Shown here: positions 1-54,881 of the stretch, one piece after another
Position numbering within the stretch: position 1 is the stretch's first letter
Layout of the letters: every line of letters begins with the position of its first letter
Assembly: GCA_023481285.1 (NCBI GenBank)
Contig: JAMCWL010000054.1
Coordinates: 1-54,881 of the forward strand
Source of the DNA: Actinomycetota bacterium
GTDB taxonomy: Bacteria > Actinomycetota > Aquicultoria > Aquicultorales > JAMCWL01
DNA: 54,881 bases
Reading direction: 5' to 3'
Program-made: the position numbers and the translations under genes
The notes under the pieces: model-generated
The model's database searches: none
What the model saw: only the letters and a program-made list of their open reading frames with translations
Told to the model about the DNA's origin: nothing

Positions 1-95
1 TGCCACAACTGTCCTCGGCCGTTCTTTATGCTGCATCATGAGCAATTCTGTTACCTTGGGTGAAAACATTAATATGGAAAAGGGCCAAACGTGAG

Positions 96-118
96 AGGGC
101 ACGCCATCGGCGTGCCCC
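96..118. repeat. Dispersed palindrome, copy 1 (GGCACGCC-ATC-GGCGTGCC)
   Basis: A near-perfect inverted repeat, GGGCACGCC-ATC-GGCGTGCCC, lies just downstream of the first NHL gene. The same core recurs near 50,066 and 53,260, always between genes. It could act as a transcription terminator for the minus-strand NHL gene, but there is no T-tract, so I class it as a dispersed repeat. The 147 bases at this edge hold nothing else I recognise. Confidence 0.7.
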
Positions 119-147
119 CTACGGATCAATAAAGATTTTAGCCGTCC

Positions 148-1281
148 CTAGCTGCCGGGGATGATCGACCTGGCATCGGCCGTGGCCTTGCTCGTTTGGA
201 GCCTACGCCAGATGATCGCCGCACAGACGGAGATGACGAGGGCGATGATAATCCAGAGGAACGCCGGGTTCCTGAGAAGTTCGCTCACGATATCCTCTCT
301 GATCATCGCGCCCTTGACGCCGGGGACATTGAGCTCGATGGTCTGCAGACGATCGTTGTACTTGTCGGCGATGGTGAAGGCTCGCCCTCCGGCGAAGGTC
401 ATACCGGCCGGGTAGTAGAACTGCCCTTCCTTCTGGCCCCACTCGCCGATCTCGATGAGCTTCTTGCCGTTCGTGTTATACGCGTAAATCGTCCCATTGA
501 AAGCATCGATCATGTAGAGTATCTCGTTGTCGTCGATGGTCAACCCCGACGGCAGGCCGAAGGTGCGGTTCGGGTCGTTCATCGTGGCGCCCTTTTTGCC
601 GACCGTCCAGAGGGGCTTCCCGTCGGGGTCGACGGCGACGAGGCGATTGTTGTTCGAGTCAGAGACGTAGATGTTGCCCTTCTTATCGGCGGCGATGCCG
701 CCGGGGAAGTCAAACTGGTTCGGCCCGCCGCCTCGCCTGCCGAACTTCTTAAGCTGGCGCCCTTTGAGGTCGTAGACGATGACGGGGCCGTAGGTCGCCG
801 CATAGAGCTTGTTGTTGGCTACCGTGAGGGCGGTCGGCATCATCACGTTTATCTCGCCGACTCTGCGCCCACCGGGGTCGACGATGAATATCTTGTTCTG
901 GACCTTGTCGGCGATGTAGACGTTCCCGTTGTCGGCGACCGCCACTCCAAGATAGCCCCGGAAGTTGTTCTTCTTCTTGGGATCGAGCCCGGGATCGAGC
1001 GTGGCTTTGAGCCGCCTGTTTCGATCAAAAACAAGAACTCGCTGTCGGCCGTCCGAGACGTAGATATCGCCATTCTTGTCGACCGCCACTCCGTGAGGTT
1101 TGCTAAGAAGTTTGTCGACCCTCTTGCCCGTTCCATAAAACGCCCAGACGAGCCGGGAGTTCTCAACGGAAGCCTGCTCGTTGCCGCCGACCGGCTGAGT
1201 GAGCGTAGAGTAGAGGTAGATGAGGGCGACGAGGGCGATTAGAAGTGTGATGATGCGCGCGATTAAAACTCTCTTACTCAT
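148..1281 (-). CDS. NHL-repeat beta-propeller protein with N- and C-terminal membrane segments
   Basis: The 377-residue product has an N-terminal hydrophobic segment (about residues 5-25), then about six NHL repeats of the pattern 'P.G(I/V)A.D..G.IYV.D..N.R(I/V)..(F/V)D', then a second hydrophobic helix near residues 345-365 followed by basic residues. Six NHL repeats normally close into a six-bladed propeller, so the picture is an extracytoplasmic propeller anchored at both ends. NHL propellers are protein- or ligand-binding scaffolds; the partner is unknown. It lies 18 bases downstream of a TPR gene on the same strand, and a paralogous propeller (2166-3143) precedes that. The association with multiheme cytochrome genes across the divergent promoter suggests a role in an envelope electron-transfer or carbohydrate assembly, which is inference. 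Confidence 0.85.
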   Translation of the reverse strand: MSKRVLIARIITLLIALVALIYLYSTLTQPVGGNEQASVENSRLVWAFYGTGKRVDKLLSKPHGVAVDKNGDIYVSDGRQRVLVFDRNRRLKATLDPGLDPKKKNNFRGYLGVAVADNGNVYIADKVQNKIFIVDPGGRRVGEINVMMPTALTVANNKLYAATYGPVIVYDLKGRQLKKFGRRGGGPNQFDFPGGIAADKKGNIYVSDSNNNRLVAVDPDGKPLWTVGKKGATMNDPNRTFGLPSGLTIDDNEILYMIDAFNGTIYAYNTNGKKLIEIGEWGQKEGQFYYPAGMTFAGGRAFTIADKYNDRLQTIELNVPGVKGAMIREDIVSELLRNPAFLWIIIALVISVCAAIIWRRLQTSKATADARSIIPGS

Positions 1282-1299
1282 GAATAACCCGCCTATCTC

Positions 1300-1971
1300 T
1301 TAGTTTCCGAGCCGCTCGATGGCGCTCTTGGCGTCCACCGATCCGGGATCGTACGCGAGTATTTTCTTATACTCGGCTTTAGCGAGCGACTTCTTTCCCT
1401 GTTTCTCATAGATCTGACCGACGAGATAATGAGCGTCAACCTCGGACGGGTCGACGTCCTGCACCTTCTTGGCGTACGTTAAAGCTTTCGAGTAATCGCC
1501 CTTGTCGTACCAGGCTTTGGCGAGTCCCATCAAGCCCACCGCATTGTTCGGCCAGACCTTGATGACCTCTTCCATGGTCTTGATGGCTTTGTCTCGCTCA
1601 CCCATCTCCTGATAGGTGAGGCCTACGGCAAGCTTGGCGTTGAGTACCTTGGGGTTGATCTTAAGCGCCTCCTTGAAAGCGGCCAGCGCTTCATTATACT
1701 CCTTAGCCTCCAGGTAAGCCCCACCCAGGCTCATACGCACTCGGATATCCTTCGGATTCTTCTTGGCCAGATCGGCGTAGAGCGCGATATCCCTTTCAAG
1801 TCTCGTCCGGGGCGCCTCCGTTCCCGAAAAGAGCGAATATGCGATAAACGCGACGGCGACGGCGACGGCTACGATTAATACCAAGTAGATGCGCTTGAGG
1901 GTTCTCTCCGCCGCATCAGGGGAGCCGCTCGCAATCTCTCCAGTTTCGACGATCTCTTCCAAAATGCTCAC
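1300..1971 (-). CDS. Membrane-anchored TPR protein
   Basis: 223 residues. One N-terminal transmembrane helix near residues 28-48 (LVLIVAVAVAVAFIAYSLF) is followed by about five tetratricopeptide units with the usual 'A..A....L...P....A...LG..Y...G....A' spacing. TPR arrays scaffold protein complexes; topology predicts the repeats outside the cytoplasm if the N-terminus is inside. It sits between two NHL-propeller genes on the same strand, which suggests an operon NHL-TPR-NHL (transcribed right to left) and a shared complex. No catalytic motif is visible. Confidence 0.85.
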   Translation of the reverse strand: MSILEEIVETGEIASGSPDAAERTLKRIYLVLIVAVAVAVAFIAYSLFSGTEAPRTRLERDIALYADLAKKNPKDIRVRMSLGGAYLEAKEYNEALAAFKEALKINPKVLNAKLAVGLTYQEMGERDKAIKTMEEVIKVWPNNAVGLMGLAKAWYDKGDYSKALTYAKKVQDVDPSEVDAHYLVGQIYEKQGKKSLAKAEYKKILAYDPGSVDAKSAIERLGN

Positions 1972-2165
1972 TTCCTATCCGTGGACCCGGAAGGCCCTTT
2001 GATCAACTACTAGATTCTACTCATAAGCCTCGCCGCTTTCAAGTTGACTTGTGCATTTTTTCGCAACCGGCGGCTACCTAAAATCCGACCAGACGACGAT
2101 CGACGACCGCCGCTTAAAGGCCTATGTTCTTCGTTGCTTTTATGGTGCCGAGCATGGCATGGCCA

Positions 2166-3143
2166 CTATTTAACCTGCCAGACGGCGATTCTGTTATTCT
2201 GCCGGTCGGCGATGAATGTCCCGCCGTTTTGATCGATCGTTATCCCGTTCGGATAGTAGAAGGCGTCAACCGCGTTCCCCTGCTCGCCGTAGGAGAAGAG
2301 CAAATTGCCGCTTGAGCTGAATACCAGGACCTTGTGGTTGAAGGCGTCGACCACATGGATCCTGCCCAAAGCGTCCACCGCGATGCCCCTCGGCAGCCAG
2401 GCGAGGCGTTTCGCGCCGGAATTGAAGGTCAGCTTATAACGTCCGTTCTTATCGAAGACCTGAACGCGCGCGTTATTCGAGTCGCTCACGTAGATATTGC
2501 CGGGTCGATCCGCCGCAATACCGTTTGGATAGGAGAACTCCCCTTCACCATGACCGGGACCGCCGAACCTCTTCACGAGCTGCCCGTTGGGATTGAAGAT
2601 CTTGACATCCTGGTCGCCGATGTCGGTCACGTATAAGCGATCATCGGTGACGAAGAGGCCCACCGGTTTATTAAGAGAGGCCGCCACGCCGAAGCCCTTC
2701 ATGAGCCCGTCAGGGAAGGCGTAGAGAAATTTGCCCTTCCGGTCATAGACCATTATTTTGTAGACCGATCCAACGGTTACCGTCACGTAAACCCTTTGCT
2801 TCCGGTCAGCCGCTACCATCATGGGATAGGCCGTCTCGACCTCCGGAACGGGCTTAAACGAGTCGATCGGCGTTCCATTGAGATCAAAAATGGCGATCTT
2901 CCTGTTGGCCGAGTCAGCGACGAAAACCCTATCCCCGACCCTGGCCCCGCCGAGGGGACCTTTAAGCGCGCTCTTCCCCACACCCGTAATCGAGTAGGAG
3001 TATTGGGGAACGACGTCCACCTGACCCGATGGCTTGGAATTGAAGGTTGCGTCCAGATATAAATAGGTAGCCACGCCCACGCCGGCGGAAAGGGCAACTA
3101 ACGACAGCAGCGACAGGAGTATGCGCTTACCGATCTTCGTCAC
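2166..3143 (-). CDS. NHL-repeat beta-propeller protein, membrane anchored
   Basis: 325 residues. One N-terminal hydrophobic anchor (about residues 9-30), then six NHL blades, for example 'FSYPNGIAADRPGNIYVSD' and 'FYYPNGITIDQNGGTFIAD'. It resembles the 377-residue NHL protein downstream but lacks the C-terminal membrane helix. The start is GTG at 3143, with a purine-rich GAGGA directly abutting it, an unusually short spacing; no better start is visible. About 190 bases of non-coding DNA separate it from the TPR gene. It is divergent from the 15-heme cytochrome gene, and the shared upstream region may serve both. No enzymatic function can be assigned. Confidence 0.83.
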   Translation of the reverse strand: MTKIGKRILLSLLSLVALSAGVGVATYLYLDATFNSKPSGQVDVVPQYSYSITGVGKSALKGPLGGARVGDRVFVADSANRKIAIFDLNGTPIDSFKPVPEVETAYPMMVAADRKQRVYVTVTVGSVYKIMVYDRKGKFLYAFPDGLMKGFGVAASLNKPVGLFVTDDRLYVTDIGDQDVKIFNPNGQLVKRFGGPGHGEGEFSYPNGIAADRPGNIYVSDSNNARVQVFDKNGRYKLTFNSGAKRLAWLPRGIAVDALGRIHVVDAFNHKVLVFSSSGNLLFSYGEQGNAVDAFYYPNGITIDQNGGTFIADRQNNRIAVWQVK

Positions 3144-3168
3144 TCCTCGATGATGCTCTACTGCTTGG

Positions 3169-3177
3169 ATGATAGCA
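3169..3177 (-). promoter_or_regulatory. Extended -10 element before the NHL gene
   Basis: On the minus strand the sequence TGC-TATCAT reads as an extended -10 box about 26 bases upstream of the GTG start at 3143. No good -35 hexamer is seen 17 bases further up, so it would depend on the TGn extension. This is a weak call. Confidence 0.3.
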
Positions 3178-3381
3178 CAAAGAAAAGCCAGCAGATGCAG
3201 AGGGGCGCCAGCCTGAAAGCCGCCCGGTTCTTCTCAGACCGAAAGCATCAAATGTTTTTTCAGAGTACACACAGGCTACCGGTTTTGGGTTTAAGAGACG
3301 AGCGACTCTCTCATTCCGAGAGCGAAAGCGCCTCATTACAAGCCATAAGGGGCACTTCGTGAAAAGTTTTGCTTAAGAAGA

Positions 3382-3410
3382 GGTTAAATTGTTACGATTT
3401 AACCTATAAT
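3382..3410 (+). promoter_or_regulatory. Promoter -10 with abutting 8-7-8 palindromic operator
   Basis: A perfect consensus -10 hexamer TATAAT (3405-3410) is directly preceded by an exact inverted repeat, GGTTAAAT-N7-ATTTAACC (3382-3404), that fills the spacer and the -35 position. No TTGACA-like -35 is present at 17 bases. This arrangement suggests a regulator-dependent promoter for the 15-heme cytochrome gene, either activated or repressed at the palindrome. The binding protein is unknown. Confidence 0.6.
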
Positions 3411-3421
3411 AGTGCTGGTGT

Positions 3422-3525
3422 TTATGCTTTGTGCATAAGCTTATCCATACCCTTATGCATGGCGGGTTGTGCGTTTTACCTGCTTACGCTAGTACTGATT
3501 CTGGCGAACGCATAAGCAGCCCGCC
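3422..3525 (+). promoter_or_regulatory. Structured 5' leader RNA of the 15-heme cytochrome gene (candidate)
   Basis: Between the -10 box and the GTG start lie about 230 untranslated bases. They contain a long hairpin: GGCGGGTTGTGCGTT (3461-3475) pairs with AACGCATAA plus CCCGCC (3507-3515 and 3520-3525), giving about 15 pairs with one G-U and a 4-base bulge, around a 31-base loop. Upstream, TTATGC (3422, 3453) and GCATAAGC (3433, 3510) each occur twice and can pair in alternative ways; CTGCTTA in the loop can also pair with TAAGCAG in the stem. I do not recognise a known riboswitch class. It may be an RNA switch or a cluster of protein sites. Confidence 0.4.
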
Positions 3526-3640
3526 GGTTAATAGGTATTAAAGGCGCTCGTCCAAGCATGAGCAGCGCTCGTAGCTGTTACTTGAGACCGGCAGGTGGAA
3601 GAGCGACGGTGGCTTCGGATGGAATTCGGCCAGGAGATCG

Positions 3641-5038
3641 GTGGTGGATAGGACCGAGCCCTCACGGGAAGAGGTAAAAGAGAAAGCTCGAGAGAGAAGA
3701 GGTGCGCGCGGTCGCATAGTTAAGAGTATCGCCCTCATTATCCTAATTCTCATCGTCCTCATAATCCCGCAGAGAGCGCAGAGATACGTCTGGTACGCGC
3801 AGAGCGTCGCCTGTCTCAGTTGCCACCCGCAGATGCAGGCGAAGTTCAGCGAGAAGAATGTCCACAATCCCTTCATGCTGCGACAGTGCACCACCTGTCA
3901 CAGGCAGCACGCCTCCGTTCCCGGGCGAGAGCGCAAAAGTGAGAACCGGAGCTTCTGGGGTCGCGCCGTTGAGAGGCTGCTTCCCGGCTTCGTCCGTGAA
4001 GACATCTGGAACTTGATCCTGGGGCTGCCGACGAGCACAAAAGTGAAAGGGGTCAAGTCGGTCCTTGGCACCAAGAACCCGACGAAGCCGCAGGAAGAGA
4101 CCTGCATGACGTGCCACCAGAAAATCGCCCGGCAGATGGGGAGAAAGTTCGCACACCCCCCTTTCAACGGAAAGAAGTGCTTGAGCTGCCACGACCCCCA
4201 CGCTTCAAATTTTACATCCATGACGCGCCGCAACTCGACCGAGCTTTGCTCGATGTGCCACCGGATGGACAAGGACAGGGCTCGGCGGTTTAAGCACCCC
4301 CCATTCGCCATAAATTCGTGCGCGAGCTGCCACACCGGACACGCTTCCGACTACTCTCGATTGCTTAAAGCGAGCCAAAAGGAGGTCTGTTTCACCTGCC
4401 ACAAGAGGATAGCGCCCCTCCTCTACATGCCCGTCCAGCATCCGCCATTTGAAAATGGGCAGTGCACGGGATGCCACCTGCCCCACGCATCCGACGCCAC
4501 CGTGCTTCTGATCGACAACATGCCCCAAGTCTGCTATCGCTGCCACTCGAAGACGGAGAGCGATTTTGACCGACCGTCAAAACATCCGGTTAGCAGCTTA
4601 TTCACCTGTGCGAGGTGCCACCGGCCTCATGCCGGCCAGGAACCATCGCTCCTTTTCGGACGGGGCAACGAGGTCTGCTATCGCTGTCATGAGAAGATAA
4701 GAGCGTCGTTCGAGGTGACCAAGCATTCGACCCTGCAATTCGAGCGGGGGCGCGGGGCGTGTCTTGGCTGCCACGCTTACCATGGATCAGTTTACAGACC
4801 GCTCCTGGCAAACGAGCCGGTAACAACCTGCTCCAGATGCCATACGGATAAGGCCAATAAGGTCATGCTCATAAACCACCCGGCCGGAGCCAATTACTAC
4901 GACGTTCGCCGGAAAGCACAGCTCACCTGCACCAGCACCTGCCACTGGGTCCACTACGTCCCCGAAAACGCCCTTTTGAAGTGGAAACCGGATGAACTCT
5001 GCTTGATCTGCCACGCCCAGATCGGCATCACCCGCTAA
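3641..5038 (+). CDS. 15-heme c-type cytochrome, membrane anchored (paired CXXCH repeats)
   Basis: 465 residues. A basic N-terminus is followed by a hydrophobic anchor near residues 23-42 (SIALIILILIVLIIPQ). Then come 14 CXXCH motifs and one CX3CH motif (CTSTCH), so up to 15 covalently bound hemes. Most occur in a repeated pair unit, 'C..CH...HPPF..G.C..CH..HAS', typical of doubled-CXXCH cytochromes that act as electron wires outside the membrane. GTG start at 3641 follows AGGAG with good spacing. The gene ends only 10 bases from the convergent 12-heme cytochrome gene. The long leader and palindromic operator upstream indicate controlled expression. Electron partner and donor are not shown by the sequence. 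Confidence 0.9.
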   Translation: MVDRTEPSREEVKEKARERRGARGRIVKSIALIILILIVLIIPQRAQRYVWYAQSVACLSCHPQMQAKFSEKNVHNPFMLRQCTTCHRQHASVPGRERKSENRSFWGRAVERLLPGFVREDIWNLILGLPTSTKVKGVKSVLGTKNPTKPQEETCMTCHQKIARQMGRKFAHPPFNGKKCLSCHDPHASNFTSMTRRNSTELCSMCHRMDKDRARRFKHPPFAINSCASCHTGHASDYSRLLKASQKEVCFTCHKRIAPLLYMPVQHPPFENGQCTGCHLPHASDATVLLIDNMPQVCYRCHSKTESDFDRPSKHPVSSLFTCARCHRPHAGQEPSLLFGRGNEVCYRCHEKIRASFEVTKHSTLQFERGRGACLGCHAYHGSVYRPLLANEPVTTCSRCHTDKANKVMLINHPAGANYYDVRRKAQLTCTSTCHWVHYVPENALLKWKPDELCLICHAQIGITR

Positions 5039-5048
5039 TACTCTTGCG

Positions 5049-6083
5049 CTATGGTGCTAAGGCACTAGCAGGTCCCTTGACGCTGGCGGGCCTTTCTCCT
5101 CTGACGTGGCAGTAAGCACAGTACGTCGGTCCGTGACACTCAAAGCAGGACTCCGCACCCTTCTCTTTCACCTGGGAGGGATGGAACTGTATCCAGGCGC
5201 CCTTGCCCGGATCGTAACCCTTATGATGGCAGGTCGAGCAGAAATCCTGCTGACGGTGGCACTTGGTGCAAGATGCGGGATTGGCTTTGCCGATGGCCGT
5301 ATGCTGCTTCGCGCCCTTCGTCCAGTTGTCGGCCGGATGGGGCATCTGCATACCGTGACAGTTCGAGCAGAAGGTCTCCTGGTGACACATCTGGCAGTTC
5401 TTACGCTCTTGTTTCGCCGCCTTGGAGTGCTCAGGAGGTAGCCAGTCCGCGCTTTTGTGGTTGACCGGTTTGAGATCGAAGTCTTTTGGATGGCAGGTGG
5501 AACATTTTCCGGGCGCTTTGGCCTTGGCGTCAAGGCCGTGGCAACGGTAGCAAGCACCCATCTTCATGAAATTCTTATACTCTTTCAGCCCGGGATGGGC
5601 CACCCTGTTATGACAGGTCGTGCAGTTGATCTCTTTTTTGATGTGTGCGACGTGGTTGATTATAATGCCGGTCGACGGTGTCGACCTGCGGTTCACCATC
5701 TTATGGCAGAGACCGCAGTTCTCGGAGCCGAGCTCTTCGGCGACCTTGCTCTCCTTATTGATCGGCTTTTCGTACCTGTCCGCTAAATGCAGGTACAACT
5801 CGGGCAGAGCCGCCATCTTGTGCTGGACAAAGCCGATGAGGTTCGGCGGAGTATGACAAGCGATGCAAGAGACATTCTTGTGGGCCGATTGCTGCCAGGA
5901 AGCGTGGTCCGCGCCCATCTCGTGACATAGCCCGCAAAAAACCGGCGTCGATGTCAGTGTGAGCGCCGACGCCGTCATGACGCCCAATATCGCCACCAGC
6001 ATGACGAGGAGGGTTACAGTTTTTCTTCTAAAGGCCTGGTCTTTGAAGAGAAGCAACAGGTTTTTCACGAAACGTTTTCCCAA
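5049..6083 (-). CDS. 12-heme NapC/NirT-like membrane cytochrome c
   Basis: 344 residues. One transmembrane helix near residues 22-42 is followed by 'STPVFCGLCHEM', matching the first heme site of NapC/NirT-type quinol-oxidising cytochromes. There are 12 CXXCH motifs in all, so the protein is far longer in heme count than the tetraheme NapC family and probably combines a quinol-docking N-terminus with an extended heme chain. It is convergent with the 15-heme gene and followed upstream by ccdA on the same strand. The likely role is passing electrons from the menaquinone pool to exterior heme proteins; this is inferred from family knowledge and context. Confidence 0.88.
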   Translation of the reverse strand: MGKRFVKNLLLLFKDQAFRRKTVTLLVMLVAILGVMTASALTLTSTPVFCGLCHEMGADHASWQQSAHKNVSCIACHTPPNLIGFVQHKMAALPELYLHLADRYEKPINKESKVAEELGSENCGLCHKMVNRRSTPSTGIIINHVAHIKKEINCTTCHNRVAHPGLKEYKNFMKMGACYRCHGLDAKAKAPGKCSTCHPKDFDLKPVNHKSADWLPPEHSKAAKQERKNCQMCHQETFCSNCHGMQMPHPADNWTKGAKQHTAIGKANPASCTKCHRQQDFCSTCHHKGYDPGKGAWIQFHPSQVKEKGAESCFECHGPTYCAYCHVRGERPASVKGPASALAP

Positions 6084-6151
6084 TATGTGATTCAGGGCAC
6101 TATCCCAATACTACCAAAAAACGCCACTTTTACAAGCTGGGAGCGATGGAG

Positions 6152-6847
6152 TTAATAAAGGATGAGTCTCTGGGCGAGAAATGAAAGCCTGGTAAGCTGT
6201 CCGCTCAGCATCAGGAGCCCCATGGCGATAAGAAAGAACCCGGCGGCACCGCTTACGATTCGCTTATGCCGACCGAACCATTGCAGAACACCGCGTGCCC
6301 GGGCGAAGAAGGCGCCGGCCAAAAGGAACGGGATGCCGAGCCCGGCGGCGTAGGAAGCGAGCAATATCCCGCCCCGTCCGGCCGTTTCACCCTGCGCGGC
6401 AAGCAGGAGTATCGAAGCGAGGATGGCCCCGACGCAAGGGGTCCACGCGACCGCAAACGCCATGCCCAACGGCAGCGCGCCGGCAAGTCCAAAACGGCGG
6501 TTGCCCGCGGACATGCCGGACCGGAAGAGAAACGGCAGGTCAATCGCACCGGCCAGCGAGAGCCCGAAGAGTATAATGAACACGCCGGCAATTCGCTCGA
6601 TTAGACGGCGATAGCCTATCAGAAATCCCCCGACGAGAGAGGCTGACGCCCCCATGGCTACGAAGACTACCGAAAAGCCCAGAACAAAAAGGGCGCTCGC
6701 CATAATGACGCGCGTCCTCTTCTCTTCCAGGGCGTCTACCGAAACGCCGGAGATAAAAGAGAGGTATCCGGGAATCAGCGGCAGCACGCATGGTGATAAG
6801 AAAGAGAGAAGGCCGGCCAAGAAAGCGGCTAAAATCAAAAGTATCAC
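6152..6847 (-). CDS. ccdA: Cytochrome c biogenesis protein CcdA
   Basis: 231 residues with six hydrophobic helices and the two family-defining cysteine motifs, 'LSPCVLPLIPGYLS' near the N-terminus and 'WTPCVGAIL' in the middle. CcdA carries reducing equivalents across the membrane to keep apocytochrome cysteines reduced before heme ligation. It lies 68 bases upstream of the 12-heme cytochrome gene on the same strand, so the two are probably co-transcribed and the genomic setting matches its function. No ResA, ResB or CcsA partner is inside the window. Confidence 0.93.
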   Translation of the reverse strand: MILLILAAFLAGLLSFLSPCVLPLIPGYLSFISGVSVDALEEKRTRVIMASALFVLGFSVVFVAMGASASLVGGFLIGYRRLIERIAGVFIILFGLSLAGAIDLPFLFRSGMSAGNRRFGLAGALPLGMAFAVAWTPCVGAILASILLLAAQGETAGRGGILLASYAAGLGIPFLLAGAFFARARGVLQWFGRHKRIVSGAAGFFLIAMGLLMLSGQLTRLSFLAQRLILY

Positions 6848-7164
6848 TCCGTCCGCGGCTAAATCGCCACTACTTTAGCACCGATGATGTGGAGCGGCAA
6901 CTGGCTGATTACCCACTGGCTGATTCCCTATTAGAAGCCGCCATCGAGATGCACGGTCACCGAGATATACTTTCTTCTTTCTGCGTTATGCGTAATATTG
7001 TTAAGAGTGATCATGCCGCTTCGAGGCGTCATCAGCGAATGAAAATGCGGTGGCCGGTCGGCGGTCATCGGTCGGGTACGCCACCTGCGTGCCCCCCACA
7101 TAGCGGCGGTCGGCGGTCGTATTTCACGTTAGGTTTCGCAGCATTCGGTTTGGAGAAATCCGCG
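6848..7164. other. Intergenic region between ccdA and the ROK gene
   Basis: About 320 bases with no convincing gene. The ORF track extends the ROK frame through here, but the translation is unlike any family and lacks a ribosome-binding site at its start. The region contains short direct repeats (ACTGGCTGATT twice near 6,900; GGTCGGCGGTC twice near 7,060-7,120) and a degraded GTACGCCACCTGCGTGCCCC element related to the dispersed palindrome. Divergent promoters must lie here but I cannot point to clear boxes. Confidence 0.6.
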
Positions 7165-8118
7165 ATGATGGATCTTGCGCTCTGTGTCGATATAGGCGGG
7201 ACTAAGACCGCGGCGGGCGTCGTCGACCGCCATGGAAATCTCCTTGAATTCTTAAGCGTCCCGACGCCGTCGGCCTCCGCTGAGGCGGTCGTCGGGGAGG
7301 CGATAGCGCTTGCTCAAGGTTTGCTCTCACGAGTGGAGCGGCGGGAACGCGTTGTCGGGCTCAGTCTGGGGGCGCCTGGGACGGTCGATTTTGAACACGG
7401 GATCGTCGTCTACACCCCCAATCTCCCACTTCGGAACGTTCCGATAAAAACACTCGTCGAAAGCGAGCTCAACCTCCCCACCTTTGTAGATAACGACGCC
7501 AACCTGGCCGCCCTCGGGGAAGCGGTCTATGGGGCCGGCCGAGCCGCAAAGTTCATCGTGATGCTCACTCTCGGCACCGGTATAGGAGGGGGGGTAATCA
7601 TCGACAGGCGCATCTATCGGGGCAGCTTCGGGGGTGCCGGAGAGCTTGGGCACATGTTCATACACTCCGTCGGCCCGGGGCAGGCTTTCGATTTAGAGGC
7701 GCTCGCATCCGGCACCGCCCTCGTCAAAAGGGTTCAGGAGCATATCAGCGCCGGCAAAGGCTCGCTCATCTTCGAGCTTTCGGGCGGATCGATCGAGTCC
7801 ATAACCGGCGAGGCGATCGCCAAGGCGGCGCGTCTGGGAGACGAGCTGGCGCTCTCTGCCTTCAAGGAGACGGCCTACTGGTTGGGGATAGGCTTTGCCA
7901 ACGTGGCCAATATCTTTAACCCCGAGATAATCATCGTAGGAGGCGGTATGGCGGACTCTTCCGAGCTCTTCCTCGAAGAGGCCCGCCGGGTGATGATCGA
8001 ATCGGCCATATCCCCAAACGGCGAGCAGGCCAAGCTCGTCCTTGCCAAGTTGGGAAACCGGGCGGGGGTTCTCGGTGGAGCGGCGCTCACCTTCGGCTGC
8101 GCAATTCCGCACGTTTAG
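7165..8118 (+). CDS. ROK-family sugar kinase / glucokinase-like protein
   Basis: 317 residues from the ATG at 7165, which follows GGAG by about 9 bases; the track's 442-residue version is an artefactual extension. The ATPase-fold phosphate-1 motif 'DIGGTKTAAGVVD' is at the N-terminus, 'FVDNDANLAALGE' supplies the catalytic Asp region, and 'TLGTGIGGGVI' is the phosphate-2 motif. The usual ROK zinc site (CXCGXXGCXE) is absent: after 'GELGHMF' the sequence reads 'GPGQAFDLEALASG', with the terminal Glu kept but no cysteines. Substrate is unknown; ROK proteins phosphorylate glucose, mannose, fructose or amino sugars, and the missing zinc motif makes a transfer from the family name uncertain. It appears monocistronic. 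Confidence 0.85.
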   Translation: MMDLALCVDIGGTKTAAGVVDRHGNLLEFLSVPTPSASAEAVVGEAIALAQGLLSRVERRERVVGLSLGAPGTVDFEHGIVVYTPNLPLRNVPIKTLVESELNLPTFVDNDANLAALGEAVYGAGRAAKFIVMLTLGTGIGGGVIIDRRIYRGSFGGAGELGHMFIHSVGPGQAFDLEALASGTALVKRVQEHISAGKGSLIFELSGGSIESITGEAIAKAARLGDELALSAFKETAYWLGIGFANVANIFNPEIIIVGGGMADSSELFLEEARRVMIESAISPNGEQAKLVLAKLGNRAGVLGGAALTFGCAIPHV

Positions 8119-8254
8119 TTAGACATCCGGTTGCCCGCCTCTCACCTTAACAAGAACAAGGAACCCGGGAGAGTAGCTCCACACTTGCCAGAAGCCTGGT
8201 AAAGCCTTCATACTACGTGTGTACACCTTTGTATAGACCAATCTTTTGCCTTTC

Positions 8255-8281
8255 TTAAGTTTGCCTGCTAAAAGCCGACAA
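8255..8281 (+). promoter_or_regulatory. Sigma-28 (FliA/SigD-type) promoter of the chemotaxis operon
   Basis: TTAAGTTT (8255-8262), an 11-base spacer and GCCGACAA (8274-8281) match the flagellar sigma consensus TAAAGTTT-N11-GCCGATAA at 14 of 16 positions with exact spacing. It ends 7 bases before the ATG at 8289, so the transcript would begin at or next to that codon. This places the chemotaxis genes under the flagellar sigma factor, although no flagellar gene is in the window. Confidence 0.8.
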
Positions 8282-8288
8282 TAATGGC

Positions 8289-9131
8289 ATGATAAGAGAG
8301 AGGAACGTCTTGGCGGATATAGCTACAGACCGGTTTGGATTGGAAGCGATCATCAAGAGAATCGAGAAGTACGGTTTCGACTGCCGGCAGCTCCGCCCTT
8401 CATACCTCGAGAGGAGACTACTGGTTAGGTTGCGAGCGACCAAGTCAAAGAGCTATACCGAATATCGAAAGCTGCTTGATAGCGAACCGGCAGAGTACGA
8501 GCTGCTGATGGACGCGCTGACGGTCAACTTGACCGAGTTCTTCCGAGACGCCGAGGTTTTCAAGTTCTTTGCCGATGCCGTGGTACCCGAGCTCCATGAT
8601 CTTATCGCCACGAGCGGCCATCGCCTGATAAGATCATGGAGCGCGGGCTGTGCGTCCGGAGAGGAAGCTTACTCGATAGCGATGACCCTGCATCAGGGCA
8701 CGATCCACCGCAAAGAGAAATTCAATATCTCGGTCACGGGAACCGACATAGACAGCCGCGCCCTGGAGAGGGCTAAACTTGGCCAGTATGACCGGAGATA
8801 CGCCGGCAAAGTACCGGAGCGCTATCAAAGAAGGTACTTCACGGACCACGGTGATTATCTGAAGATATCTCCGGCGATCAGATCACTCGTAAGATTCAAG
8901 CGGTTAGACCTTTTTGCCGAAAAACCTCTAAGAATGGTAGACGTTATCTTCTGCCGGAACGTGATGATCTACTTTAACCGTTCACAGCAGGAGAAGCTGC
9001 AAAAATCGCTCTGCGATTCCCTGCTTAACGCCGGTTATCTTATTTTTGGGCGGAGCGAGAAGTTGGTTGGAGAAGCAGCCGGGCTCATGGAGCCGGTAAA
9101 TGTGTTTCTCCGGGTTTACAGGAAGCGCTAA
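8289..9131 (+). CDS. cheR: Chemotaxis protein methyltransferase CheR
   Basis: 280 residues. The N-terminal helical CheR domain is followed by the SAM-binding domain, with 'WSAGCASGEEAYSIAM' as the SAM motif and 'DVIFCRNVMIYF' as the conserved C-terminal motif. It methylates glutamates on the chemoreceptor encoded next. Start choice is interesting: the sigma-28 promoter predicts transcription from about 8288-8289, making the ATG at 8289 leaderless, while an in-frame TTG at 8310 is preceded by GAGAGG with ordinary spacing. The residues between them are not needed for the domain. I list the ATG but consider the TTG at least as likely. First gene of the che operon. Confidence 0.93.
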   Translation: MIRERNVLADIATDRFGLEAIIKRIEKYGFDCRQLRPSYLERRLLVRLRATKSKSYTEYRKLLDSEPAEYELLMDALTVNLTEFFRDAEVFKFFADAVVPELHDLIATSGHRLIRSWSAGCASGEEAYSIAMTLHQGTIHRKEKFNISVTGTDIDSRALERAKLGQYDRRYAGKVPERYQRRYFTDHGDYLKISPAIRSLVRFKRLDLFAEKPLRMVDVIFCRNVMIYFNRSQQEKLQKSLCDSLLNAGYLIFGRSEKLVGEAAGLMEPVNVFLRVYRKR

Positions 9132-9154
9132 TGCTTCATGTGTAAGGAGGAAAG

Positions 9155-10480
9155 ATGGAAAAGTCAGCCGTTAGGATCCCCTTTTATCGCAGCGTCGTCT
9201 TTATCTGTTACGTGATAACTCTCCTGACAGTCGGCCCGGCCGTCTTCGTAGGTCTCTTCTGGATGATGCCGGATGTGGTCCAACTGATGCCCAAGGGTGC
9301 TGACGTAAAGCCGCTGGTAAGCACACTTGTCCTGGCGGCATTGGTAAAAATGCCAGCCGTGACGCTCTTGATCGGCAGCCCGCTCTGGATTTACGCCCTC
9401 GGCAAGTACATCACCAAACCCATCAGGGGCTTGGGGGTGACGCTGACCGACGCGTCCACCGGCGATCTCACCGGCTTGGTAAAGATAAAGCGAGATGACG
9501 AGGTTGGACGCCTATCAGAACAGGTCAACGGGGTAATCTCGAACCTCCGTGAGACGGTTTCGCGGATCAAGAGTTCCACGGAGGTCGTGAGCTCGGCGGC
9601 AAACCAGCTCTCCCTCTCCGCTCAGAACGTAAATACCGCCACGATGGAGGTCTCGACAAGCATCCAGCAGATATCCAAGGGCGCCGAGCTCCAAGCCCAG
9701 AAGATAGATGAGACGGCCCAGGCACTCAAGCGAATGAACCAGGTCGTCCACGACGTTGCGCACCAGTCCCAGGCGGCTGCCGAGACGTCCGAAGAAGCGG
9801 CCACCATCGCGGAGCGCGGCGAGATCGCCACCAACCGCGCGGTGGCCAAGATCACGGAGGTGCGCGACGTCATCGCCAGCTCGGCGAGCACGGTCACCGC
9901 CCTCGGGGAGAGGTCCAAGCAGGTTACAAAGATAATCGACGTCATAACGGACATAGCGGACCAGACCAACCTTCTCGCGTTAAACGCGGCGATCGAAGCG
10001 GCGAGAGCCGGGGAGGCCGGCAGGGGCTTTGCGGTCGTCGCCGAGGAGGTTCGCAAGCTAGCCGAGGGATCGGCGTCAGCCGCAGACCAGATCGGTTCGC
10101 TCTTAAGCGAAGTTCAAAACGACACGGAAGCGGCAGTCTCCGCCATGGGCGTCGGCAAGCGCGAAATTGAAAATGGCGTCGAGGTGGTCAACGAAGCAGG
10201 CGAGGCGCTCAAGCATATAACCAGGGCCGCCCGGGAAACCAGCCAGATAGCCGTGCGAATCTCGGAGATGATGCAGGAACAGATCGTCATCTCCGAGACG
10301 GTCGAAAACGCCATGAGCGACATCGTCTCCGTCGTCGAGGAGAACGCGGCGAGCGCGGAGGAGACGGCGGCGGCGACCGAGGAGGAGACGGCGTCCATGG
10401 AAGAGATAACCGCCGCCGCCCAGGAGCTTGCCGATATGGCCGGTAAACTCGAAGAGGCCATTGGCCGGTTTAAGATATAG
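9155..10480 (+). CDS. Methyl-accepting chemotaxis protein with minimal sensor
   Basis: 441 residues, strong ribosome site AAGGAGG. Two transmembrane helices (about residues 9-35 and 52-80) are separated by only about 17 exposed residues, so there is no ordinary periplasmic ligand-binding domain. A HAMP domain ('YITKPIRGLGVTLTDASTGDL') and a full signalling domain follow, with the hairpin-tip 'GRGFAVVAEEVRKLAEGSA' and Glu/Gln-rich flanking helices for CheR/CheB modification. Such a receptor probably senses a membrane, energy or intracellular state, or a partner protein. Directly downstream of cheR, with cheW 12 bases after. Confidence 0.92.
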   Translation: MEKSAVRIPFYRSVVFICYVITLLTVGPAVFVGLFWMMPDVVQLMPKGADVKPLVSTLVLAALVKMPAVTLLIGSPLWIYALGKYITKPIRGLGVTLTDASTGDLTGLVKIKRDDEVGRLSEQVNGVISNLRETVSRIKSSTEVVSSAANQLSLSAQNVNTATMEVSTSIQQISKGAELQAQKIDETAQALKRMNQVVHDVAHQSQAAAETSEEAATIAERGEIATNRAVAKITEVRDVIASSASTVTALGERSKQVTKIIDVITDIADQTNLLALNAAIEAARAGEAGRGFAVVAEEVRKLAEGSASAADQIGSLLSEVQNDTEAAVSAMGVGKREIENGVEVVNEAGEALKHITRAARETSQIAVRISEMMQEQIVISETVENAMSDIVSVVEENAASAEETAAATEEETASMEEITAAAQELADMAGKLEEAIGRFKI

Positions 10481-10491
10481 CGAGGCCCAAA

Positions 10492-11001
10492 ATGGTTAAT
10501 AATGCTCCAAACGAAGAGAAAGTCGTCGTTATTCGCCTGGGCGATGAGGAGTACGGCGTTGATATCCTCGTCGTCGCGGAGATAATCAGACCGACCGAGA
10601 TAACGCCGTTGCCCAGAGCGCCCAAGTCGGTCGTCGGGTTGATCAACTTACGAGGAAAAGTCATACCGGTCATCGACGCCCGTGAAAGGTTTGACCTGCC
10701 GAAAGTGAAGTCCAAGCAAAGCGAGCGCATCGTCATACTCAGCATGGACGACGGCCAACTGATAGGGGTTCGAGTAGACGCGGCGACGGAAATCCTGACG
10801 CTCGGCGGCGACGAGATCGGTCCGGCCCCGGACCTCGCGCTAAGCGATGGAATTAAGGAAGCGATCAGAGCTGTCGCCAACCGCGACGATCGTCTCATAA
10901 TCCTTCTGAACCCGGAGAAGATTCTGCCCCCATCCGAGCTTGAGCAGACGTTTGTTGCTGCTGAAGAGCATAGCGCGGGCGAGGAGGCGGAGGTTGAGTG
11001 A
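10492..11001 (+). CDS. cheW: Chemotaxis coupling protein CheW
   Basis: 169 residues, single CheW domain with 'VVIRLGDEEYGVDILVVAEIIRP' (quoted in part as GDEEYGVDI) and 'LINLRGKVIPVIDARERF'. It bridges the receptor and CheA. An acidic tail of about 15 residues (EEHSAGEEAEVE) extends past the domain. The stop overlaps the GTG start of the following cheY, implying translational coupling. Confidence 0.93.
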   Translation: MVNNAPNEEKVVVIRLGDEEYGVDILVVAEIIRPTEITPLPRAPKSVVGLINLRGKVIPVIDARERFDLPKVKSKQSERIVILSMDDGQLIGVRVDAATEILTLGGDEIGPAPDLALSDGIKEAIRAVANRDDRLIILLNPEKILPPSELEQTFVAAEEHSAGEEAEVE

Positions 11002-11360
11002 AACGAGTGTTAATCGTCGATGACGCCGCCTTTATGCGCGTGATGATTAAGAACATCTTGACGCGCGAGGGATTCAATATTGTCGGCGAGGCCGGCAATG
11101 GCGTCGAGGCCATTAAATTATACGGCGATCTCAAGCCCGATGTGGTGACGATGGATATCACGATGCCCCAAATGGACGGCCTTACGGCACTCAAGAGCAT
11201 TCTTCAGAAGGACGAGAGCGCCCGAGTCGTGATGGTCAGCGCAATGGGTCAGGAGAAGCTGATATTCGAAGCTCTCGATGCCGGAGCGGTAGATTTTATT
11301 ACCAAGCCGTTTCAGCCGAGCAAAGTGGTTGAAACGCTCAACGGCTGTCTCAACAAGTAA
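10998..11360 (+). CDS. cheY: Chemotaxis response regulator CheY
   Basis: 120 residues, a lone receiver domain. Acidic pair D8-D9, phosphoacceptor D53 ('TMDITMPQMDG'), the conserved Ser/Thr region 'VMVSAMG' and Lys in 'FITKPF' are all present. Phosphorylated by CheA and dephosphorylated by the CheC encoded downstream, it would bind the flagellar switch. Starts with GTG overlapping the cheW stop. This is probably the true CheY of the operon; the receiver at 16529 is a second one. Confidence 0.92.
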   Translation: MKRVLIVDDAAFMRVMIKNILTREGFNIVGEAGNGVEAIKLYGDLKPDVVTMDITMPQMDGLTALKSILQKDESARVVMVSAMGQEKLIFEALDAGAVDFITKPFQPSKVVETLNGCLNK

Positions 11361-11381
11361 GCGGAAGATAAGGAAGACCGG

Positions 11382-12428
11382 ATGCCGATTCGTGTTTTAG
11401 TCGTCGACGACTCGGCGCTCATGCGCTCGATTGTCGTGAATATGCTCTCGACGGATGACGCTTTGGAAATCGTCGATATCGCCCGAGACGGGCTTGAAGC
11501 GGTCGAAAAGACAAAGCTTCACTCTCCCGATGTGGTGACGCTCGATATCGAGATGCCAAGGCTGAACGGCCTGGAGGCTCTCAAGCTCATTATGAGAGAG
11601 TGCCCAACCAGGGTCATCATGCTGAGCAGCCTGAGCTCGCCTGAGACGACCTACGAAGCGATAAGCCAGGGCGCGGTCGACTTCATTGCGAAGCCCCCCC
11701 CCGGAGCGCCCCTTGCCAAGGAAGAGTTCGTGAGCGAATTGATAGATAAGATTAAAGCCGCCGCCATGGTGAGCCTTTCGAAGCTGGTCGCCACTGCGCC
11801 CGCTAAAAAAGTCCGGCGACTTGGATACGGTAAGGCGCTCTTTATGAACAAGGTGGTGGCGATCGGGTCTTCAACCGGTGGCCCAAAAGCTTTGGAAACG
11901 GTTCTCGAATCGATACCCGAAGAGCTACCGGCGGCTTTGCTGATAGTCCAGCATTTGCCGGTAGGCTTTTCAAAAGCGCTTGCCGACAGGCTCAACGAGA
12001 GGTCTACGATACAGGCCAAGGAGGCGGAAGACGGCGATGAGATTTGTCCCGGGTTCGCCCTGATCGCTCCAGCCGGTTATCATATGGTCGTTGCCAAAGG
12101 GAACGGCCAGCCTAGAGTTGCGCTTGAGGACGGACAAAAGCTGTGGGGAGTCAAGCCGGCTGCAGACAAGCTGATGGTCTCGGTTGCCGAACGGTTTGGA
12201 ACAAGAAGTGTCGGCGTTCTCCTCTCTGGGATGGGCGTAGATGGAGCCGACGGGCTGTCGGCTATCAAGCGCCGGCATGGCAAGACGATTGTGCAGGATG
12301 AAGCGACAAGCATCATCTTCGGCATGCCCAAGGCGGCCATAGAAAAAGGCTCGGTCGATGAGGTTCTCCCCGTCACCGAGATCGCGAGAGCGTTAGGAAA
12401 GATCTGCGCTAAAAAGGTGGGAGGATAA
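11382..12428 (+). CDS. cheB: Chemotaxis response regulator methylesterase CheB
   Basis: 348 residues. N-terminal receiver domain with phosphoacceptor D55 ('VVTLDIEMPRLNG'), linker, then the methylesterase/deamidase domain with the nucleophile in 'IGSSTGGPKAL', the catalytic His in 'IVQHLPVGFS' and Asp in 'GMGVDGADG'. It removes methyl groups added by CheR and can deamidate receptor glutamines. The last base of its stop is the first base of cheA's ATG (TAATG), so the two are coupled. Confidence 0.95.
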   Translation: MPIRVLVVDDSALMRSIVVNMLSTDDALEIVDIARDGLEAVEKTKLHSPDVVTLDIEMPRLNGLEALKLIMRECPTRVIMLSSLSSPETTYEAISQGAVDFIAKPPPGAPLAKEEFVSELIDKIKAAAMVSLSKLVATAPAKKVRRLGYGKALFMNKVVAIGSSTGGPKALETVLESIPEELPAALLIVQHLPVGFSKALADRLNERSTIQAKEAEDGDEICPGFALIAPAGYHMVVAKGNGQPRVALEDGQKLWGVKPAADKLMVSVAERFGTRSVGVLLSGMGVDGADGLSAIKRRHGKTIVQDEATSIIFGMPKAAIEKGSVDEVLPVTEIARALGKICAKKVGG

Positions 12429-14302
12429 TGAGCGTAGATATGTCGGCATACCTGGACATATTCAACACTGAGGCCACGGAGCTTCTCGCAAGTCTTAACA
12501 ACGCTCTTCTCGCCCTGGAAAGAAACGGCGTCGATGCAGTTCAGATCAACGAGACGTTTCGCGTGGCCCACACCTTGAAGGGCATGGCGGCGACGATGGG
12601 CTTCAACAAGATGGCCGAGCTCACTCATGGCATGGAAGCGCTCCTCGAAAAAGTCAGGAAAGGCCAACGTACCATCAATTCGGAGCTGCTCGACCTTCTC
12701 TTCAACTGCCTGGATGCCTTAAGCGTCCTCCTTAAGACCGGCGAGCTTGAAAGCCTGGAGGAGCTGAAGGCTGCGCTCGACGCCGCGAGCACGGGGCATT
12801 GTCCAAGCGAGAGCGGTTACGAGGTGAGCGTAAAGTTCTTAAAGAGCTGTGCGATGCCAAAAGCGCGTTCCCACGTCGTTATAAAAGCCCTGGAGAAGAT
12901 AGCTACGGTTGAGAGCTCCAACATGGAAGAGCTTTCGAAGGGAACCTTACCGGATAGCTTCAAGGTTACCATCCGCTCAACAGCCGACAGGGCGACGATA
13001 GAGAGCGTTCTCTTGAGCGTCTCGGAAGTGGAGGCTGCAAGCGTAACCAGGTTTAAAGATAAGAAAAAGCCGGTTGGAAAAAAGGCGGTCGGGGAAGTTG
13101 ATGAGAGCACAAGGCAACCGGGGGTATCGCTAAGCGAAACGATCAGGGTAAACGCGGCCCATCTGGACAATCTGCTCAACTTGGTCAGCGAGATGGTCGT
13201 CAACCGGACGCGACTTGAAACGCTCGTATCTTCCGAGCAATTCGGGTCGCTCACCGATGCGATCGACGAATTGGGGCAGATCACATCCGGCCTTCAAGAA
13301 GAGATACTGGCGATGAGGATGATACCGGTAAGCTATGTCTTCAATCGCTTCCCTAGGATGGTGCGAGACGTCGCCCACCAGCTTCGCAAGGAAGTAGAGC
13401 TGGTTATTGAGGGCCAGGATATCGATCTTGACCGCATGGTCCTGGACGAAATAAGTGAACCGCTCACTCATCTCTTGAGGAATGCGATCGACCATGGCAT
13501 TGAGCCGCCCGAGATCAGGGTCGCTTCAGGCAAACCGAGGACGGGCACGGTTAAGTTGTCGGCTGCCAGGAAACATGGGAGCGTCGTCATCGAGGTCGCC
13601 GACGATGGGCGAGGGATCGACCCGGAGAAGATCAAAAAGATCGCCCTTGAAAAAGGCCTGGCCGACCCCGAGGAGATCGCATCCATGGGGAACGACGATT
13701 GCTACTCCCTCATGTGGAAGCCTGGATTTACGACCGTCGGCAAGGCGACGGCGATATCCGGGCGAGGGGTTGGGCTGGATGCGGTCAAAGACAAGATCAG
13801 CGACCTTGGCGGAATCTTGAGAATCCGTTCCATGCTGGGTTCCGGTAGCTCTTTCGGCCTAGAAGTGCCCCTGACCCTGGCTCTTATCCCTGCCCTGATG
13901 GTCACGGTAAGAAAGCAAATATTCGCGTTGCCCTTGAGCAATGTCATAGACATAGCGTCGTCCCACGATGTGGAGACGCACCGGATAGGCGACCGCCAGG
14001 TCATCGTCTTTAGGGGAGAAACCATCCCCCTCGTCGATCAACGGGCCATCTTCGGCGGTCCCGACCCCGATCGAAAGCCCGGCTATGTGGTGACCGTTCA
14101 GGTCGGCGACGACAGGGTCGGATTAAAGGTCGAGCGCGTAATCAGGAAGCAGGAGATCGTTCTCAAACCGCTCACCTGCTTTTTACGAGGGATTAAAAGT
14201 CTTGCCGGGTCAACCGTACTGGGCGACGGTACGGTGGCCCTGGTAGTCGACCCCAGAAACCTTCTCGAATGTGAGCGCAAATTAAGGGGAGCTTATGTCT
14301 AA
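12428..14302 (+). CDS. cheA: Chemotaxis histidine kinase CheA
   Basis: 624 residues with the standard P1-P5 order. P1 Hpt domain carries H48 in 'FRVAHTLKGMAATMGF'; a P2-like region (about 130-205) precedes the P3 dimerisation helices ('LDNLLNLVSEMVVNRTRL'); P4 ATPase has the N box 'LTHLLRNAIDHGIE', 'VADDGRGID' and 'GRGVGLDAVK'; P5 is the CheW-like regulatory domain. It autophosphorylates on H48 and passes phosphate to CheY and CheB. The start overlaps cheB by one base and its end overlaps cheC by eight. Confidence 0.96.
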   Translation: MSVDMSAYLDIFNTEATELLASLNNALLALERNGVDAVQINETFRVAHTLKGMAATMGFNKMAELTHGMEALLEKVRKGQRTINSELLDLLFNCLDALSVLLKTGELESLEELKAALDAASTGHCPSESGYEVSVKFLKSCAMPKARSHVVIKALEKIATVESSNMEELSKGTLPDSFKVTIRSTADRATIESVLLSVSEVEAASVTRFKDKKKPVGKKAVGEVDESTRQPGVSLSETIRVNAAHLDNLLNLVSEMVVNRTRLETLVSSEQFGSLTDAIDELGQITSGLQEEILAMRMIPVSYVFNRFPRMVRDVAHQLRKEVELVIEGQDIDLDRMVLDEISEPLTHLLRNAIDHGIEPPEIRVASGKPRTGTVKLSAARKHGSVVIEVADDGRGIDPEKIKKIALEKGLADPEEIASMGNDDCYSLMWKPGFTTVGKATAISGRGVGLDAVKDKISDLGGILRIRSMLGSGSSFGLEVPLTLALIPALMVTVRKQIFALPLSNVIDIASSHDVETHRIGDRQVIVFRGETIPLVDQRAIFGGPDPDRKPGYVVTVQVGDDRVGLKVERVIRKQEIVLKPLTCFLRGIKSLAGSTVLGDGTVALVVDPRNLLECERKLRGAYV

Positions 14303-14909
14303 CGATACGAACTTGGGAGATTTCGAACTCGACGCCCTGCGAGAGATCGGCAATATTGGAGCCGGTCATGCGGCGACCTCACTCTCGCATGTATTGGACA
14401 GGAAAATCCTGATCGACGTGCCTAATATAAAGATCGTTCCCCTCGTTAAGCTACCGGAGCAAGCAGCCGACCGGGTGGAGGAGCCGGTAACCGCCGTTTA
14501 TGTCAGAATTACCGGGGATATCACGGGGACAACGCTCTTTCTGCTCTCAAGCGAGAGCGCCAGGAGGATTGCCTCCGTTCTCTTGAACGACGGAGAGAAT
14601 TCAATTCACTTGAGCCGCAAGGGCAAAAACTTGCTGAACAGAATCGGCGGCATCATGGTCAGCTCTTACCTGAACGCTCTGGCCATGTTCACCGGCTTGC
14701 GCGTTGTAGCCACCGAACCGAGCTTCGCTTTTGATATGGCCGGGGCTCTCGTCGAGGCGGTGGCGATCGAACTCGATCTCGAGGCGGAAGTAGGCATCGT
14801 GGTCGAAACCAGGTTCGTCGATGACGATGAAGAGGTGGATGGACGCATCGTCTTTCTGCCAACCCCCAAGTCCCTAGGTTCGATTTTGGCGAAAATTGGA
14901 GTTTATTGA
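14295..14909 (+). CDS. cheC: CheY-P phosphatase CheC
   Basis: 204 residues. The first active-site helix 'LREIGNIGAGHAATSLS' has the Glu and Asn required for CheY-P hydrolysis. The second helix, which in two-site CheC proteins repeats that pattern, reads 'LNRIGGIMVSSYLNAL' and lacks both residues, so this protein probably has one working site. In Bacillus and Thermotoga CheC binds CheD, encoded next. The start ATG overlaps the end of cheA by eight bases. Confidence 0.9.
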   Translation: MSNDTNLGDFELDALREIGNIGAGHAATSLSHVLDRKILIDVPNIKIVPLVKLPEQAADRVEEPVTAVYVRITGDITGTTLFLLSSESARRIASVLLNDGENSIHLSRKGKNLLNRIGGIMVSSYLNALAMFTGLRVVATEPSFAFDMAGALVEAVAIELDLEAEVGIVVETRFVDDDEEVDGRIVFLPTPKSLGSILAKIGVY

Positions 14910-14912
14910 ACG

Positions 14913-15407
14913 ATGGCTGGAGAAGAGGTAAAGAGCACGGAGCATAACGTGGGCCTCGGTGAATTAAAGGCGTCGAGTGGGCGGGTGGTCCTGGTCACCA
15001 GAGCGCTCGGCTCTTGCATCGCGGTCGCCCTCTATGATAGAGAGCGCAAAGTTGGTGGTCTGGCCCATGTGATGTTGCCAAAAGGATCTTCGAGATCGAT
15101 TGGTACGGCCGGCAAATTCGCTGACGAGGCCATCTCCAACTTGCTTCTGGAGATGAAGAAGTTTGGCTGCGACGGCACGGTCGTGGCCAAAATAGCCGGT
15201 GGGTCAGAGATGTTTAAGAGCAAGGGCTCTTCTATCGGCACCATAGGCAAGAACAATATCGAGATGGTTAAGCAGGTGCTGAGAAAGATGAAGGTGCCCG
15301 TCGTCGCCTCGGACGTCGGCGGGAACAAGGCGCGCTCCGTCTTCTTCGATACGGAAACGGGCCTCTTAATGGTGCGCTCTGTAAACGGAGAGACGAGGCG
15401 GATGTGA
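14913..15407 (+). CDS. cheD: Chemoreceptor glutamine deamidase CheD
   Basis: 164 residues. Catalytic Cys in 'ALGSCIAVALYD' and His in 'GLAHVMLP' are conserved, and 'GGNKARSVFFDTETG' near the C-terminus is the family tail. It deamidates receptor glutamines and is inhibited or sequestered by CheC. It follows cheC by three bases, and the next gene's GTG overlaps its stop. Confidence 0.94.
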   Translation: MAGEEVKSTEHNVGLGELKASSGRVVLVTRALGSCIAVALYDRERKVGGLAHVMLPKGSSRSIGTAGKFADEAISNLLLEMKKFGCDGTVVAKIAGGSEMFKSKGSSIGTIGKNNIEMVKQVLRKMKVPVVASDVGGNKARSVFFDTETGLLMVRSVNGETRRM

Positions 15408-16519
15408 GGTCCGGGGTTTCTATGAGGAAGATAAAGGCGGTCGAAGCGCAAGATAAAAGTCTCGAGAGGTGTAGCGCGCTCGAGAAAGAATGCTGGGAGC
15501 TCGCAAAAACAAACGCCGAGCTTGAGGATAAGCTGGCCGAGATATACTTCACTCACGAGTTCTTTAAAGCGCTGACCGGACGGGTGAACGTCATGCAGGT
15601 ATCCGCGCTCATCTCCGATGGAGCGGTCGGCATATTGGGTTCCGAGACCGCCTGTGTCTACCTCTTCAATCATCGAGAGAGCGAACTTGAACCCAAGGGC
15701 GCTCAGGGGCGCTCGCTCTCCGATTTCAAGCAATCGGTCAAGCTTGGCGAAACGGTCATCGGAGTGGCGATCGAAAGAGAAGAGCTGACGGAGCACGTAG
15801 ATCCATCGCCTGACGATTCGTTCCTCGCCAACAGCGCATCTTGGACGGGCTTGCAAGCCGCCATACCGTTGAAGACACAGGAGACGGCGCTGGGCGTGGT
15901 GGCAATTGCAACCGCCAAGCGCAACAAGCTTACTCCAGCCGAGCGGGAGAGGTTTGAGAACATCGCCAACATGAGCACGCTCGCCCTGCACAACGCCCTT
16001 CTGAACGAGGAACTCGAATGGCTGTCGGTGACCGACAGGCTGACCGAACTCTACGACTACGGTTACTTCCAGGGAAGACTTCGGGAAGAGCTGCACCGGG
16101 CTGAACGCATGGACCACAAGATAAGCCTCATAATGATCGACATCGACTACTTCAAGGATTACAACGACGCGTTCGGCCACCCGAAAGGGGATCTTGTTTT
16201 AAAGAGATTGGCACAGATTCTCAGAGACAACACTAGAGATATCGATATCATCGCACGCTATGGCGGGGAGGAGTTTGCTATAATCCTGCCGGAAACCGAA
16301 AAGCAGACGGCCTTGGTGGCTGCCGAGAGAATAAGGATGGCGGTGGAGAGAACCGAGTTTGCAGGGAATGAGAACTTGCCCATAGTGAACAAGACGATCA
16401 GCCTTGGGGTAGCCTGTTATCCGGATGACGCAAAAACCCCGGAAAGCCTGATCGAAAAGACGGATGAGGCGCTTTACGCCGCGAAATGGCGGGGACGCAA
16501 CAGAACGCAGAGTATTTGA
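15404..16519 (+). CDS. GAF-domain diguanylate cyclase (GGDEF)
   Basis: 371 residues. A short coiled N-terminus is followed by a GAF-like sensor (about 45-200) and a C-terminal GGDEF domain. The catalytic signature is intact as 'RYGGEEFAIILP', with 'MIDIDYFKDYND' as the metal site. An allosteric I-site RDID stands exactly five residues before GGEEF, so product inhibition by c-di-GMP is expected. It is translationally coupled to cheD (GTG overlapping the TGA), tying c-di-GMP production to chemotaxis expression. An ATG at 15422 is an alternative start. Confidence 0.92.
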   Translation: MRSGVSMRKIKAVEAQDKSLERCSALEKECWELAKTNAELEDKLAEIYFTHEFFKALTGRVNVMQVSALISDGAVGILGSETACVYLFNHRESELEPKGAQGRSLSDFKQSVKLGETVIGVAIEREELTEHVDPSPDDSFLANSASWTGLQAAIPLKTQETALGVVAIATAKRNKLTPAERERFENIANMSTLALHNALLNEELEWLSVTDRLTELYDYGYFQGRLREELHRAERMDHKISLIMIDIDYFKDYNDAFGHPKGDLVLKRLAQILRDNTRDIDIIARYGGEEFAIILPETEKQTALVAAERIRMAVERTEFAGNENLPIVNKTISLGVACYPDDAKTPESLIEKTDEALYAAKWRGRNRTQSI

Positions 16520-16528
16520 GGTGGAGAG

Positions 16529-17011
16529 ATGTCCAAGATGGTTCTGATCGTTGACGACAGCCGGATGATGAGATTGATGGTCCGAACGAACCTGGAAGCC
16601 GCCGGCTTCGAGGTCGTCGAGGCGGAGGACGGAGACGACGGCATCGAGAAGGCCGCAAACGAAAATCCCGATCTCATAATTCTCGACGCCGTCATGCCCA
16701 GGCTGGGCGGGTTCGACGCTCTTAAGGTTCTGAAGTCCGACTCGAAGACGGCGGCCATTCCGGTCATCATGTTGACCGCTCAAAGCAACACGACGGACCA
16801 GATCGAGGGGTGGTCGGGCGGAGCGTCGGAGTACGTAACCAAGCCCTTTAATCCGGCAACGTTGATGGAGATCGTCCAAAAAGTACTGGGAGAAGAGGAG
16901 TATAACCTTCAGAAGAAAGAGCGCCAGATCGAGAAGTTGACCGTCTTGCAGAAGTTAAAAGAAAGAACGGGGGCAAATGGGAGGTCAGAAGGAGACGGCG
17001 GTGACAGATAA
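16529..17011 (+). CDS. CheY-like response regulator with charged C-terminal tail
   Basis: 160 residues. Receiver domain with acidic D9-D10, phosphoacceptor D53 ('IILDAVMPRLGG'), 'VIMLTAQ' and 'YVTKPFNP' Lys. Beyond the domain, about 40 residues form a Lys/Glu/Gln-rich helix likely to be a coiled coil. It lies between the GGDEF cyclase and the HD-GYP phosphodiesterase, so it may relay a phosphorylation signal to one of them; that is inference. The next gene starts inside its 3' end. Confidence 0.88.
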   Translation: MSKMVLIVDDSRMMRLMVRTNLEAAGFEVVEAEDGDDGIEKAANENPDLIILDAVMPRLGGFDALKVLKSDSKTAAIPVIMLTAQSNTTDQIEGWSGGASEYVTKPFNPATLMEIVQKVLGEEEYNLQKKERQIEKLTVLQKLKERTGANGRSEGDGGDR

Positions 17012-18191
17012 TCAACAGCGACCCGGTGCCACAAGCGAGAGTCCGCAGGGTGAGAGGAAGCCGGACAGGGAGAAAAACCTTAAGGCCGTACTCAAAGCGC
17101 TGAAGGAGACCAAAAAACAGCTTCGGGAGCGGCTGGCTGAGCTCGCCATGCTTCTTGAGGTCAGCGAAAGCATGGCAAGCGCCATAGATAGAACCAAGCT
17201 TGCGGATATGATAATCGACGCCGCGACCCGTTATCTGCCCTCCGATACGGCCTCGCTTTTCACCACGACAAACGATGAAGAGTATCTAACTGTTAAGGCT
17301 TCCGTCGGCCTTAGCGAGGAGGCCAAGAGAACAAAGGTAAAGTATGGCGAGGGCATTGTGGGTTGGGTTGCGCAAAACCGTGAACCCCTTCTCTTGGTCG
17401 GCAAAATCAAGGACCCGAGGTTCAAACCGCTAATCAAGCGCGAGGGAATTCGCTCGGCGATATGCCTTCCCTTAAAATTTGAGAACAGGATCGTGGGCGT
17501 CCTCAACGTAACCAACCTCAAACGCGAACGTCTCTACGCCGAAAGCAACCTACACGTGCTGATGATAATCGGCGATGTCGCCGCAATCGCGATGGAAAAT
17601 GCGCGCCTTTTCGAGGAAGCCGAGCGCGCGTACCTGAGCACCATAGCGGCGCTCGCATTGGCCATCGAGGCGAAAGACCCGTGTACGAGAGGTCATTGTC
17701 AGGCGGTCGCCAGTTATGCCGTGGCCATAGCCGAGCGCTTGAATTTGGACGGGAATGAGACCGCCCGCCTTGAAACCGCGGCCCTCCTCCACGACATCGG
17801 CAAGATCGGCATTCCGGAGGAGATCCTTAAGAAACCTGGAAAGCTCGACGAATCCGAGCGGAACGTTGTGAAGCTCCATCCTTTTACTGGGGTCCAGATA
17901 ATCGAACCGGTTGAGCACCTATCCTCCGTGCTTCCTATCATCTACCATCACCACGAGCGCTATGATGGCAAGGGCTATATAGATGGACTAATAGGTGAGC
18001 ATATCCCCATGGGGTCGAGAATTCTCGCGGTCGCCGATTCATTTGACGCCATGACATCCGACCGCCCTTACCGAAACGCCTTGAGCATCTCGGAAGCGAT
18101 AGAGGAACTTAAGCGCTGTTCGGGTAATCAGTTTGACCCCGATGTCGTCAACGCCTTCCTTGAAGTTCTTAATGAACTGGCAATAGCATAG
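17001..18191 (+). CDS. GAF-HD-GYP cyclic-di-GMP phosphodiesterase
   Basis: 396 residues from GTG 17001, chosen because AAGGAG lies six bases upstream; the track's ATG at 16977 has no comparable site. A charged coiled N-terminus (about 15-55) leads to a GAF domain (about 60-205) and an HD-GYP domain. The metal ligands 'LLHDIGKIGIP', 'LHPFTG' and 'HHHERYDGKGY' are present, as is 'ILAVADSFDAMTSDRPY'. The name-giving GYP motif reads GYI here: Pro is replaced by Ile. It probably hydrolyses c-di-GMP, opposing the cyclase two genes upstream. Last gene of the operon. Confidence 0.9.
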   Translation: MTDNQQRPGATSESPQGERKPDREKNLKAVLKALKETKKQLRERLAELAMLLEVSESMASAIDRTKLADMIIDAATRYLPSDTASLFTTTNDEEYLTVKASVGLSEEAKRTKVKYGEGIVGWVAQNREPLLLVGKIKDPRFKPLIKREGIRSAICLPLKFENRIVGVLNVTNLKRERLYAESNLHVLMIIGDVAAIAMENARLFEEAERAYLSTIAALALAIEAKDPCTRGHCQAVASYAVAIAERLNLDGNETARLETAALLHDIGKIGIPEEILKKPGKLDESERNVVKLHPFTGVQIIEPVEHLSSVLPIIYHHHERYDGKGYIDGLIGEHIPMGSRILAVADSFDAMTSDRPYRNALSISEAIEELKRCSGNQFDPDVVNAFLEVLNELAIA

Positions 18192-18207
18192 AAAACGGCA
18201 ATAGAAC

Positions 18208-18298
18208 GCAATGGAACAATGCGCTTCTTGAATCGCACGCAGGTTCCATTCTCCATGTTCCATAAGCTCCATTGTCCATTGTTCCATTGTTCCATTGC
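18208..18298. repeat. Inverted and tandem CCATTG-word repeats after the che operon
   Basis: A perfect 14-base inverted repeat, GCAATGGAACAATG (18208-18221) and CATTGTTCCATTGC (18285-18298), encloses several degenerate copies of TCCATTGT/TTCCATT. It lies just before a terminator. It looks like a short 'word' repeat grown by slippage, but it can also fold as a large stem. Confidence 0.6.
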
Positions 18299-18301
18299 TC
18301 T

Positions 18302-18344
18302 GCAAAAAATTAAGGCCCCCGTGTAAGGGGCCTTAATTTTTTGC
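18302..18344. terminator. Strong bidirectional rho-independent terminator
   Basis: GCAAAAAATTAAGGCCCC and GGGGCCTTAATTTTTTGC form an uninterrupted 18-base inverted repeat around a 7-base loop. Each side ends in a run of six T, so it can stop the che operon from the left and the tRNA-Sec transcript from the right. It touches the 3' end of the tRNA gene. Confidence 0.92.
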
Positions 18345-18436
18345 GGAGGTGCGTGGGAATCGAACCCACCAACCAGGGATTAACCCGGCCGACTGGTTTT
18401 GAAGACCAGCTGAGCCACCAGGCCCAATCCACCTCC
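18344..18436 (-). tRNA. selC: tRNA-Sec (anticodon UCA)
   Basis: Read on the minus strand, the gene has anticodon TCA in 'CTTCAAA', a six-pair anticodon stem (GCTGGT/ACCAGT), a six-pair D-stem with a four-base loop (TGGGCC-TGGT-GGCTCA), a long variable arm and a T-arm GTGGG-TTCGATT-CCCAC. The short D-loop and long D-stem are hallmarks of tRNA-Sec. The acceptor has seven clear pairs (GGAGGTG/CACCTCC); the eighth position expected in bacterial tRNA-Sec appears as a G-G mismatch. CCA is not encoded. Neighbouring selB, selA and selD confirm the identity. Confidence 0.93.
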
Positions 18437-18574
18437 ATAAAGCAGACGTTAGACGTTAGACACTGGACCCTGTCTAGATGGCTAGGCTTAAAACCGAGCG
18501 TTTTAGTTCCTAAGTGGTCTGGCTAAAATAAATCTTACATTTCAAGGTGCTGAGCCGCTGGAGCACCGGCGCTT

Positions 18575-20476
18575 CTAGCGAAGTATGCGAGCTTCCCCGT
18601 GGCGGCGGGTGAGGCCGGTCGTGTCAAAATAGTTTAGCAGAGGTAACGCGTACTTTCTAGAAGTCCCAAGGAGCTGGCGGAACTCCGAGACGCTTATCTC
18701 TTTATCGGCAAATCTCTCTTTGAGGAGGCGCTTTGCCTCTTCGACGCTTTCAAAACCAAAATAGAACTCGTGGGAGACCCTGACCGCCCGCTTTTCTCTT
18801 GCCAGATGGTCGAGAAGGGTAACAAGCTTCCTGTCTTCAACCTTAAGCTCACCGCCGAGCTCGGCGACCTCCGGTGGGGAGTAGCCTGACTCTTTAAGGC
18901 GCTCTTCAATCTTTTCCAGCAGGGCCTTATCTTCAGCGCTGAGGGTGACCTTGGCCGACGGATCAGCGGCGAGCGCTCCCTCGAGAATAATGCGACCGCT
19001 CGCCGTCAAGCGCGAAAGAAGAACGTCGAATTCGCGTTCGGGCATCTTGGGAAAGAGATCGGCTTTAAGTTGCTGCTTTGCCACCCCGTGGCTCAGCGGA
19101 TTCTCCTTGTGGAAAGCGGAGAGACGCCGCATGATCGCATCTTCTTTCTCCCCGATCTCGCTTGCCAGAGAGAAGTATTCCTTGTCCAGTTTGACCTGGA
19201 TTACCTCACCGCCTTCAGCAAGAGCCCTGAGCACCTTTTTCAGGAGGGTTTCGGTGAGCTCCGTCTTCTTCAACGCGTCCGCAAAGCTCATGATACCGGC
19301 GCCACCGAGGACGAACTTTATGAGATCGGCCTCGTTTCCCTCCAATCTGACCTCAAGCCTTTCAAATAGGCCCTTTTCATTCTTCCGGTGCTTGGCCGGA
19401 TGGCTATCCAGCACCCTGCCCCCGCCTATCGTCTCTATCGGCGAGTAACTCCTCACCACGAACCGATCACCATAGCGGGGCACGATCGGTTCCTCCAGCC
19501 TAAGCTGGGCGAAAGCCGACTCGCCCGGCCTTAAAGCCTCCCGATCAAAGAGGACGATCCTGGCGAGAGCCTCCTTTGTTCCGTGATGGACGCGGACGCG
19601 GGTGCGGTCCTTGAGCTCTCTTGCCCCTCTGAGAAGCGTGAATCGAACGTCGATCATGAAACTCGGCGATAGAAAAGCCGGAGCGGTCACGACGTCGCCC
19701 CGTTCGATCTCCTCTTTACCGAGACCGACGAGGTTGAGAGCGACCCTCTGCCCGGCCACCGCGGTCCCCACCTTTTCGCCATGGACTTGAATGCTCCTTA
19801 CCCTGGCCTGCCTTCCTGACGGCTGGATGAGGACAAGCTGGTCGGGGGCTAGCTCCCCGGACCAGAGCGTACCGGTGACGACCGTGCCGGCGCCCGCCAT
19901 GGAGAAGACCCGGTCCACAGGAAGTCTTGCCGGTGCGTCGTCCCTTCTCTCTTTAACCTCTGACACCACCTCGTCAAGCGCAAAACGCAGCTCATCGAGG
20001 CCCTTCCCGGTTTTAGCGGAAACGGCGACGATGGAGGCGCCGGCAAGCGAGGTTTCTGCGAGGAGATTGCGCACATCTTCCTCGACTAGGGCGAGCCAGT
20101 CCCCATCGACGAGGTCCGACTTGGTTACGGCGACGACGCCTTCGGTTATCCCCAGAAGATCGACGATGGCCAGGTGCTCCCTCGTCTGTGGCATCACCCC
20201 GTCATCCGCCGCCACGACGAGAAGCACAAGGTCGATACCGCTCGCGCCGGCGAGCATGTTTCTGACGAATCTCTCGTGACCGGGTACATCGACGACGGCA
20301 AGGCGCTGGCCGGAGTACAGGTCAAGGTGGGCGAAGCCGAGCTCTATCGAGATGCCCCGTTTCTTCTCCTCCGCCAGGCGGTCCGTGTCAATACCGGTAA
20401 GCGCCTTAACAAGAAGAGTCTTTCCATGATCGATATGGCCGGCCGTACCCAGGACGAGCGGTCTCAACTTAAGCAT
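18575..20476 (-). CDS. selB: Selenocysteine-specific elongation factor SelB
   Basis: 633 residues from the ATG at 20476; the 720-residue track entry is an extension through selA. GTPase motifs are G1 'GHIDHGKT', G3 'DVPGHERF' and G4 'TKSD', followed by EF-Tu-like domains 2 and 3 and a C-terminal winged-helix array of about 250 residues that binds the SECIS hairpin. The length is near that of Moorella and E. coli SelB. It delivers Sec-tRNA to in-frame UGA. The start overlaps the selA stop by eight bases, so the two are translationally coupled. Confidence 0.96.
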   Translation of the reverse strand: MLKLRPLVLGTAGHIDHGKTLLVKALTGIDTDRLAEEKKRGISIELGFAHLDLYSGQRLAVVDVPGHERFVRNMLAGASGIDLVLLVVAADDGVMPQTREHLAIVDLLGITEGVVAVTKSDLVDGDWLALVEEDVRNLLAETSLAGASIVAVSAKTGKGLDELRFALDEVVSEVKERRDDAPARLPVDRVFSMAGAGTVVTGTLWSGELAPDQLVLIQPSGRQARVRSIQVHGEKVGTAVAGQRVALNLVGLGKEEIERGDVVTAPAFLSPSFMIDVRFTLLRGARELKDRTRVRVHHGTKEALARIVLFDREALRPGESAFAQLRLEEPIVPRYGDRFVVRSYSPIETIGGGRVLDSHPAKHRKNEKGLFERLEVRLEGNEADLIKFVLGGAGIMSFADALKKTELTETLLKKVLRALAEGGEVIQVKLDKEYFSLASEIGEKEDAIMRRLSAFHKENPLSHGVAKQQLKADLFPKMPEREFDVLLSRLTASGRIILEGALAADPSAKVTLSAEDKALLEKIEERLKESGYSPPEVAELGGELKVEDRKLVTLLDHLAREKRAVRVSHEFYFGFESVEEAKRLLKERFADKEISVSEFRQLLGTSRKYALPLLNYFDTTGLTRRHGEARILR

Positions 20477-21881
20477 CACCGCCGGACAATGCGATTCTGA
20501 AGGCCTCCACGAGCTCCTTCTCCTCGTCCGGCTGAATCGTTCTGGGATCGATAAGGAGGGCGTCGTCCTTGACGCGGACGACGACCGGTGAGCCCCCCGC
20601 CAGCAAACCGGCTTCGAGGGCGGCGCAGGAGATCCGGGGGCGCACGACGACCACCGCGGTGGGTATTTCGGCGAGCGGCAACGATCCGCCGCCGACGCGG
20701 GCGACCTCGCGGTCAACGGAGATGTCGGCGAGCCCACCGGCTACGCCGGCGATTCTCTTGGCAAGTCGATCGGCTCGCCGCTTAACGGATGCCTTATCTT
20801 CAGTGATCATCCGCAGGGTCGGATTGGTGGTAACCACTTTTTCAAGATCGAGATACTCTTTGAGCGTGGTCTCGAGAGCCGCGATCGTCATCTTGTCCAG
20901 CCGGATCGCCCTGGCCAGCGGGTGCTTCTTCATCTTGTCGATGTACTCTTTCCGGCCGACGATTATGCCGGCCTGCGGGCCGCCCAGCAGCTTATCACCC
21001 GAGAAGGTGACGATATCGACGCCGGCTTCAATGGACTCCTGAACCGTCGGCTCGTAGGGAAGCCCGAACCTTCTCAGATCGACAAGGACGCCGCTCCCGA
21101 GGTCCTGCATTACCGGGATGGAAATCTCCCGCCCCAACTCGACGAGCTCGGCGAGGGCCGCCTCGTGGGTGAAACCGACGATGCGGAAGTTGCTGGGGTG
21201 TACCTTCATAAGGAGAGCGGTCTCCTCGGTCACCGCCACCCGGTAGTCGGAGGCGTAGGTCTTATTGGTCGTGCCGATCTCTTTGAGAACGGCGCCGCTC
21301 TGGCGCATCACGTCCGGGACCCGAAACGAGCCGCCGATTTCGACGAGCTCACCGCGCGAGACGATGGCCTCCTTGCCGGCGGCCATGGCGGAGAGGGCCA
21401 GGAGCACAGCGGCGGCGTTGTTGTTGACGGCCATCGCGGCCTCAGCGCCGGTCAGCTCGCACAGGATTCTCTCGATGTGCGAATGCCTGCTCCCCCTCTC
21501 TCCCGTTTCCAGGTTGAACTCAAGATTTGAGTAGCTGGAAGCGGCCAGAACGGCCGCCTTTATTGCGGAAGCGGAAAGAAGCGACCGGCCCAAGTTGGTG
21601 TGGATCACCACACCGGTCGCGTTGATCACCTTTTTGAGCGAGGGTTCGAACTTCGCTTCGAGCCAGCCTTGAAGATCGCGCGCCAGCTTTTCGATGGAGA
21701 GATCGCGCCCCCCGCTTGCGTCCCCATCCTCAAGAATTTCCCGGCGCCAGGCGTCGATAACGCTCCTGACCCCGTCAACGACGAGGTCCCGAGGATACCG
21801 CCCGGTCAGCTCTTGCACCACCGGGGCCTCGAGGACCGCGTCGACTTTCGGAAGGGAGCGCAAGTTTTCGCTTTTGCCCAC
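20469..21881 (-). CDS. selA: L-seryl-tRNA(Sec) selenium transferase SelA
   Basis: 470 residues. PLP-dependent enzyme with the Schiff-base lysine in 'TFSGDKLLGGPQAGII' and the substrate-binding 'NATGVVIHTNLGRSLLS' near the N-terminus. It converts Ser-tRNA-Sec to Sec-tRNA-Sec using selenophosphate from SelD. GTG start at 21881 follows AAGGAG. It lies 114 bases downstream of yedF, with a spacer of CTTAGT/CCTTGGT-like words, and overlaps selB. Confidence 0.96.
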   Translation of the reverse strand: MGKSENLRSLPKVDAVLEAPVVQELTGRYPRDLVVDGVRSVIDAWRREILEDGDASGGRDLSIEKLARDLQGWLEAKFEPSLKKVINATGVVIHTNLGRSLLSASAIKAAVLAASSYSNLEFNLETGERGSRHSHIERILCELTGAEAAMAVNNNAAAVLLALSAMAAGKEAIVSRGELVEIGGSFRVPDVMRQSGAVLKEIGTTNKTYASDYRVAVTEETALLMKVHPSNFRIVGFTHEAALAELVELGREISIPVMQDLGSGVLVDLRRFGLPYEPTVQESIEAGVDIVTFSGDKLLGGPQAGIIVGRKEYIDKMKKHPLARAIRLDKMTIAALETTLKEYLDLEKVVTTNPTLRMITEDKASVKRRADRLAKRIAGVAGGLADISVDREVARVGGGSLPLAEIPTAVVVVRPRISCAALEAGLLAGGSPVVVRVKDDALLIDPRTIQPDEEKELVEAFRIALSGGDA

Positions 21882-21995
21882 GGTACTAGCTCCTTAGTAT
21901 CTTAGTCCCCTGGTACCTTGGTGTTGGCGTCTCGGCGCCTCAGCACGTCTCCGGGAAGCAGGGTGCCATAATGGTAGGATACCAGAATCAGAATA

Positions 21996-22598
21996 CTAAA
22001 ATGTAATCACCTTACCGGCCCCCATAAGGAGCTCTATAAAATTATACATGTTTGAGACGCTTCCCACAGCCACTTTATCTTTGAGGCCATAAAAGTCGAG
22101 GCAAGTCCCGCACGCGAGAATCTCAACACCGAAATCGGCCAGCTTGGACAGCGGCTCCAGAACGGCGGAGCCTTCTGATACCAGCTTGACGCCGGAGTTT
22201 ATGAATATGAGCTTCTCGGGTCGAGCATCAACTTCGACGAGCGCTCCGAAGAAGCTCTTCCTCAAGAGGCGCCCGAGCTCATCGTCGCCCCTCCCAATGG
22301 CCTCGGAGTTAACGACCCAGGCCACCCCCGTTCCAGCGCCGGACACTTTGACCGCTTGCTCACCCGACACTGGACCGGGCTGTCCAGCGGCGGGCAGCCG
22401 TTTTATCGTCACCCGGAAATCGGCGCCCTCGACGTCGATGCCGGCCGCCGCCCCCAACGAGCGCGCCATCTCGGCGACGTTTTCAGCGGATGAACGCTCA
22501 CTGACCAGAACGGCGATCTCATCATCCGAATCCAGCGCTTTTTTTGTCAGGATCACCGGCTGAGGACAGGAAAGACCTCGGGCATCGATCGTTTTCAT
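21996..22598 (-). CDS. yedF: YedF-type sulfurtransferase-like selenium metabolism protein
   Basis: 200 residues from the ATG at 22598, preceded by AGGAGGTCCC; the track's start 24 codons upstream is inside a repeat. N-terminal TusA-like domain with 'ARGLSCPQPVILTKKAL', whose Cys is the sulfur/selenium carrier site, and a C-terminal DsrE-like domain with 'ILACGTCLDFYGL' supplying two further cysteines. This two-domain form is regularly found beside selD and is thought to handle a selenium intermediate, though its exact reaction is unproven. It lies between selD and selA. Confidence 0.9.
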   Translation of the reverse strand: MKTIDARGLSCPQPVILTKKALDSDDEIAVLVSERSSAENVAEMARSLGAAAGIDVEGADFRVTIKRLPAAGQPGPVSGEQAVKVSGAGTGVAWVVNSEAIGRGDDELGRLLRKSFFGALVEVDARPEKLIFINSGVKLVSEGSAVLEPLSKLADFGVEILACGTCLDFYGLKDKVAVGSVSNMYNFIELLMGAGKVITF

Positions 22599-22637
22599 GG
22601 GACCTCCTTCAAGAAACCAGAAATCGGAAAGGATGTT

Positions 22638-22837
22638 ATTGCGAGGAGCGAAGCGACGAAGCAATCTCATCTACACCGTAATCAGCGCCTCCAATGTGAA
22701 CCATTCCTATTATGGCGATACCATAGGGCGCTATTCGCGTTTATCGTGAGATTGCTTCGGGTCTTGAAGGGCAGACCCCTCGCAATGACACCTGCTCGCC
22801 CGTGAACCCGGCAACCCCATCCACCGCGAATAGCGCC
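22638..22837. repeat. Composite inverted-repeat element between selD and yedF
   Basis: Two pairs of arms face each other: ATTGCGAGG/CCTCGCAAT (22638 and 22778) and GAAGCAATCTCA/TGAGATTGCTTC (22658 and 22747). Inside and beyond lies a third exact pair, GGCGCTATTCGCG (22727-22739) and CGCGAATAGCGCC (22825-22837). The region has no coding signal. It resembles widespread non-coding bacterial palindromic elements; part of it (GCAGACCCC.CGC.ATGAC) recurs near 52,570. Confidence 0.7.
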
Positions 22838-22914
22838 TCAGATAAACACATAAAGACTCCAAGAAACCATGAAACTAAGAGACTAGAGGCGCCATCCAGC
22901 ATCCAGTATCTGCC

Positions 22915-23946
22915 TTATGCAACTTCTATTTGGCCGGGCTTGCCCTCCAGTGCCTCTCCGATGATCGCTCTCGTCTCGACTCCTCTGACTGCAAGAGCCT
23001 GGATGAGGGGGTCGACCTTGCCCGGTTCGACGCCGATAAGAAGCCCGCCGGACGTCTCGGGATCGAAAAGGAGCTCGATTGGCAGGACGTCGGTTTGCAC
23101 GTCAACATGATTCGCCAGAAAGGCCTGGTTGTTCCTGGCCCCCCCAGGGACCATACCCTCTTTCGCCAGGTCGACTGCTCCATTGTGGACCGGTATGCTC
23201 ACCGCCTCCATCCTGGCGGCGAGACCGCTGGCCAGGGTCATCTCGTGCAGATGGCCGAGGAGACCGAAGCCGGTTATATCCGTGGCCCCATCGACGCCGA
23301 CCTCCTGCATCGCCTCGGAAGCCGCACGGTTCAGTTTGGCGGCCGAGATGATGGCGTCCATGATCTCTTCTTCGGAGACCACCCCTCCTTTGAGCGCCGT
23401 GGTGAGTATCCCCACCCCGATCGGCTTCGTAAGAACCAGTTTGTCGCCCGGCTTGAGGCCGGCGTTGGTCACCAGCTTATCCAGATCGATTATGCCCGTC
23501 ACTGCCAGACCGTATTTGGGCTCATTGTCCTGGATCGTATGGCCGCCGACGATGAGCGCGCCCGCTTCCCTGACCTTTTCGTGGCCGCCGAGCATGATCT
23601 CTCCCAAAAGATCAAGCCCAAGACCGCATGGGAAGGCGGCCAGGTTCAGGGCGGTGATGGGCGTGCCCCCCATCGCATAGATGTCCGAGAGGGCGTTTGC
23701 CGCCGCGATCTGTCCGTATAAGCGGGGCGAGTCGACGACGGGTGGGAAGAAGTCCACCGTCTGTAGAAGCGCCCGTCCATCTTCCAGGCGGAAGACGGCG
23801 GCGTCGTCTGAGGTCTCGAACCCGACGATCAGCTCGGAGGCCTCTTCCGCCGGCAGCCAGCTCAAGGCGTCTTTCAGGTCTCCCGGACCCACTTTAGCGG
23901 CTCAGCCCGCTTTGCTTGAAAGTTGAGTAAGGCGTACTTCCTTCAT
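22915..23946 (-). CDS. selD: Selenide, water dikinase SelD, a selenocysteine protein
   Basis: 343 residues when the UGA at 23904-23902 is read as selenocysteine. The ORF track begins only at GTG 23892, which would remove the catalytic loop. Upstream in the same frame an ATG at 23946, preceded by GAGGTG, gives MKEVRLTQLSSKAG-U-AAKV, matching the canonical 'G(C/U)AAK' active site, with Sec at residue 15. The ATP-grasp-like remainder contains 'DIYAMGGTPITALNLAAFP' and 'DITGFGLLGHL'. It makes selenophosphate from selenide and ATP for SelA. Head of the selD-yedF-selA-selB-tRNA-Sec block on the minus strand. Confidence 0.95.
23876..23904 (-). promoter_or_regulatory. Sec UGA codon and candidate bacterial SECIS hairpin in selD
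   Basis: After the UGA comes a 12-base spacing, then a small stem GGTC-CGGGA-GACC, extendable by one G-U pair. Bacterial SECIS elements sit within the coding sequence about 11-14 bases after the UGA, so position fits; the loop sequence is not a strong match to the E. coli fdhF type. The UGA itself is well supported by the flanking conserved residues. Confidence 0.6.
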
Positions 23947-23992
23947 GCAATCACACCTCTATCTCGAATATAAAATTTACTTATATTTCGGC

Positions 23993-24021
23993 ATATTAGC
24001 ATCCCCCGCGGCCTCGGTAAA
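23993..24021 (-). promoter_or_regulatory. Promoter of selD
   Basis: On the minus strand TTTACC (24021-24016), a 17-base spacer and TAATAT (23998-23993) with an extended TGC form a plausible housekeeping promoter, about 45 bases upstream of the selD ATG. The A/T-rich leader that follows ends in GAGGTG. Confidence 0.5.
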
Positions 24022-24236
24022 GATCTCAAACCTTAATCAAGACCATATCCAGCACCTATCCTTGCATCGGCAAGAGGTAAGAACAGGCCTTTAGCGTCAC
24101 TTTTTTCGCTTTCCAATAGGTTTGGTGAACGTTAAATATGGGTATCTAACGTATAGTATGCTGGCTGGCTTTCGACCCCGCCCATATGCTGCAATAGCTA
24201 AGTCTGGCAAAAAAGCCGGCAGCCGTTCCTTAAATC

Positions 24237-24264
24237 TAAAGAAAAGTGAAGAATCGGCCGATAA
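24237..24264 (+). promoter_or_regulatory. Sigma-28-like promoter candidate before the NlpC/P60 gene
   Basis: GCCGATAA (24257-24264) is an exact flagellar-sigma -10 box. TAAAGAAA starts at 24237, with the spacing one base longer than ideal and only the TAAAG half matching. It lies about 170 bases before the NlpC/P60 ATG. The remaining non-coding stretch 23947-24437 (about 490 bases) contains a GCAGGA-CAAA-TCCTGC hairpin at 24348-24363 and no convincing gene; I saw no match to the c-di-AMP riboswitch that often precedes such hydrolase genes. Confidence 0.35.
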
Positions 24265-24437
24265 GGTCAGTGTATAGTGCACTAATTGTGTAGAACGGCT
24301 TGCCGGTGGCTACTACGTGCGTTAGAATGAACCCCGGATGTCAAATAGCAGGACAAATCCTGCAGCAGTGGGCAGGCTGTCGCAGTTTTAGCAATAGACG
24401 CAGAACTAATCGAAGCTAGCAAACAGAGAGGTGACGA

Positions 24438-26033
24438 ATGAACCGCAGCAGAACATCCAGACGCGCGCTGGTCGCGCTACTCACCTTCCTTCTCATTATT
24501 CTGCAAGTTGGAGGGGCTTTTGCAAGCGGCTATTCAACCAGGATGGCCGCGGTCAACGAGGCGACCCGACATCTTGGCGAACCCTATGTTTGGGGTAGCG
24601 GCTGGCCGCCGGGCTTCGACTGCTCCGGCTATATCAACTATGTCATGATGCTCGCAGGCGTGAGCGGTTTTTACTCCGGCGCGTACTCCCATGGACCGAC
24701 CTCCGACATCCATGCCGAGAGCCTCTCCTATCCGATCGAGGTCAACCAGCTCGCACCGGGCGACCTCCTCTTCCTCGATAGAACTTACGACGCCAACTAC
24801 GACGGCGTGCTCAATTACCTTGATAATTGGACGCACGTCGGCGTCTACGAGGGTAATGGATCGATCCTCCAGGCTGGAGGGGGCGGGGTCTCACGCCGCC
24901 TGCTGACGGACTGGACGAGCCTCGGCTACAAGCCATACGCTACAAGCTTCGCAGGAGCCCGCCGGATTAAATCGAACCTCTTCCCGGGAGGCGACTCTTC
25001 ATTCGACGCCAAAGAAGGCATCAATTACTTCGCGGGCGATTTTAACGGCGATGGAAAAGACGACGTCGTCGCATTTCAGGATTATACGAGAGGCGCGACA
25101 GGGATATGGTCGTACATCACGAAAGCGACCGGGACCATCGATACCTCCACCCCCGCCAACATCACCCTTGCCCCGTCGCTCACCTGGTTGAGCGCTAACG
25201 GCGCTTATTACTGGAAAAACGCGAAGTCCGTCGCCGTCGACTTCGATGGAGACGGCAAGGCCGACATTCTCTCCCTCTACAATTACGGCGGGACAAAGAC
25301 GGGCATCTTCCTATTCAAGTCGACCGGAAATGGATTTGTCGTCTCAAAAGTTTTTGAAAGCCAGTACTGGGATTGGAACAACACCAAGCTCGTGGTCGGC
25401 GACTTCAACGCCGATGGGAAGCAGGAGGTACTCGCCTTTTACACCTACGGAGGGAGTAAAACGGGCGTCTTCCTCTTCAAGCTTAACGCGTCGGGACAGT
25501 TCGATTACCCGAAGATGATATTCTACTCCCCCTACTGGAACTGGAGCCAGACCAAGCTTATAGCCGGTAAGAACAGAGGAGGCAAGCAGGATAACGTCAT
25601 CGCCGTCTATGATTACGGGGGCACGACGACGGGGCTCTGGCTCTTCGCCTTCGATGCGAACGGCGATCTAGTATACCCGACGTTGATCTTCTCCTCGCCA
25701 TACTGGGATGCCGCCAGGTCGACTTTTGCGATGGGCGACATCAACAACGACGGCAAGGACGATATTCTGGCCTTCTACAACTACGGCGGGTCCCACACAG
25801 GCATTCACGCCTTCTACTCGACTGGGGCTTCCTTTGCCTATCCAAACCTGGCCTTCGACTCCAACCAGTGGGACGCGAGCCGGAGTGCCTTTCTCCCAGG
25901 CGACTTCAATGGGGATGGCGAGGTCGAGATTATGGCCGTGTATAATTACATGAATGGGCCGACCGGCGCCTTCCTGTTCGCACCCGCCAACAACAAGCTG
26001 CTCGTCTACGGGCCCGTCTGGTCCGGTCCTTAA
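24438..26033 (+). CDS. Secreted NlpC/P60 peptidase with FG-GAP/VCBS repeats
   Basis: 531 residues. Signal peptide (about 1-29, ending near GGAFASG). NlpC/P60-like fold (about 35-175) with catalytic Cys in 'GFDCSGYINYV' and His in 'NWTHVGVYEG', suggesting cleavage of peptidoglycan stem peptides. The C-terminal 350 residues form about six FG-GAP repeats with calcium-loop patterns such as 'GDFNGDGKDDV' and 'GDINNDGKDDI', each followed by 'YNYGG..TG', predicting a seven-bladed-type propeller for binding carbohydrate or protein. Calcium-dependent surface attachment is likely. It opens a cell-surface/polysaccharide region. Ribosome site GAGAGGTGA. Confidence 0.88.
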   Translation: MNRSRTSRRALVALLTFLLIILQVGGAFASGYSTRMAAVNEATRHLGEPYVWGSGWPPGFDCSGYINYVMMLAGVSGFYSGAYSHGPTSDIHAESLSYPIEVNQLAPGDLLFLDRTYDANYDGVLNYLDNWTHVGVYEGNGSILQAGGGGVSRRLLTDWTSLGYKPYATSFAGARRIKSNLFPGGDSSFDAKEGINYFAGDFNGDGKDDVVAFQDYTRGATGIWSYITKATGTIDTSTPANITLAPSLTWLSANGAYYWKNAKSVAVDFDGDGKADILSLYNYGGTKTGIFLFKSTGNGFVVSKVFESQYWDWNNTKLVVGDFNADGKQEVLAFYTYGGSKTGVFLFKLNASGQFDYPKMIFYSPYWNWSQTKLIAGKNRGGKQDNVIAVYDYGGTTTGLWLFAFDANGDLVYPTLIFSSPYWDAARSTFAMGDINNDGKDDILAFYNYGGSHTGIHAFYSTGASFAYPNLAFDSNQWDASRSAFLPGDFNGDGEVEIMAVYNYMNGPTGAFLFAPANNKLLVYGPVWSGP

Positions 26034-26162
26034 TGAAACGCTTGTCTCTTACCCAAAGACCGCTTCTTAAGAGTTATGGTAGGATATGAGCGACATTTTG
26101 GATTTACGGCAGCCAGCGTAGAGTGGGTGGGCCAAGTAGTTGGATTGCCAAGGAGGAGATCT

Positions 26163-26660
26163 ATGGTCATCGATAAGCAGGGGAGATTATTTGGAAAGCT
26201 AAATGCGGTCGACGCCGCCATCGTCTTCGCGCTCGTAGCCGGCGTCGTCCTTTTCGGGGCGCGTCGCTTCGGGGCGGTTAAAATCGGTCCTCCCGAGGAG
26301 AAGCCCGTCACCTTACAGCTCCTCACCGATGCGGTCACTCCGGAGACGGTCGCAAATATCGATAAGAACGGGCAGCTTTTCCTCATAATCGGGGTCGACT
26401 CCGTGCCTCTAGGCAAGATTACGGATATCTCCAGCCGCCCGGCAGAAGTGCGAATAGAGCACAGCGTGACCGGTAAGGTGACTTACGCCGCCGACCCGCG
26501 CCGTAGCCAGCTCCTTCTTACCATAAAAGGCAAGGGCACGCTAACCAAGCAGATTGTAACGATTTCGGGAAACACGGTTCTCGTCGGCGACAAAGTCGGG
26601 CTTAAGACCCAGCGAACGCGGTTTGACGCGGAAATCGTCCAGCTTAAATATGGGGAATAG
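26163..26660 (+). CDS. DUF4330 family membrane-anchored protein
   Basis: 165 residues from ATG 26163, preceded by AAGGAGGAGATCT; the longer track version has no ribosome site. The N-terminal 'DKQGRLFGKLNAVDAAIVFAL' region (in part GRLFGKLNAVDA) and one transmembrane helix are typical of DUF4330, followed by a beta-rich extracytoplasmic part. Members of this family sit next to polysaccharide polymerase or ligase genes, as here, but have no established function. It ends three bases before the next gene, so they are surely co-transcribed. Confidence 0.8.
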   Translation: MVIDKQGRLFGKLNAVDAAIVFALVAGVVLFGARRFGAVKIGPPEEKPVTLQLLTDAVTPETVANIDKNGQLFLIIGVDSVPLGKITDISSRPAEVRIEHSVTGKVTYAADPRRSQLLLTIKGKGTLTKQIVTISGNTVLVGDKVGLKTQRTRFDAEIVQLKYGE

Positions 26661-26663
26661 CTC

Positions 26664-28253
26664 GTGAAAGATTTCGGGGCCTTCGACGGCATCGCCAGAT
26701 CGAGCTCGGCTTTTCGAATCGGCGAGCGGTTCGATCAAGAAAGCGAAATAGCGCTCGCAGGTAGCCTTACCGGTCGGATGCTTGACGCATTCGCCCGCCT
26801 GCTGGCCGGAAGCGCGATAGCTCGCTATCTCAAGCGGGAGACAGCCTACCGCTCGATCCTCTCGTCGAGCTTTGTGGCGAGATTGCTCACCGCTCTCTTC
26901 GAGGCTTTGCACAGGCCCGTGGCTCGAGTCGCCAGCCTCATCGACGGTAGTTTTACGGGCTGGCGCCGGATCTGGGCCGGCTCACGGGTCTCCGACTACT
27001 GGCGGTATCTCTACCGCTTTGAAACAGGCGTGGTCTTTTTGGCCCTCTTCATTCCGGTCGAGCTCTACCTCTTTCAATTCCTACCCAGAACCGTCAAGTA
27101 CCTCGTTGAGCTCGGGCTGTTCGTCATGACGGGAGTGCTCTTCCTCTCCGCCCTGGCCGGGCGGCGAAGGTTTTTCTGGACCGAGCTGGAACTACCCGTC
27201 TCGGCTTTCGCCGTGGTGGCCTTGTTATCGGCCGTCGTCAACGGCGTGCCCCTCATAATAACGATTGCAGGGATAAGGGCTCTCCTTCAGTTCTACCTCC
27301 TCTATTTCATCGTCGTTCAAGCCAGCTTCGACCGCGTCTGGTTGAAGCGGCTCGTCCTCGGTCTGCTCGGCTTTGCCGTGCTTCTGGCCCTCTTCGGGCT
27401 TACGCAGAAGCTTACCGGCGTCAAAACGCCCATTATGGTGGACATCAGAGAGACGACGATCAAGGGTAGGATAATCTCGACGTTCGCCAACCCGAATAAT
27501 TTCGGTGGTTTTCTCCTACTCATGCTTCCAGGAGCGATAGCGCTCTTTGTGACCCGTGTCAAAGCCGGTCTCCGATTCTTTGCCGGCTTTGCCGTCCTGG
27601 CCATGCTGCCGGCCCTGATCTTCACTTACTCGCGCGGGGCCTGGATCGGTTTCGGGGCGGCCCTCGTCATCCTCTCGATCCTCCTTGACAGGCGGATCCT
27701 CGTCGGTCTTGCCTTGGCCGTTGTCGCTCTTTTCGTGCTCGTCCCAAATGTCATCGACCGGTTGGCGTTCGCTCTCAGTACCAGCTATATAAAGACAAGC
27801 ATAGAGGCAGGCCGTCTCTTTTACTGGCAAAAAGCGCTGGACATCATGATGACCAATCCCCTCCTCGGGGTCGGCCCCGGGCGCTTTGGCGGAGCGGTTG
27901 CCGCCGTCTTCGGGGCGCCGGCCAACGCCCTCATCGGGCTCGCGCCGAACTATAAGCTCTGGGTGGACAGCCAGATCTTTCAGGTCATCGCCGAGCTCGG
28001 TATGCTCGGGCTTGCGGTCTTCTTTTGGGTTCCGCTCACCTTCGTTAAAAACGCCATCGCCTTCATGAAGAGAGAGGAAGATCCATTTTGGCGGGCGTAC
28101 GCGGCGGGTGCGATCGCCTCCATAACGGGCATTCTGATCCAGGGGGTGGTCGTCGGCGTCTGGGAGACGCACCAAATCTCGGCCTTTTTCTGGTTGACCA
28201 TGGCGATCGTCATGTCCCTTGCCATTCGCGTAAGCTCAGGGGCTGATGCTTAG
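26664..28253 (+). CDS. O-antigen ligase/polymerase-like membrane protein (Wzy_C)
   Basis: 529 residues, GTG start. A soluble N-terminal region of about 110 residues is followed by ten or so transmembrane helices with the large exterior loop and 'FANPNNFGGFLLLMLPG' and 'MTNPLLGVGPGRFGG' motifs typical of WaaL/Wzy-type enzymes. It would polymerise or transfer lipid-linked glycans at the outer face of the membrane. The unusually long soluble N-terminus is not part of the family core. Flanked by DUF4330 and glycosyltransferase genes in one operon. Confidence 0.85.
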   Translation: MKDFGAFDGIARSSSAFRIGERFDQESEIALAGSLTGRMLDAFARLLAGSAIARYLKRETAYRSILSSSFVARLLTALFEALHRPVARVASLIDGSFTGWRRIWAGSRVSDYWRYLYRFETGVVFLALFIPVELYLFQFLPRTVKYLVELGLFVMTGVLFLSALAGRRRFFWTELELPVSAFAVVALLSAVVNGVPLIITIAGIRALLQFYLLYFIVVQASFDRVWLKRLVLGLLGFAVLLALFGLTQKLTGVKTPIMVDIRETTIKGRIISTFANPNNFGGFLLLMLPGAIALFVTRVKAGLRFFAGFAVLAMLPALIFTYSRGAWIGFGAALVILSILLDRRILVGLALAVVALFVLVPNVIDRLAFALSTSYIKTSIEAGRLFYWQKALDIMMTNPLLGVGPGRFGGAVAAVFGAPANALIGLAPNYKLWVDSQIFQVIAELGMLGLAVFFWVPLTFVKNAIAFMKREEDPFWRAYAAGAIASITGILIQGVVVGVWETHQISAFFWLTMAIVMSLAIRVSSGADA

Positions 28254-29387
28254 TTGACCAAGGTGATGCTCGTCTTTGGCGGTGGCGACGAGGGAGGCGG
28301 TCCCGCCTACCTGAAGAGCTTCCTTAAAAACCTCGACAAGAAGCGCTTCGAGGTGGTTTACGTCTCGCTGGGCCGCGATAGCCTCTCCAAAGAGCTTGAA
28401 GGTCACGTCTCTTCGGTCGAGATTCTTGAGGGTTGGCGAGGATCGCTCTTCCTCTCGGCGCTCGGCGTTTATCGGGCGCTAAAGATGTACAACCCGGATG
28501 TCATCCACACGCATGGCCTTCGCGCCAACCTTGCCGGAAGGCTTGCCGGGAGAGCGAAAGGAGTTCCGGTGGTTACGACCGTTCATTCCGCAATTTCCAG
28601 GGATTATGCGAATGCTTTAAAACAATTCTGGGCGCCCAGGATCGATAATCTGACGCTCTCCTTGACCGACAGGTTTATCGTGGTTTCTGAAGCTATTAAG
28701 GAAGACCTGGTCAACAGAGGGATGCCGCCCGAAAATATCTCGATCGTCTACAACGGAGTCGATATTCCGGGAGAGCGGCCGCCATCAAGTGACGGTAGAA
28801 CGCGGATTGGACTTTATGCCGAGCAATTTGTCGTAGGAACCGTCGCCAGATTGGAGCCAAATAAAGGGATTAAGTATCTCATAAGAGCAGCCAAGGAATT
28901 AAAGCCTAAGCTTGCCAACGTAAAGGTGGTCGTCATCGGGGCAGGAAGAGACAGGCAGGAGCTGGAGAGGGAGTCGGAGAGGCTTGGCCTGACGGACATC
29001 ATCGACTTTCTAGGTTTCCGGGAAGACGCGAGGTCGCTGATGACGTCCTTCGACGTTTTTACGCTGCCGTCACTGATGGAAGGGTTTGCACTCGTCGTCA
29101 TCGAGGCCATGGCCGCCGGCATCCCGGTGGTCGCATCGAAGGTCGGCGGAGTACCCGAAATCATTCAGGATGGTCGGAACGGCCTCCTTGTCGAGCCGGG
29201 CGACCCCCGGTCGCTTGCCGAGGCCATCTTTAAGCTCCAGGAATCACCCGATCTTAGAAGCATGATCGTGGCCGAGGCCTACAAGGACTTCAACGATAGG
29301 TTCACAACCGAACGATTTGTCACCGAAACGGAAAACGTTCTTGAAGAAACGGCGATGGCCGTTAGAAAGGGTATTGCCGTCCCTTAA
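28254..29387 (+). CDS. GT4-family glycosyltransferase
   Basis: 377 residues. TTG start overlapping the previous stop. GT-B fold with N-terminal 'GGGDEGGGPAYLKSFLKNL', acceptor-domain 'DVIHTHGLRANLAGR', and donor-domain 'VGTVARLEPNKGIKYLI' and 'LPSLMEGFALVVIEAMAAG', the E-x7-E retaining motif. It transfers a sugar from a nucleotide sugar to a cell-surface glycan intermediate. Sugar specificity cannot be read from sequence. Confidence 0.9.
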   Translation: MTKVMLVFGGGDEGGGPAYLKSFLKNLDKKRFEVVYVSLGRDSLSKELEGHVSSVEILEGWRGSLFLSALGVYRALKMYNPDVIHTHGLRANLAGRLAGRAKGVPVVTTVHSAISRDYANALKQFWAPRIDNLTLSLTDRFIVVSEAIKEDLVNRGMPPENISIVYNGVDIPGERPPSSDGRTRIGLYAEQFVVGTVARLEPNKGIKYLIRAAKELKPKLANVKVVVIGAGRDRQELERESERLGLTDIIDFLGFREDARSLMTSFDVFTLPSLMEGFALVVIEAMAAGIPVVASKVGGVPEIIQDGRNGLLVEPGDPRSLAEAIFKLQESPDLRSMIVAEAYKDFNDRFTTERFVTETENVLEETAMAVRKGIAVP

Positions 29388-29430
29388 GGTTTCGAATCAT
29401 ACTCTCACGTAATCTATGAAAGTGTTAAGT

Positions 29431-29514
29431 GGTACCAGGTACCAAATCGGAGTAAGAAAATGCCCTTTTTCTAAGAAAAACCGCAGGTAGATAAAGTTTG
29501 CGGTGCCAGGCACC
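29431..29514. repeat. Paired palindromes GGTACCAGGTACC and GGTGCCAGGCACC
   Basis: Two 13-base palindromes of the same design (29431-29443 and 29502-29514) flank a 58-base A/T-rich spacer with a small self-complementary stretch. The second overlaps the ribosome-binding site of the methyltransferase gene (CACCAGGAGGG). They look like two diverged ends of one dispersed element. Confidence 0.55.
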
Positions 29515-29527
29515 AGGAGGGTTAGGG

Positions 29528-30433
29528 ATGGATGCCTTCGATTACTCTAAAGACTTTGAAGAAGCAATCGAGCATTTTCATAGAGGAATGGAGGATTGGC
29601 CAAACTATCGGAACTACATTGAGGCCCATCTCGGCGGTCCGGATAGCCGCGTCGTCAATTTTGCAAATAGATTATGCCCCGAGATCGAATACCGTTGCGG
29701 GCGCATAAGGGATAGACGAGTATTGGATTTCGGCTGCGGTACGGGTGCCACGACGGTGGCCCTGGCGCAGTACTCCCGACACGTCTGCGCCTTTGACGTG
29801 GACGAGGAGAGCGTCGAGGTTTGCAGGCGTCGGTTGAGGGAGCATGGCCTGGAGAGCGTCGCGGAGCTCTATTTCGCCGATGACCTCGATGAGGTCAAAG
29901 ATTCGATGGGCTCTTTTGACCTGATACTGGTAAACGGCGTTCTTGAGCACATACCCCTGACAAAGACCGGGCTGAGAGGTAAAGTGGTGCGGTCCCTCTT
30001 TAATATGCTGAAAAGGCCGGGTTATCTATTTATAACCGAGACCCCCAACAGGCTCTGGCCCTTTGATTTTCACTCAACCCAGTTGCTTTGGATTCCCTGG
30101 ACGAGGGCCGGATCCGAGTGGTCGTATAAGAGGGCGATAAAGAAAGGTAGACATGCGGACGCTCCAAGGATAAGCAAAGGTCCTTTGGGCCTTGAAGAGG
30201 TTGGGGCCTGGGGGGCAACCTACTGGGAGATTATGCGCTATCTGAGGTCGGAGCAATTCGTATGCCTGAATAGAGTGCGGGGGCAAGATGATCATCTCGA
30301 TTACTCATCCCCCGAGAGTTGGAAACGGCGCCTCTTCGACTCCCTGATCTTTTGGTTCGCCGTCAAACTACTTCACGTGCCGATCACCGCTTTTGCGCCC
30401 AGTATCACCAATCTCGTCATTAAAAAGGTGTAG
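29528..30433 (+). CDS. SAM-dependent class I methyltransferase
   Basis: 301 residues from ATG 29528 after CAGGAGGG. The SAM-binding motif I is 'VLDFGCGTGATTVALAQ', motif II acidic 'AFDVDEESVEVCRRR', and 'DLILVNGVLEHIPL' is the post-motif typical of SAM methyltransferases acting on small or lipid-linked substrates. Location among glycosyltransferases suggests methylation of a surface sugar; substrate unknown. The C-terminal 100 residues are not informative. Confidence 0.86.
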   Translation: MDAFDYSKDFEEAIEHFHRGMEDWPNYRNYIEAHLGGPDSRVVNFANRLCPEIEYRCGRIRDRRVLDFGCGTGATTVALAQYSRHVCAFDVDEESVEVCRRRLREHGLESVAELYFADDLDEVKDSMGSFDLILVNGVLEHIPLTKTGLRGKVVRSLFNMLKRPGYLFITETPNRLWPFDFHSTQLLWIPWTRAGSEWSYKRAIKKGRHADAPRISKGPLGLEEVGAWGATYWEIMRYLRSEQFVCLNRVRGQDDHLDYSSPESWKRRLFDSLIFWFAVKLLHVPITAFAPSITNLVIKKV

Positions 30434-30511
30434 ATTTGTCGGTTAGCCAAGAACAAGTCTAAACCTGAGGAAGAGGTCGAGTATCACCTGTATGAGCGGT
30501 AAGCTTTCCAT

Positions 30512-31747
30512 CTAGCCCCCTGCCGATTTGATAGCCTCCTCATAAAGAGCGCTAAAGAGGCGGGCGGCCGTCCCAGCGTCGTGGTTTTCCCGAGCATAAG
30601 CGCGCCCCTGCTCCCCGAGCTTTCCGGTGAGCTCCCGGTCGGCTGCCAGCTCAAGAATCCCTTTCGCCAGAGCGACCGGATCCTGCTCGGCAACGAAATA
30701 GCCGGTTTCACCATGAACGATCAATTGCTTAAACCCTCCGACGGGCGTCGTTATGAGCGGTTTGCCGCTCGCCATCACTTCGAGCGCGGCCACCGAGACG
30801 CCCTCCTCGGCCCGCTCATCGCTTATCGAGGGAATGACCACGAGATCCGAAAGGTAGTAGAGCTGGCTCATCTTGCCGTGGGCGACGCTTCCAAGGAAGC
30901 GGACATTCTTTCGTAAGCCCAATCCGGCGCTCTCTTTTTCAAGCTCACCCCTCAATTCGCCGTCGCCGGCGAAGAGCAGGAGGGCGTTCGGCAGCGCTCT
31001 TAAAATCTCCGGCATCGCCTTGAGCGCGTTATCGACCCCTTTAACTCTAGCCAGGCGACAGGGGCAGAGGATAATATAGGGTTCATCTTCAATCCCCCAA
31101 TCTTCCAGGAGCTTCTCCTTGGGCCAAGTCCGGGCGTAAGCATTGGGCTCGATGAAGTTGCTGATTACCGAGACCTTTTCGGCGGGGACGCCACGGCTCA
31201 AAACATGGTCCCGGCGACCGCTCTCAACGGCGACGATCCGGTCCGCCCTGTCGAGCGCTTTCCCTTCTTGACCCGTGAAGTATCTCTCCGGCCAGGTGCC
31301 CTCTCTTAATGAACCTATGCTCAAAAACTCGTATCGGAAGAGGCCATGGATGGTCAAGACGACCGGCAACCTCTGGAGAGGGTCATACTTGGCGACCGCG
31401 TTGACGGCGAAGGCATCTTGAGCGTTAACGAGATCATAGCGGCGGTGGGCTCTTCTGACGACCAGGAGGGCGAAGATCAAGAGCTTGCGGATCTCATGCG
31501 ACCAGACGAGACCCCAGCCCCTGGCAACGCGGTTGATTAGAAAGGAGGGGGCCTTTACCAGCAACCAGTAGAACCAGCGGGGGTAGCTCGAAACGGAGGC
31601 GAGCTCAACCCGATGGCCGGCTTTTTCAAGGGCGTCCGCGAGGATCGCCATATGCGTCGAGAGGCCACCGGCATGCGGATACTCAAAGGCGGTGGCGAGG
31701 AGCACCCTCGTCGATCGGCCACTCGCACTGCTTATCTCTTCGACCAC
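30512..31747 (-). CDS. GT4-family glycosyltransferase
   Basis: 411 residues. GT-B fold with the N-terminal 'AFEYPHAGGLSTHMAILADAL' region and the donor domain 'LCPCRLARVKGVDNALKAM' and 'ISDERAEEGVSVAALEVMASG' carrying the E-x7-E signature. GTG start directly follows the TAA of the upstream GT2 gene with no spacer and a poor ribosome site, so translation probably depends on coupling. Convergent with the methyltransferase gene. Donor and acceptor unknown. Confidence 0.88.
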   Translation of the reverse strand: MVEEISSASGRSTRVLLATAFEYPHAGGLSTHMAILADALEKAGHRVELASVSSYPRWFYWLLVKAPSFLINRVARGWGLVWSHEIRKLLIFALLVVRRAHRRYDLVNAQDAFAVNAVAKYDPLQRLPVVLTIHGLFRYEFLSIGSLREGTWPERYFTGQEGKALDRADRIVAVESGRRDHVLSRGVPAEKVSVISNFIEPNAYARTWPKEKLLEDWGIEDEPYIILCPCRLARVKGVDNALKAMPEILRALPNALLLFAGDGELRGELEKESAGLGLRKNVRFLGSVAHGKMSQLYYLSDLVVIPSISDERAEEGVSVAALEVMASGKPLITTPVGGFKQLIVHGETGYFVAEQDPVALAKGILELAADRELTGKLGEQGRAYARENHDAGTAARLFSALYEEAIKSAGG

Positions 31748-32704
31748 TTAGACCACCAGCTCTATGTCTATCGGGAGCTCAGGTCCCCGGCCGGCCCTGA
31801 AAGAGCGGGCAAACCGGAAGAGCGCCGGGGAGATCGCGTGGAGTCGGATCGCCAAGCCTGCCTCAAACGAAGGGGCGCCCAATTCGGCCACCTGCCGGAA
31901 GGTCTCCCGGGCGGCGCCGTCGTCTCCAGAGAGCGACTGGACGATCCCCAGCTTGAAGAGGAGCTCAAGACGGCGGTGGGCGGCTATCTCCCTCTCTTCG
32001 TCATTCTCTTCAACCGACAGTATCTTATTATAGACATTGACAATGTCCTTGAGCATTCTTTCGGTGTTGGACGAGAGGCTCGAGGGGCGGCGTTTCCAAA
32101 CAGCAAGGGGCTCATCGATAAGGACCACCTCGAACTTCCCGGCGATGCGATACCAGAGATCGAAGTCGTCAGCCCCGTAAAAAGATTCGTCGAAAAAGCC
32201 AACCTCATCAAGGGCTCTCCTGCTTACCATCGCCCCGGCGGAGCAGATGAAATTATCTGCCAGAAGACGCTTGGTTATCCGGTCCCCCGTGCGGACGACC
32301 CTCCTCCAGCAGGCAATCCGATTTTCACCCTCCTGGACGTAGGTGTTCGCGGCCACAAGGCCGGCCTTAGGGTTGGCAAAGAAGGCTTCAACCCCGCGGC
32401 TTATCCTCTCGGGAAGCCAGAGGTCGTCCTGGTCGAGGAAGGCGACTAAATCGCCGTGAGAGGCGGCGACGCCGGCATTGCGGCTTGCCGCCACGCCCCT
32501 ATTCACCGGTCTCTCGATATACGTGATCCGTTCCCCATACTGGTGGAGCAACCCGGCGCTCTCGTCTGTCGAAGCGTCGTTGACGACGACCACCTCGAGC
32601 TTCGGATAGGTCTGGCTAAGGACGGATTCAAGCGTCTCGCAAATGTAGGCTGCTCCGTTGTAGACCGGAATTATCGCGCTTACGAGGGGCTCAAAGTCGT
32701 TCAC
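31748..32704 (-). CDS. GT2-family glycosyltransferase (paralogue A)
   Basis: 318 residues. GT-A fold: 'VSAIIPVYNGAAYICETLESV' (in part IIPVYNGAAYI), 'VVNDASTDES' and the metal motif 'AFLDQDDLW', with 'GADDFDLWYRIA' further on. It is a clear recent duplicate of the GT2 gene at 32957-33919. GTG start at 32704. Its leader retains the promoter, ribosome site and even the first two codons of a lost DUF1858 gene (see the matching leader at 34155). Head of an operon with the GT4 gene downstream. Confidence 0.9.
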   Translation of the reverse strand: MNDFEPLVSAIIPVYNGAAYICETLESVLSQTYPKLEVVVVNDASTDESAGLLHQYGERITYIERPVNRGVAASRNAGVAASHGDLVAFLDQDDLWLPERISRGVEAFFANPKAGLVAANTYVQEGENRIACWRRVVRTGDRITKRLLADNFICSAGAMVSRRALDEVGFFDESFYGADDFDLWYRIAGKFEVVLIDEPLAVWKRRPSSLSSNTERMLKDIVNVYNKILSVEENDEEREIAAHRRLELLFKLGIVQSLSGDDGAARETFRQVAELGAPSFEAGLAIRLHAISPALFRFARSFRAGRGPELPIDIELVV

Positions 32705-32790
32705 TCTCTACTCCACCGGTAATCCCTCCGGCTTGGCTAGCGCCGGTCTTACTTGAGAATTTTAGCACATTTTGGTGTAGTAAGTTCTCA
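32705..32790 (-). promoter_or_regulatory. Duplicated promoter/leader, copy A
   Basis: On the minus strand this region carries TGC-TAAAAT, an extended -10, then a GC-rich ACCGGCGC stretch and CGGAGGGATTACCG, all shared with the leader of the DUF1858 gene at 34155. After the shared part comes GTG-GAG-TAG, where the DUF1858 copy has ATG-GAG-ATA, and the reading then passes to the GT2 start. The rest of 32791-32956 shows no gene. Confidence 0.6.
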
Positions 32791-32956
32791 CGCTTACCGA
32801 CACAGCTTGCCGACAAGAACCAAGGTGCTGGAGGCTAACCTTATAAATCATGACTGTTCGCAAAGCAAGCTATCCAGGCGATGCCAAGTTCGTCAAGTGG
32901 AAGCGAACCTACAAGAATATTCCATATTTAAAAATTCGACGCGTATATCTTCTAAT

Positions 32957-33919
32957 TTAGACCACCAAATCCAGACCGGTAAGGGTCTCTTGCGCTCGGC
33001 CTGCTCTCTTCGAGCGTACCCAGCGGAAGAGTGACGGTGAAATTGCATGAAGCTTTATCGCGATAGCGACCTCGAGGGATGGAGCGCCCTTCTTGGCAAC
33101 CAACCGGAATGTATGGCGGGCGGCCTCGTCGTCCCTGGCTATAGATTGCAGTATCCCCAGCTTAAAGCGGTACTCGCTCCGTCGTCTGGCCGCTATCTTC
33201 CGCTCATCCTCATGCTCCTCGATGGCGAGGACTTTGTCATAGAAGCGTACCACGTTCGCGACCATCCGCTCTGCGTTGGAAGAGAAGCTTGCTGAGCGGT
33301 AACGCCAGACGGTGAGCGGCTCTTCCAGTAGCACGATCTCGAAGCGGCGGGCGATCCGGTACCAGAGATCATAATCCTCGGCTGATGAGAACGATTCGTC
33401 GAAAACGCCTTCCGTATCCAATACGCTGCGACCGACCAACGTGCTCGACGTGCAGATGAAGTTCTCTTCAAGCAACCGCTGAGTCGGACGTTTTCCCGTG
33501 CGCTCGACCCTTGTCCAGGACACGACGCGGCTTCCGCTTCTTTCATCCTGGATCAGCGTGTTGGTGGCGACCAGGCCGGCCGCGGGGTGCTCACGAAAAG
33601 CCTCGACCCCCCTTGCGATCCGGTCGGGAAGCCAGAGGTCGTCCGAGTCGATAAAGGCGACCAGGTCGCCGCGCGAGGCGGCGATGCCGCTATTCCGACT
33701 TGCCGCCACGCCCCCGTTTATCGGCCTTTCGATGTATGTAATCCGGCCGGTGTAGGACTTAAGAACCAGAGCGGTCTTGTCGGTGGAAGCGTCATTGACG
33801 ACGACTATCTCCATATTCGGATAGGTCTGGCTGAGGACGGATTCAAGCGTCTCGCGGATGTAAGCGGCCCCGTTGTAGACGGGAATGATTGCGCTGACGA
33901 GAGGCGCCCTTTCAATCAT
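32957..33919 (-). CDS. GT2-family glycosyltransferase (paralogue B)
   Basis: 320 residues from ATG 33919, which overlaps the DUF1858 stop (ATGATTGA); the track's upstream start is inside that gene. Same GT-A motifs as paralogue A: 'IIPVYNGAAYIRETL', 'VVNDASTDKT', 'AFIDSDDLWLPDRI' and 'SSAEDYDLWYRIARR'. High similarity along the whole length shows tandem duplication followed by divergence. Translationally coupled to the DUF1858 gene. Confidence 0.9.
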   Translation of the reverse strand: MIERAPLVSAIIPVYNGAAYIRETLESVLSQTYPNMEIVVVNDASTDKTALVLKSYTGRITYIERPINGGVAASRNSGIAASRGDLVAFIDSDDLWLPDRIARGVEAFREHPAAGLVATNTLIQDERSGSRVVSWTRVERTGKRPTQRLLEENFICTSSTLVGRSVLDTEGVFDESFSSAEDYDLWYRIARRFEIVLLEEPLTVWRYRSASFSSNAERMVANVVRFYDKVLAIEEHEDERKIAARRRSEYRFKLGILQSIARDDEAARHTFRLVAKKGAPSLEVAIAIKLHAISPSLFRWVRSKRAGRAQETLTGLDLVV

Positions 33920-34154
33920 TCGGCCCCCTGTCGCCACCCGACCGCTCATCAGGAAGCTCGTCGAAATTGTTGAGTTCGTCGAGGAGCTTCTTGACGTCTA
34001 TGCCGTGGGTCGCAGCCGCCTCGGCCACCGACTCGCCCTCGGCGATAGAGAAGGCGAGGCATCGCATTCCCCGGTCTATAAAGATATTCGCCGCTTTCGG
34101 ATTCAGCTCCATGGCCATCGCGACGGTCGTGTTCTCGGTGATCATTATCTCCAT
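33912..34154 (-). CDS. DUF1858-domain small protein
   Basis: 80 residues from ATG 34154, preceded by GGAGGGATTACCG. The sequence 'ENTTVAMAMELNPKAANIFIDRGMRCLAF' matches the DUF1858/ScdA N-terminal-like fold, in which a Cys after 'hG..C' is often part of a CxxC pair; here only one Cys (GMRC) is kept. Such domains are found alone or fused to hybrid-cluster and di-iron repair proteins. Its place at the head of a glycosyltransferase operon is unusual. Overlaps the GT2 start by eight bases. Confidence 0.8.
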   Translation of the reverse strand: MEIMITENTTVAMAMELNPKAANIFIDRGMRCLAFSIAEGESVAEAAATHGIDVKKLLDELNNFDELPDERSGGDRGPND

Positions 34155-34230
34155 CGGTAATCCCTCCGGCCCGGCCGGCGCCGGTCTCATTCGGGGAGAA
34201 TTTTAGCACATTTCGATGGATTAAGTTTTG
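34155..34230 (-). promoter_or_regulatory. Duplicated promoter/leader, copy B
   Basis: Minus-strand TGC-TAAAAT serves as an extended -10, followed by a GC-rich palindromic stretch (CCGGCGCCGG) and the ribosome site CGGAGGG before the DUF1858 ATG. It is the intact counterpart of the leader at 32705-32790. Confidence 0.6.
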
Positions 34231-34394
34231 AAGCTACCGCAAGGAGAATCTGGAGGGCTTGAGGCTACCTTTCTCGATTGTCTTTAAGGCGCCAGCAGGC
34301 TTCACGGAAAGAAGCTTTGCGATCCTTGATGAAGTAAAGCCCATATCAGAAGCACCTTCCTAGCGGTCAATTACGAAAAGGCCCAAGTTTTTTG

Positions 34395-34423
34395 TTGACA
34401 GGCGACGGCATAGTAAATATTAT
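34395..34423 (+). promoter_or_regulatory. Housekeeping promoter of the Rrf2-CooS region
   Basis: TTGACA (34395-34400), exactly 17 bases, then TATTAT (34418-34423): a near-perfect sigma-A promoter about 30 bases before the rrf2 start, which follows AAGGAGG. As Rrf2 proteins often repress their own promoter, the A/T-rich sequence around the -10 is a likely binding site. Confidence 0.8.
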
Positions 34424-34453
34424 CAATTTAATCATCTTTGTAAGGAGGGTGAA

Positions 34454-34891
34454 ATGAAGCTCACCAGGAGAGCCGAGTACGCGATTCGCACCGCCGTCGA
34501 CCTTGCCTCACAGCCGCCCGGGCAATCGACTCTTTCCAGGGAGATCGCTGAGCGGCAGGAAATCCCGGCCAACTTCATGGTCCACGTCGTCGGCGATCTC
34601 GTCCGCACGAGAATCGTTCACGCGGCCAGAGGGAGCGGCGGAGGGGTCTCGCTCGCCATGCCGGCGTCCGAGATCAACGTTCGCCAGATCGTCGAGGCGG
34701 TCGAAGGACCGATAGCCCTGAACAAGTGCCTGCTGGGGCATGATTCTTGCGAGAGGCGCCCGGGCTGCCCGGTTGCCGCCGTATGGGAGCGCGCCCAGTC
34801 GAGCCTGGCCGGCGTATTGGAGGGAACGACGCTCGCCGATCTTGTCGCCGTCTCTACCGGAACTGCCGTTGATAAAGAGAGCGCTGGCTAA
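34454..34891 (+). CDS. Rrf2-family transcriptional regulator with three-Cys cluster site
   Basis: 145 residues. N-terminal winged helix 'MKLTRRAEYAIRTAVDLA' with 'LSREIAERQEIPANFM', followed by 'ARGSGGGVSLAMP' wing and the cysteine motif C-x6-C-x5-C ('NKCLLGHDSC', 'RRPGCPV') that ligates an iron-sulfur cluster in IscR/NsrR/RsrR-type members. It would sense redox state, NO or iron-sulfur status. Because it lies directly upstream of cooS on the same strand, control of CO metabolism is plausible but unproven. Confidence 0.9.
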   Translation: MKLTRRAEYAIRTAVDLASQPPGQSTLSREIAERQEIPANFMVHVVGDLVRTRIVHAARGSGGGVSLAMPASEINVRQIVEAVEGPIALNKCLLGHDSCERRPGCPVAAVWERAQSSLAGVLEGTTLADLVAVSTGTAVDKESAG

Positions 34892-35007
34892 GTTAGCTGG
34901 CAGGCATGAAAAGCATAAAGGCGCCCACCTGAAGAGAGATTTTACGCATGCATCCTGGGTCCTCAGCTTGAAAAGCGGTTTTTCAATCAGACTGGAGGGA
35001 ATATCGA

Positions 35008-36927
35008 ATGAGCACTGTAATCGATGGAACGGAGCAGGTCCCGTCAATCCACGAATCGACCGTCGAGATGTACCGGCATGTGAGAGAGCGAGGCATCGAC
35101 AACGTTTTCGACCGCTATAAGGCCCAGCAGCCCCAGTGCAGCTTCGGCATCCAGGGTATCTGCTGTCAGCTATGCAGCCATGGGCCCTGCCGGATAACGC
35201 CCAAAGCGCCGGCCGGCATCTGCGGGGCTGGTCCGGACATGATAGCCGCCCGGAACCTTCTGAGGCTTGCCGTCCACGGCGCCTCCGCCTACTCACACCA
35301 CCTGGAGGAGACGGCGAAAACTCTTAAAGCGACCGCCGAGGGTAAAACGCCCTTCAAAATCCAGAACGAGGCCAAGCTGCGGGAGGTCGCCGACGTTCTA
35401 GGCCTGGGCGATAACGGAAGCGTGGAGGAGCTGGCGGTCGGCGTCTCCAACGCGGTCATCTCAGAGCTCAGAAAATCGGCGGATGAGCCCCTCGCCCTCG
35501 TCGAGCTTTTCGCACCGGAGAGCCGCCTGAAGGTCTGGAGATCGCTCGGTATCTTGCCGGGCGGCGTCCACTCCGAGGTGCGGGACGCCCTCGTCAAGAC
35601 GATGTCCAATGTGAACAGCGATCCGGTCGACCTCCTTCTTACCGCGCTCAGGGTAGGAATAGCAACCGGATACATGGGGCTTGTCGCTACGATTACGCTC
35701 CAGGACATCCTCTTTGGCGCCCCGCAGATCGTCGAGAGCCAAGCCGATCTTGGCGTCATCGATCCGGCTTACGTCAATATCGTGGCCCACGGCCACCTTC
35801 CCTTCGTCGGCACCGCAGTCCTGGCCGCTCTCGACAACGAGGAGTTCAACCAACTTGCGAAGGCGGCCGGTGCGGCCGGCATACGGGTTTACGGCTCCAT
35901 GTGTACCGGCCAGGAGCTGTTACAGCGCTCCGGAACCAGCGCCAAGGGTTTTGCCGGCCAGACGGGAAACTGGCTGAACCAGGAGTTTCTCGTCGCCACC
36001 GGCGCGGTCGACCTTATGATGCTCGACCTTAACTGCACGATTCCGGGGCTCAAAGACGTGGCGGCAAGATTCCACACCAGGCTGGTGCCGGTCAACAAGA
36101 TGGTGCGCCTTCCCGGAATTCCCGCCGGCAGGGATTATGAACCCGAGACGGTCGGCCAACTCGCGAGAGAGCTCCTCGAAGAGGCCATTGAGGCGTTCAA
36201 GGAGAGAAGCGGGGATATTCACATACCGCCTCACCGGGCGAGGATCGTGGCCGGTGCCGGCGTCGAGTCGATTCTTGGAGCGCTGGGAGGCTCCCTGGAG
36301 CCCCTCCTCGAAGCGATAAAGTCCGGACAAATCCGGGGGATCGCCGCCGTTGTCGGCTGCACGACCTGCCGCGACGTTCATGACCGGCCGAGCGTAACGA
36401 TAGCGAAAGAGCTAATAGCGAACGACGTCCTCGTCATCTCGGCTGGCTGCTCTTCCAGCGCGATGGCCACCGAAGCGCTGATGGACCCGGCGACGGCCGA
36501 CATTGCCGGCCCCGGCCTGGCGGCCGTCTGCAAATCACTCGGCATACCCCCCGTTCTAAACTTCGGCAGTTGCGTCGATATCGGCCGGATCGGTGTTGCC
36601 GTCAGCGCCATCGCCGCCGCCCTCGGCGTCGATCCGAGCGCCCTTCCGGTAGCGGCATCGGCGCCCGAGTACCTGGAGCAGAAAGCGGTCGCGGACGGTC
36701 TTTTCGCCGTCGCCTTCGGGCTTCTTCTTCACCTTTCACCTGCGCCGCCGGTGGCCGGCGCTCCACTCGTCGCCGAGATCCTCACCGGTGAGGTCGAAAA
36801 ACTTACCGGGGGCAAGGTTGCCATAGAGACAGATCCGATACAAGCAGCCGAGCTTATTCTGAAGCATTTAGAGGGCAAGCGAGCGGGACTCGGTCTTACC
36901 ACCAATCTTGAAAAGGAGATGGCTTGA
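35008..36927 (+). CDS. cooS: Anaerobic Ni-Fe CO dehydrogenase catalytic subunit CooS
   Basis: 639 residues, start after GGAGGG. N-terminal Cys cluster 'CSFGIQGICCQLCSHGPCRI' holds the B and D cluster ligands. C-cluster ligands are visible in 'VAHGHLPFVG' (His), 'GSMCTGQELL', 'DLNCTIPGL', 'VGCTTCRDV', 'ISAGCSSSAMATEAL' and 'NFGSCVDIGR'. It interconverts CO and CO2, delivering two electrons. No CooF ferredoxin, CooC nickel chaperone, acetyl-CoA synthase or hydrogenase is adjacent; instead a multiheme cytochrome overlaps its stop codon, suggesting an unusual electron acceptor. Confidence 0.96.
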   Translation: MSTVIDGTEQVPSIHESTVEMYRHVRERGIDNVFDRYKAQQPQCSFGIQGICCQLCSHGPCRITPKAPAGICGAGPDMIAARNLLRLAVHGASAYSHHLEETAKTLKATAEGKTPFKIQNEAKLREVADVLGLGDNGSVEELAVGVSNAVISELRKSADEPLALVELFAPESRLKVWRSLGILPGGVHSEVRDALVKTMSNVNSDPVDLLLTALRVGIATGYMGLVATITLQDILFGAPQIVESQADLGVIDPAYVNIVAHGHLPFVGTAVLAALDNEEFNQLAKAAGAAGIRVYGSMCTGQELLQRSGTSAKGFAGQTGNWLNQEFLVATGAVDLMMLDLNCTIPGLKDVAARFHTRLVPVNKMVRLPGIPAGRDYEPETVGQLARELLEEAIEAFKERSGDIHIPPHRARIVAGAGVESILGALGGSLEPLLEAIKSGQIRGIAAVVGCTTCRDVHDRPSVTIAKELIANDVLVISAGCSSSAMATEALMDPATADIAGPGLAAVCKSLGIPPVLNFGSCVDIGRIGVAVSAIAAALGVDPSALPVAASAPEYLEQKAVADGLFAVAFGLLLHLSPAPPVAGAPLVAEILTGEVEKLTGGKVAIETDPIQAAELILKHLEGKRAGLGLTTNLEKEMA

Positions 36928-37709
36928 GGCCTCTCTCCTCAAAAAGGGCGATGGTCTTAATAGCCCTCCTTTTCACGATAGCTTTTGCTGTGGTCGCCTG
37001 GGCATACTACTCCGGGGAGAAGAGGCCGCCCGTACCCAAGGGGGGTGATTCTCCCCAGGTGGGCTACTCCCCAAGCCCACTTGCCTCAACGGGCTCGCCC
37101 AATTCAACGGCGCCGAAGTTCAGTTGCAACGAGCCGTGTCACAGTAAAAACCAGGCGATCGTACGGATGCACGACGCGACAAGGCGCAAGGGCTGCATGA
37201 ATTGCCACCGCCCGGGTGAAAATCTGATCGGCGGAGGCGCCGCAAAATCTTCAGCGGAAGAGCTCGCCGGACGCAAGGCGAGCGATCCAAATTGCATCGA
37301 CTGCCATAAAACCGGCGGTCTTGCCAGCCAATCCGCGTCGGTCAAGGGCCGGATAGTCCCGGCAAAGAGGGTCGGCGGCTTGTTCTGCCCCAAATGCGCG
37401 GTCAGCATCAACCCGGCTGAAAACGCCGCTTGCGGTAAGTGCGGAGGCCGGATCACGCGGCTCAATGGCGGCTGGCGCTGCTCGATCTGCGGGCCACTGG
37501 TTGACGTCGACGAGATTGTCAAACTCTCCAGGGAAAAGCCGAGCAATGAGGTTTGTGCTCTATGTCATCGAAAAGACGACGAGCTCAAAGTCGAGCACAT
37601 CAAGGTCGCTTCCGGTGAGAATTGGGCCGACCAGATAACCAACTGCCTGGGTTGTCACAAGTCACACGATAAGTGCAGTGGATGCCACTTCGGACCCAAC
37701 AAGCAATAA
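36924..37709 (+). CDS. Membrane-anchored multiheme cytochrome c with zinc-ribbon-like insert
   Basis: 261 residues, TTG start overlapping the cooS stop (TTGA). One N-terminal transmembrane helix (about 8-28) places the rest outside the cytoplasm. There are five CXXCH motifs (CMNCH, CIDCH, CALCH, CLGCH, CSGCH) and one CX3CH (CNEPCH), so up to six hemes. Between hemes 3 and 4 lie six non-heme cysteines in CPKC, CGKC and CSIC pairs, which look like a zinc ribbon or rubredoxin-like module. Coupling to cooS argues that this cytochrome takes part in CO oxidation. How electrons would cross the membrane from cytoplasmic CooS is not explained by the two genes alone. Confidence 0.88.
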   Translation: MRPLSSKRAMVLIALLFTIAFAVVAWAYYSGEKRPPVPKGGDSPQVGYSPSPLASTGSPNSTAPKFSCNEPCHSKNQAIVRMHDATRRKGCMNCHRPGENLIGGGAAKSSAEELAGRKASDPNCIDCHKTGGLASQSASVKGRIVPAKRVGGLFCPKCAVSINPAENAACGKCGGRITRLNGGWRCSICGPLVDVDEIVKLSREKPSNEVCALCHRKDDELKVEHIKVASGENWADQITNCLGCHKSHDKCSGCHFGPNKQ

Positions 37710-37810
37710 GCCAACAGAGAATAAACAAGGAAACATGTTAGTCGAATGCTCGGCACGTTTATGCGCTTCCCGGTTGAGGCAAATCCCTTGTTGGACGACG
37801 CTCAACGGAG

Positions 37811-38647
37811 GTGGAGGCTTTGACGGGTCTTTTAAGTATACTCTTTTATCTCTTGTTGCTCCTCGCGTTCATAGTGCCGGCTTTGCAGCGACGCCTGATG
37901 GTCTTACAGCGCTTGCGCTTTATGAACGGGATCGAGCGCAAGCGGGGGGCGCGTCTCATCACTATGATCCACCGGCAAGAGTCGCTAAGTTTTTTGGGAA
38001 TACCGATCGCCCGTTATATCGACATAGAAGATTCGGAGGCGGTCTTAAGGGCGATTCACCTGACCGACCCCGAACTGCCGATTGACCTAGTCCTCCATAC
38101 ACCGGGGGGGTTGGTGCTCGCCGCCGAGCAGATAGCACACGCGCTCAAGAACCACCCGGCGAAAGTGACCGTCTTCGTACCTCACTACGCCATGTCGGGC
38201 GGGACGCTGATCGCCCTCGCGGCTGACGAGATCGCAATGGATTCGAACGCGGTCCTCGGGCCGGTCGACCCGCAAATCGGGGACATGCAGCGAGGAAGCT
38301 TCCCCGCGGTTTCAGTGCTGGCGGCGCTCGCGACGCCCAACCCAAACCGCGACGACGCCTATCTGATCATGGGCGATATAGCCAAAAAGGCGGTCAACCA
38401 GGTCAGGAGCCACGTCTACGACTTCGTTAAAGACCGGATGGGAGAGAAAGCTAGCCGGCTAGCCGATATCTTGACGGAAGGTCGCTGGACGCACGATTAC
38501 CCCATATCGGCGGCGGAAGCGCTGGAAATGGGGCTCTCGGTGAGAACCGATATGCCGAGGGAGTTTTACGCGCTGATGGACCTCTTCCCCCAGCCCGGGC
38601 ACAGAGCGGGAGTCGAGTATGTGCCCGTACCGTACAGGAGAAAGTAG
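37811..38647 (+). CDS. ClpP-fold membrane serine protease (SDH/SppA-like)
   Basis: 278 residues. N-terminal transmembrane helix (LLSILFYLLLLLAFIVP), then a ClpP/crotonase-like fold: 'LHTPGGLVLAAEQIAHAL' oxyanion region, nucleophile in 'PHYAMSGGTLIALAADEIAMD' (in part YAMSGGTLIAL) and 'LGPVDPQI' typical of the SDH_sah family. Such proteases degrade membrane or secreted peptides. GTG 37811 or TTG 37820 (after GGAGG) may be the start. It lies 100 bases after the cytochrome gene with no clear terminator between, so co-expression with cooS is possible. Confidence 0.85.
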   Translation: MEALTGLLSILFYLLLLLAFIVPALQRRLMVLQRLRFMNGIERKRGARLITMIHRQESLSFLGIPIARYIDIEDSEAVLRAIHLTDPELPIDLVLHTPGGLVLAAEQIAHALKNHPAKVTVFVPHYAMSGGTLIALAADEIAMDSNAVLGPVDPQIGDMQRGSFPAVSVLAALATPNPNRDDAYLIMGDIAKKAVNQVRSHVYDFVKDRMGEKASRLADILTEGRWTHDYPISAAEALEMGLSVRTDMPREFYALMDLFPQPGHRAGVEYVPVPYRRK

Positions 38648-38650
38648 AGA

Positions 38651-38679
38651 CTGAGCGGATTGTAGATCAAGCGTATAAT
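38651..38679 (+). promoter_or_regulatory. Promoter of the ribonucleotide reductase gene
   Basis: A consensus -10 TATAAT (38674-38679) is preceded at 17 bases by CTGAGC (38651-38656), a weak -35. The leader then contains TCCAGTCTC-type word repeats and the ribosome site TAGGAGGT. No NrdR box pair or cobalamin riboswitch is visible. Confidence 0.55.
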
Positions 38680-38741
38680 GTAGAATGCATTAATGTCTTT
38701 CCAGTCTCCACTCTCCAGTCTCTAGTTTCTAGGAGGTAAAA

Positions 38742-41700
38742 ATGGCGGTCGCAAGTATCATCAAGCGAGATGGACGCTCGGTCCCGTTCAAACGAGATAA
38801 GATAGAGAGCGCTATCCTGAAGGCCTTGCGGGCGGTCGGAAGAGATGAACCCGCGCTCGCCAGCCGCCTCGCCGGCGAGGCGGTCGATGAGGTCGACCGT
38901 TACTTTACCGACGAGCGTCCCCCGCACGTGGAAGAGGTCCAGGACATCGTCGAGCGCACCCTTATAAAGGCTGACCTGCCCGGCGCTCCCGGTAAATATA
39001 TCATTTACCGGGAGCGCCGGGCGGACATCCGGGCTACGAAGAGATTTGTCGGGGTCGCGGACGACCTCAAGGTCGGCGTCAACGCGGCGAAAGTTTTGAA
39101 CCAGCGCTATCTGAAGAAGGATGAGTCAGGTCGCGTCGTCGAGACGCCATCCGAGATGTTTCACCGGGTGGCGAAAGCGCTTGCCGCACCAGATCAAAAG
39201 TACGACGAAAAGGCCGACATCAAATCAACCGAGGAAGCCTTCTACCGGATGATGGCCTCCTTCGATTTCCTGCCGAACTCCCCGACGCTGATGAATGCCG
39301 GCACCCCGCTCGGGCAACTCGCCGCCTGCTTCGTCATCCCGGTCGGAGATTCGATCACCGGGATCTTCGACGCCGTCAAATGGATGGCCCAGATCCACCA
39401 GACCGGGGGAGGCGTGGGCTATTCCTTTACGCGGCTCCGTCCGAAGGGAGATATCGTCCGGTCGACCAAGGGGATCGCTTCCGGACCCGTTTCGTTCATG
39501 CGCGTCTTCGACGTGGCGACCGACGTCATCAAGCAGGGCGGGCGGCGGCGGGGGGCGAACATGGGCATCCTCCGCTGCGATCATCCGGACATATTGGAAT
39601 TTGTAACGGCCAAGAGGCAGCCGGGTTTCCTTACCAATTTTAACGTCTCCGTCGCCGCGACCGATGAGTTCATGAAGAAAGCCGTCGAGGGTGGAGAAAT
39701 CGAGCTCGTAAACCCGAGGACCGGCGTCAAGGTTGGTAGATTGTCGGCCCCCTACCTATTTGACGTCATCGTCGCCTCCGCCTGGACGACCGGCGATCCC
39801 GGCCTCTTCTTCATCGACCGGACGAACGAGGCCAATCCCACTCCTAATATTGGGCAGTTTGAAAGCACAAACCCTTGCGTCGTTGGCTCGACGCGAATCG
39901 CGACATCAGATGGCCTCGTCACCATGGAAGAACTGTTTATATCAAAAGAATCACTTGCTGTGCTCACGAGAGTCGGTGGTACAAACGGCGCATCGGTAAG
40001 CACAGAGCAGAGAGTGCTTCCCGCGGTTCCAGTGTTTAAGACCGGTAGTAATCAACCGGTATACAGGGTGGAGACGAAGCATGGCTTCGAATTGACGGCG
40101 ACCGGTAATCACAGGTTCTTGACGCCGAACGGGTTTGTTGAACTCAAGGACTTGAAAATCGGCGATGAGCTGTACCTGCAGGCCGGGGAGGGTTTGTGGA
40201 GTGAGAAATACGATTTACCGCCGTTTTTACCGGAGCATCACACGGCGAAAGGTCGCTACGCAGCCGGTATTGGAAAAGGTAAAATACGACCGCCAGCCAG
40301 GTGGCCGAAAGAGTTGGGCCAGCTCTTAGGCTGGGCCGTCGGCGACGGATTTTTAACCCTCAACAGCGGCGCCATGGTCGCGTTCACATTCGGAGAAGCC
40401 GAGCGACATCTGCTCCCGCACTTCAGGAAGGTATTTGCCGATTGGTTTGGAGCGGCGGGTTATTTGCGCGAGCAGCGCGGGTCGATGCAGATGCGGTACA
40501 AGGGGTTCCCTGCAAGGTTCTTGGCTAATCTGGGTCTAGATACCGCCAAGTCTCATGAAAAGAAGGTGCCGGAATCCATATGGAGCGCGCCGAGAGAAGC
40601 TGTCGCCGGTTTTATGCAAGGACTTTTTACAACCGACGGTACGGTCAATCTAAGTGAAAAGAAAGGATCTTGCAGTATACGGCTTGCCAGCAGCTCGAAA
40701 GCGCTATTACAAGAGGTGCAATTGTTGCTGCTAAACTTCGGTATTATCTCAAGGCTGCATTTGCGCCGAGAACAAAGGGAAGCCTACCTACCCGGATCCG
40801 ATGGAGAGCCAAAGCGCACGAAGACACAGCCACAGTACGAGTTAATCATCGACAAAGCGAATCGGGATCGATTCATCGATCAAATAGGCTTTATGTCGGA
40901 CGCAAAGCAGGCGAAAGCCGAATCGTTCATTCGAGCGAAGAAGCGCAAGAGCAATCGCGAGACGTTTACGACAACCGTCGCATCCGTCGAGTTCGCGGGC
41001 TACGCCGATGTATACGATACGATGCAACCTTTTACCCACACCGTCATCTATAACGGCATCATAACGCACCAATGCGGTGAGGTCCCATTGCTGCCGTTCG
41101 AGTCGTGCAACCTGGGATCGATCAACCTCTCGAAGATGTTGACGCGCTGCCCGGACGGGACCCGCTGCACCATCGATTGGGAACACCTCAAAGAGACGGT
41201 GCACCTCTCCGTCCACTTTCTCGACAACGTCATCGACGCGAGTCTCTATCCCCTCACGCAGATCGACGAGATCACGAAGGCCAACCGCAAGATTGGCCTT
41301 GGGGTCATGGGCTTTGCCGAGATGCTTCTAAAGCTCGGTATAGCTTACGATTCCGAGGAGTCGGTTACAAAGGGTGAGGAGGTCATGGCCTTCATCTACG
41401 AGGAGGCCAAGAGAGCATCTGTGAAGCTAGCCGAGGCCAGAGGCTCCTTCCCAAACTTCAAGGGGAGCAAGTGGGAGAAGGCGGGGTATAAGAGAATGCG
41501 GAATGCGACCGTTACGACGATCGCTCCTACCGGCACCATCGGCATCATTGCCGGCACATCCAGCGGTATCGAGCCCATCTTCGCCATCTCCTACGCGCGC
41601 CAGGTGATGGAGGGCACAACGCTTCTCGAGACGAACGCCACCTTTGAAGAGGTCGCAAAGGCGAGGGGTTTCTCTAACCGCGAACTTATGCTTGAGATAG

Positions 41701-42077
41701 CCAAGACTGGTACCGTGAGGGATAGGGAAGATACCCCGGAGGACGTGCGCCGCCTCTTCGCGACGGCCTTTGACGTCGCGCCCGAGTGGCACGTGCAGAT
41801 CCAGGCGGTCTTCCAAAAGTACACCGACAATGCGGTCTCGAAAACGGTGAATTTGCCTCAGACGGCTACGATGGAAGATGTGCGACGAATCTATCTAATG
41901 GCTTACGAACTAGGATGCAAAGGAATAACGATCTACCGGTATGGCAGCAAACCGGAGCAGGTTCTTTACATCGGAACGCCGGAGGAGAAAAGAATCGTCG
42001 AGCAACCGGTGACGGCGACGAGCGAGTTCTCTGGCGGCTGTGCGTACGATTCAGAAACCAGAACCTGCCATTACTAG
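38742..42077 (+). CDS. nrdJ: Adenosylcobalamin-dependent (class II) ribonucleotide reductase with intein
   Basis: 1111 residues before splicing, 712 after. An N-terminal ATP-cone (about 1-95) is followed by the reductase barrel: 'PNSPTLMNAGTPLGQLAACF', 'GGVGYSFTRLRPKGD', 'NMGILRCDHPD', the active-site 'NPC|GE' with 'FESCNLGSINL', and 'APTGTIGIIAGTSSGIEP'. A 399-residue intein interrupts it at Cys379, within the conserved NPCGE loop. The C-terminus ends 'GGCAYDSETRTCHY', a short cysteine tail that may regenerate the active site. It reduces ribonucleotides without needing oxygen, as expected of an anaerobe. TAGGAGGT ribosome site. Confidence 0.95.
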   Translation: MAVASIIKRDGRSVPFKRDKIESAILKALRAVGRDEPALASRLAGEAVDEVDRYFTDERPPHVEEVQDIVERTLIKADLPGAPGKYIIYRERRADIRATKRFVGVADDLKVGVNAAKVLNQRYLKKDESGRVVETPSEMFHRVAKALAAPDQKYDEKADIKSTEEAFYRMMASFDFLPNSPTLMNAGTPLGQLAACFVIPVGDSITGIFDAVKWMAQIHQTGGGVGYSFTRLRPKGDIVRSTKGIASGPVSFMRVFDVATDVIKQGGRRRGANMGILRCDHPDILEFVTAKRQPGFLTNFNVSVAATDEFMKKAVEGGEIELVNPRTGVKVGRLSAPYLFDVIVASAWTTGDPGLFFIDRTNEANPTPNIGQFESTNPCVVGSTRIATSDGLVTMEELFISKESLAVLTRVGGTNGASVSTEQRVLPAVPVFKTGSNQPVYRVETKHGFELTATGNHRFLTPNGFVELKDLKIGDELYLQAGEGLWSEKYDLPPFLPEHHTAKGRYAAGIGKGKIRPPARWPKELGQLLGWAVGDGFLTLNSGAMVAFTFGEAERHLLPHFRKVFADWFGAAGYLREQRGSMQMRYKGFPARFLANLGLDTAKSHEKKVPESIWSAPREAVAGFMQGLFTTDGTVNLSEKKGSCSIRLASSSKALLQEVQLLLLNFGIISRLHLRREQREAYLPGSDGEPKRTKTQPQYELIIDKANRDRFIDQIGFMSDAKQAKAESFIRAKKRKSNRETFTTTVASVEFAGYADVYDTMQPFTHTVIYNGIITHQCGEVPLLPFESCNLGSINLSKMLTRCPDGTRCTIDWEHLKETVHLSVHFLDNVIDASLYPLTQIDEITKANRKIGLGVMGFAEMLLKLGIAYDSEESVTKGEEVMAFIYEEAKRASVKLAEARGSFPNFKGSKWEKAGYKRMRNATVTTIAPTGTIGIIAGTSSGIEPIFAISYARQVMEGTTLLETNATFEEVAKARGFSNRELMLEIAKTGTVRDREDTPEDVRRLFATAFDVAPEWHVQIQAVFQKYTDNAVSKTVNLPQTATMEDVRRIYLMAYELGCKGITIYRYGSKPEQVLYIGTPEEKRIVEQPVTATSEFSGGCAYDSETRTCHY
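39876..41072 (+). mobile_element. Intein with LAGLIDADG homing endonuclease in nrdJ
   Basis: Residues 379-777 of the nrdJ product. Splicing block A begins at Cys 'CVVGSTRIATSDG', block B has 'TGNHRFLTPNG', and block F/G ends '..YDTMQPFTH...YNGIITHQ' directly before the +1 Cys of the host (CGEVPLLPF). Two dodecapeptide motifs, 'LLGWAVGDGFL' and 'FMQGLFTTDGTVN', each keep the metal-binding Asp, so the homing endonuclease may be active. The last residue is Gln rather than the usual Asn. Removing the intein restores a continuous NPCGE motif. Base composition is slightly more A/T-rich than the host gene. Confidence 0.93.
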
Positions 42078-42149
42078 AGGAAATCGATTACCTTGCCTTA
42101 CCTTACCTTGCCTGACCTGACCACGCCTCAGGTTCATGGCTCGAATCTT

Positions 42150-42482
42150 TTACTTCTTTTCCGCCAGGTAAGCGGCTAGCGGCGTCATGTCTCCCCTCAG
42201 GAGCTTCTTGACCACAGAGTCGATGATGATTCTTGCCAGGGCATGCCGGTCGGCCATCACCTTATAGATGAAGACCTTCCCATCCCTTGATTGCCTAAGA
42301 ACGCCTTTCTTGGCCAGGTTTCTCATGACCGCCGAGATCGTCGTATAGGGTAGATATTTTTTCTTGGATATTCGTTCGTGAACCTCGCGGATGCTCATCT
42401 TATTGAGTTCCCAAGCGATGTCCATCACTTCCATCTCCAGTACGGTAAGACTCTCTATAGCCTGGCGTCCCGTCCGCGCCAT
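42150..42482 (-). CDS. BlaI/MecI/CopY-family winged-helix repressor
   Basis: 110 residues from ATG 42482, preceded by GGAGGTAGGG; the track start five codons upstream is a TTG inside the ribosome site. 'LTVLEMEVMDIAWEL' and 'LPYTTISAVMRNLAKKGVLRQ' are the family's helix-turn-helix, followed by 'DGKVFIYKVMADRHALA' and the dimerisation helix. Lacks the copper-binding CxCxxxxCxC tail of CopY. No protease sensor (BlaR/MecR) is adjacent. Convergent with nrdJ. Target unknown. Confidence 0.87.
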   Translation of the reverse strand: MARTGRQAIESLTVLEMEVMDIAWELNKMSIREVHERISKKKYLPYTTISAVMRNLAKKGVLRQSRDGKVFIYKVMADRHALARIIIDSVVKKLLRGDMTPLAAYLAEKK

Positions 42483-42684
42483 CCCTACCTCCTTCAAACA
42501 CAGACCATAAGTACTGTTTTATTTTACATCTCAGTATGCAAAGGTCAAATAATTAATTGCTCGGTTATATTGCGCATCTATGATAATCAATCCGGTAGAT
42601 CGTCGTAGACTGCGCCAAGTTCGTGAGCGTAATCGACCCACAGCGGATACCCGCGGACAAACTGCGCCAGGATGATAAGGCTTA

Positions 42685-42732
42685 TTGTCCTTGCTTATAT
42701 CTTGCGCTAAGATTATTAACAACATTAATAAT
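42685..42732 (+). promoter_or_regulatory. Promoter and palindromic operator of the LysR gene
   Basis: TTGTCC (42685-42690), 17 bases, TAAGAT (42708-42713). Overlapping the -10 is an exact inverted repeat ATTATTAA-CAACA-TTAATAAT (42712-42732). LysR proteins commonly bind such dyads and regulate their own gene; here binding would block the -10 and start site. Confidence 0.65.
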
Positions 42733-42744
42733 TAGGTGATGATC

Positions 42745-43638
42745 ATGAACCTCAACCAGTTAAGAGCATTTGTTGGAGTTATTGAAAGCGGTAGCTTTTC
42801 GGCAGCCGCCAGGCGGTTGGAACTTTCTCAGCCGGCTGTAAGTTTACAAATACAATCGCTCGAGGAGTACCTTGGGGTTCTGCTCCTCGACCGCCGGACC
42901 AAAAGGGTCACCATGACCGAGGCGGGCAACCTTTTCTATCCCGTAGCCTTAGATATTTTAAGCAAGCTCGAGGCCACCCAGCGCCGCCTCCAGGAACTTG
43001 GCGGCGTCGTCCGGGGTCGCCTGGCGGTAGGCGGCAGCACGACCCCCGGTCAGTACATCCTCCCGAAGCTACTCTCTCTTTTCAAGGGGGAATACCCCGA
43101 TGTCCTGGTAACGCTCAAGATAGCCGACACCGAGGCCGTCGAAGACGCGGTAATCACGGGTGACCTGGCGGCGGGTCTGACGGGAGCAAAGCCGAAAGCA
43201 CAGTTGAAGTCGCGCGTTTTTACTGAGGATGAGATAGTTCCAATCGTTCCGGCCAAAGGTGGGCCCGGTAAGCTCGACGTCGATCGCATCAAGCTCGAGC
43301 CGTTCATCCTGCGCGAGAAGGGATCTGGAACCAGGCGATCTATTGAAGAGTTCTTCGAGAGCTCAGGCGTCGCCCTCGAAGAACTCAACGTCGCCATGGA
43401 GCTCGGCAGCACGGAAGCGGTCGTAAAAGCGGTCGCGGCCGGCCTTGGTATATCGATGGTCTCCAAATGGGCCGCTGCGGACGCCATTAAGCTGGGCGAC
43501 GTGAAGGTGGCGTCGCTAAAGGGCACACCGATCGTCCGGCAGATATACCTCATCACCGGCAGGCGGGCTCCGACTCGAACGGCCGAAGCCTTTCTCTACT
43601 TCCTCGAAACGGTCGACACTTCGGCTATCAAGCCTTGA
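42745..43638 (+). CDS. LysR-family transcriptional regulator
   Basis: 297 residues from ATG 42745, the usual 'MNLNQLRAFVGVIESGSFSAA' start (in part MNLNQLRAF), with AGGTG six bases upstream. N-terminal helix-turn-helix 'AARRLELSQPAVSLQIQSLE' followed by the periplasmic-binding-protein-like effector domain ('GRLAVGGSTTPGQYILPKLL'). It precedes the tungstate and cofactor genes and resembles the CysB/selenium-associated LysR branch found near such genes, so W/Mo or selenium control is likely but not proved. A repeat TGTAAAAGGC occurs twice just after its stop. Confidence 0.9.
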   Translation: MNLNQLRAFVGVIESGSFSAAARRLELSQPAVSLQIQSLEEYLGVLLLDRRTKRVTMTEAGNLFYPVALDILSKLEATQRRLQELGGVVRGRLAVGGSTTPGQYILPKLLSLFKGEYPDVLVTLKIADTEAVEDAVITGDLAAGLTGAKPKAQLKSRVFTEDEIVPIVPAKGGPGKLDVDRIKLEPFILREKGSGTRRSIEEFFESSGVALEELNVAMELGSTEAVVKAVAAGLGISMVSKWAAADAIKLGDVKVASLKGTPIVRQIYLITGRRAPTRTAEAFLYFLETVDTSAIKP

Positions 43639-43732
43639 CCAGCTTCTTGGCACCGACGGTTTTATCTGTAAAAGGCTGTAAAAGGCTTGTAAACTTGGTG
43701 ACTTTGTGATAAGTTGACCTCAAGTTGAATAC

Positions 43733-43828
43733 TTGCTCCGACCCCGACCTTCTAAAGCGGAAGCCATGAAGGCGGGGCGATGGGTTCAGCCGGAAACGGC
43801 CGGGCCTCCCGCGTTTGGAAAGGGGCAA
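43733..43828 (+). promoter_or_regulatory. Molybdenum/tungsten cofactor riboswitch, copy 1
   Basis: The region has the signature of the Moco/Tuco RNA: a P1 stem TTGCTCC/GGGGCAA, a long P2 stem CCCCG-A-CCTTC/GAAGG-CGGGG with a bulged A, a GCCG-GAAA-CGGC hairpin, and the highly conserved 3' string GGGCCTCCCG..TTGGAAAGG. A terminator follows at 43836. Together they form a transcription-termination switch that would turn off the tungstate transporter when cofactor is plentiful. Confidence 0.85.
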
Positions 43829-43835
43829 TTTAGTG

Positions 43836-43867
43836 GCACTCCTTCGCGCGGGGAGTGCTTTTTGTTT
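43836..43867 (+). terminator. Terminator of riboswitch copy 1
   Basis: GCACTCC and GGAGTGC pair around a nine-base loop and are followed by TTTTTGTTTT. It stands eight bases after the first riboswitch and about 280 bases before tupA, so it acts as a leader attenuator. Confidence 0.85.
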
Positions 43868-43913
43868 TAAAAATTTACACAGATTATAACCCAATAAGCT
43901 AATTTCATATTTG

Positions 43914-44016
43914 GTCTCCGAGCCGTTGCGGCTAAGGCTGGCAAAAACTGGCTATGCCGAACGGCCGATAGGGTGGGGTTGAAAACGACCTCGCCTCCCG
44001 GGCTTGGAAAGGAGAC
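43914..44016 (+). promoter_or_regulatory. Molybdenum/tungsten cofactor riboswitch, copy 2
   Basis: A second copy of the same RNA family: P1 GTCTCC/GGAGAC (exact), P2 GCCGTT-G-CGG/CCG-AACGGC with the bulge on the same strand as in copy 1, a GAAA-containing hairpin, and the conserved CGCCTCCCGG..TTGGAAAGGAG. No immediate T-tract follows; the downstream AGGCTGC (near 44024) can pair with GCAGCCT (near 44115), just before TTTTTT and the GGGAGG ribosome site, so it may control termination or translation of tupA. Confidence 0.83.
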
Positions 44017-44148
44017 TTCAGGAAGGCTGCCAATCAATACCTTTCCAGGCATTTGGCTTGAGGTTTGGGAAGGAGTGGTTGGATAAGGCTTAAGATGAAT
44101 TTGTACTTTGGCAAGCAGCCTTTTGTCTGGTTTTTTAAGGGAGGACAA

Positions 44149-45051
44149 GTGAAAAATTTAGCACTTTCATTACTGGCGCTTTTAACTCTGGCGGCGTTAC
44201 TCCTGGGAGTAGCCGGATGTGCCAAGGAGGCCAAAGAAGAAAAGAGGTCCGAGAGCAAGACGGCCACAGAGACTCCACCGGTCAAGAAAGAGACGATCAT
44301 TCTGGCCACAACGACCAGCACCAAGGATACGGGCCTGCTCGACGTCCTGATACCCGCATTTGAGAAGGAGACCGGGATCAAGGTGAAGACGGTCGCAGTG
44401 GGTACCGGCGAGGCGATCAAGATGGGCGAGCGGGGAGAGGCCGACGTTCTTCTCGTTCATGCGAAAAAAACGGAGGAGAAGTTCATGGCCGGCGGCTATG
44501 GCGAGACCAGGCGCGCCGTCATGCATAACGATTTCGTCTTGGTCGGCCCGTCCAGCGACCCGGCCGGAGTCAAGGGGCTGAAGTCGGCGAACGAGGCTTT
44601 CCAGAAGATCGCCGATAGCGCTTCGAACTTCGCTTCCCGCAACGACGAGTCCGGAACCCACAAGAAGGAGTTCGGCATCTGGGAGGCGCTCATCATCAAG
44701 CCCGAGGGCGGCTGGTATATCAAGACCGGTTCGGGCATGGCGGCGACGCTGAGAGTGGCGAACGAGAAGCAGGCTTACACCCTGACGGACAGGGGGACCT
44801 GGCTGGTCCAGAAGCCGAACCTTCAGCTCGAACTCATGGTCGAGAAGGACAAGCCCCTGTCGAACCCCTACTCGGTCATCACGCTCAACCCCGCGAAGTT
44901 TGAGAATTCCCGGGTCAAGTTCGAGGCCGGGAAGAGGTTCGCCGACTGGATAGTCTCGGCGGACGCGCAGAAGATGATCAACGACTTCGGAAAGGACAAG
45001 TATCCCGAGCCGCTGTTCACCGGGGATTCGACGCTTACAACATCCAAGTAA
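44149..45051 (+). CDS. tupA: Tungstate ABC transporter substrate-binding lipoprotein TupA
   Basis: 300 residues from GTG 44149, which follows GGGAGGAC; the track's earlier ATG runs through the riboswitch. Lipoprotein signal peptide with lipobox 'VAGC'. The mature protein begins with 'ILATTTSTKDTGLLDVLIPAF', the TTTST-x-D-x-G-L-L oxyanion-binding motif that separates TupA from ModA, and contains 'SRNDESGTHKKE', which supplies the Arg and Ser ligands. It captures tungstate with high affinity outside the membrane. First gene after the paired cofactor riboswitches. Confidence 0.93.
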   Translation: MKNLALSLLALLTLAALLLGVAGCAKEAKEEKRSESKTATETPPVKKETIILATTTSTKDTGLLDVLIPAFEKETGIKVKTVAVGTGEAIKMGERGEADVLLVHAKKTEEKFMAGGYGETRRAVMHNDFVLVGPSSDPAGVKGLKSANEAFQKIADSASNFASRNDESGTHKKEFGIWEALIIKPEGGWYIKTGSGMAATLRVANEKQAYTLTDRGTWLVQKPNLQLELMVEKDKPLSNPYSVITLNPAKFENSRVKFEAGKRFADWIVSADAQKMINDFGKDKYPEPLFTGDSTLTTSK

Positions 45052-45061
45052 CGGTTCCGAT

Positions 45062-45094
45062 GGCGGGCGGAAGCCAAACTTCCGCCCGCCTTTT
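45062..45094 (+). terminator. Terminator between tupA and tupB
   Basis: GGCGGGCGGAAG-CCAAA-CTTCCGCCCGCC is a perfect 12-pair hairpin followed by TTTT. It lies inside the operon, so it probably reduces but does not abolish read-through, giving more TupA binding protein than permease, or protects the tupA message 3' end. Confidence 0.85.
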
Positions 45095-45114
45095 CGGTTA
45101 TCATTGAGGCGACC

Positions 45115-45834
45115 ATGGATCTTATATATCTAGGCTTTAAGCAAGCGTTCATAATGATCTTCAAAGGCGACCGATTGGTCTTCGAGATAGCCCTGCGCTC
45201 TCTAATCGTATCCGGGACCGCCGTCGCCATATCAATGATCATAGGCATATCGCTGGGGCTGACGATAGCCCTCGCCCGCTTCCCCGGTCGGAGGGTGCTG
45301 CTGTCGCTGGTGAATACCGGGATGGGCCTCCCCCCGACGGCCGTCGGACTTTTCGTGGCGCTCCTCTTGGCCCGCCGGGGCCTCTTCGGCTTTGCGGAGC
45401 TCCTCTATACCAAGCAGGCGATGATCGTGGCGCAGACGGTGATCGCCACACCCATCGTCGCCGGGCTCACCGTCGCCGCCGTCCAGAACCTGAACCCAAA
45501 GTTGAGACTCCAATCCCTTGCCCTGGGAGCGACCAGGGCGCAGATGCTCTGGACGCTCATCAAGGAGGCGAAGCTGCCGATGCTCGCCGCCGTCATGGCA
45601 GGTTTCGGAGGCGTCATCTCTGAGGTGGGTGCCGTGATGATGGTCGGGGGGAATGTCACGGGTGATACGCAAGTGTTGACCACGGCGGTCGTCGAGTATG
45701 TCGGCAAGGGTAACTTCCCGGTGGCGATCGCGCTCTCGCTCATCCTGCTAACGCTCATCTTCCTGGTTAATTTCGTACTTACGCAAGTGCAACAGAGGGA
45801 GACTTCATCTTGGCCGAAGCGCATATCGAAGTAG
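45115..45834 (+). CDS. tupB: Tungstate ABC transporter permease TupB
   Basis: 239 residues, five or six transmembrane helices. The cytoplasmic loop 'KEAKLPMLAAVMAGFGGVIS' (in part EAKLPMLAAVMAGF) and 'SEVGAVMMVGGNV' are the conserved EAA-type and TupB motifs. It forms the membrane channel with TupC. Its 3' end overlaps the TTG start of tupC by 25 bases. Confidence 0.92.
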   Translation: MDLIYLGFKQAFIMIFKGDRLVFEIALRSLIVSGTAVAISMIIGISLGLTIALARFPGRRVLLSLVNTGMGLPPTAVGLFVALLLARRGLFGFAELLYTKQAMIVAQTVIATPIVAGLTVAAVQNLNPKLRLQSLALGATRAQMLWTLIKEAKLPMLAAVMAGFGGVISEVGAVMMVGGNVTGDTQVLTTAVVEYVGKGNFPVAIALSLILLTLIFLVNFVLTQVQQRETSSWPKRISK

Positions 45835-46967
45835 CCGGTTTAATCCACGAATATGACGGCAGGCGCGTCGTTTCGGTCGAGCGCTTCTCAATCGAACGGG
45901 GCAAAGTGCTGACGCTGATCGGTCCGAACGGCTCCGGGAAAAGCACATTTCTGCGCCTCGTCGGTCTGTTGGAGAAGCCCACCTCGGGGAGCACGCTCGT
46001 GAACGGAGTCGATCCCTGGCGGGCAAACAAGACGCTCGACTACCGGAGGCGGATGGCCGCCGTCTTCCAGGAGCCCCTCCTCTTCTCGGGCTCCGTGTTC
46101 GACAATATCGCGTATGGCCTAAAACTTCGTCGACTGCCTCGAGACGAGGTGAGGCGCCGGGCGAGGCGCGCGATGGAGACCATAGGCATCGCCCATCTTG
46201 CCGGGAGGCCCTCGAACAGGCTCTCCGGCGGGGAGGCTCAGCGGACGTCGCTTGCGAGGGCGCTCGCCATCGAGCCGGAAGTTCTCCTCCTGGATGAGCC
46301 GCTCGCCTCGCTCGATCCTCCTACCAGGGAATCGCTCCTTGGAGACTTCGAACAGATCCTCAAGGGCTGCGGTATCACAACCATCTATGTGACGCACAAC
46401 CGGACGGAAGCCCTTCTTCTCGGCGACGCCATCGCCGTCATGGTCGACGGGTCGGTAGACCAAGCCGGCACCGCACGTGAAGTTTTCGACAGGCCCAAAA
46501 CGATGACCGTCGCCGAGATCGTCGGTTGCGACAACCTTTTGCCGGGAAGGATCGTCGAGTCAAGCGGCGGCCTGGTCACCATAAAAATTGGCGACGGGGA
46601 GGTGGAGGCTCTCTCGGAGCGGCCGGTTGGCGAAGAGGTTCTCGCCTGCATCAGGCCGGAGGATATCACTATTTTCAAGGACGGATCGCCTCCCTCGAGC
46701 GCGCGCAATCACTTCTCCGGCAGAATCGCCAAGATAGCGGATTTGGGAGCTCTATCCAGGGTGACGGTTGAGGCTTGCATCGAGTTAGTAGCCTTTGTTA
46801 CAAAGAAGTCAGTCGATGAGATGGGGCTCGCCATGGGCTCCCAGGTCACCGCCACATTTAAAGCCACGGGGATCCATGTGATAGGGAACGGTAGAAGGAT
46901 GTGCGATGAAGAGGGGTACTGCGATCATTCTGGCCGGCGGGAAAAGCCGTCGGATGAGACGGGATAA
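45810..46967 (+). CDS. tupC: Tungstate ABC transporter ATP-binding protein TupC
   Basis: 385 residues. Walker A 'GPNGSGKSTFLR', signature 'LSGGEAQRTSLARALA', Walker B 'VLLLDEPLASLD' and switch His 'YVTHNRTEAL'. A C-terminal extension of about 130 residues contains a TOBE/mop-like fold ('NHFSGRIAKIADLGALSRVTVE'; in part SGRIAKIADLG) that often binds oxyanion and regulates transport. TTG start inside tupB; the last 62 bases overlap mobA, so the final 20 residues are unlike the family. Confidence 0.92.
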   Translation: MAEAHIEVAGLIHEYDGRRVVSVERFSIERGKVLTLIGPNGSGKSTFLRLVGLLEKPTSGSTLVNGVDPWRANKTLDYRRRMAAVFQEPLLFSGSVFDNIAYGLKLRRLPRDEVRRRARRAMETIGIAHLAGRPSNRLSGGEAQRTSLARALAIEPEVLLLDEPLASLDPPTRESLLGDFEQILKGCGITTIYVTHNRTEALLLGDAIAVMVDGSVDQAGTAREVFDRPKTMTVAEIVGCDNLLPGRIVESSGGLVTIKIGDGEVEALSERPVGEEVLACIRPEDITIFKDGSPPSSARNHFSGRIAKIADLGALSRVTVEACIELVAFVTKKSVDEMGLAMGSQVTATFKATGIHVIGNGRRMCDEEGYCDHSGRREKPSDETG

Positions 46968-47496
46968 AGCGCTCGTAACCATCCTCGGGGAACCTTTGAT
47001 CCTGAGGATTGTGCGGATAGTCGCCCCGCTCTTCGAATCACTGATCGTCGTCACCAACGACGACCTGGGGGTGGATCTGGCGGGCGCCATATTCGTCCAT
47101 GACAGCGTCCCCGACCAAGGACCGCTTGGCGGCATCCATGCCGGATTGACCGCGTCGCGAAGCGAAGATAATTTCGTCGTCGCCTGCGATATGCCCTTCA
47201 TAAACGCGGAGGTCGTCGAGCGGATCAGGTCTTTACGGGGCAAAGCCGCCGTCGCCCTGCCGGAGACGGCCGATGGCCTCGAACCGCTTTGCGCCGCCTA
47301 CTCGAGGTCATGCCTGCCGGCGGTTGAGGAGGCCATGGCGGCCGGGAAGAGGCGAATAATCGCCTTTTTTGATAGAGTAGAGGTTCGGGAGATTTCCCGG
47401 GCGGAACTGGCCGACATTCCGGGCGTCGAATACGCTTTCTTGAACGTCAACACGGAATCGGATCTCGAGGCGGCCATCATGATTGCCGGAGGTTGA
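46906..47496 (+). CDS. mobA: Molybdenum cofactor guanylyltransferase MobA
   Basis: 196 residues. 'AIILAGGKSRRMRRDKAL' is the GTP-binding motif, 'DQGPLGGIHAGL' and 'VVACDMPFIN' are the nucleotidyltransferase signature. It joins GMP to Mo- or W-molybdopterin to give the bis-MGD form used by formate dehydrogenases. The ATG lies 62 bases inside tupC. The next gene, fdhD, starts five bases after its stop. Confidence 0.93.
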   Translation: MKRGTAIILAGGKSRRMRRDKALVTILGEPLILRIVRIVAPLFESLIVVTNDDLGVDLAGAIFVHDSVPDQGPLGGIHAGLTASRSEDNFVVACDMPFINAEVVERIRSLRGKAAVALPETADGLEPLCAAYSRSCLPAVEEAMAAGKRRIIAFFDRVEVREISRAELADIPGVEYAFLNVNTESDLEAAIMIAGG

Positions 47497-47500
47497 ACCG

Positions 47501-48250
47501 ATGGCTAAAAGCGCGAAAGAGCTGGAAAAGATCGACATGAAGCTCCACATGCCGGTTGAGAGACCCGTCACCGTATATCTGAACGGGGTGGAGATCGTCA
47601 CCATACAGACCAGCCTCGGTTTTTTGGAAGAGCTGGCCGCCGGCTTCCTCGTCGCCGAAGGGATACTGGCGGGCGCCGACGACCTTCGGAAGATCACGGT
47701 CGATGAGCGTAAGGGCATGGTCTGGGTCGAGGCAAAGGGTTCGAAAGAGATCGCAGGCCAAATGGTCGGCAAGCGCTTCCTGACCTCCGGGTGCGGCAAG
47801 GGCTTTTCCTTCTCAAATCCGGGAGACCTGCGGGGGCTCGGGGTGATCGAATCGTCTTTCAAAATCTCTAAAGGGCGGTTGACCGAGCTGATGAAAGAGG
47901 TCCTCATCGAGGGCCGCCGGCCCGGATTGCACTGCTCCGCCCTCGCCGACCTTGACGGAATTGTTGCGCTCCGCCACGACATCGGTCGTCACAATACGGT
48001 CGACATGCTCGTCGGGCACCTCTTCCTGTCGGGAAGGAGCGGCGGCGGCCTCGTCATGATGACGACCGGCCGGATCTCCTACGAGATGGCGGTCAAGGCG
48101 GCGAAGGCGAAGATCCCGGTGATCGCAACCCGCTCGGCCGCCACCGACCTCGCCGTCGAGGTGTCGGAAAAGATCGGCGTTGAAGTCGCCGGCTATGTCA
48201 GAGGCAGAGACGTCGTCGTCTATACGAACCTGGGTCGGGTCGCCGACTAG
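47501..48250 (+). CDS. fdhD: Formate dehydrogenase accessory sulfurtransferase FdhD
   Basis: 249 residues from ATG 47501, with GGAGG eight bases upstream (the track's TTG start lies in mobA's tail). 'VYLNGVEIVTIQTS', 'LAAGFLVAEGIL', 'HNTVDMLVGHLFL' and 'SAATDLAVEVSE' are family motifs. FdhD passes sulfur to bis-MGD in formate dehydrogenase. In the E. coli protein the active region carries two cysteines; here 'LTSGCGKGFSF' has one, so sulfur transfer would rely on a single Cys. Directly follows mobA, in line with a formate dehydrogenase destination for this cofactor. Confidence 0.92.
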   Translation: MAKSAKELEKIDMKLHMPVERPVTVYLNGVEIVTIQTSLGFLEELAAGFLVAEGILAGADDLRKITVDERKGMVWVEAKGSKEIAGQMVGKRFLTSGCGKGFSFSNPGDLRGLGVIESSFKISKGRLTELMKEVLIEGRRPGLHCSALADLDGIVALRHDIGRHNTVDMLVGHLFLSGRSGGGLVMMTTGRISYEMAVKAAKAKIPVIATRSAATDLAVEVSEKIGVEVAGYVRGRDVVVYTNLGRVAD

Positions 48251-48334
48251 AAGTTACGGCCCAAGGTCGACCAAAAGCCATGGGCCTCCAGGTCGACTCC
48301 AGGCCAACAAAAGTTGTAGACCCCAAAGGAGTAG

Positions 48335-48811
48335 ATGGGTTTGTTTAATAAGTTCTTGAAAGAGCTGTTCGATGAGGATTCCGTCTGGATCGGCTGGTCG
48401 ATCTACTGGCGAGTGCTGGTCATCTCGATACCGGTAAGCCTTGCCGTCGGTCTGATCGCCATCCGTGAGGAGCTGGCGTTTCTGGCTGGCGCCTTGAGCG
48501 CTTTCGCGACGATGGCGATACTCGGGGCCGTCATGAGGCGCGTCGCTCTCAATCTACCGGGGAAGACCCTCTCCTCCGAGACCCTCTACATCGGCTGGGC
48601 GACCTTCTGGCGCTACGCGCTCGTCGGACTGCCGGGCTTTCTCTTGATATTTGGGATAGTGATCGCCCTGGCGGCGGTCGTTAACTTTAGCTGGATCATC
48701 CTGCTTGCCCTGCCCTTCCTGGTGCTCTGGCTTTCCGTGAGCATGGGCTGGGCAGCCATCAAAGTCAAGCACTTGATTCAGGATCGAAAAGGCTCAGAGC
48801 CAAATGTTTAA
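48335..48811 (+). CDS. Uncharacterised four-helix membrane protein with internal repeat
   Basis: 158 residues, start after AAAGGAG. Four hydrophobic helices. The two halves start with similar strings, 'IGWSIYWRVLVISIP' and 'IGWATFWRYALVGLPG', each followed by a helix pair, so it arose by internal duplication. No family name comes to mind. Its place between fdhD and moeA hints at a role in cofactor or oxyanion handling, but nothing in the sequence proves it. Confidence 0.75.
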   Translation: MGLFNKFLKELFDEDSVWIGWSIYWRVLVISIPVSLAVGLIAIREELAFLAGALSAFATMAILGAVMRRVALNLPGKTLSSETLYIGWATFWRYALVGLPGFLLIFGIVIALAAVVNFSWIILLALPFLVLWLSVSMGWAAIKVKHLIQDRKGSEPNV

Positions 48812-48846
48812 CGGTCAACTAAAGGTTTATCTTGGAGGTATCTTGT

Positions 48847-50058
48847 TTGATTAGCGTGGATGAGGCGCGCGAAAGGATACTGTCGGAGATCACTCCCCTC
48901 CCACCGGAGGAAGTGCCGATTCTTGACGCACTCGGTCGCACGCTCGCCGAGGAGGTTCGCTCCGACGTTGATATCCCCCCTTTCGATAACTCAGCGATGG
49001 ACGGGTATGCGGTTCGAGCGGCCGACGTCGAGATCGCGACGGCGGAAGCCCCGGTGGTCCTTGAGGTACTCGAGGACGTCGCTGCGGGCTATGTGGCGAC
49101 CAATCGTGTCGGTGAGGGACAGGCGATCAGAATAATGACTGGCGCGCCGCTTCCGGAAGGGGCCGACGGGATCGTCATGGTCGAGTTCACTGAAAGAACG
49201 GGGAGCGGCGTCAATATCTTCAAGGGCGTGAGAAAAGGAGAGAGTGTGCGCTACGCCGGGGAGGACGTTCGGGAGGGTGAGGTCGTTCTCGCGCAGGGCA
49301 AACTCCTGAAGCCGGGCGACATCGGCATGCTCGCCAGCACCGGGCGCGCCGCCGTTCGCGTCTTTCGCCAGCCGCGCGTCGCGATCCTCTCGACCGGCGA
49401 CGAGCTGGTCGATGTGGGTGAACCGCTTGCTCCGGGGAAAATCAGGAACTCGAACGCGTACTCTCTCGCCGCCCAGGCGCTCGAAGTGAGCGCGATCCCG
49501 GTCATCCTCGGAATCGCGAGAGACCGCCGTGACGATCTGGTTGAGAAGCTTGAGAAAGGCCTGGAGGCGGATATCTTGATCACGAGCGGGGGAGTCTCAG
49601 TCGGCGATTACGACCTGGTCAAGCAGGTCCTGGCCGAGCAGGGAGAGATGCTGCTCTGGAAGGTCGCCATGAAGCCGGGAAAGCCGCTCGCCTTCGGCAT
49701 CGTCAAAGGTAAACCCCTCTTCGGGCTACCCGGGTACCCGACGTCGTCAATGATCAGCTTCGACCAGTTCGTCCGCCCCGCCATCTTGAAGATGGGCGGC
49801 CGGAAAGATCTCTTGAGGCCGGAAATCGAGGCCATCCTCGACGAGCGAATCACAAAGAAGCAGGGGCGCCGCTACTTCCTGCGCGGTATTCTCGAACGAA
49901 GGGATGGCGAGCTTCACGCGAAGTTGGCGGGCTCCCAGAAGTCAGGCGCTTTGAAGTCGATGACGCTCGCCGACGCGCTTCTCGTCATTGGTGAGGAGGT
50001 CACCCTAGTAGAGCCCGGCGAGCGGGTGACCGCCCAACTGTTATATGGGCTACCTTAA
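48847..50058 (+). CDS. moeA: Molybdopterin molybdenumtransferase MoeA
   Basis: 403 residues from TTG 48847, chosen because GGAGGT lies seven bases upstream; the track start overlaps that site. 'PPFDNSAMDGYAVRAAD', 'TGAPLPEGADGIVMVE', 'STGDELVDVGEPL', 'TSGGVSVGDYDLV' and 'LFGLPGYPTSSMISF' are the MoeA domain signatures, with a complete C-terminal domain. It inserts molybdate or tungstate into adenylylated molybdopterin, working with MogA encoded at 53296. Central to the cofactor cluster. Confidence 0.95.
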   Translation: MISVDEARERILSEITPLPPEEVPILDALGRTLAEEVRSDVDIPPFDNSAMDGYAVRAADVEIATAEAPVVLEVLEDVAAGYVATNRVGEGQAIRIMTGAPLPEGADGIVMVEFTERTGSGVNIFKGVRKGESVRYAGEDVREGEVVLAQGKLLKPGDIGMLASTGRAAVRVFRQPRVAILSTGDELVDVGEPLAPGKIRNSNAYSLAAQALEVSAIPVILGIARDRRDDLVEKLEKGLEADILITSGGVSVGDYDLVKQVLAEQGEMLLWKVAMKPGKPLAFGIVKGKPLFGLPGYPTSSMISFDQFVRPAILKMGGRKDLLRPEIEAILDERITKKQGRRYFLRGILERRDGELHAKLAGSQKSGALKSMTLADALLVIGEEVTLVEPGERVTAQLLYGLP

Positions 50059-50062
50059 CTTG

Positions 50063-50114
50063 TAGGGGCACGCCATCGGCGTGCCCTTTGGAGTACGCGA
50101 TAGCGTACTCCAAA
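50063..50114. repeat. Two adjacent dispersed palindromes
   Basis: Copy 2 of the GGGCACGCC-ATC-GGCGTGCCC palindrome (50066-50086) is followed at once by a different perfect palindrome, TTTGGAGTACGC-GATA-GCGTACTCCAAA (50087-50114). Both lie in the 120-base gap after moeA. They may form terminator-like hairpins but have no T-tract. Confidence 0.75.
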
Positions 50115-50177
50115 TACATAAGCGCGCCGTGGCGTGCCGACGCAATCAACCACTCGTTATCGTTTTGGAGGAGAAAG

Positions 50178-50357
50178 ATGGATGAGTTACCAGCAGAGCT
50201 TTTGACCAGAATTAAAGAGGCGTCTATCGAGAAGCGCATATCCTGTTCCGTCGCTCGCCGGATCGCCGAGGAATTGAAAGTCCCCATGAAAAAAGCGGGC
50301 GAGGCGGCTGACGAACTCGGCATCAAGATATACGCCTGCGAGCTCGGGTGTTTCTAG
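50178..50357 (+). CDS. Small conserved-looking protein (59 aa) between moeA and mobB
   Basis: From ATG 50178, preceded by GGAGGAGAAAG, the product is 59 residues with 'RISCSVARRIAEELKVPMKKAGEAADELGI' (in part ISCSVARRIAEEL) that fits a helix-turn-helix, and an ending '..IYACELGCF'. Similar short proteins ending in a Cys-x3-Cys-like tail are, to my recollection, found beside molybdenum cofactor genes, but I cannot name a family. The stop overlaps mobB's GTG, giving tight coupling. It could be a small regulator or a metal-binding accessory protein. Confidence 0.75.
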   Translation: MDELPAELLTRIKEASIEKRISCSVARRIAEELKVPMKKAGEAADELGIKIYACELGCF

Positions 50358-50872
50358 TGACCCCTATCATTTCGATCGTCGGTAAATCAAACGTCGGCAA
50401 GACGACCTTGCTCGAGAAGCTCATCGCCGAGCTGGTCTCAAGTGGCTACCGGGTGGCGGCTATCAAGCATAACAAGCACGGCTTCGACCTCGACCGCCCG
50501 GGCAAGGATACCTGGCGCCTGGCAAGAGCGGGGGCCTCGGCCGTCGCCATAGCCAGCGCCCACCAGCTTGCCGTCATGCGCGAGGTCGAGGGGGAGCCCG
50601 CCCTGGAGGAGTTGCTCCCCCTCCTTGGGGACGGGTATGACATCGTCCTCACAGAGGGCTACAAAAATGGGCCCGCTCCGAAAGTGGAGGTTTTCCGCGC
50701 TGGCGTCTACGACTCCCTGCTTTGCGGCGACGAAGACTGCCTGATCGCGGTGGCGACCGACGTCGAGGTCGAGACGGGAGCACCCCAATTCCCCCTCGAT
50801 AATGCGTCCGCGCTCTCCGATTTTATAGAAGAGAAGTTTTTGAAAGGGCCCCGGCGTGAGCGAACTTTATGA
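50348..50872 (+). CDS. mobB: Molybdopterin-guanine dinucleotide biosynthesis adapter MobB
   Basis: 174 residues. P-loop 'IVGKSNVGKTTLLEKLI', 'AIKHNKHGFDLDRPGKDTWR' (part quoted: AIKHNKHGFD) and 'DIVLTEGYKNGPAPKVEV' are MobB motifs. A GTP-binding helper that increases MobA activity. GTG 50348 or 50357 may be the start; both overlap the small upstream gene. The end overlaps moaA by 17 bases. Confidence 0.93.
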   Translation: MFLVTPIISIVGKSNVGKTTLLEKLIAELVSSGYRVAAIKHNKHGFDLDRPGKDTWRLARAGASAVAIASAHQLAVMREVEGEPALEELLPLLGDGYDIVLTEGYKNGPAPKVEVFRAGVYDSLLCGDEDCLIAVATDVEVETGAPQFPLDNASALSDFIEEKFLKGPRRERTL

Positions 50873-51827
50873 CGGGTTTAACCGGCGGATAGATTACCTA
50901 AGGCTTTCGATAACGGATCGATGCAACCTTCGATGCACTTACTGCATGCCTGAGGAGGGTATTGAAGAGCGACCGCACGGCGATATCTTGAGCTACGAGG
51001 AGCTGGAGACCTTCACCACGGGGGCCGTAGGGGCCGGAATCTCGAAGGTCAGAGTGACCGGTGGCGAACCCCTCGTCAGGAAGGATGCCGTAGATCTGAT
51101 AGCCATGCTGGCAGCTCTTCCGAACCTGAACGACGTCTCCCTTACGACAAACGGCGTCCTTCTCGAAGAGCATGCGGCCGATTTAGCCAAGGCGGGGCTC
51201 GCTCGCGTAAACATAAGCATAGACTCGCTCGATCCGGCCGTCTACAGGAAGCTCACCCGCTGGGGAAGGGTCGACAGGGCGCTCTCGGGTCTTAGGAAGG
51301 CGCTTGAAGTGGGTCTGGAGCCGGTCAAAGTCAACGCGGTTCTACTGCGCGGGGTAAACGACGACCCGAGCGATTTCATAAAGCTTACCTACGACTATCC
51401 GGTCCACGTACGCTTTATCGAGCATATGCCGATCGGCAAGTCGAAGGCTTGGAGCCCGGAGGATTTCGTCTCGATAGGCGAGCTCAAAGAGAGCTTGGCA
51501 AGATACGGCAAGCTTGAGGAGTCGGCGGGCCCTGTTGGCGCCGGACCGGCGACTTATCTGAAGTTTAAAGAGGCGCTCGGCACCGTCGGCTTCATCAGCC
51601 CGATCAGCCGCCACTTCTGCGACGAGTGCAATCGCTTAAGGCTAACCCCCGACGGAAGGCTGAGGGTCTGCCTCTTCTCCGACGAGGAGATGGATGTGAG
51701 ACCAGCCATCTGGCAGGGTGAAGCGGCGGTCAAGGCCGTGATCGCAAAGGCCTTAAAGACAAAACCGAAGGAGCACGCGACCGAGCTTCAGAGCTTCAAG
51801 CGCCTCATGTTCCAAATCGGAGGTTGA
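50856..51827 (+). CDS. moaA: GTP 3',8-cyclase MoaA
   Basis: 323 residues. Radical SAM cluster 'TDRCNLRCTYCMPEEG' at the N-terminus and the second iron-sulfur cluster 'FCDECNRLRLTPDGRLRVC' near the C-terminus, both complete. 'RVTGGEPLVRKD' binds SAM. The C-terminus lacks the canonical GG tail. It makes the first intermediate of molybdopterin synthesis with MoaC, encoded one base later. Confidence 0.96.
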   Translation: MSELYDGFNRRIDYLRLSITDRCNLRCTYCMPEEGIEERPHGDILSYEELETFTTGAVGAGISKVRVTGGEPLVRKDAVDLIAMLAALPNLNDVSLTTNGVLLEEHAADLAKAGLARVNISIDSLDPAVYRKLTRWGRVDRALSGLRKALEVGLEPVKVNAVLLRGVNDDPSDFIKLTYDYPVHVRFIEHMPIGKSKAWSPEDFVSIGELKESLARYGKLEESAGPVGAGPATYLKFKEALGTVGFISPISRHFCDECNRLRLTPDGRLRVCLFSDEEMDVRPAIWQGEAAVKAVIAKALKTKPKEHATELQSFKRLMFQIGG

Positions 51828-51828
51828 A

Positions 51829-52314
51829 ATGGCAAAAAAGAGCCTTACCCACCTTAACGAGGAAGGCAGGGCCCGCATGGTGGACGTTGGCGGCAAAGAG
51901 ATCACGGCGAGGGAGGCGACCGCTGAGGCGATCGTCTCCATGAAAGCGAAGACGATGCGCCTGATCAAAGAGGGAGCGATCAAGAAGGGCGATGTTCTAG
52001 CGGTCGCCCAGGTGGCCGGGATAATGGCCGCGAAGCGAACCCCCGACGCCATCCCGATGTGTCATCCAATCCAAATAACAGGTGTGGACATAAACTTCAG
52101 GTTTATAGATGATGAGCACCTCGTCATAGAGGCTATCGTTCGGACCCTGGATAGAACGGGTGTCGAGATGGAAGCCCTAAACGCCGCCGCGACAGCCGCG
52201 CTTACCGTCTACGACATGGCGAAAGCCGTCGATCGGGGAATGACGGTGGAGCGGGTAAGGCTGCTAGCCAAGTCGGGGGGAAAGTCGGGCATCTTTAAGA
52301 GAGAAGAAAGGTAG
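51829..52314 (+). CDS. moaC: Cyclic pyranopterin monophosphate synthase MoaC
   Basis: 161 residues. 'LTHLNEEGRARMVDVGGKE' start, catalytic Lys in 'AAKRTPDAIPMCHPIQITG' (in part IPMCHPIQITG), and 'VYDMAKAVDRGM' are all conserved. It forms cyclic pyranopterin monophosphate from the MoaA product. moaD and moaE, needed for the next step, are not in the window. Confidence 0.96.
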   Translation: MAKKSLTHLNEEGRARMVDVGGKEITAREATAEAIVSMKAKTMRLIKEGAIKKGDVLAVAQVAGIMAAKRTPDAIPMCHPIQITGVDINFRFIDDEHLVIEAIVRTLDRTGVEMEALNAAATAALTVYDMAKAVDRGMTVERVRLLAKSGGKSGIFKREER

Positions 52315-52315
52315 C

Positions 52316-52430
52316 GGTCTCTTGGCTACATGGTCTCTTGGCTACATGGTCTCTTGGCTACATGGTCTCTTGGCTACATGGTCTCTTGGCTACATGGTCT
52401 CTTGGCTACATGGTCTCATGGTACCTTGGA
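52316..52430. repeat. 16-bp tandem repeat, six copies, after moaC
   Basis: The unit GGTCTCTTGGCTACAT repeats six times without change (52316-52411) and ends in a degraded seventh copy, GGTCTCATGGTACCTTGG. No open frame or array-like spacer is involved. Identical copies point to recent expansion by slippage or unequal crossing over. Confidence 0.95.
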
Positions 52431-52458
52431 AAAGGCATTAAAGGCCTACGGCTAAAGA

Positions 52459-52580
52459 CGGCGCGCTCGGGGAGCGCCCTACATCAAACGGATGACCGGT
52501 ATCTTGAAGTATAGGGGCCGCTCCCCGAGCGGCCCAAACCGCAAGAGAGGGATCGCCGCGATCCGTTTCGCAGACCCCGC
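52459..52580. repeat. GGGCCGCTC palindrome pair and fragment of a dispersed element
   Basis: An imperfect hairpin (GGCGCGCTCGGGGAGCGCCC near 52460-52479) and a perfect one, GGGCCGCTC-CCC-GAGCGGCCC (52515-52535), share the same core and lie in opposite orientation. A GGATCG-CCG-CGATCC palindrome and a CGCAGACCCCGCGATGAC stretch follow, the latter akin to the element at 22771-22790. Together with the tandem repeat they fill the moaC-MOSC gap. Confidence 0.6.
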
Positions 52581-52637
52581 GATGACGGCAAAGGAAGGCC
52601 TTTGCTGAGAGACCAAGATACCAGGAGGTTTAGCGAT

Positions 52638-53144
52638 ATGAACGAAGTCGAAGAGAAAGCAACCGGACAGGCATCCGGCGTGGGAGCTACCGGTATGATC
52701 GTCTCGGTCAACGTCGCCCCCCGGAAGACGGTCCGCAAGAAGCCGGTCGGCGAGGGCAAGCTAAAGGTGGAGCACGGCCTCTCCGGCGACGCCCATGCCG
52801 GCGATTGGCATCGCCAGGTAAGCCTGCTAGCTCAGGAGTCGATCGATAAGATGATTGCGATGGGGCTGGATGTCGGCCCAGGTGATTTCGCCGAGAACCT
52901 GACGACGTCCGGGCTCGACTTACTCGCCCTTCCCATCGGAAGCCGTCTGCGCGTTGCCGAGTCCGTCCTTCTGGAGGTCACCCAGATCGGCAAGGAGTGC
53001 CACACGCGCTGCGCCATCTACTACCAGGCGGGCGACTGCGTCATGCCGAGGGAGGGGATTTTCGCCCGCGTCATAGAAGGCGGTAAGGTGAAGGCTGGCG
53101 ATTCGGTCGAAATCTTAAGCCTAGGCGAAGAAAATAGAGAGTAG
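52638..53144 (+). CDS. MOSC-domain protein
   Basis: 168 residues from ATG 52638 after AGGAGGT. 'EGKLKVEHGLSGDAHAGDWH', 'GDFAENLTTSGLDL' and 'QIGKECHTRCAIYYQAGDC' are MOSC motifs; the Cys in KECH is the residue expected to bind or carry sulfur. MOSC domains bind molybdenum cofactor or move sulfur to it. As a single-domain protein within a cofactor cluster it may act as a cofactor carrier or sulfurase partner. Confidence 0.9.
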   Translation: MNEVEEKATGQASGVGATGMIVSVNVAPRKTVRKKPVGEGKLKVEHGLSGDAHAGDWHRQVSLLAQESIDKMIAMGLDVGPGDFAENLTTSGLDLLALPIGSRLRVAESVLLEVTQIGKECHTRCAIYYQAGDCVMPREGIFARVIEGGKVKAGDSVEILSLGEENRE

Positions 53145-53155
53145 AAATGTGTGGG

Positions 53156-53177
53156 TCGGGCCACCGGCCCGATCTTT
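53156..53177 (+). terminator. Terminator-like hairpin after the MOSC gene
   Basis: TCGGGCC-ACC-GGCCCGA with TCTTT following. Seven G/C-rich pairs and a short T-tract, placed 12 bases after the stop. A modest terminator. Confidence 0.55.
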
Positions 53178-53259
53178 GCTTAAGGCGAGCGCGAGCATAG
53201 AATACCGGAGTACGCCAGGAAAGATAAGGCAAACAAGCTAGAGGACGAGCAATGAATAG

Positions 53260-53279
53260 GCACGCCAACGGCGTGCCCC
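53260..53279. repeat. Dispersed palindrome, copy 3 (GGCACGCC-AAC-GGCGTGCC)
   Basis: Same core as copies near 96 and 50,066 with one loop base changed (ATC to AAC). It stops six bases before the AGGAGG ribosome site of mogA, so its hairpin could affect translation. Confidence 0.7.
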
Positions 53280-53295
53280 TACAGGAGGTGTTACC

Positions 53296-53802
53296 GTGCG
53301 CATAGCGATCATAACCGTTAGCGATAAAGGCTCTCGCGGTGAACGAGCCGATACCGCCGGCCCGGCTATCCGTGAGATCATGGAAGCGAAAGGGGCCGAG
53401 GCGGTCTCGTACGAGATCGTTCCGGACGAGCGAGAAGTAATAGAAGATCGCTTGAGGAAGCTCGCCGATGAGTGTGCGGCCGACATAATCTTCACGACCG
53501 GCGGAACCGGGTTCTCCCCCCGCGACGCAACCCCCGAAGCGACACTCGCGGTCATCGAACGCGAGGCCCCCGGAATCCCTGAAGCGATGAGAGCCGCGTC
53601 GCTCACCATCACCCCCCATGCCATGCTCTCGCGCGCCGTCGCCGGAATTCGTAAGCGAACGCTCATCGTAAACATGCCCGGGAGCGAAAAGGCGGTCCGC
53701 GAGTCACTCGCCGTCATCATCCCCGCGCTACCCCATGCAGTCGAAATCCTGACAGGCGAGGGCGGGGATTGTGCAAACCAGAAAATAGAAAATAATATTT
53801 AA
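53296..53802 (+). CDS. mogA: Molybdopterin adenylyltransferase MogA/MoaB
   Basis: 168 residues, GTG start after AGGAGGTGTTACC. 'AIITVSDKGSRGERADTAGP', 'FTTGGTGFSPRDATPEAT' and 'VNMPGSEKAVRESL' are the MogA/MoaB family signatures. It adenylylates molybdopterin before metal insertion by MoeA. Last gene of the cofactor block. Confidence 0.94.
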   Translation: MRIAIITVSDKGSRGERADTAGPAIREIMEAKGAEAVSYEIVPDEREVIEDRLRKLADECAADIIFTTGGTGFSPRDATPEATLAVIEREAPGIPEAMRAASLTITPHAMLSRAVAGIRKRTLIVNMPGSEKAVRESLAVIIPALPHAVEILTGEGGDCANQKIENNI

Positions 53803-53873
53803 CGCAAACCGCCGATTATCTATACGGAGCGCTGGCGAGCGCCTGAGGCGCCAACGCCATTTAAGTGCAGGGA

Positions 53874-53902
53874 TTGCGTAAAGGCGGCGTTCTACTTATA
53901 AT
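53874..53902 (+). promoter_or_regulatory. Promoter of the topoisomerase gene
   Basis: TTGCGT (53874-53879), 17 bases, TATAAT (53897-53902): a good housekeeping promoter about 35 bases before the ATG at 53937. It separates topA from the cofactor operon. Confidence 0.75.
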
Positions 53903-53936
53903 GAGCGTCGTTTTTAGCACAGAGATAGGTGATTGA

Positions 53937-54881
53937 ATGAGACTTATCGTAACCGAGAAGAACCTCGCCGCCGAGAGAATCGCAAAAATCCTCTCCAACG
54001 GAAAGGTTTCGACCAGCAAAGTAAATAACGTGCCCGTCTACTCTTTCTCCGCAAACGGAGAAGAGACCCGGGTGATCGGCCTTAAGGGTCATCTCCTTAA
54101 AGTCGATTTTCCGGCCGAGTACGCCGACTGGCAAGGCGTCGAGCCTGAGAAGCTCGTCGACGCGCACCTGATCAAGGTTCCAACCGTAAAGCAGCTTGTC
54201 AAGGCCCTTCAAAAAGAAGCAAAGCCGGCGTCCGAGGTCTTAATCGCAACCGACTTCGATCGCGAGGGTGAACTGATCGGCCTTGACGCCGCGACCGAGA
54301 TCAGGCTGACCAACGAGAACGTGCCGATCAGGCGCGCCCGCTTCTCGGCCATTACACCAGCCGAAATCGAACGTGCCTTCAGCGAGCTCGAGGAGCTGGA
54401 TCAAGACCTCGCTCGCGCTGGAGAAGCACGTCAGGACATAGATCTTATCTGGGGCGCGACTCTCACCCGTTTCATCTCTCTCGCCTCATCGAGGCTTGGC
54501 AAGCAGTTCCTTTCGGTCGGGCGCGTTCAGTCCCCAACGCTCGTCCTCATCGCCGGGAGGGAGAAGGAACGCAGCGCTTTCATTCCCGAAAAGTACTGGC
54601 AGGTCAGGGCTAGATTTAGAAACGGCGAGGAGTTCGTCGCCCTTCATAAGACAGAGCGCTTTGGCAGCAAGGACGAGGCCGAAGCCGTCCTCGCCCGCCT
54701 TGGCGACAAGGCGACGGTGTCTAACGTTTCTAAGACCGAGCGCACCGTCGAGCCGCCGGCTCCTTTCAACACTACTGCGTTTCTGGCTGCCGCGGCGTCC
54801 CTGGGAATCTCGACGTCGAGCGCGATGCGCGCCGCCGAGAATCTCTACATGCGCGGCTTTATCTCCTACAGGGGGTGTTAC
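53937..54881 (+). CDS. topA: Archaeal-type DNA topoisomerase I, partial at the window edge
   Basis: 315 codons, open to the right edge; not in the ORF track because it has no stop. N-terminal Toprim domain 'RLIVTEKNLAAERIAKIL', 'GLKGHLLKVDFPAEYADW' and 'IATDFDREGELIG', then type IA helices 'RARFSAITPAEIERAF' and 'SVGRVQSPTLVLI'. The 'GHLL..DFP..Y..W' pattern is that of archaeal TopA, not of bacterial TopA. The last codons read 'MRGFISYRGCY': the catalytic Tyr of ISY is present, but the PRTD that should follow is not, perhaps because the contig ends in error or an insertion begins there. Confidence 0.9.
   Translation, partial: MRLIVTEKNLAAERIAKILSNGKVSTSKVNNVPVYSFSANGEETRVIGLKGHLLKVDFPAEYADWQGVEPEKLVDAHLIKVPTVKQLVKALQKEAKPASEVLIATDFDREGELIGLDAATEIRLTNENVPIRRARFSAITPAEIERAFSELEELDQDLARAGEARQDIDLIWGATLTRFISLASSRLGKQFLSVGRVQSPTLVLIAGREKERSAFIPEKYWQVRARFRNGEEFVALHKTERFGSKDEAEAVLARLGDKATVSNVSKTERTVEPPAPFNTTAFLAAAASLGISTSSAMRAAENLYMRGFISYRGCY

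Follow-up and report, generated by a model that had tools for sequence, protein, structure and literature searches.

A putative extracellular electron transfer module of multiheme cytochromes, NHL propellers and TPR proteins, and its rearranged copy at a contig end

Genes and features of the locus

The window, by which we mean the whole stretch of DNA analysed (54,881 nt, contig C20 of its genome), carries at one end six genes for cytochromes and envelope proteins, together with two non-coding features:

1 to 99, no strand: end part of an IS-like element, also present where contigs C39 and C58 begin
148 to 1281, minus strand: NHL1, a six-bladed NHL propeller with N- and C-terminal transmembrane helices (Pfam NHL, 5.5e-24)
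1300 to 1971, minus strand: TPR protein with a single N-terminal transmembrane anchor (Pfam TPR_19, 2.6e-24)
2166 to 3143, minus strand: NHL2, a second NHL propeller with an N-terminal anchor (Pfam NHL, 3.1e-24)
3381 to 3405, no strand: near-perfect palindrome, AGGTTAAATTGT-T-ACGATTTAACCT, between the divergent genes for NHL2 and CYT15
3641 to 5038, plus strand: CYT15, a membrane-anchored 15-heme cytochrome, MtrA/DmsE-like
5049 to 6083, minus strand: CYT12, a 12-heme cytochrome with an N-terminal NapC/NirT (NrfH-like) domain and transmembrane anchor
6152 to 6847, minus strand: CcdA-type thiol-disulfide transporter of cytochrome c maturation (DsbD_TM, Pfam 1.6e-20)

All six genes are open frames at the positions proposed in an earlier sequence-only reading, and all matched the expected Pfam families. 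The proposed orientation holds as well: the trio of NHL1, TPR protein and NHL2 is divergent from CYT15, while CYT15 and CYT12 are convergent, so the window does not contain a single operon. The gap between the TPR gene and NHL1 is 18 bp; the genes for CcdA and CYT12 are 68 bp apart and are likely co-transcribed. Membrane anchoring was also borne out, with an N-terminal hydrophobic helix in NHL1, NHL2, the TPR protein, CYT15 and CYT12, and a C-terminal one in addition in NHL1.

NHL1 forms the extreme end of the contig, adjoining the IS-like copy, which breaks the contig there; the three copies, each at a contig end, agree in 96-99 bases. The window holds a rearranged and truncated form of a conserved gene set, beside an IS at a contig end. 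No hexaheme cytochrome gene was found on the window contig, though relatives have one adjoining NHL; in this genome the hexaheme genes lie on other contigs. The palindrome is a candidate operator at most. It was rejected as a regulon marker, being the sole occurrence in the genome when up to 2 mismatches are allowed, and it does not match the Rex consensus.

Cytochromes, propellers and envelope type

The heme counts originally proposed for the two cytochromes were confirmed. CYT12 has 12 CXXCH motifs, and CYT15 has 14 CXXCH plus one CX3CH, which we regard as a genuine heme motif because its position is occupied in 15/15 aligned relatives, mostly by CX3CH and in three by the canonical CXXCH. 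Besides the proximal histidines (15 in CYT15, 12 in CYT12) there are 14 further histidines in CYT15 and 13 in CYT12, enough for near-complete bis-His ligation.

CYT15 combines paired CXXCH repeats with MtrA-like sequence similarity: it matches TIGR01905 at 2.1e-61 and the MtrA structure 6r2q_A at 8.7e-17 as a single protein and 4e-28 as a family profile, and this MtrA-type match supports its predicted role as an electron conduit. It nevertheless falls outside MtrA/DmsE in the strict sense, since it has 15 hemes rather than being a decaheme protein, scores 165.8 bits (1.2e-48) against the curated DmsE model with its cut-off of 192.2, and has no MtrB porin partner. For CYT12, a transmembrane helix near the N terminus is followed by a tetraheme NapC/NirT domain (PF03264, 1.4e-17, residues 24-164), as is usual for proteins of the NapC/NirT type; a match to the NrfH structure 2j7a (1.9e-08) and a CGLCHEM motif are also present. 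Judged by its sequence, CYT12 is a predicted quinol dehydrogenase, and its earlier placement on the quinol side is supported. Its scores against the curated models, 68.6 bits for TIGR03153 (cut-off 134.2) and 27.9 for TIGR02161 (cut-off 310.6), are below the cut-offs, and we therefore call it NapC-like, not NrfH. ResB and CcsA are encoded on contig C35 of the same genome.

The six-bladed propeller fold was checked for NHL1, whose AlphaFold model (pLDDT 79.5) has NHL domains as its best PDB folds, namely those of Thin, TRIM2/3/71 and Brat, with TM-scores to the target mostly of 0.75-0.85. Both the propeller and the TPR domain are predicted to lie on the exoplasmic side. NHL2 has a 64% identical paralogue in the same gene order on contig C98, where a second copy of the whole NHL trio is accompanied by a hexaheme gene. 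Assignment of the NHL and TPR proteins to PEP-CTERM or scytonemin families was rejected, the scores being far below the curated cut-offs.

Neither Omp85 nor MtrB_PioB (PF11854) was found in 36 genomes of the class, from which we conclude that the envelope is probably monoderm. On the same result an outer-membrane conduit was rejected.

Conserved neighbourhood and the hexaheme partner

The NHL and TPR genes of relatives do not lie far from cytochrome genes, an arrangement that would have spoken against a single unit. Among 24 related genomes carrying the 15-heme gene, NHL is found within 8 kb of CYT15 in 19 and TPR in 21, and Rex lies within the same distance in 17. The usual order, mostly co-directional, is CYT12-Rex-(PQQ-propeller, Wzy-TPR)-TPR-CYT15-NHL-hexaheme, with the TPR gene adjoining the 15-heme gene. 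This conserved order supports the proposal that the genes act as one functional unit. The set named by the sequence-only reading stands as such a unit but is incomplete, lacking the secreted hexaheme cytochrome, Rex, the Wzy-TPR protein and the PQQ-propeller membrane protein, and its arrangement in the window is not the conserved one. Rex itself is not in the window; in the clusters of relatives it was confirmed by PF06971 and PF02629 in one protein (the L025 and L110 proteins). As a check on the phylum, WhiB was looked for and not found in the class.

The linkage counts rule out a chance neighbourhood. A relative of NHL1 lies no more than 1.5 kb from the 15-heme gene in 10/17 genomes, against 0.09 expected, and in the other genomes of the class NHL1 has its best relatives (42-46%) in those NHL genes that neighbour the 15-heme gene. 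In the class as a whole, a hexaheme-like cytochrome lies within 1.5 kb of 40 of the 74 NHL1 relatives, about 50 times the chance figure of 0.77; each of these 40 pairs is same-stranded, and the cytochrome is downstream in 39. Another 16 of the 74, several of them at contig ends, lack both a hexaheme-like gene within 10 kb and a CYT15 gene within 5 kb. Conversely, CYT15 occurs without NHL in four genomes of the class (family f4), in one of which a Big_5 Ig-like protein takes the place of NHL, and it is absent altogether from the order-level relatives (f2).

The profile of the hexaheme partner finds OmcE (1.9e-07) and OmcS (1.8e-05), which form nanowires (PDB 7tfs, 6ef8), among its best PDB sequences; this match may be driven largely by the CXXCH motifs. 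A single hexaheme sequence gave no match against the PDB, and the AlphaFold model, with a pLDDT of 29, is too poor to use.

Electron path, alternatives and kindred systems

Taken together, we consider it fairly probable (roughly 0.6) that the window genes are a copy of a monoderm extracellular electron transfer module, conserved across the class, that exports respiratory electrons. CYT12 would oxidise menaquinol via its NrfH/NapC-type membrane domain and relay the electrons over its 12 hemes to CYT15, a membrane-tethered MtrA/DmsE-type protein that would take them across the cell wall without an MtrB porin. The secreted hexaheme cytochrome would then pass them to an extracellular acceptor, be it a mineral, a partner cell or humics. 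Anchored on the outside of the membrane, the TPR protein and the NHL propellers may hold or assemble the cytochromes, possibly in one physical complex, and CcdA would provide reductant for heme attachment.

The same chain might run inward, drawing electrons from extracellular donors such as Fe(II) minerals or partner cells into the quinone pool. MtoA-like homologues are reported in Dethiobacter, an iron oxidiser as well as reducer, in one study (PMC10376724), and the window genome encodes a CO dehydrogenase next to a multiheme protein, compatible with autotrophy. Sequence fixes neither direction, but quinol oxidation is the usual role of NrfH/NapC-type proteins, and we consider inward flow unlikely. 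It is less likely still that the proteins are an exoplasmic hub delivering electrons to a soluble acceptor, as in DMSO/TMAO-, sulfite- or nitrite-type respiration, rather than to solid acceptors. The closest full-length curated models include DmsE for CYT15, and for CYT12 the closest is NrfH, but neither the multiheme region of the window nor the clusters of relatives contain a recognisable gene for a terminal reductase; what recurs there instead are secreted hexaheme cytochromes and cytochromes with 5 to 33 hemes. Finally, NHL, TPR and Wzy-TPR might be a set for polysaccharide or glycoprotein export that merely lies near cytochromes, given that NHL resembles ScyF and TPR the PEP-CTERM TPR family, both weakly and far below cut-off, and that Wzy_C domains are present in the clusters of relatives. 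The NHL-hexaheme adjacency, same-stranded throughout, and the joint duplication of the NHL trio with a hexaheme gene make this very improbable.

The suggestion that no such system had been described was only partly right, since kindred sets are known, among them those of iron-reducing Gram-positive bacteria. The Gram-positive Dethiobacter alkaliphilus has extracellular electron transfer clusters (1-Fe-T, 2-Fe-T, 3-Fe-T, 2-Fe) in which, from the cluster descriptions, NHL and TPR proteins accompany MtrA-like and CymA-like multihemes, the same combination as in our probably monoderm class; the clusters were linked to growth on ferrihydrite, several multihemes being induced on it, and the authors suggest that NHL/TPR aid secretion and assembly (PMC10376724). 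Dethiobacter belongs to a separate class, Dethiobacteria, and the available text of that paper does not mention the fixed NHL-hexaheme pair, Rex or Wzy-TPR. The Parvivirga hydrogeniphila cluster MCL4079323-32, with an MtrA homologue, a quinol-oxidising multiheme, cytochrome c biogenesis and a Rex-type regulator, is in gene content much like relatives G156, G186 and G205, but NHL/TPR are not mentioned for it (PMC9686372). In Desulfuromonadales and ANME partners an operon encodes a six-bladed propeller with 16-heme and 26-heme cytochromes and a PPIase; the propeller beside large multihemes is shared, but the hosts are diderm, the proteins lack transmembrane helices, and the four-gene core has no TPR or NapC-type protein (PMC5539420). 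Compared with MtrCAB/DmsE of Shewanella, CYT15 is related to MtrA/DmsE and CYT12 would take the part of CymA, but there are 10 hemes there against 15 and a membrane tether in CYT15, and the class is without an MtrB-type porin. We found no literature on Aquicultor with multihemes.

A bolder version, which we hold to be unlikely, is that the hexaheme cytochrome polymerises outside the cell and has the NHL propeller as its dedicated partner at the surface, serving in assembly, as a cap or as an anchor. TPR, NHL, the 15-heme protein and Wzy-TPR would then be what monoderms have in place of the Gram-negative porin-cytochrome route: a nanowire machine that crosses the wall, may be glycosylated and is so far undescribed. 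How electrons pass the wall in monoderms without outer-membrane porin-cytochrome complexes is still poorly known, and the conserved order defines a small testable set of CYT12, CYT15, TPR, NHL and hexaheme. Within it, the linkage suggests that NHL and the hexaheme are a fixed pair in this class, which has received little study, and gives genetic and structural work on cultivable relatives a clear target.

Layout of the window genes and their two cytochromes

The six reading frames proposed from the sequence alone stand at their coordinates, each matching the expected Pfam family:

148-1281, minus strand: NHL1, membrane-anchored NHL propeller
1300-1971, minus strand: TPR, tetratricopeptide protein
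2166-3143, minus strand: NHL2, membrane-anchored NHL propeller
3641-5038, plus strand: CYT15, membrane-anchored 15-heme cytochrome
5049-6083, minus strand: CYT12, 12-heme cytochrome, predicted quinol dehydrogenase
6152-6847, minus strand: CcdA, thiol-disulfide transporter

NHL1 and TPR are separated by 18 bp, and CYT12 lies 68 bp downstream of ccdA, so that each of these pairs probably shares a transcript; 194 bp lie between NHL2 and TPR. The NHL1 model is an NHL propeller with a TM helix at each end, and its closest solved folds are NHL domains. The window set is a rearranged copy of the module found in relatives: its two cytochrome genes converge, its NHL trio points away from CYT15, and NHL1 lies at the contig edge, which an IS-like repeat forms. 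An identical IS-like end (96-99 bases) is shared by window 1-130 and the starts of contigs C39 (L060) and C58 (L050), abutting a different hairpin at each of the three sites, as if terminator hairpins were targeted. Between the divergent NHL2 and CYT15 is a 25-bp near-perfect palindrome (3381-3405) that occurs once in the genome.

CYT12 has 12 CXXCH motifs and an N-terminal TM helix, and Pfam places a NapC/NirT domain in it (1.4e-17). Among solved structures it is strongly related only to NrfH, a quinol dehydrogenase (1.9e-08). It scores under the curated cut-offs of both NrfH and NapC, and is thus NapC-like and not a strict member of either family. CYT15 carries 14 CXXCH motifs and one CX3CH; this last site is filled in all 15 aligned relatives, in three by a canonical CXXCH, so 15 hemes is the correct count. 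It matches MtrA (6r2q_A, from what we take to be the MtrCAB structure, although the database file labels the entry otherwise) at 8.7e-17 as a single sequence and 4e-28 as a family profile, and DmsE at 1.2e-48, yet with 165.8 bits, below the cut-off of 192.2. Unlike MtrA and DmsE it is tethered to the membrane, and its heme number differs. Neither MtrB_PioB nor Omp85 was found in the 36 genomes of the class, so CYT15 cannot use an outer-membrane porin.

The module in relatives

CYT15 is present in 17 of 36 genomes of the class and in 7 further genomes among 397 sampled from the phylum (24 in total). The usual order, mostly co-directional, is CYT12-Rex-(PQQ propeller with TM helices-Wzy_C/TPR)-TPR-CYT15-NHL-hexaheme, the last being a secreted six-heme cytochrome. 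Within 8 kb of CYT15 we find NHL in 19/24, TPR in 21/24 and Rex in 17/24, which are lower bounds given a simple custom gene caller and fragmented assemblies; several of the loci lacking a partner are on short contigs. The sequence-only reading would have been refuted by relatives whose NHL and TPR genes lay far from any cytochrome gene, which is thus not what most relatives show. For the class, NHL counts are 11/17 (≤5 kb, stricter NHL1 threshold) versus 12/17 (≤8 kb). Four genomes of family f4 have CYT15 without NHL, one with a Big_5 protein in its place. Rex in the relatives' clusters was identified by both of its Pfam domains. No WhiB was found in the class.

A hexaheme-like gene lies within 1.5 kb of 40 of the 74 NHL1 relatives in the class, where genome sizes and copy numbers predict 0.77. 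All 40 pairs are on the same strand, with the cytochrome downstream in 39. OmcE (1.9e-07) and OmcS (1.8e-05) are among the top PDB matches of the hexaheme profile, but the single sequence tried against the PDB matched neither and the structural model was unusable, which leaves a nanowire possible but no more than that. A hexaheme domain of this same family also forms the C-terminal part of a fusion protein on contig C39 (L060:3321-5915, minus strand), together with a GEVED domain and a Matrixin-like metalloprotease bearing the HExxHxxGxxH motif.

Proposed electron path and precedents

Most likely, CYT12 would oxidise menaquinol and pass electrons to the membrane-tethered CYT15; from there they would cross the wall, reach the secreted hexaheme protein and end on an acceptor outside the cell. 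We infer this path and its direction, together with a scaffold role in which the membrane-anchored, outward-facing TPR and NHL proteins would hold the cytochromes in place or assemble them. Through Rex, relatives would couple expression to NADH/NAD balance, and their Wzy_C proteins might glycosylate surface components. The main alternative, electron uptake, we consider unlikely.

This kind of gene set is already known. One report describes clusters of the Gram-positive iron reducer Dethiobacter alkaliphilus that encode MtrA-like and CymA-like multihemes with NHL- and TPR-repeat proteins; several of these multihemes increase on ferrihydrite, and its authors already propose assembly help by NHL/TPR (PMC10376724). 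In Parvivirga, genes for cytochrome biogenesis and a Rex-type regulator are clustered with an MtrA homologue and a multiheme that oxidises quinol (PMC9686372), an arrangement resembling that of relatives G156, G186 and G205. In Desulfuromonadales and ANME partners, cytochromes of 16 and 26 hemes are found with a six-bladed propeller (PMC5539420). Our literature search found no earlier description of the class-wide fixed gene order or the close NHL-hexaheme pairing.

Other multiheme loci of the genome

The module is distributed over at least four loci, the window being one. Contig C98 has a full NHL2-TPR-NHL1 paralogue (64, 54 and 59% identical, respectively), followed by an assembly gap and a hexaheme gene; C41 has TPR-NHL-hexaheme flanked by four NapC-like genes of 11-12 hemes, and C73 a Wzy-TPR, a CYT12 paralogue and Rex. 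C42 (L048), with genes for 7-heme, 20-heme, TPR, 502-residue NHL and 6-heme proteins, is possibly a further variant. On contig C35, a TPR gene, ResB and CcsA neighbour the gene of a 2180-residue protein (L047:4659-11198, minus strand), which has MtrC/MtrF-like domains and 15 CXXCH motifs.

Window positions 35008-37709 hold a CO dehydrogenase gene (Prismane/CODH family) and, sharing 4 bases with it, the gene of a membrane-anchored protein that has zinc-ribbon-like cysteines and 5 CXXCH motifs. It sits in a place that a ferredoxin gene might have been expected to fill; electrons from CO might feed a heme chain. A ribonucleotide reductase at 38742-42077 contains an in-frame LAGLIDADG intein.
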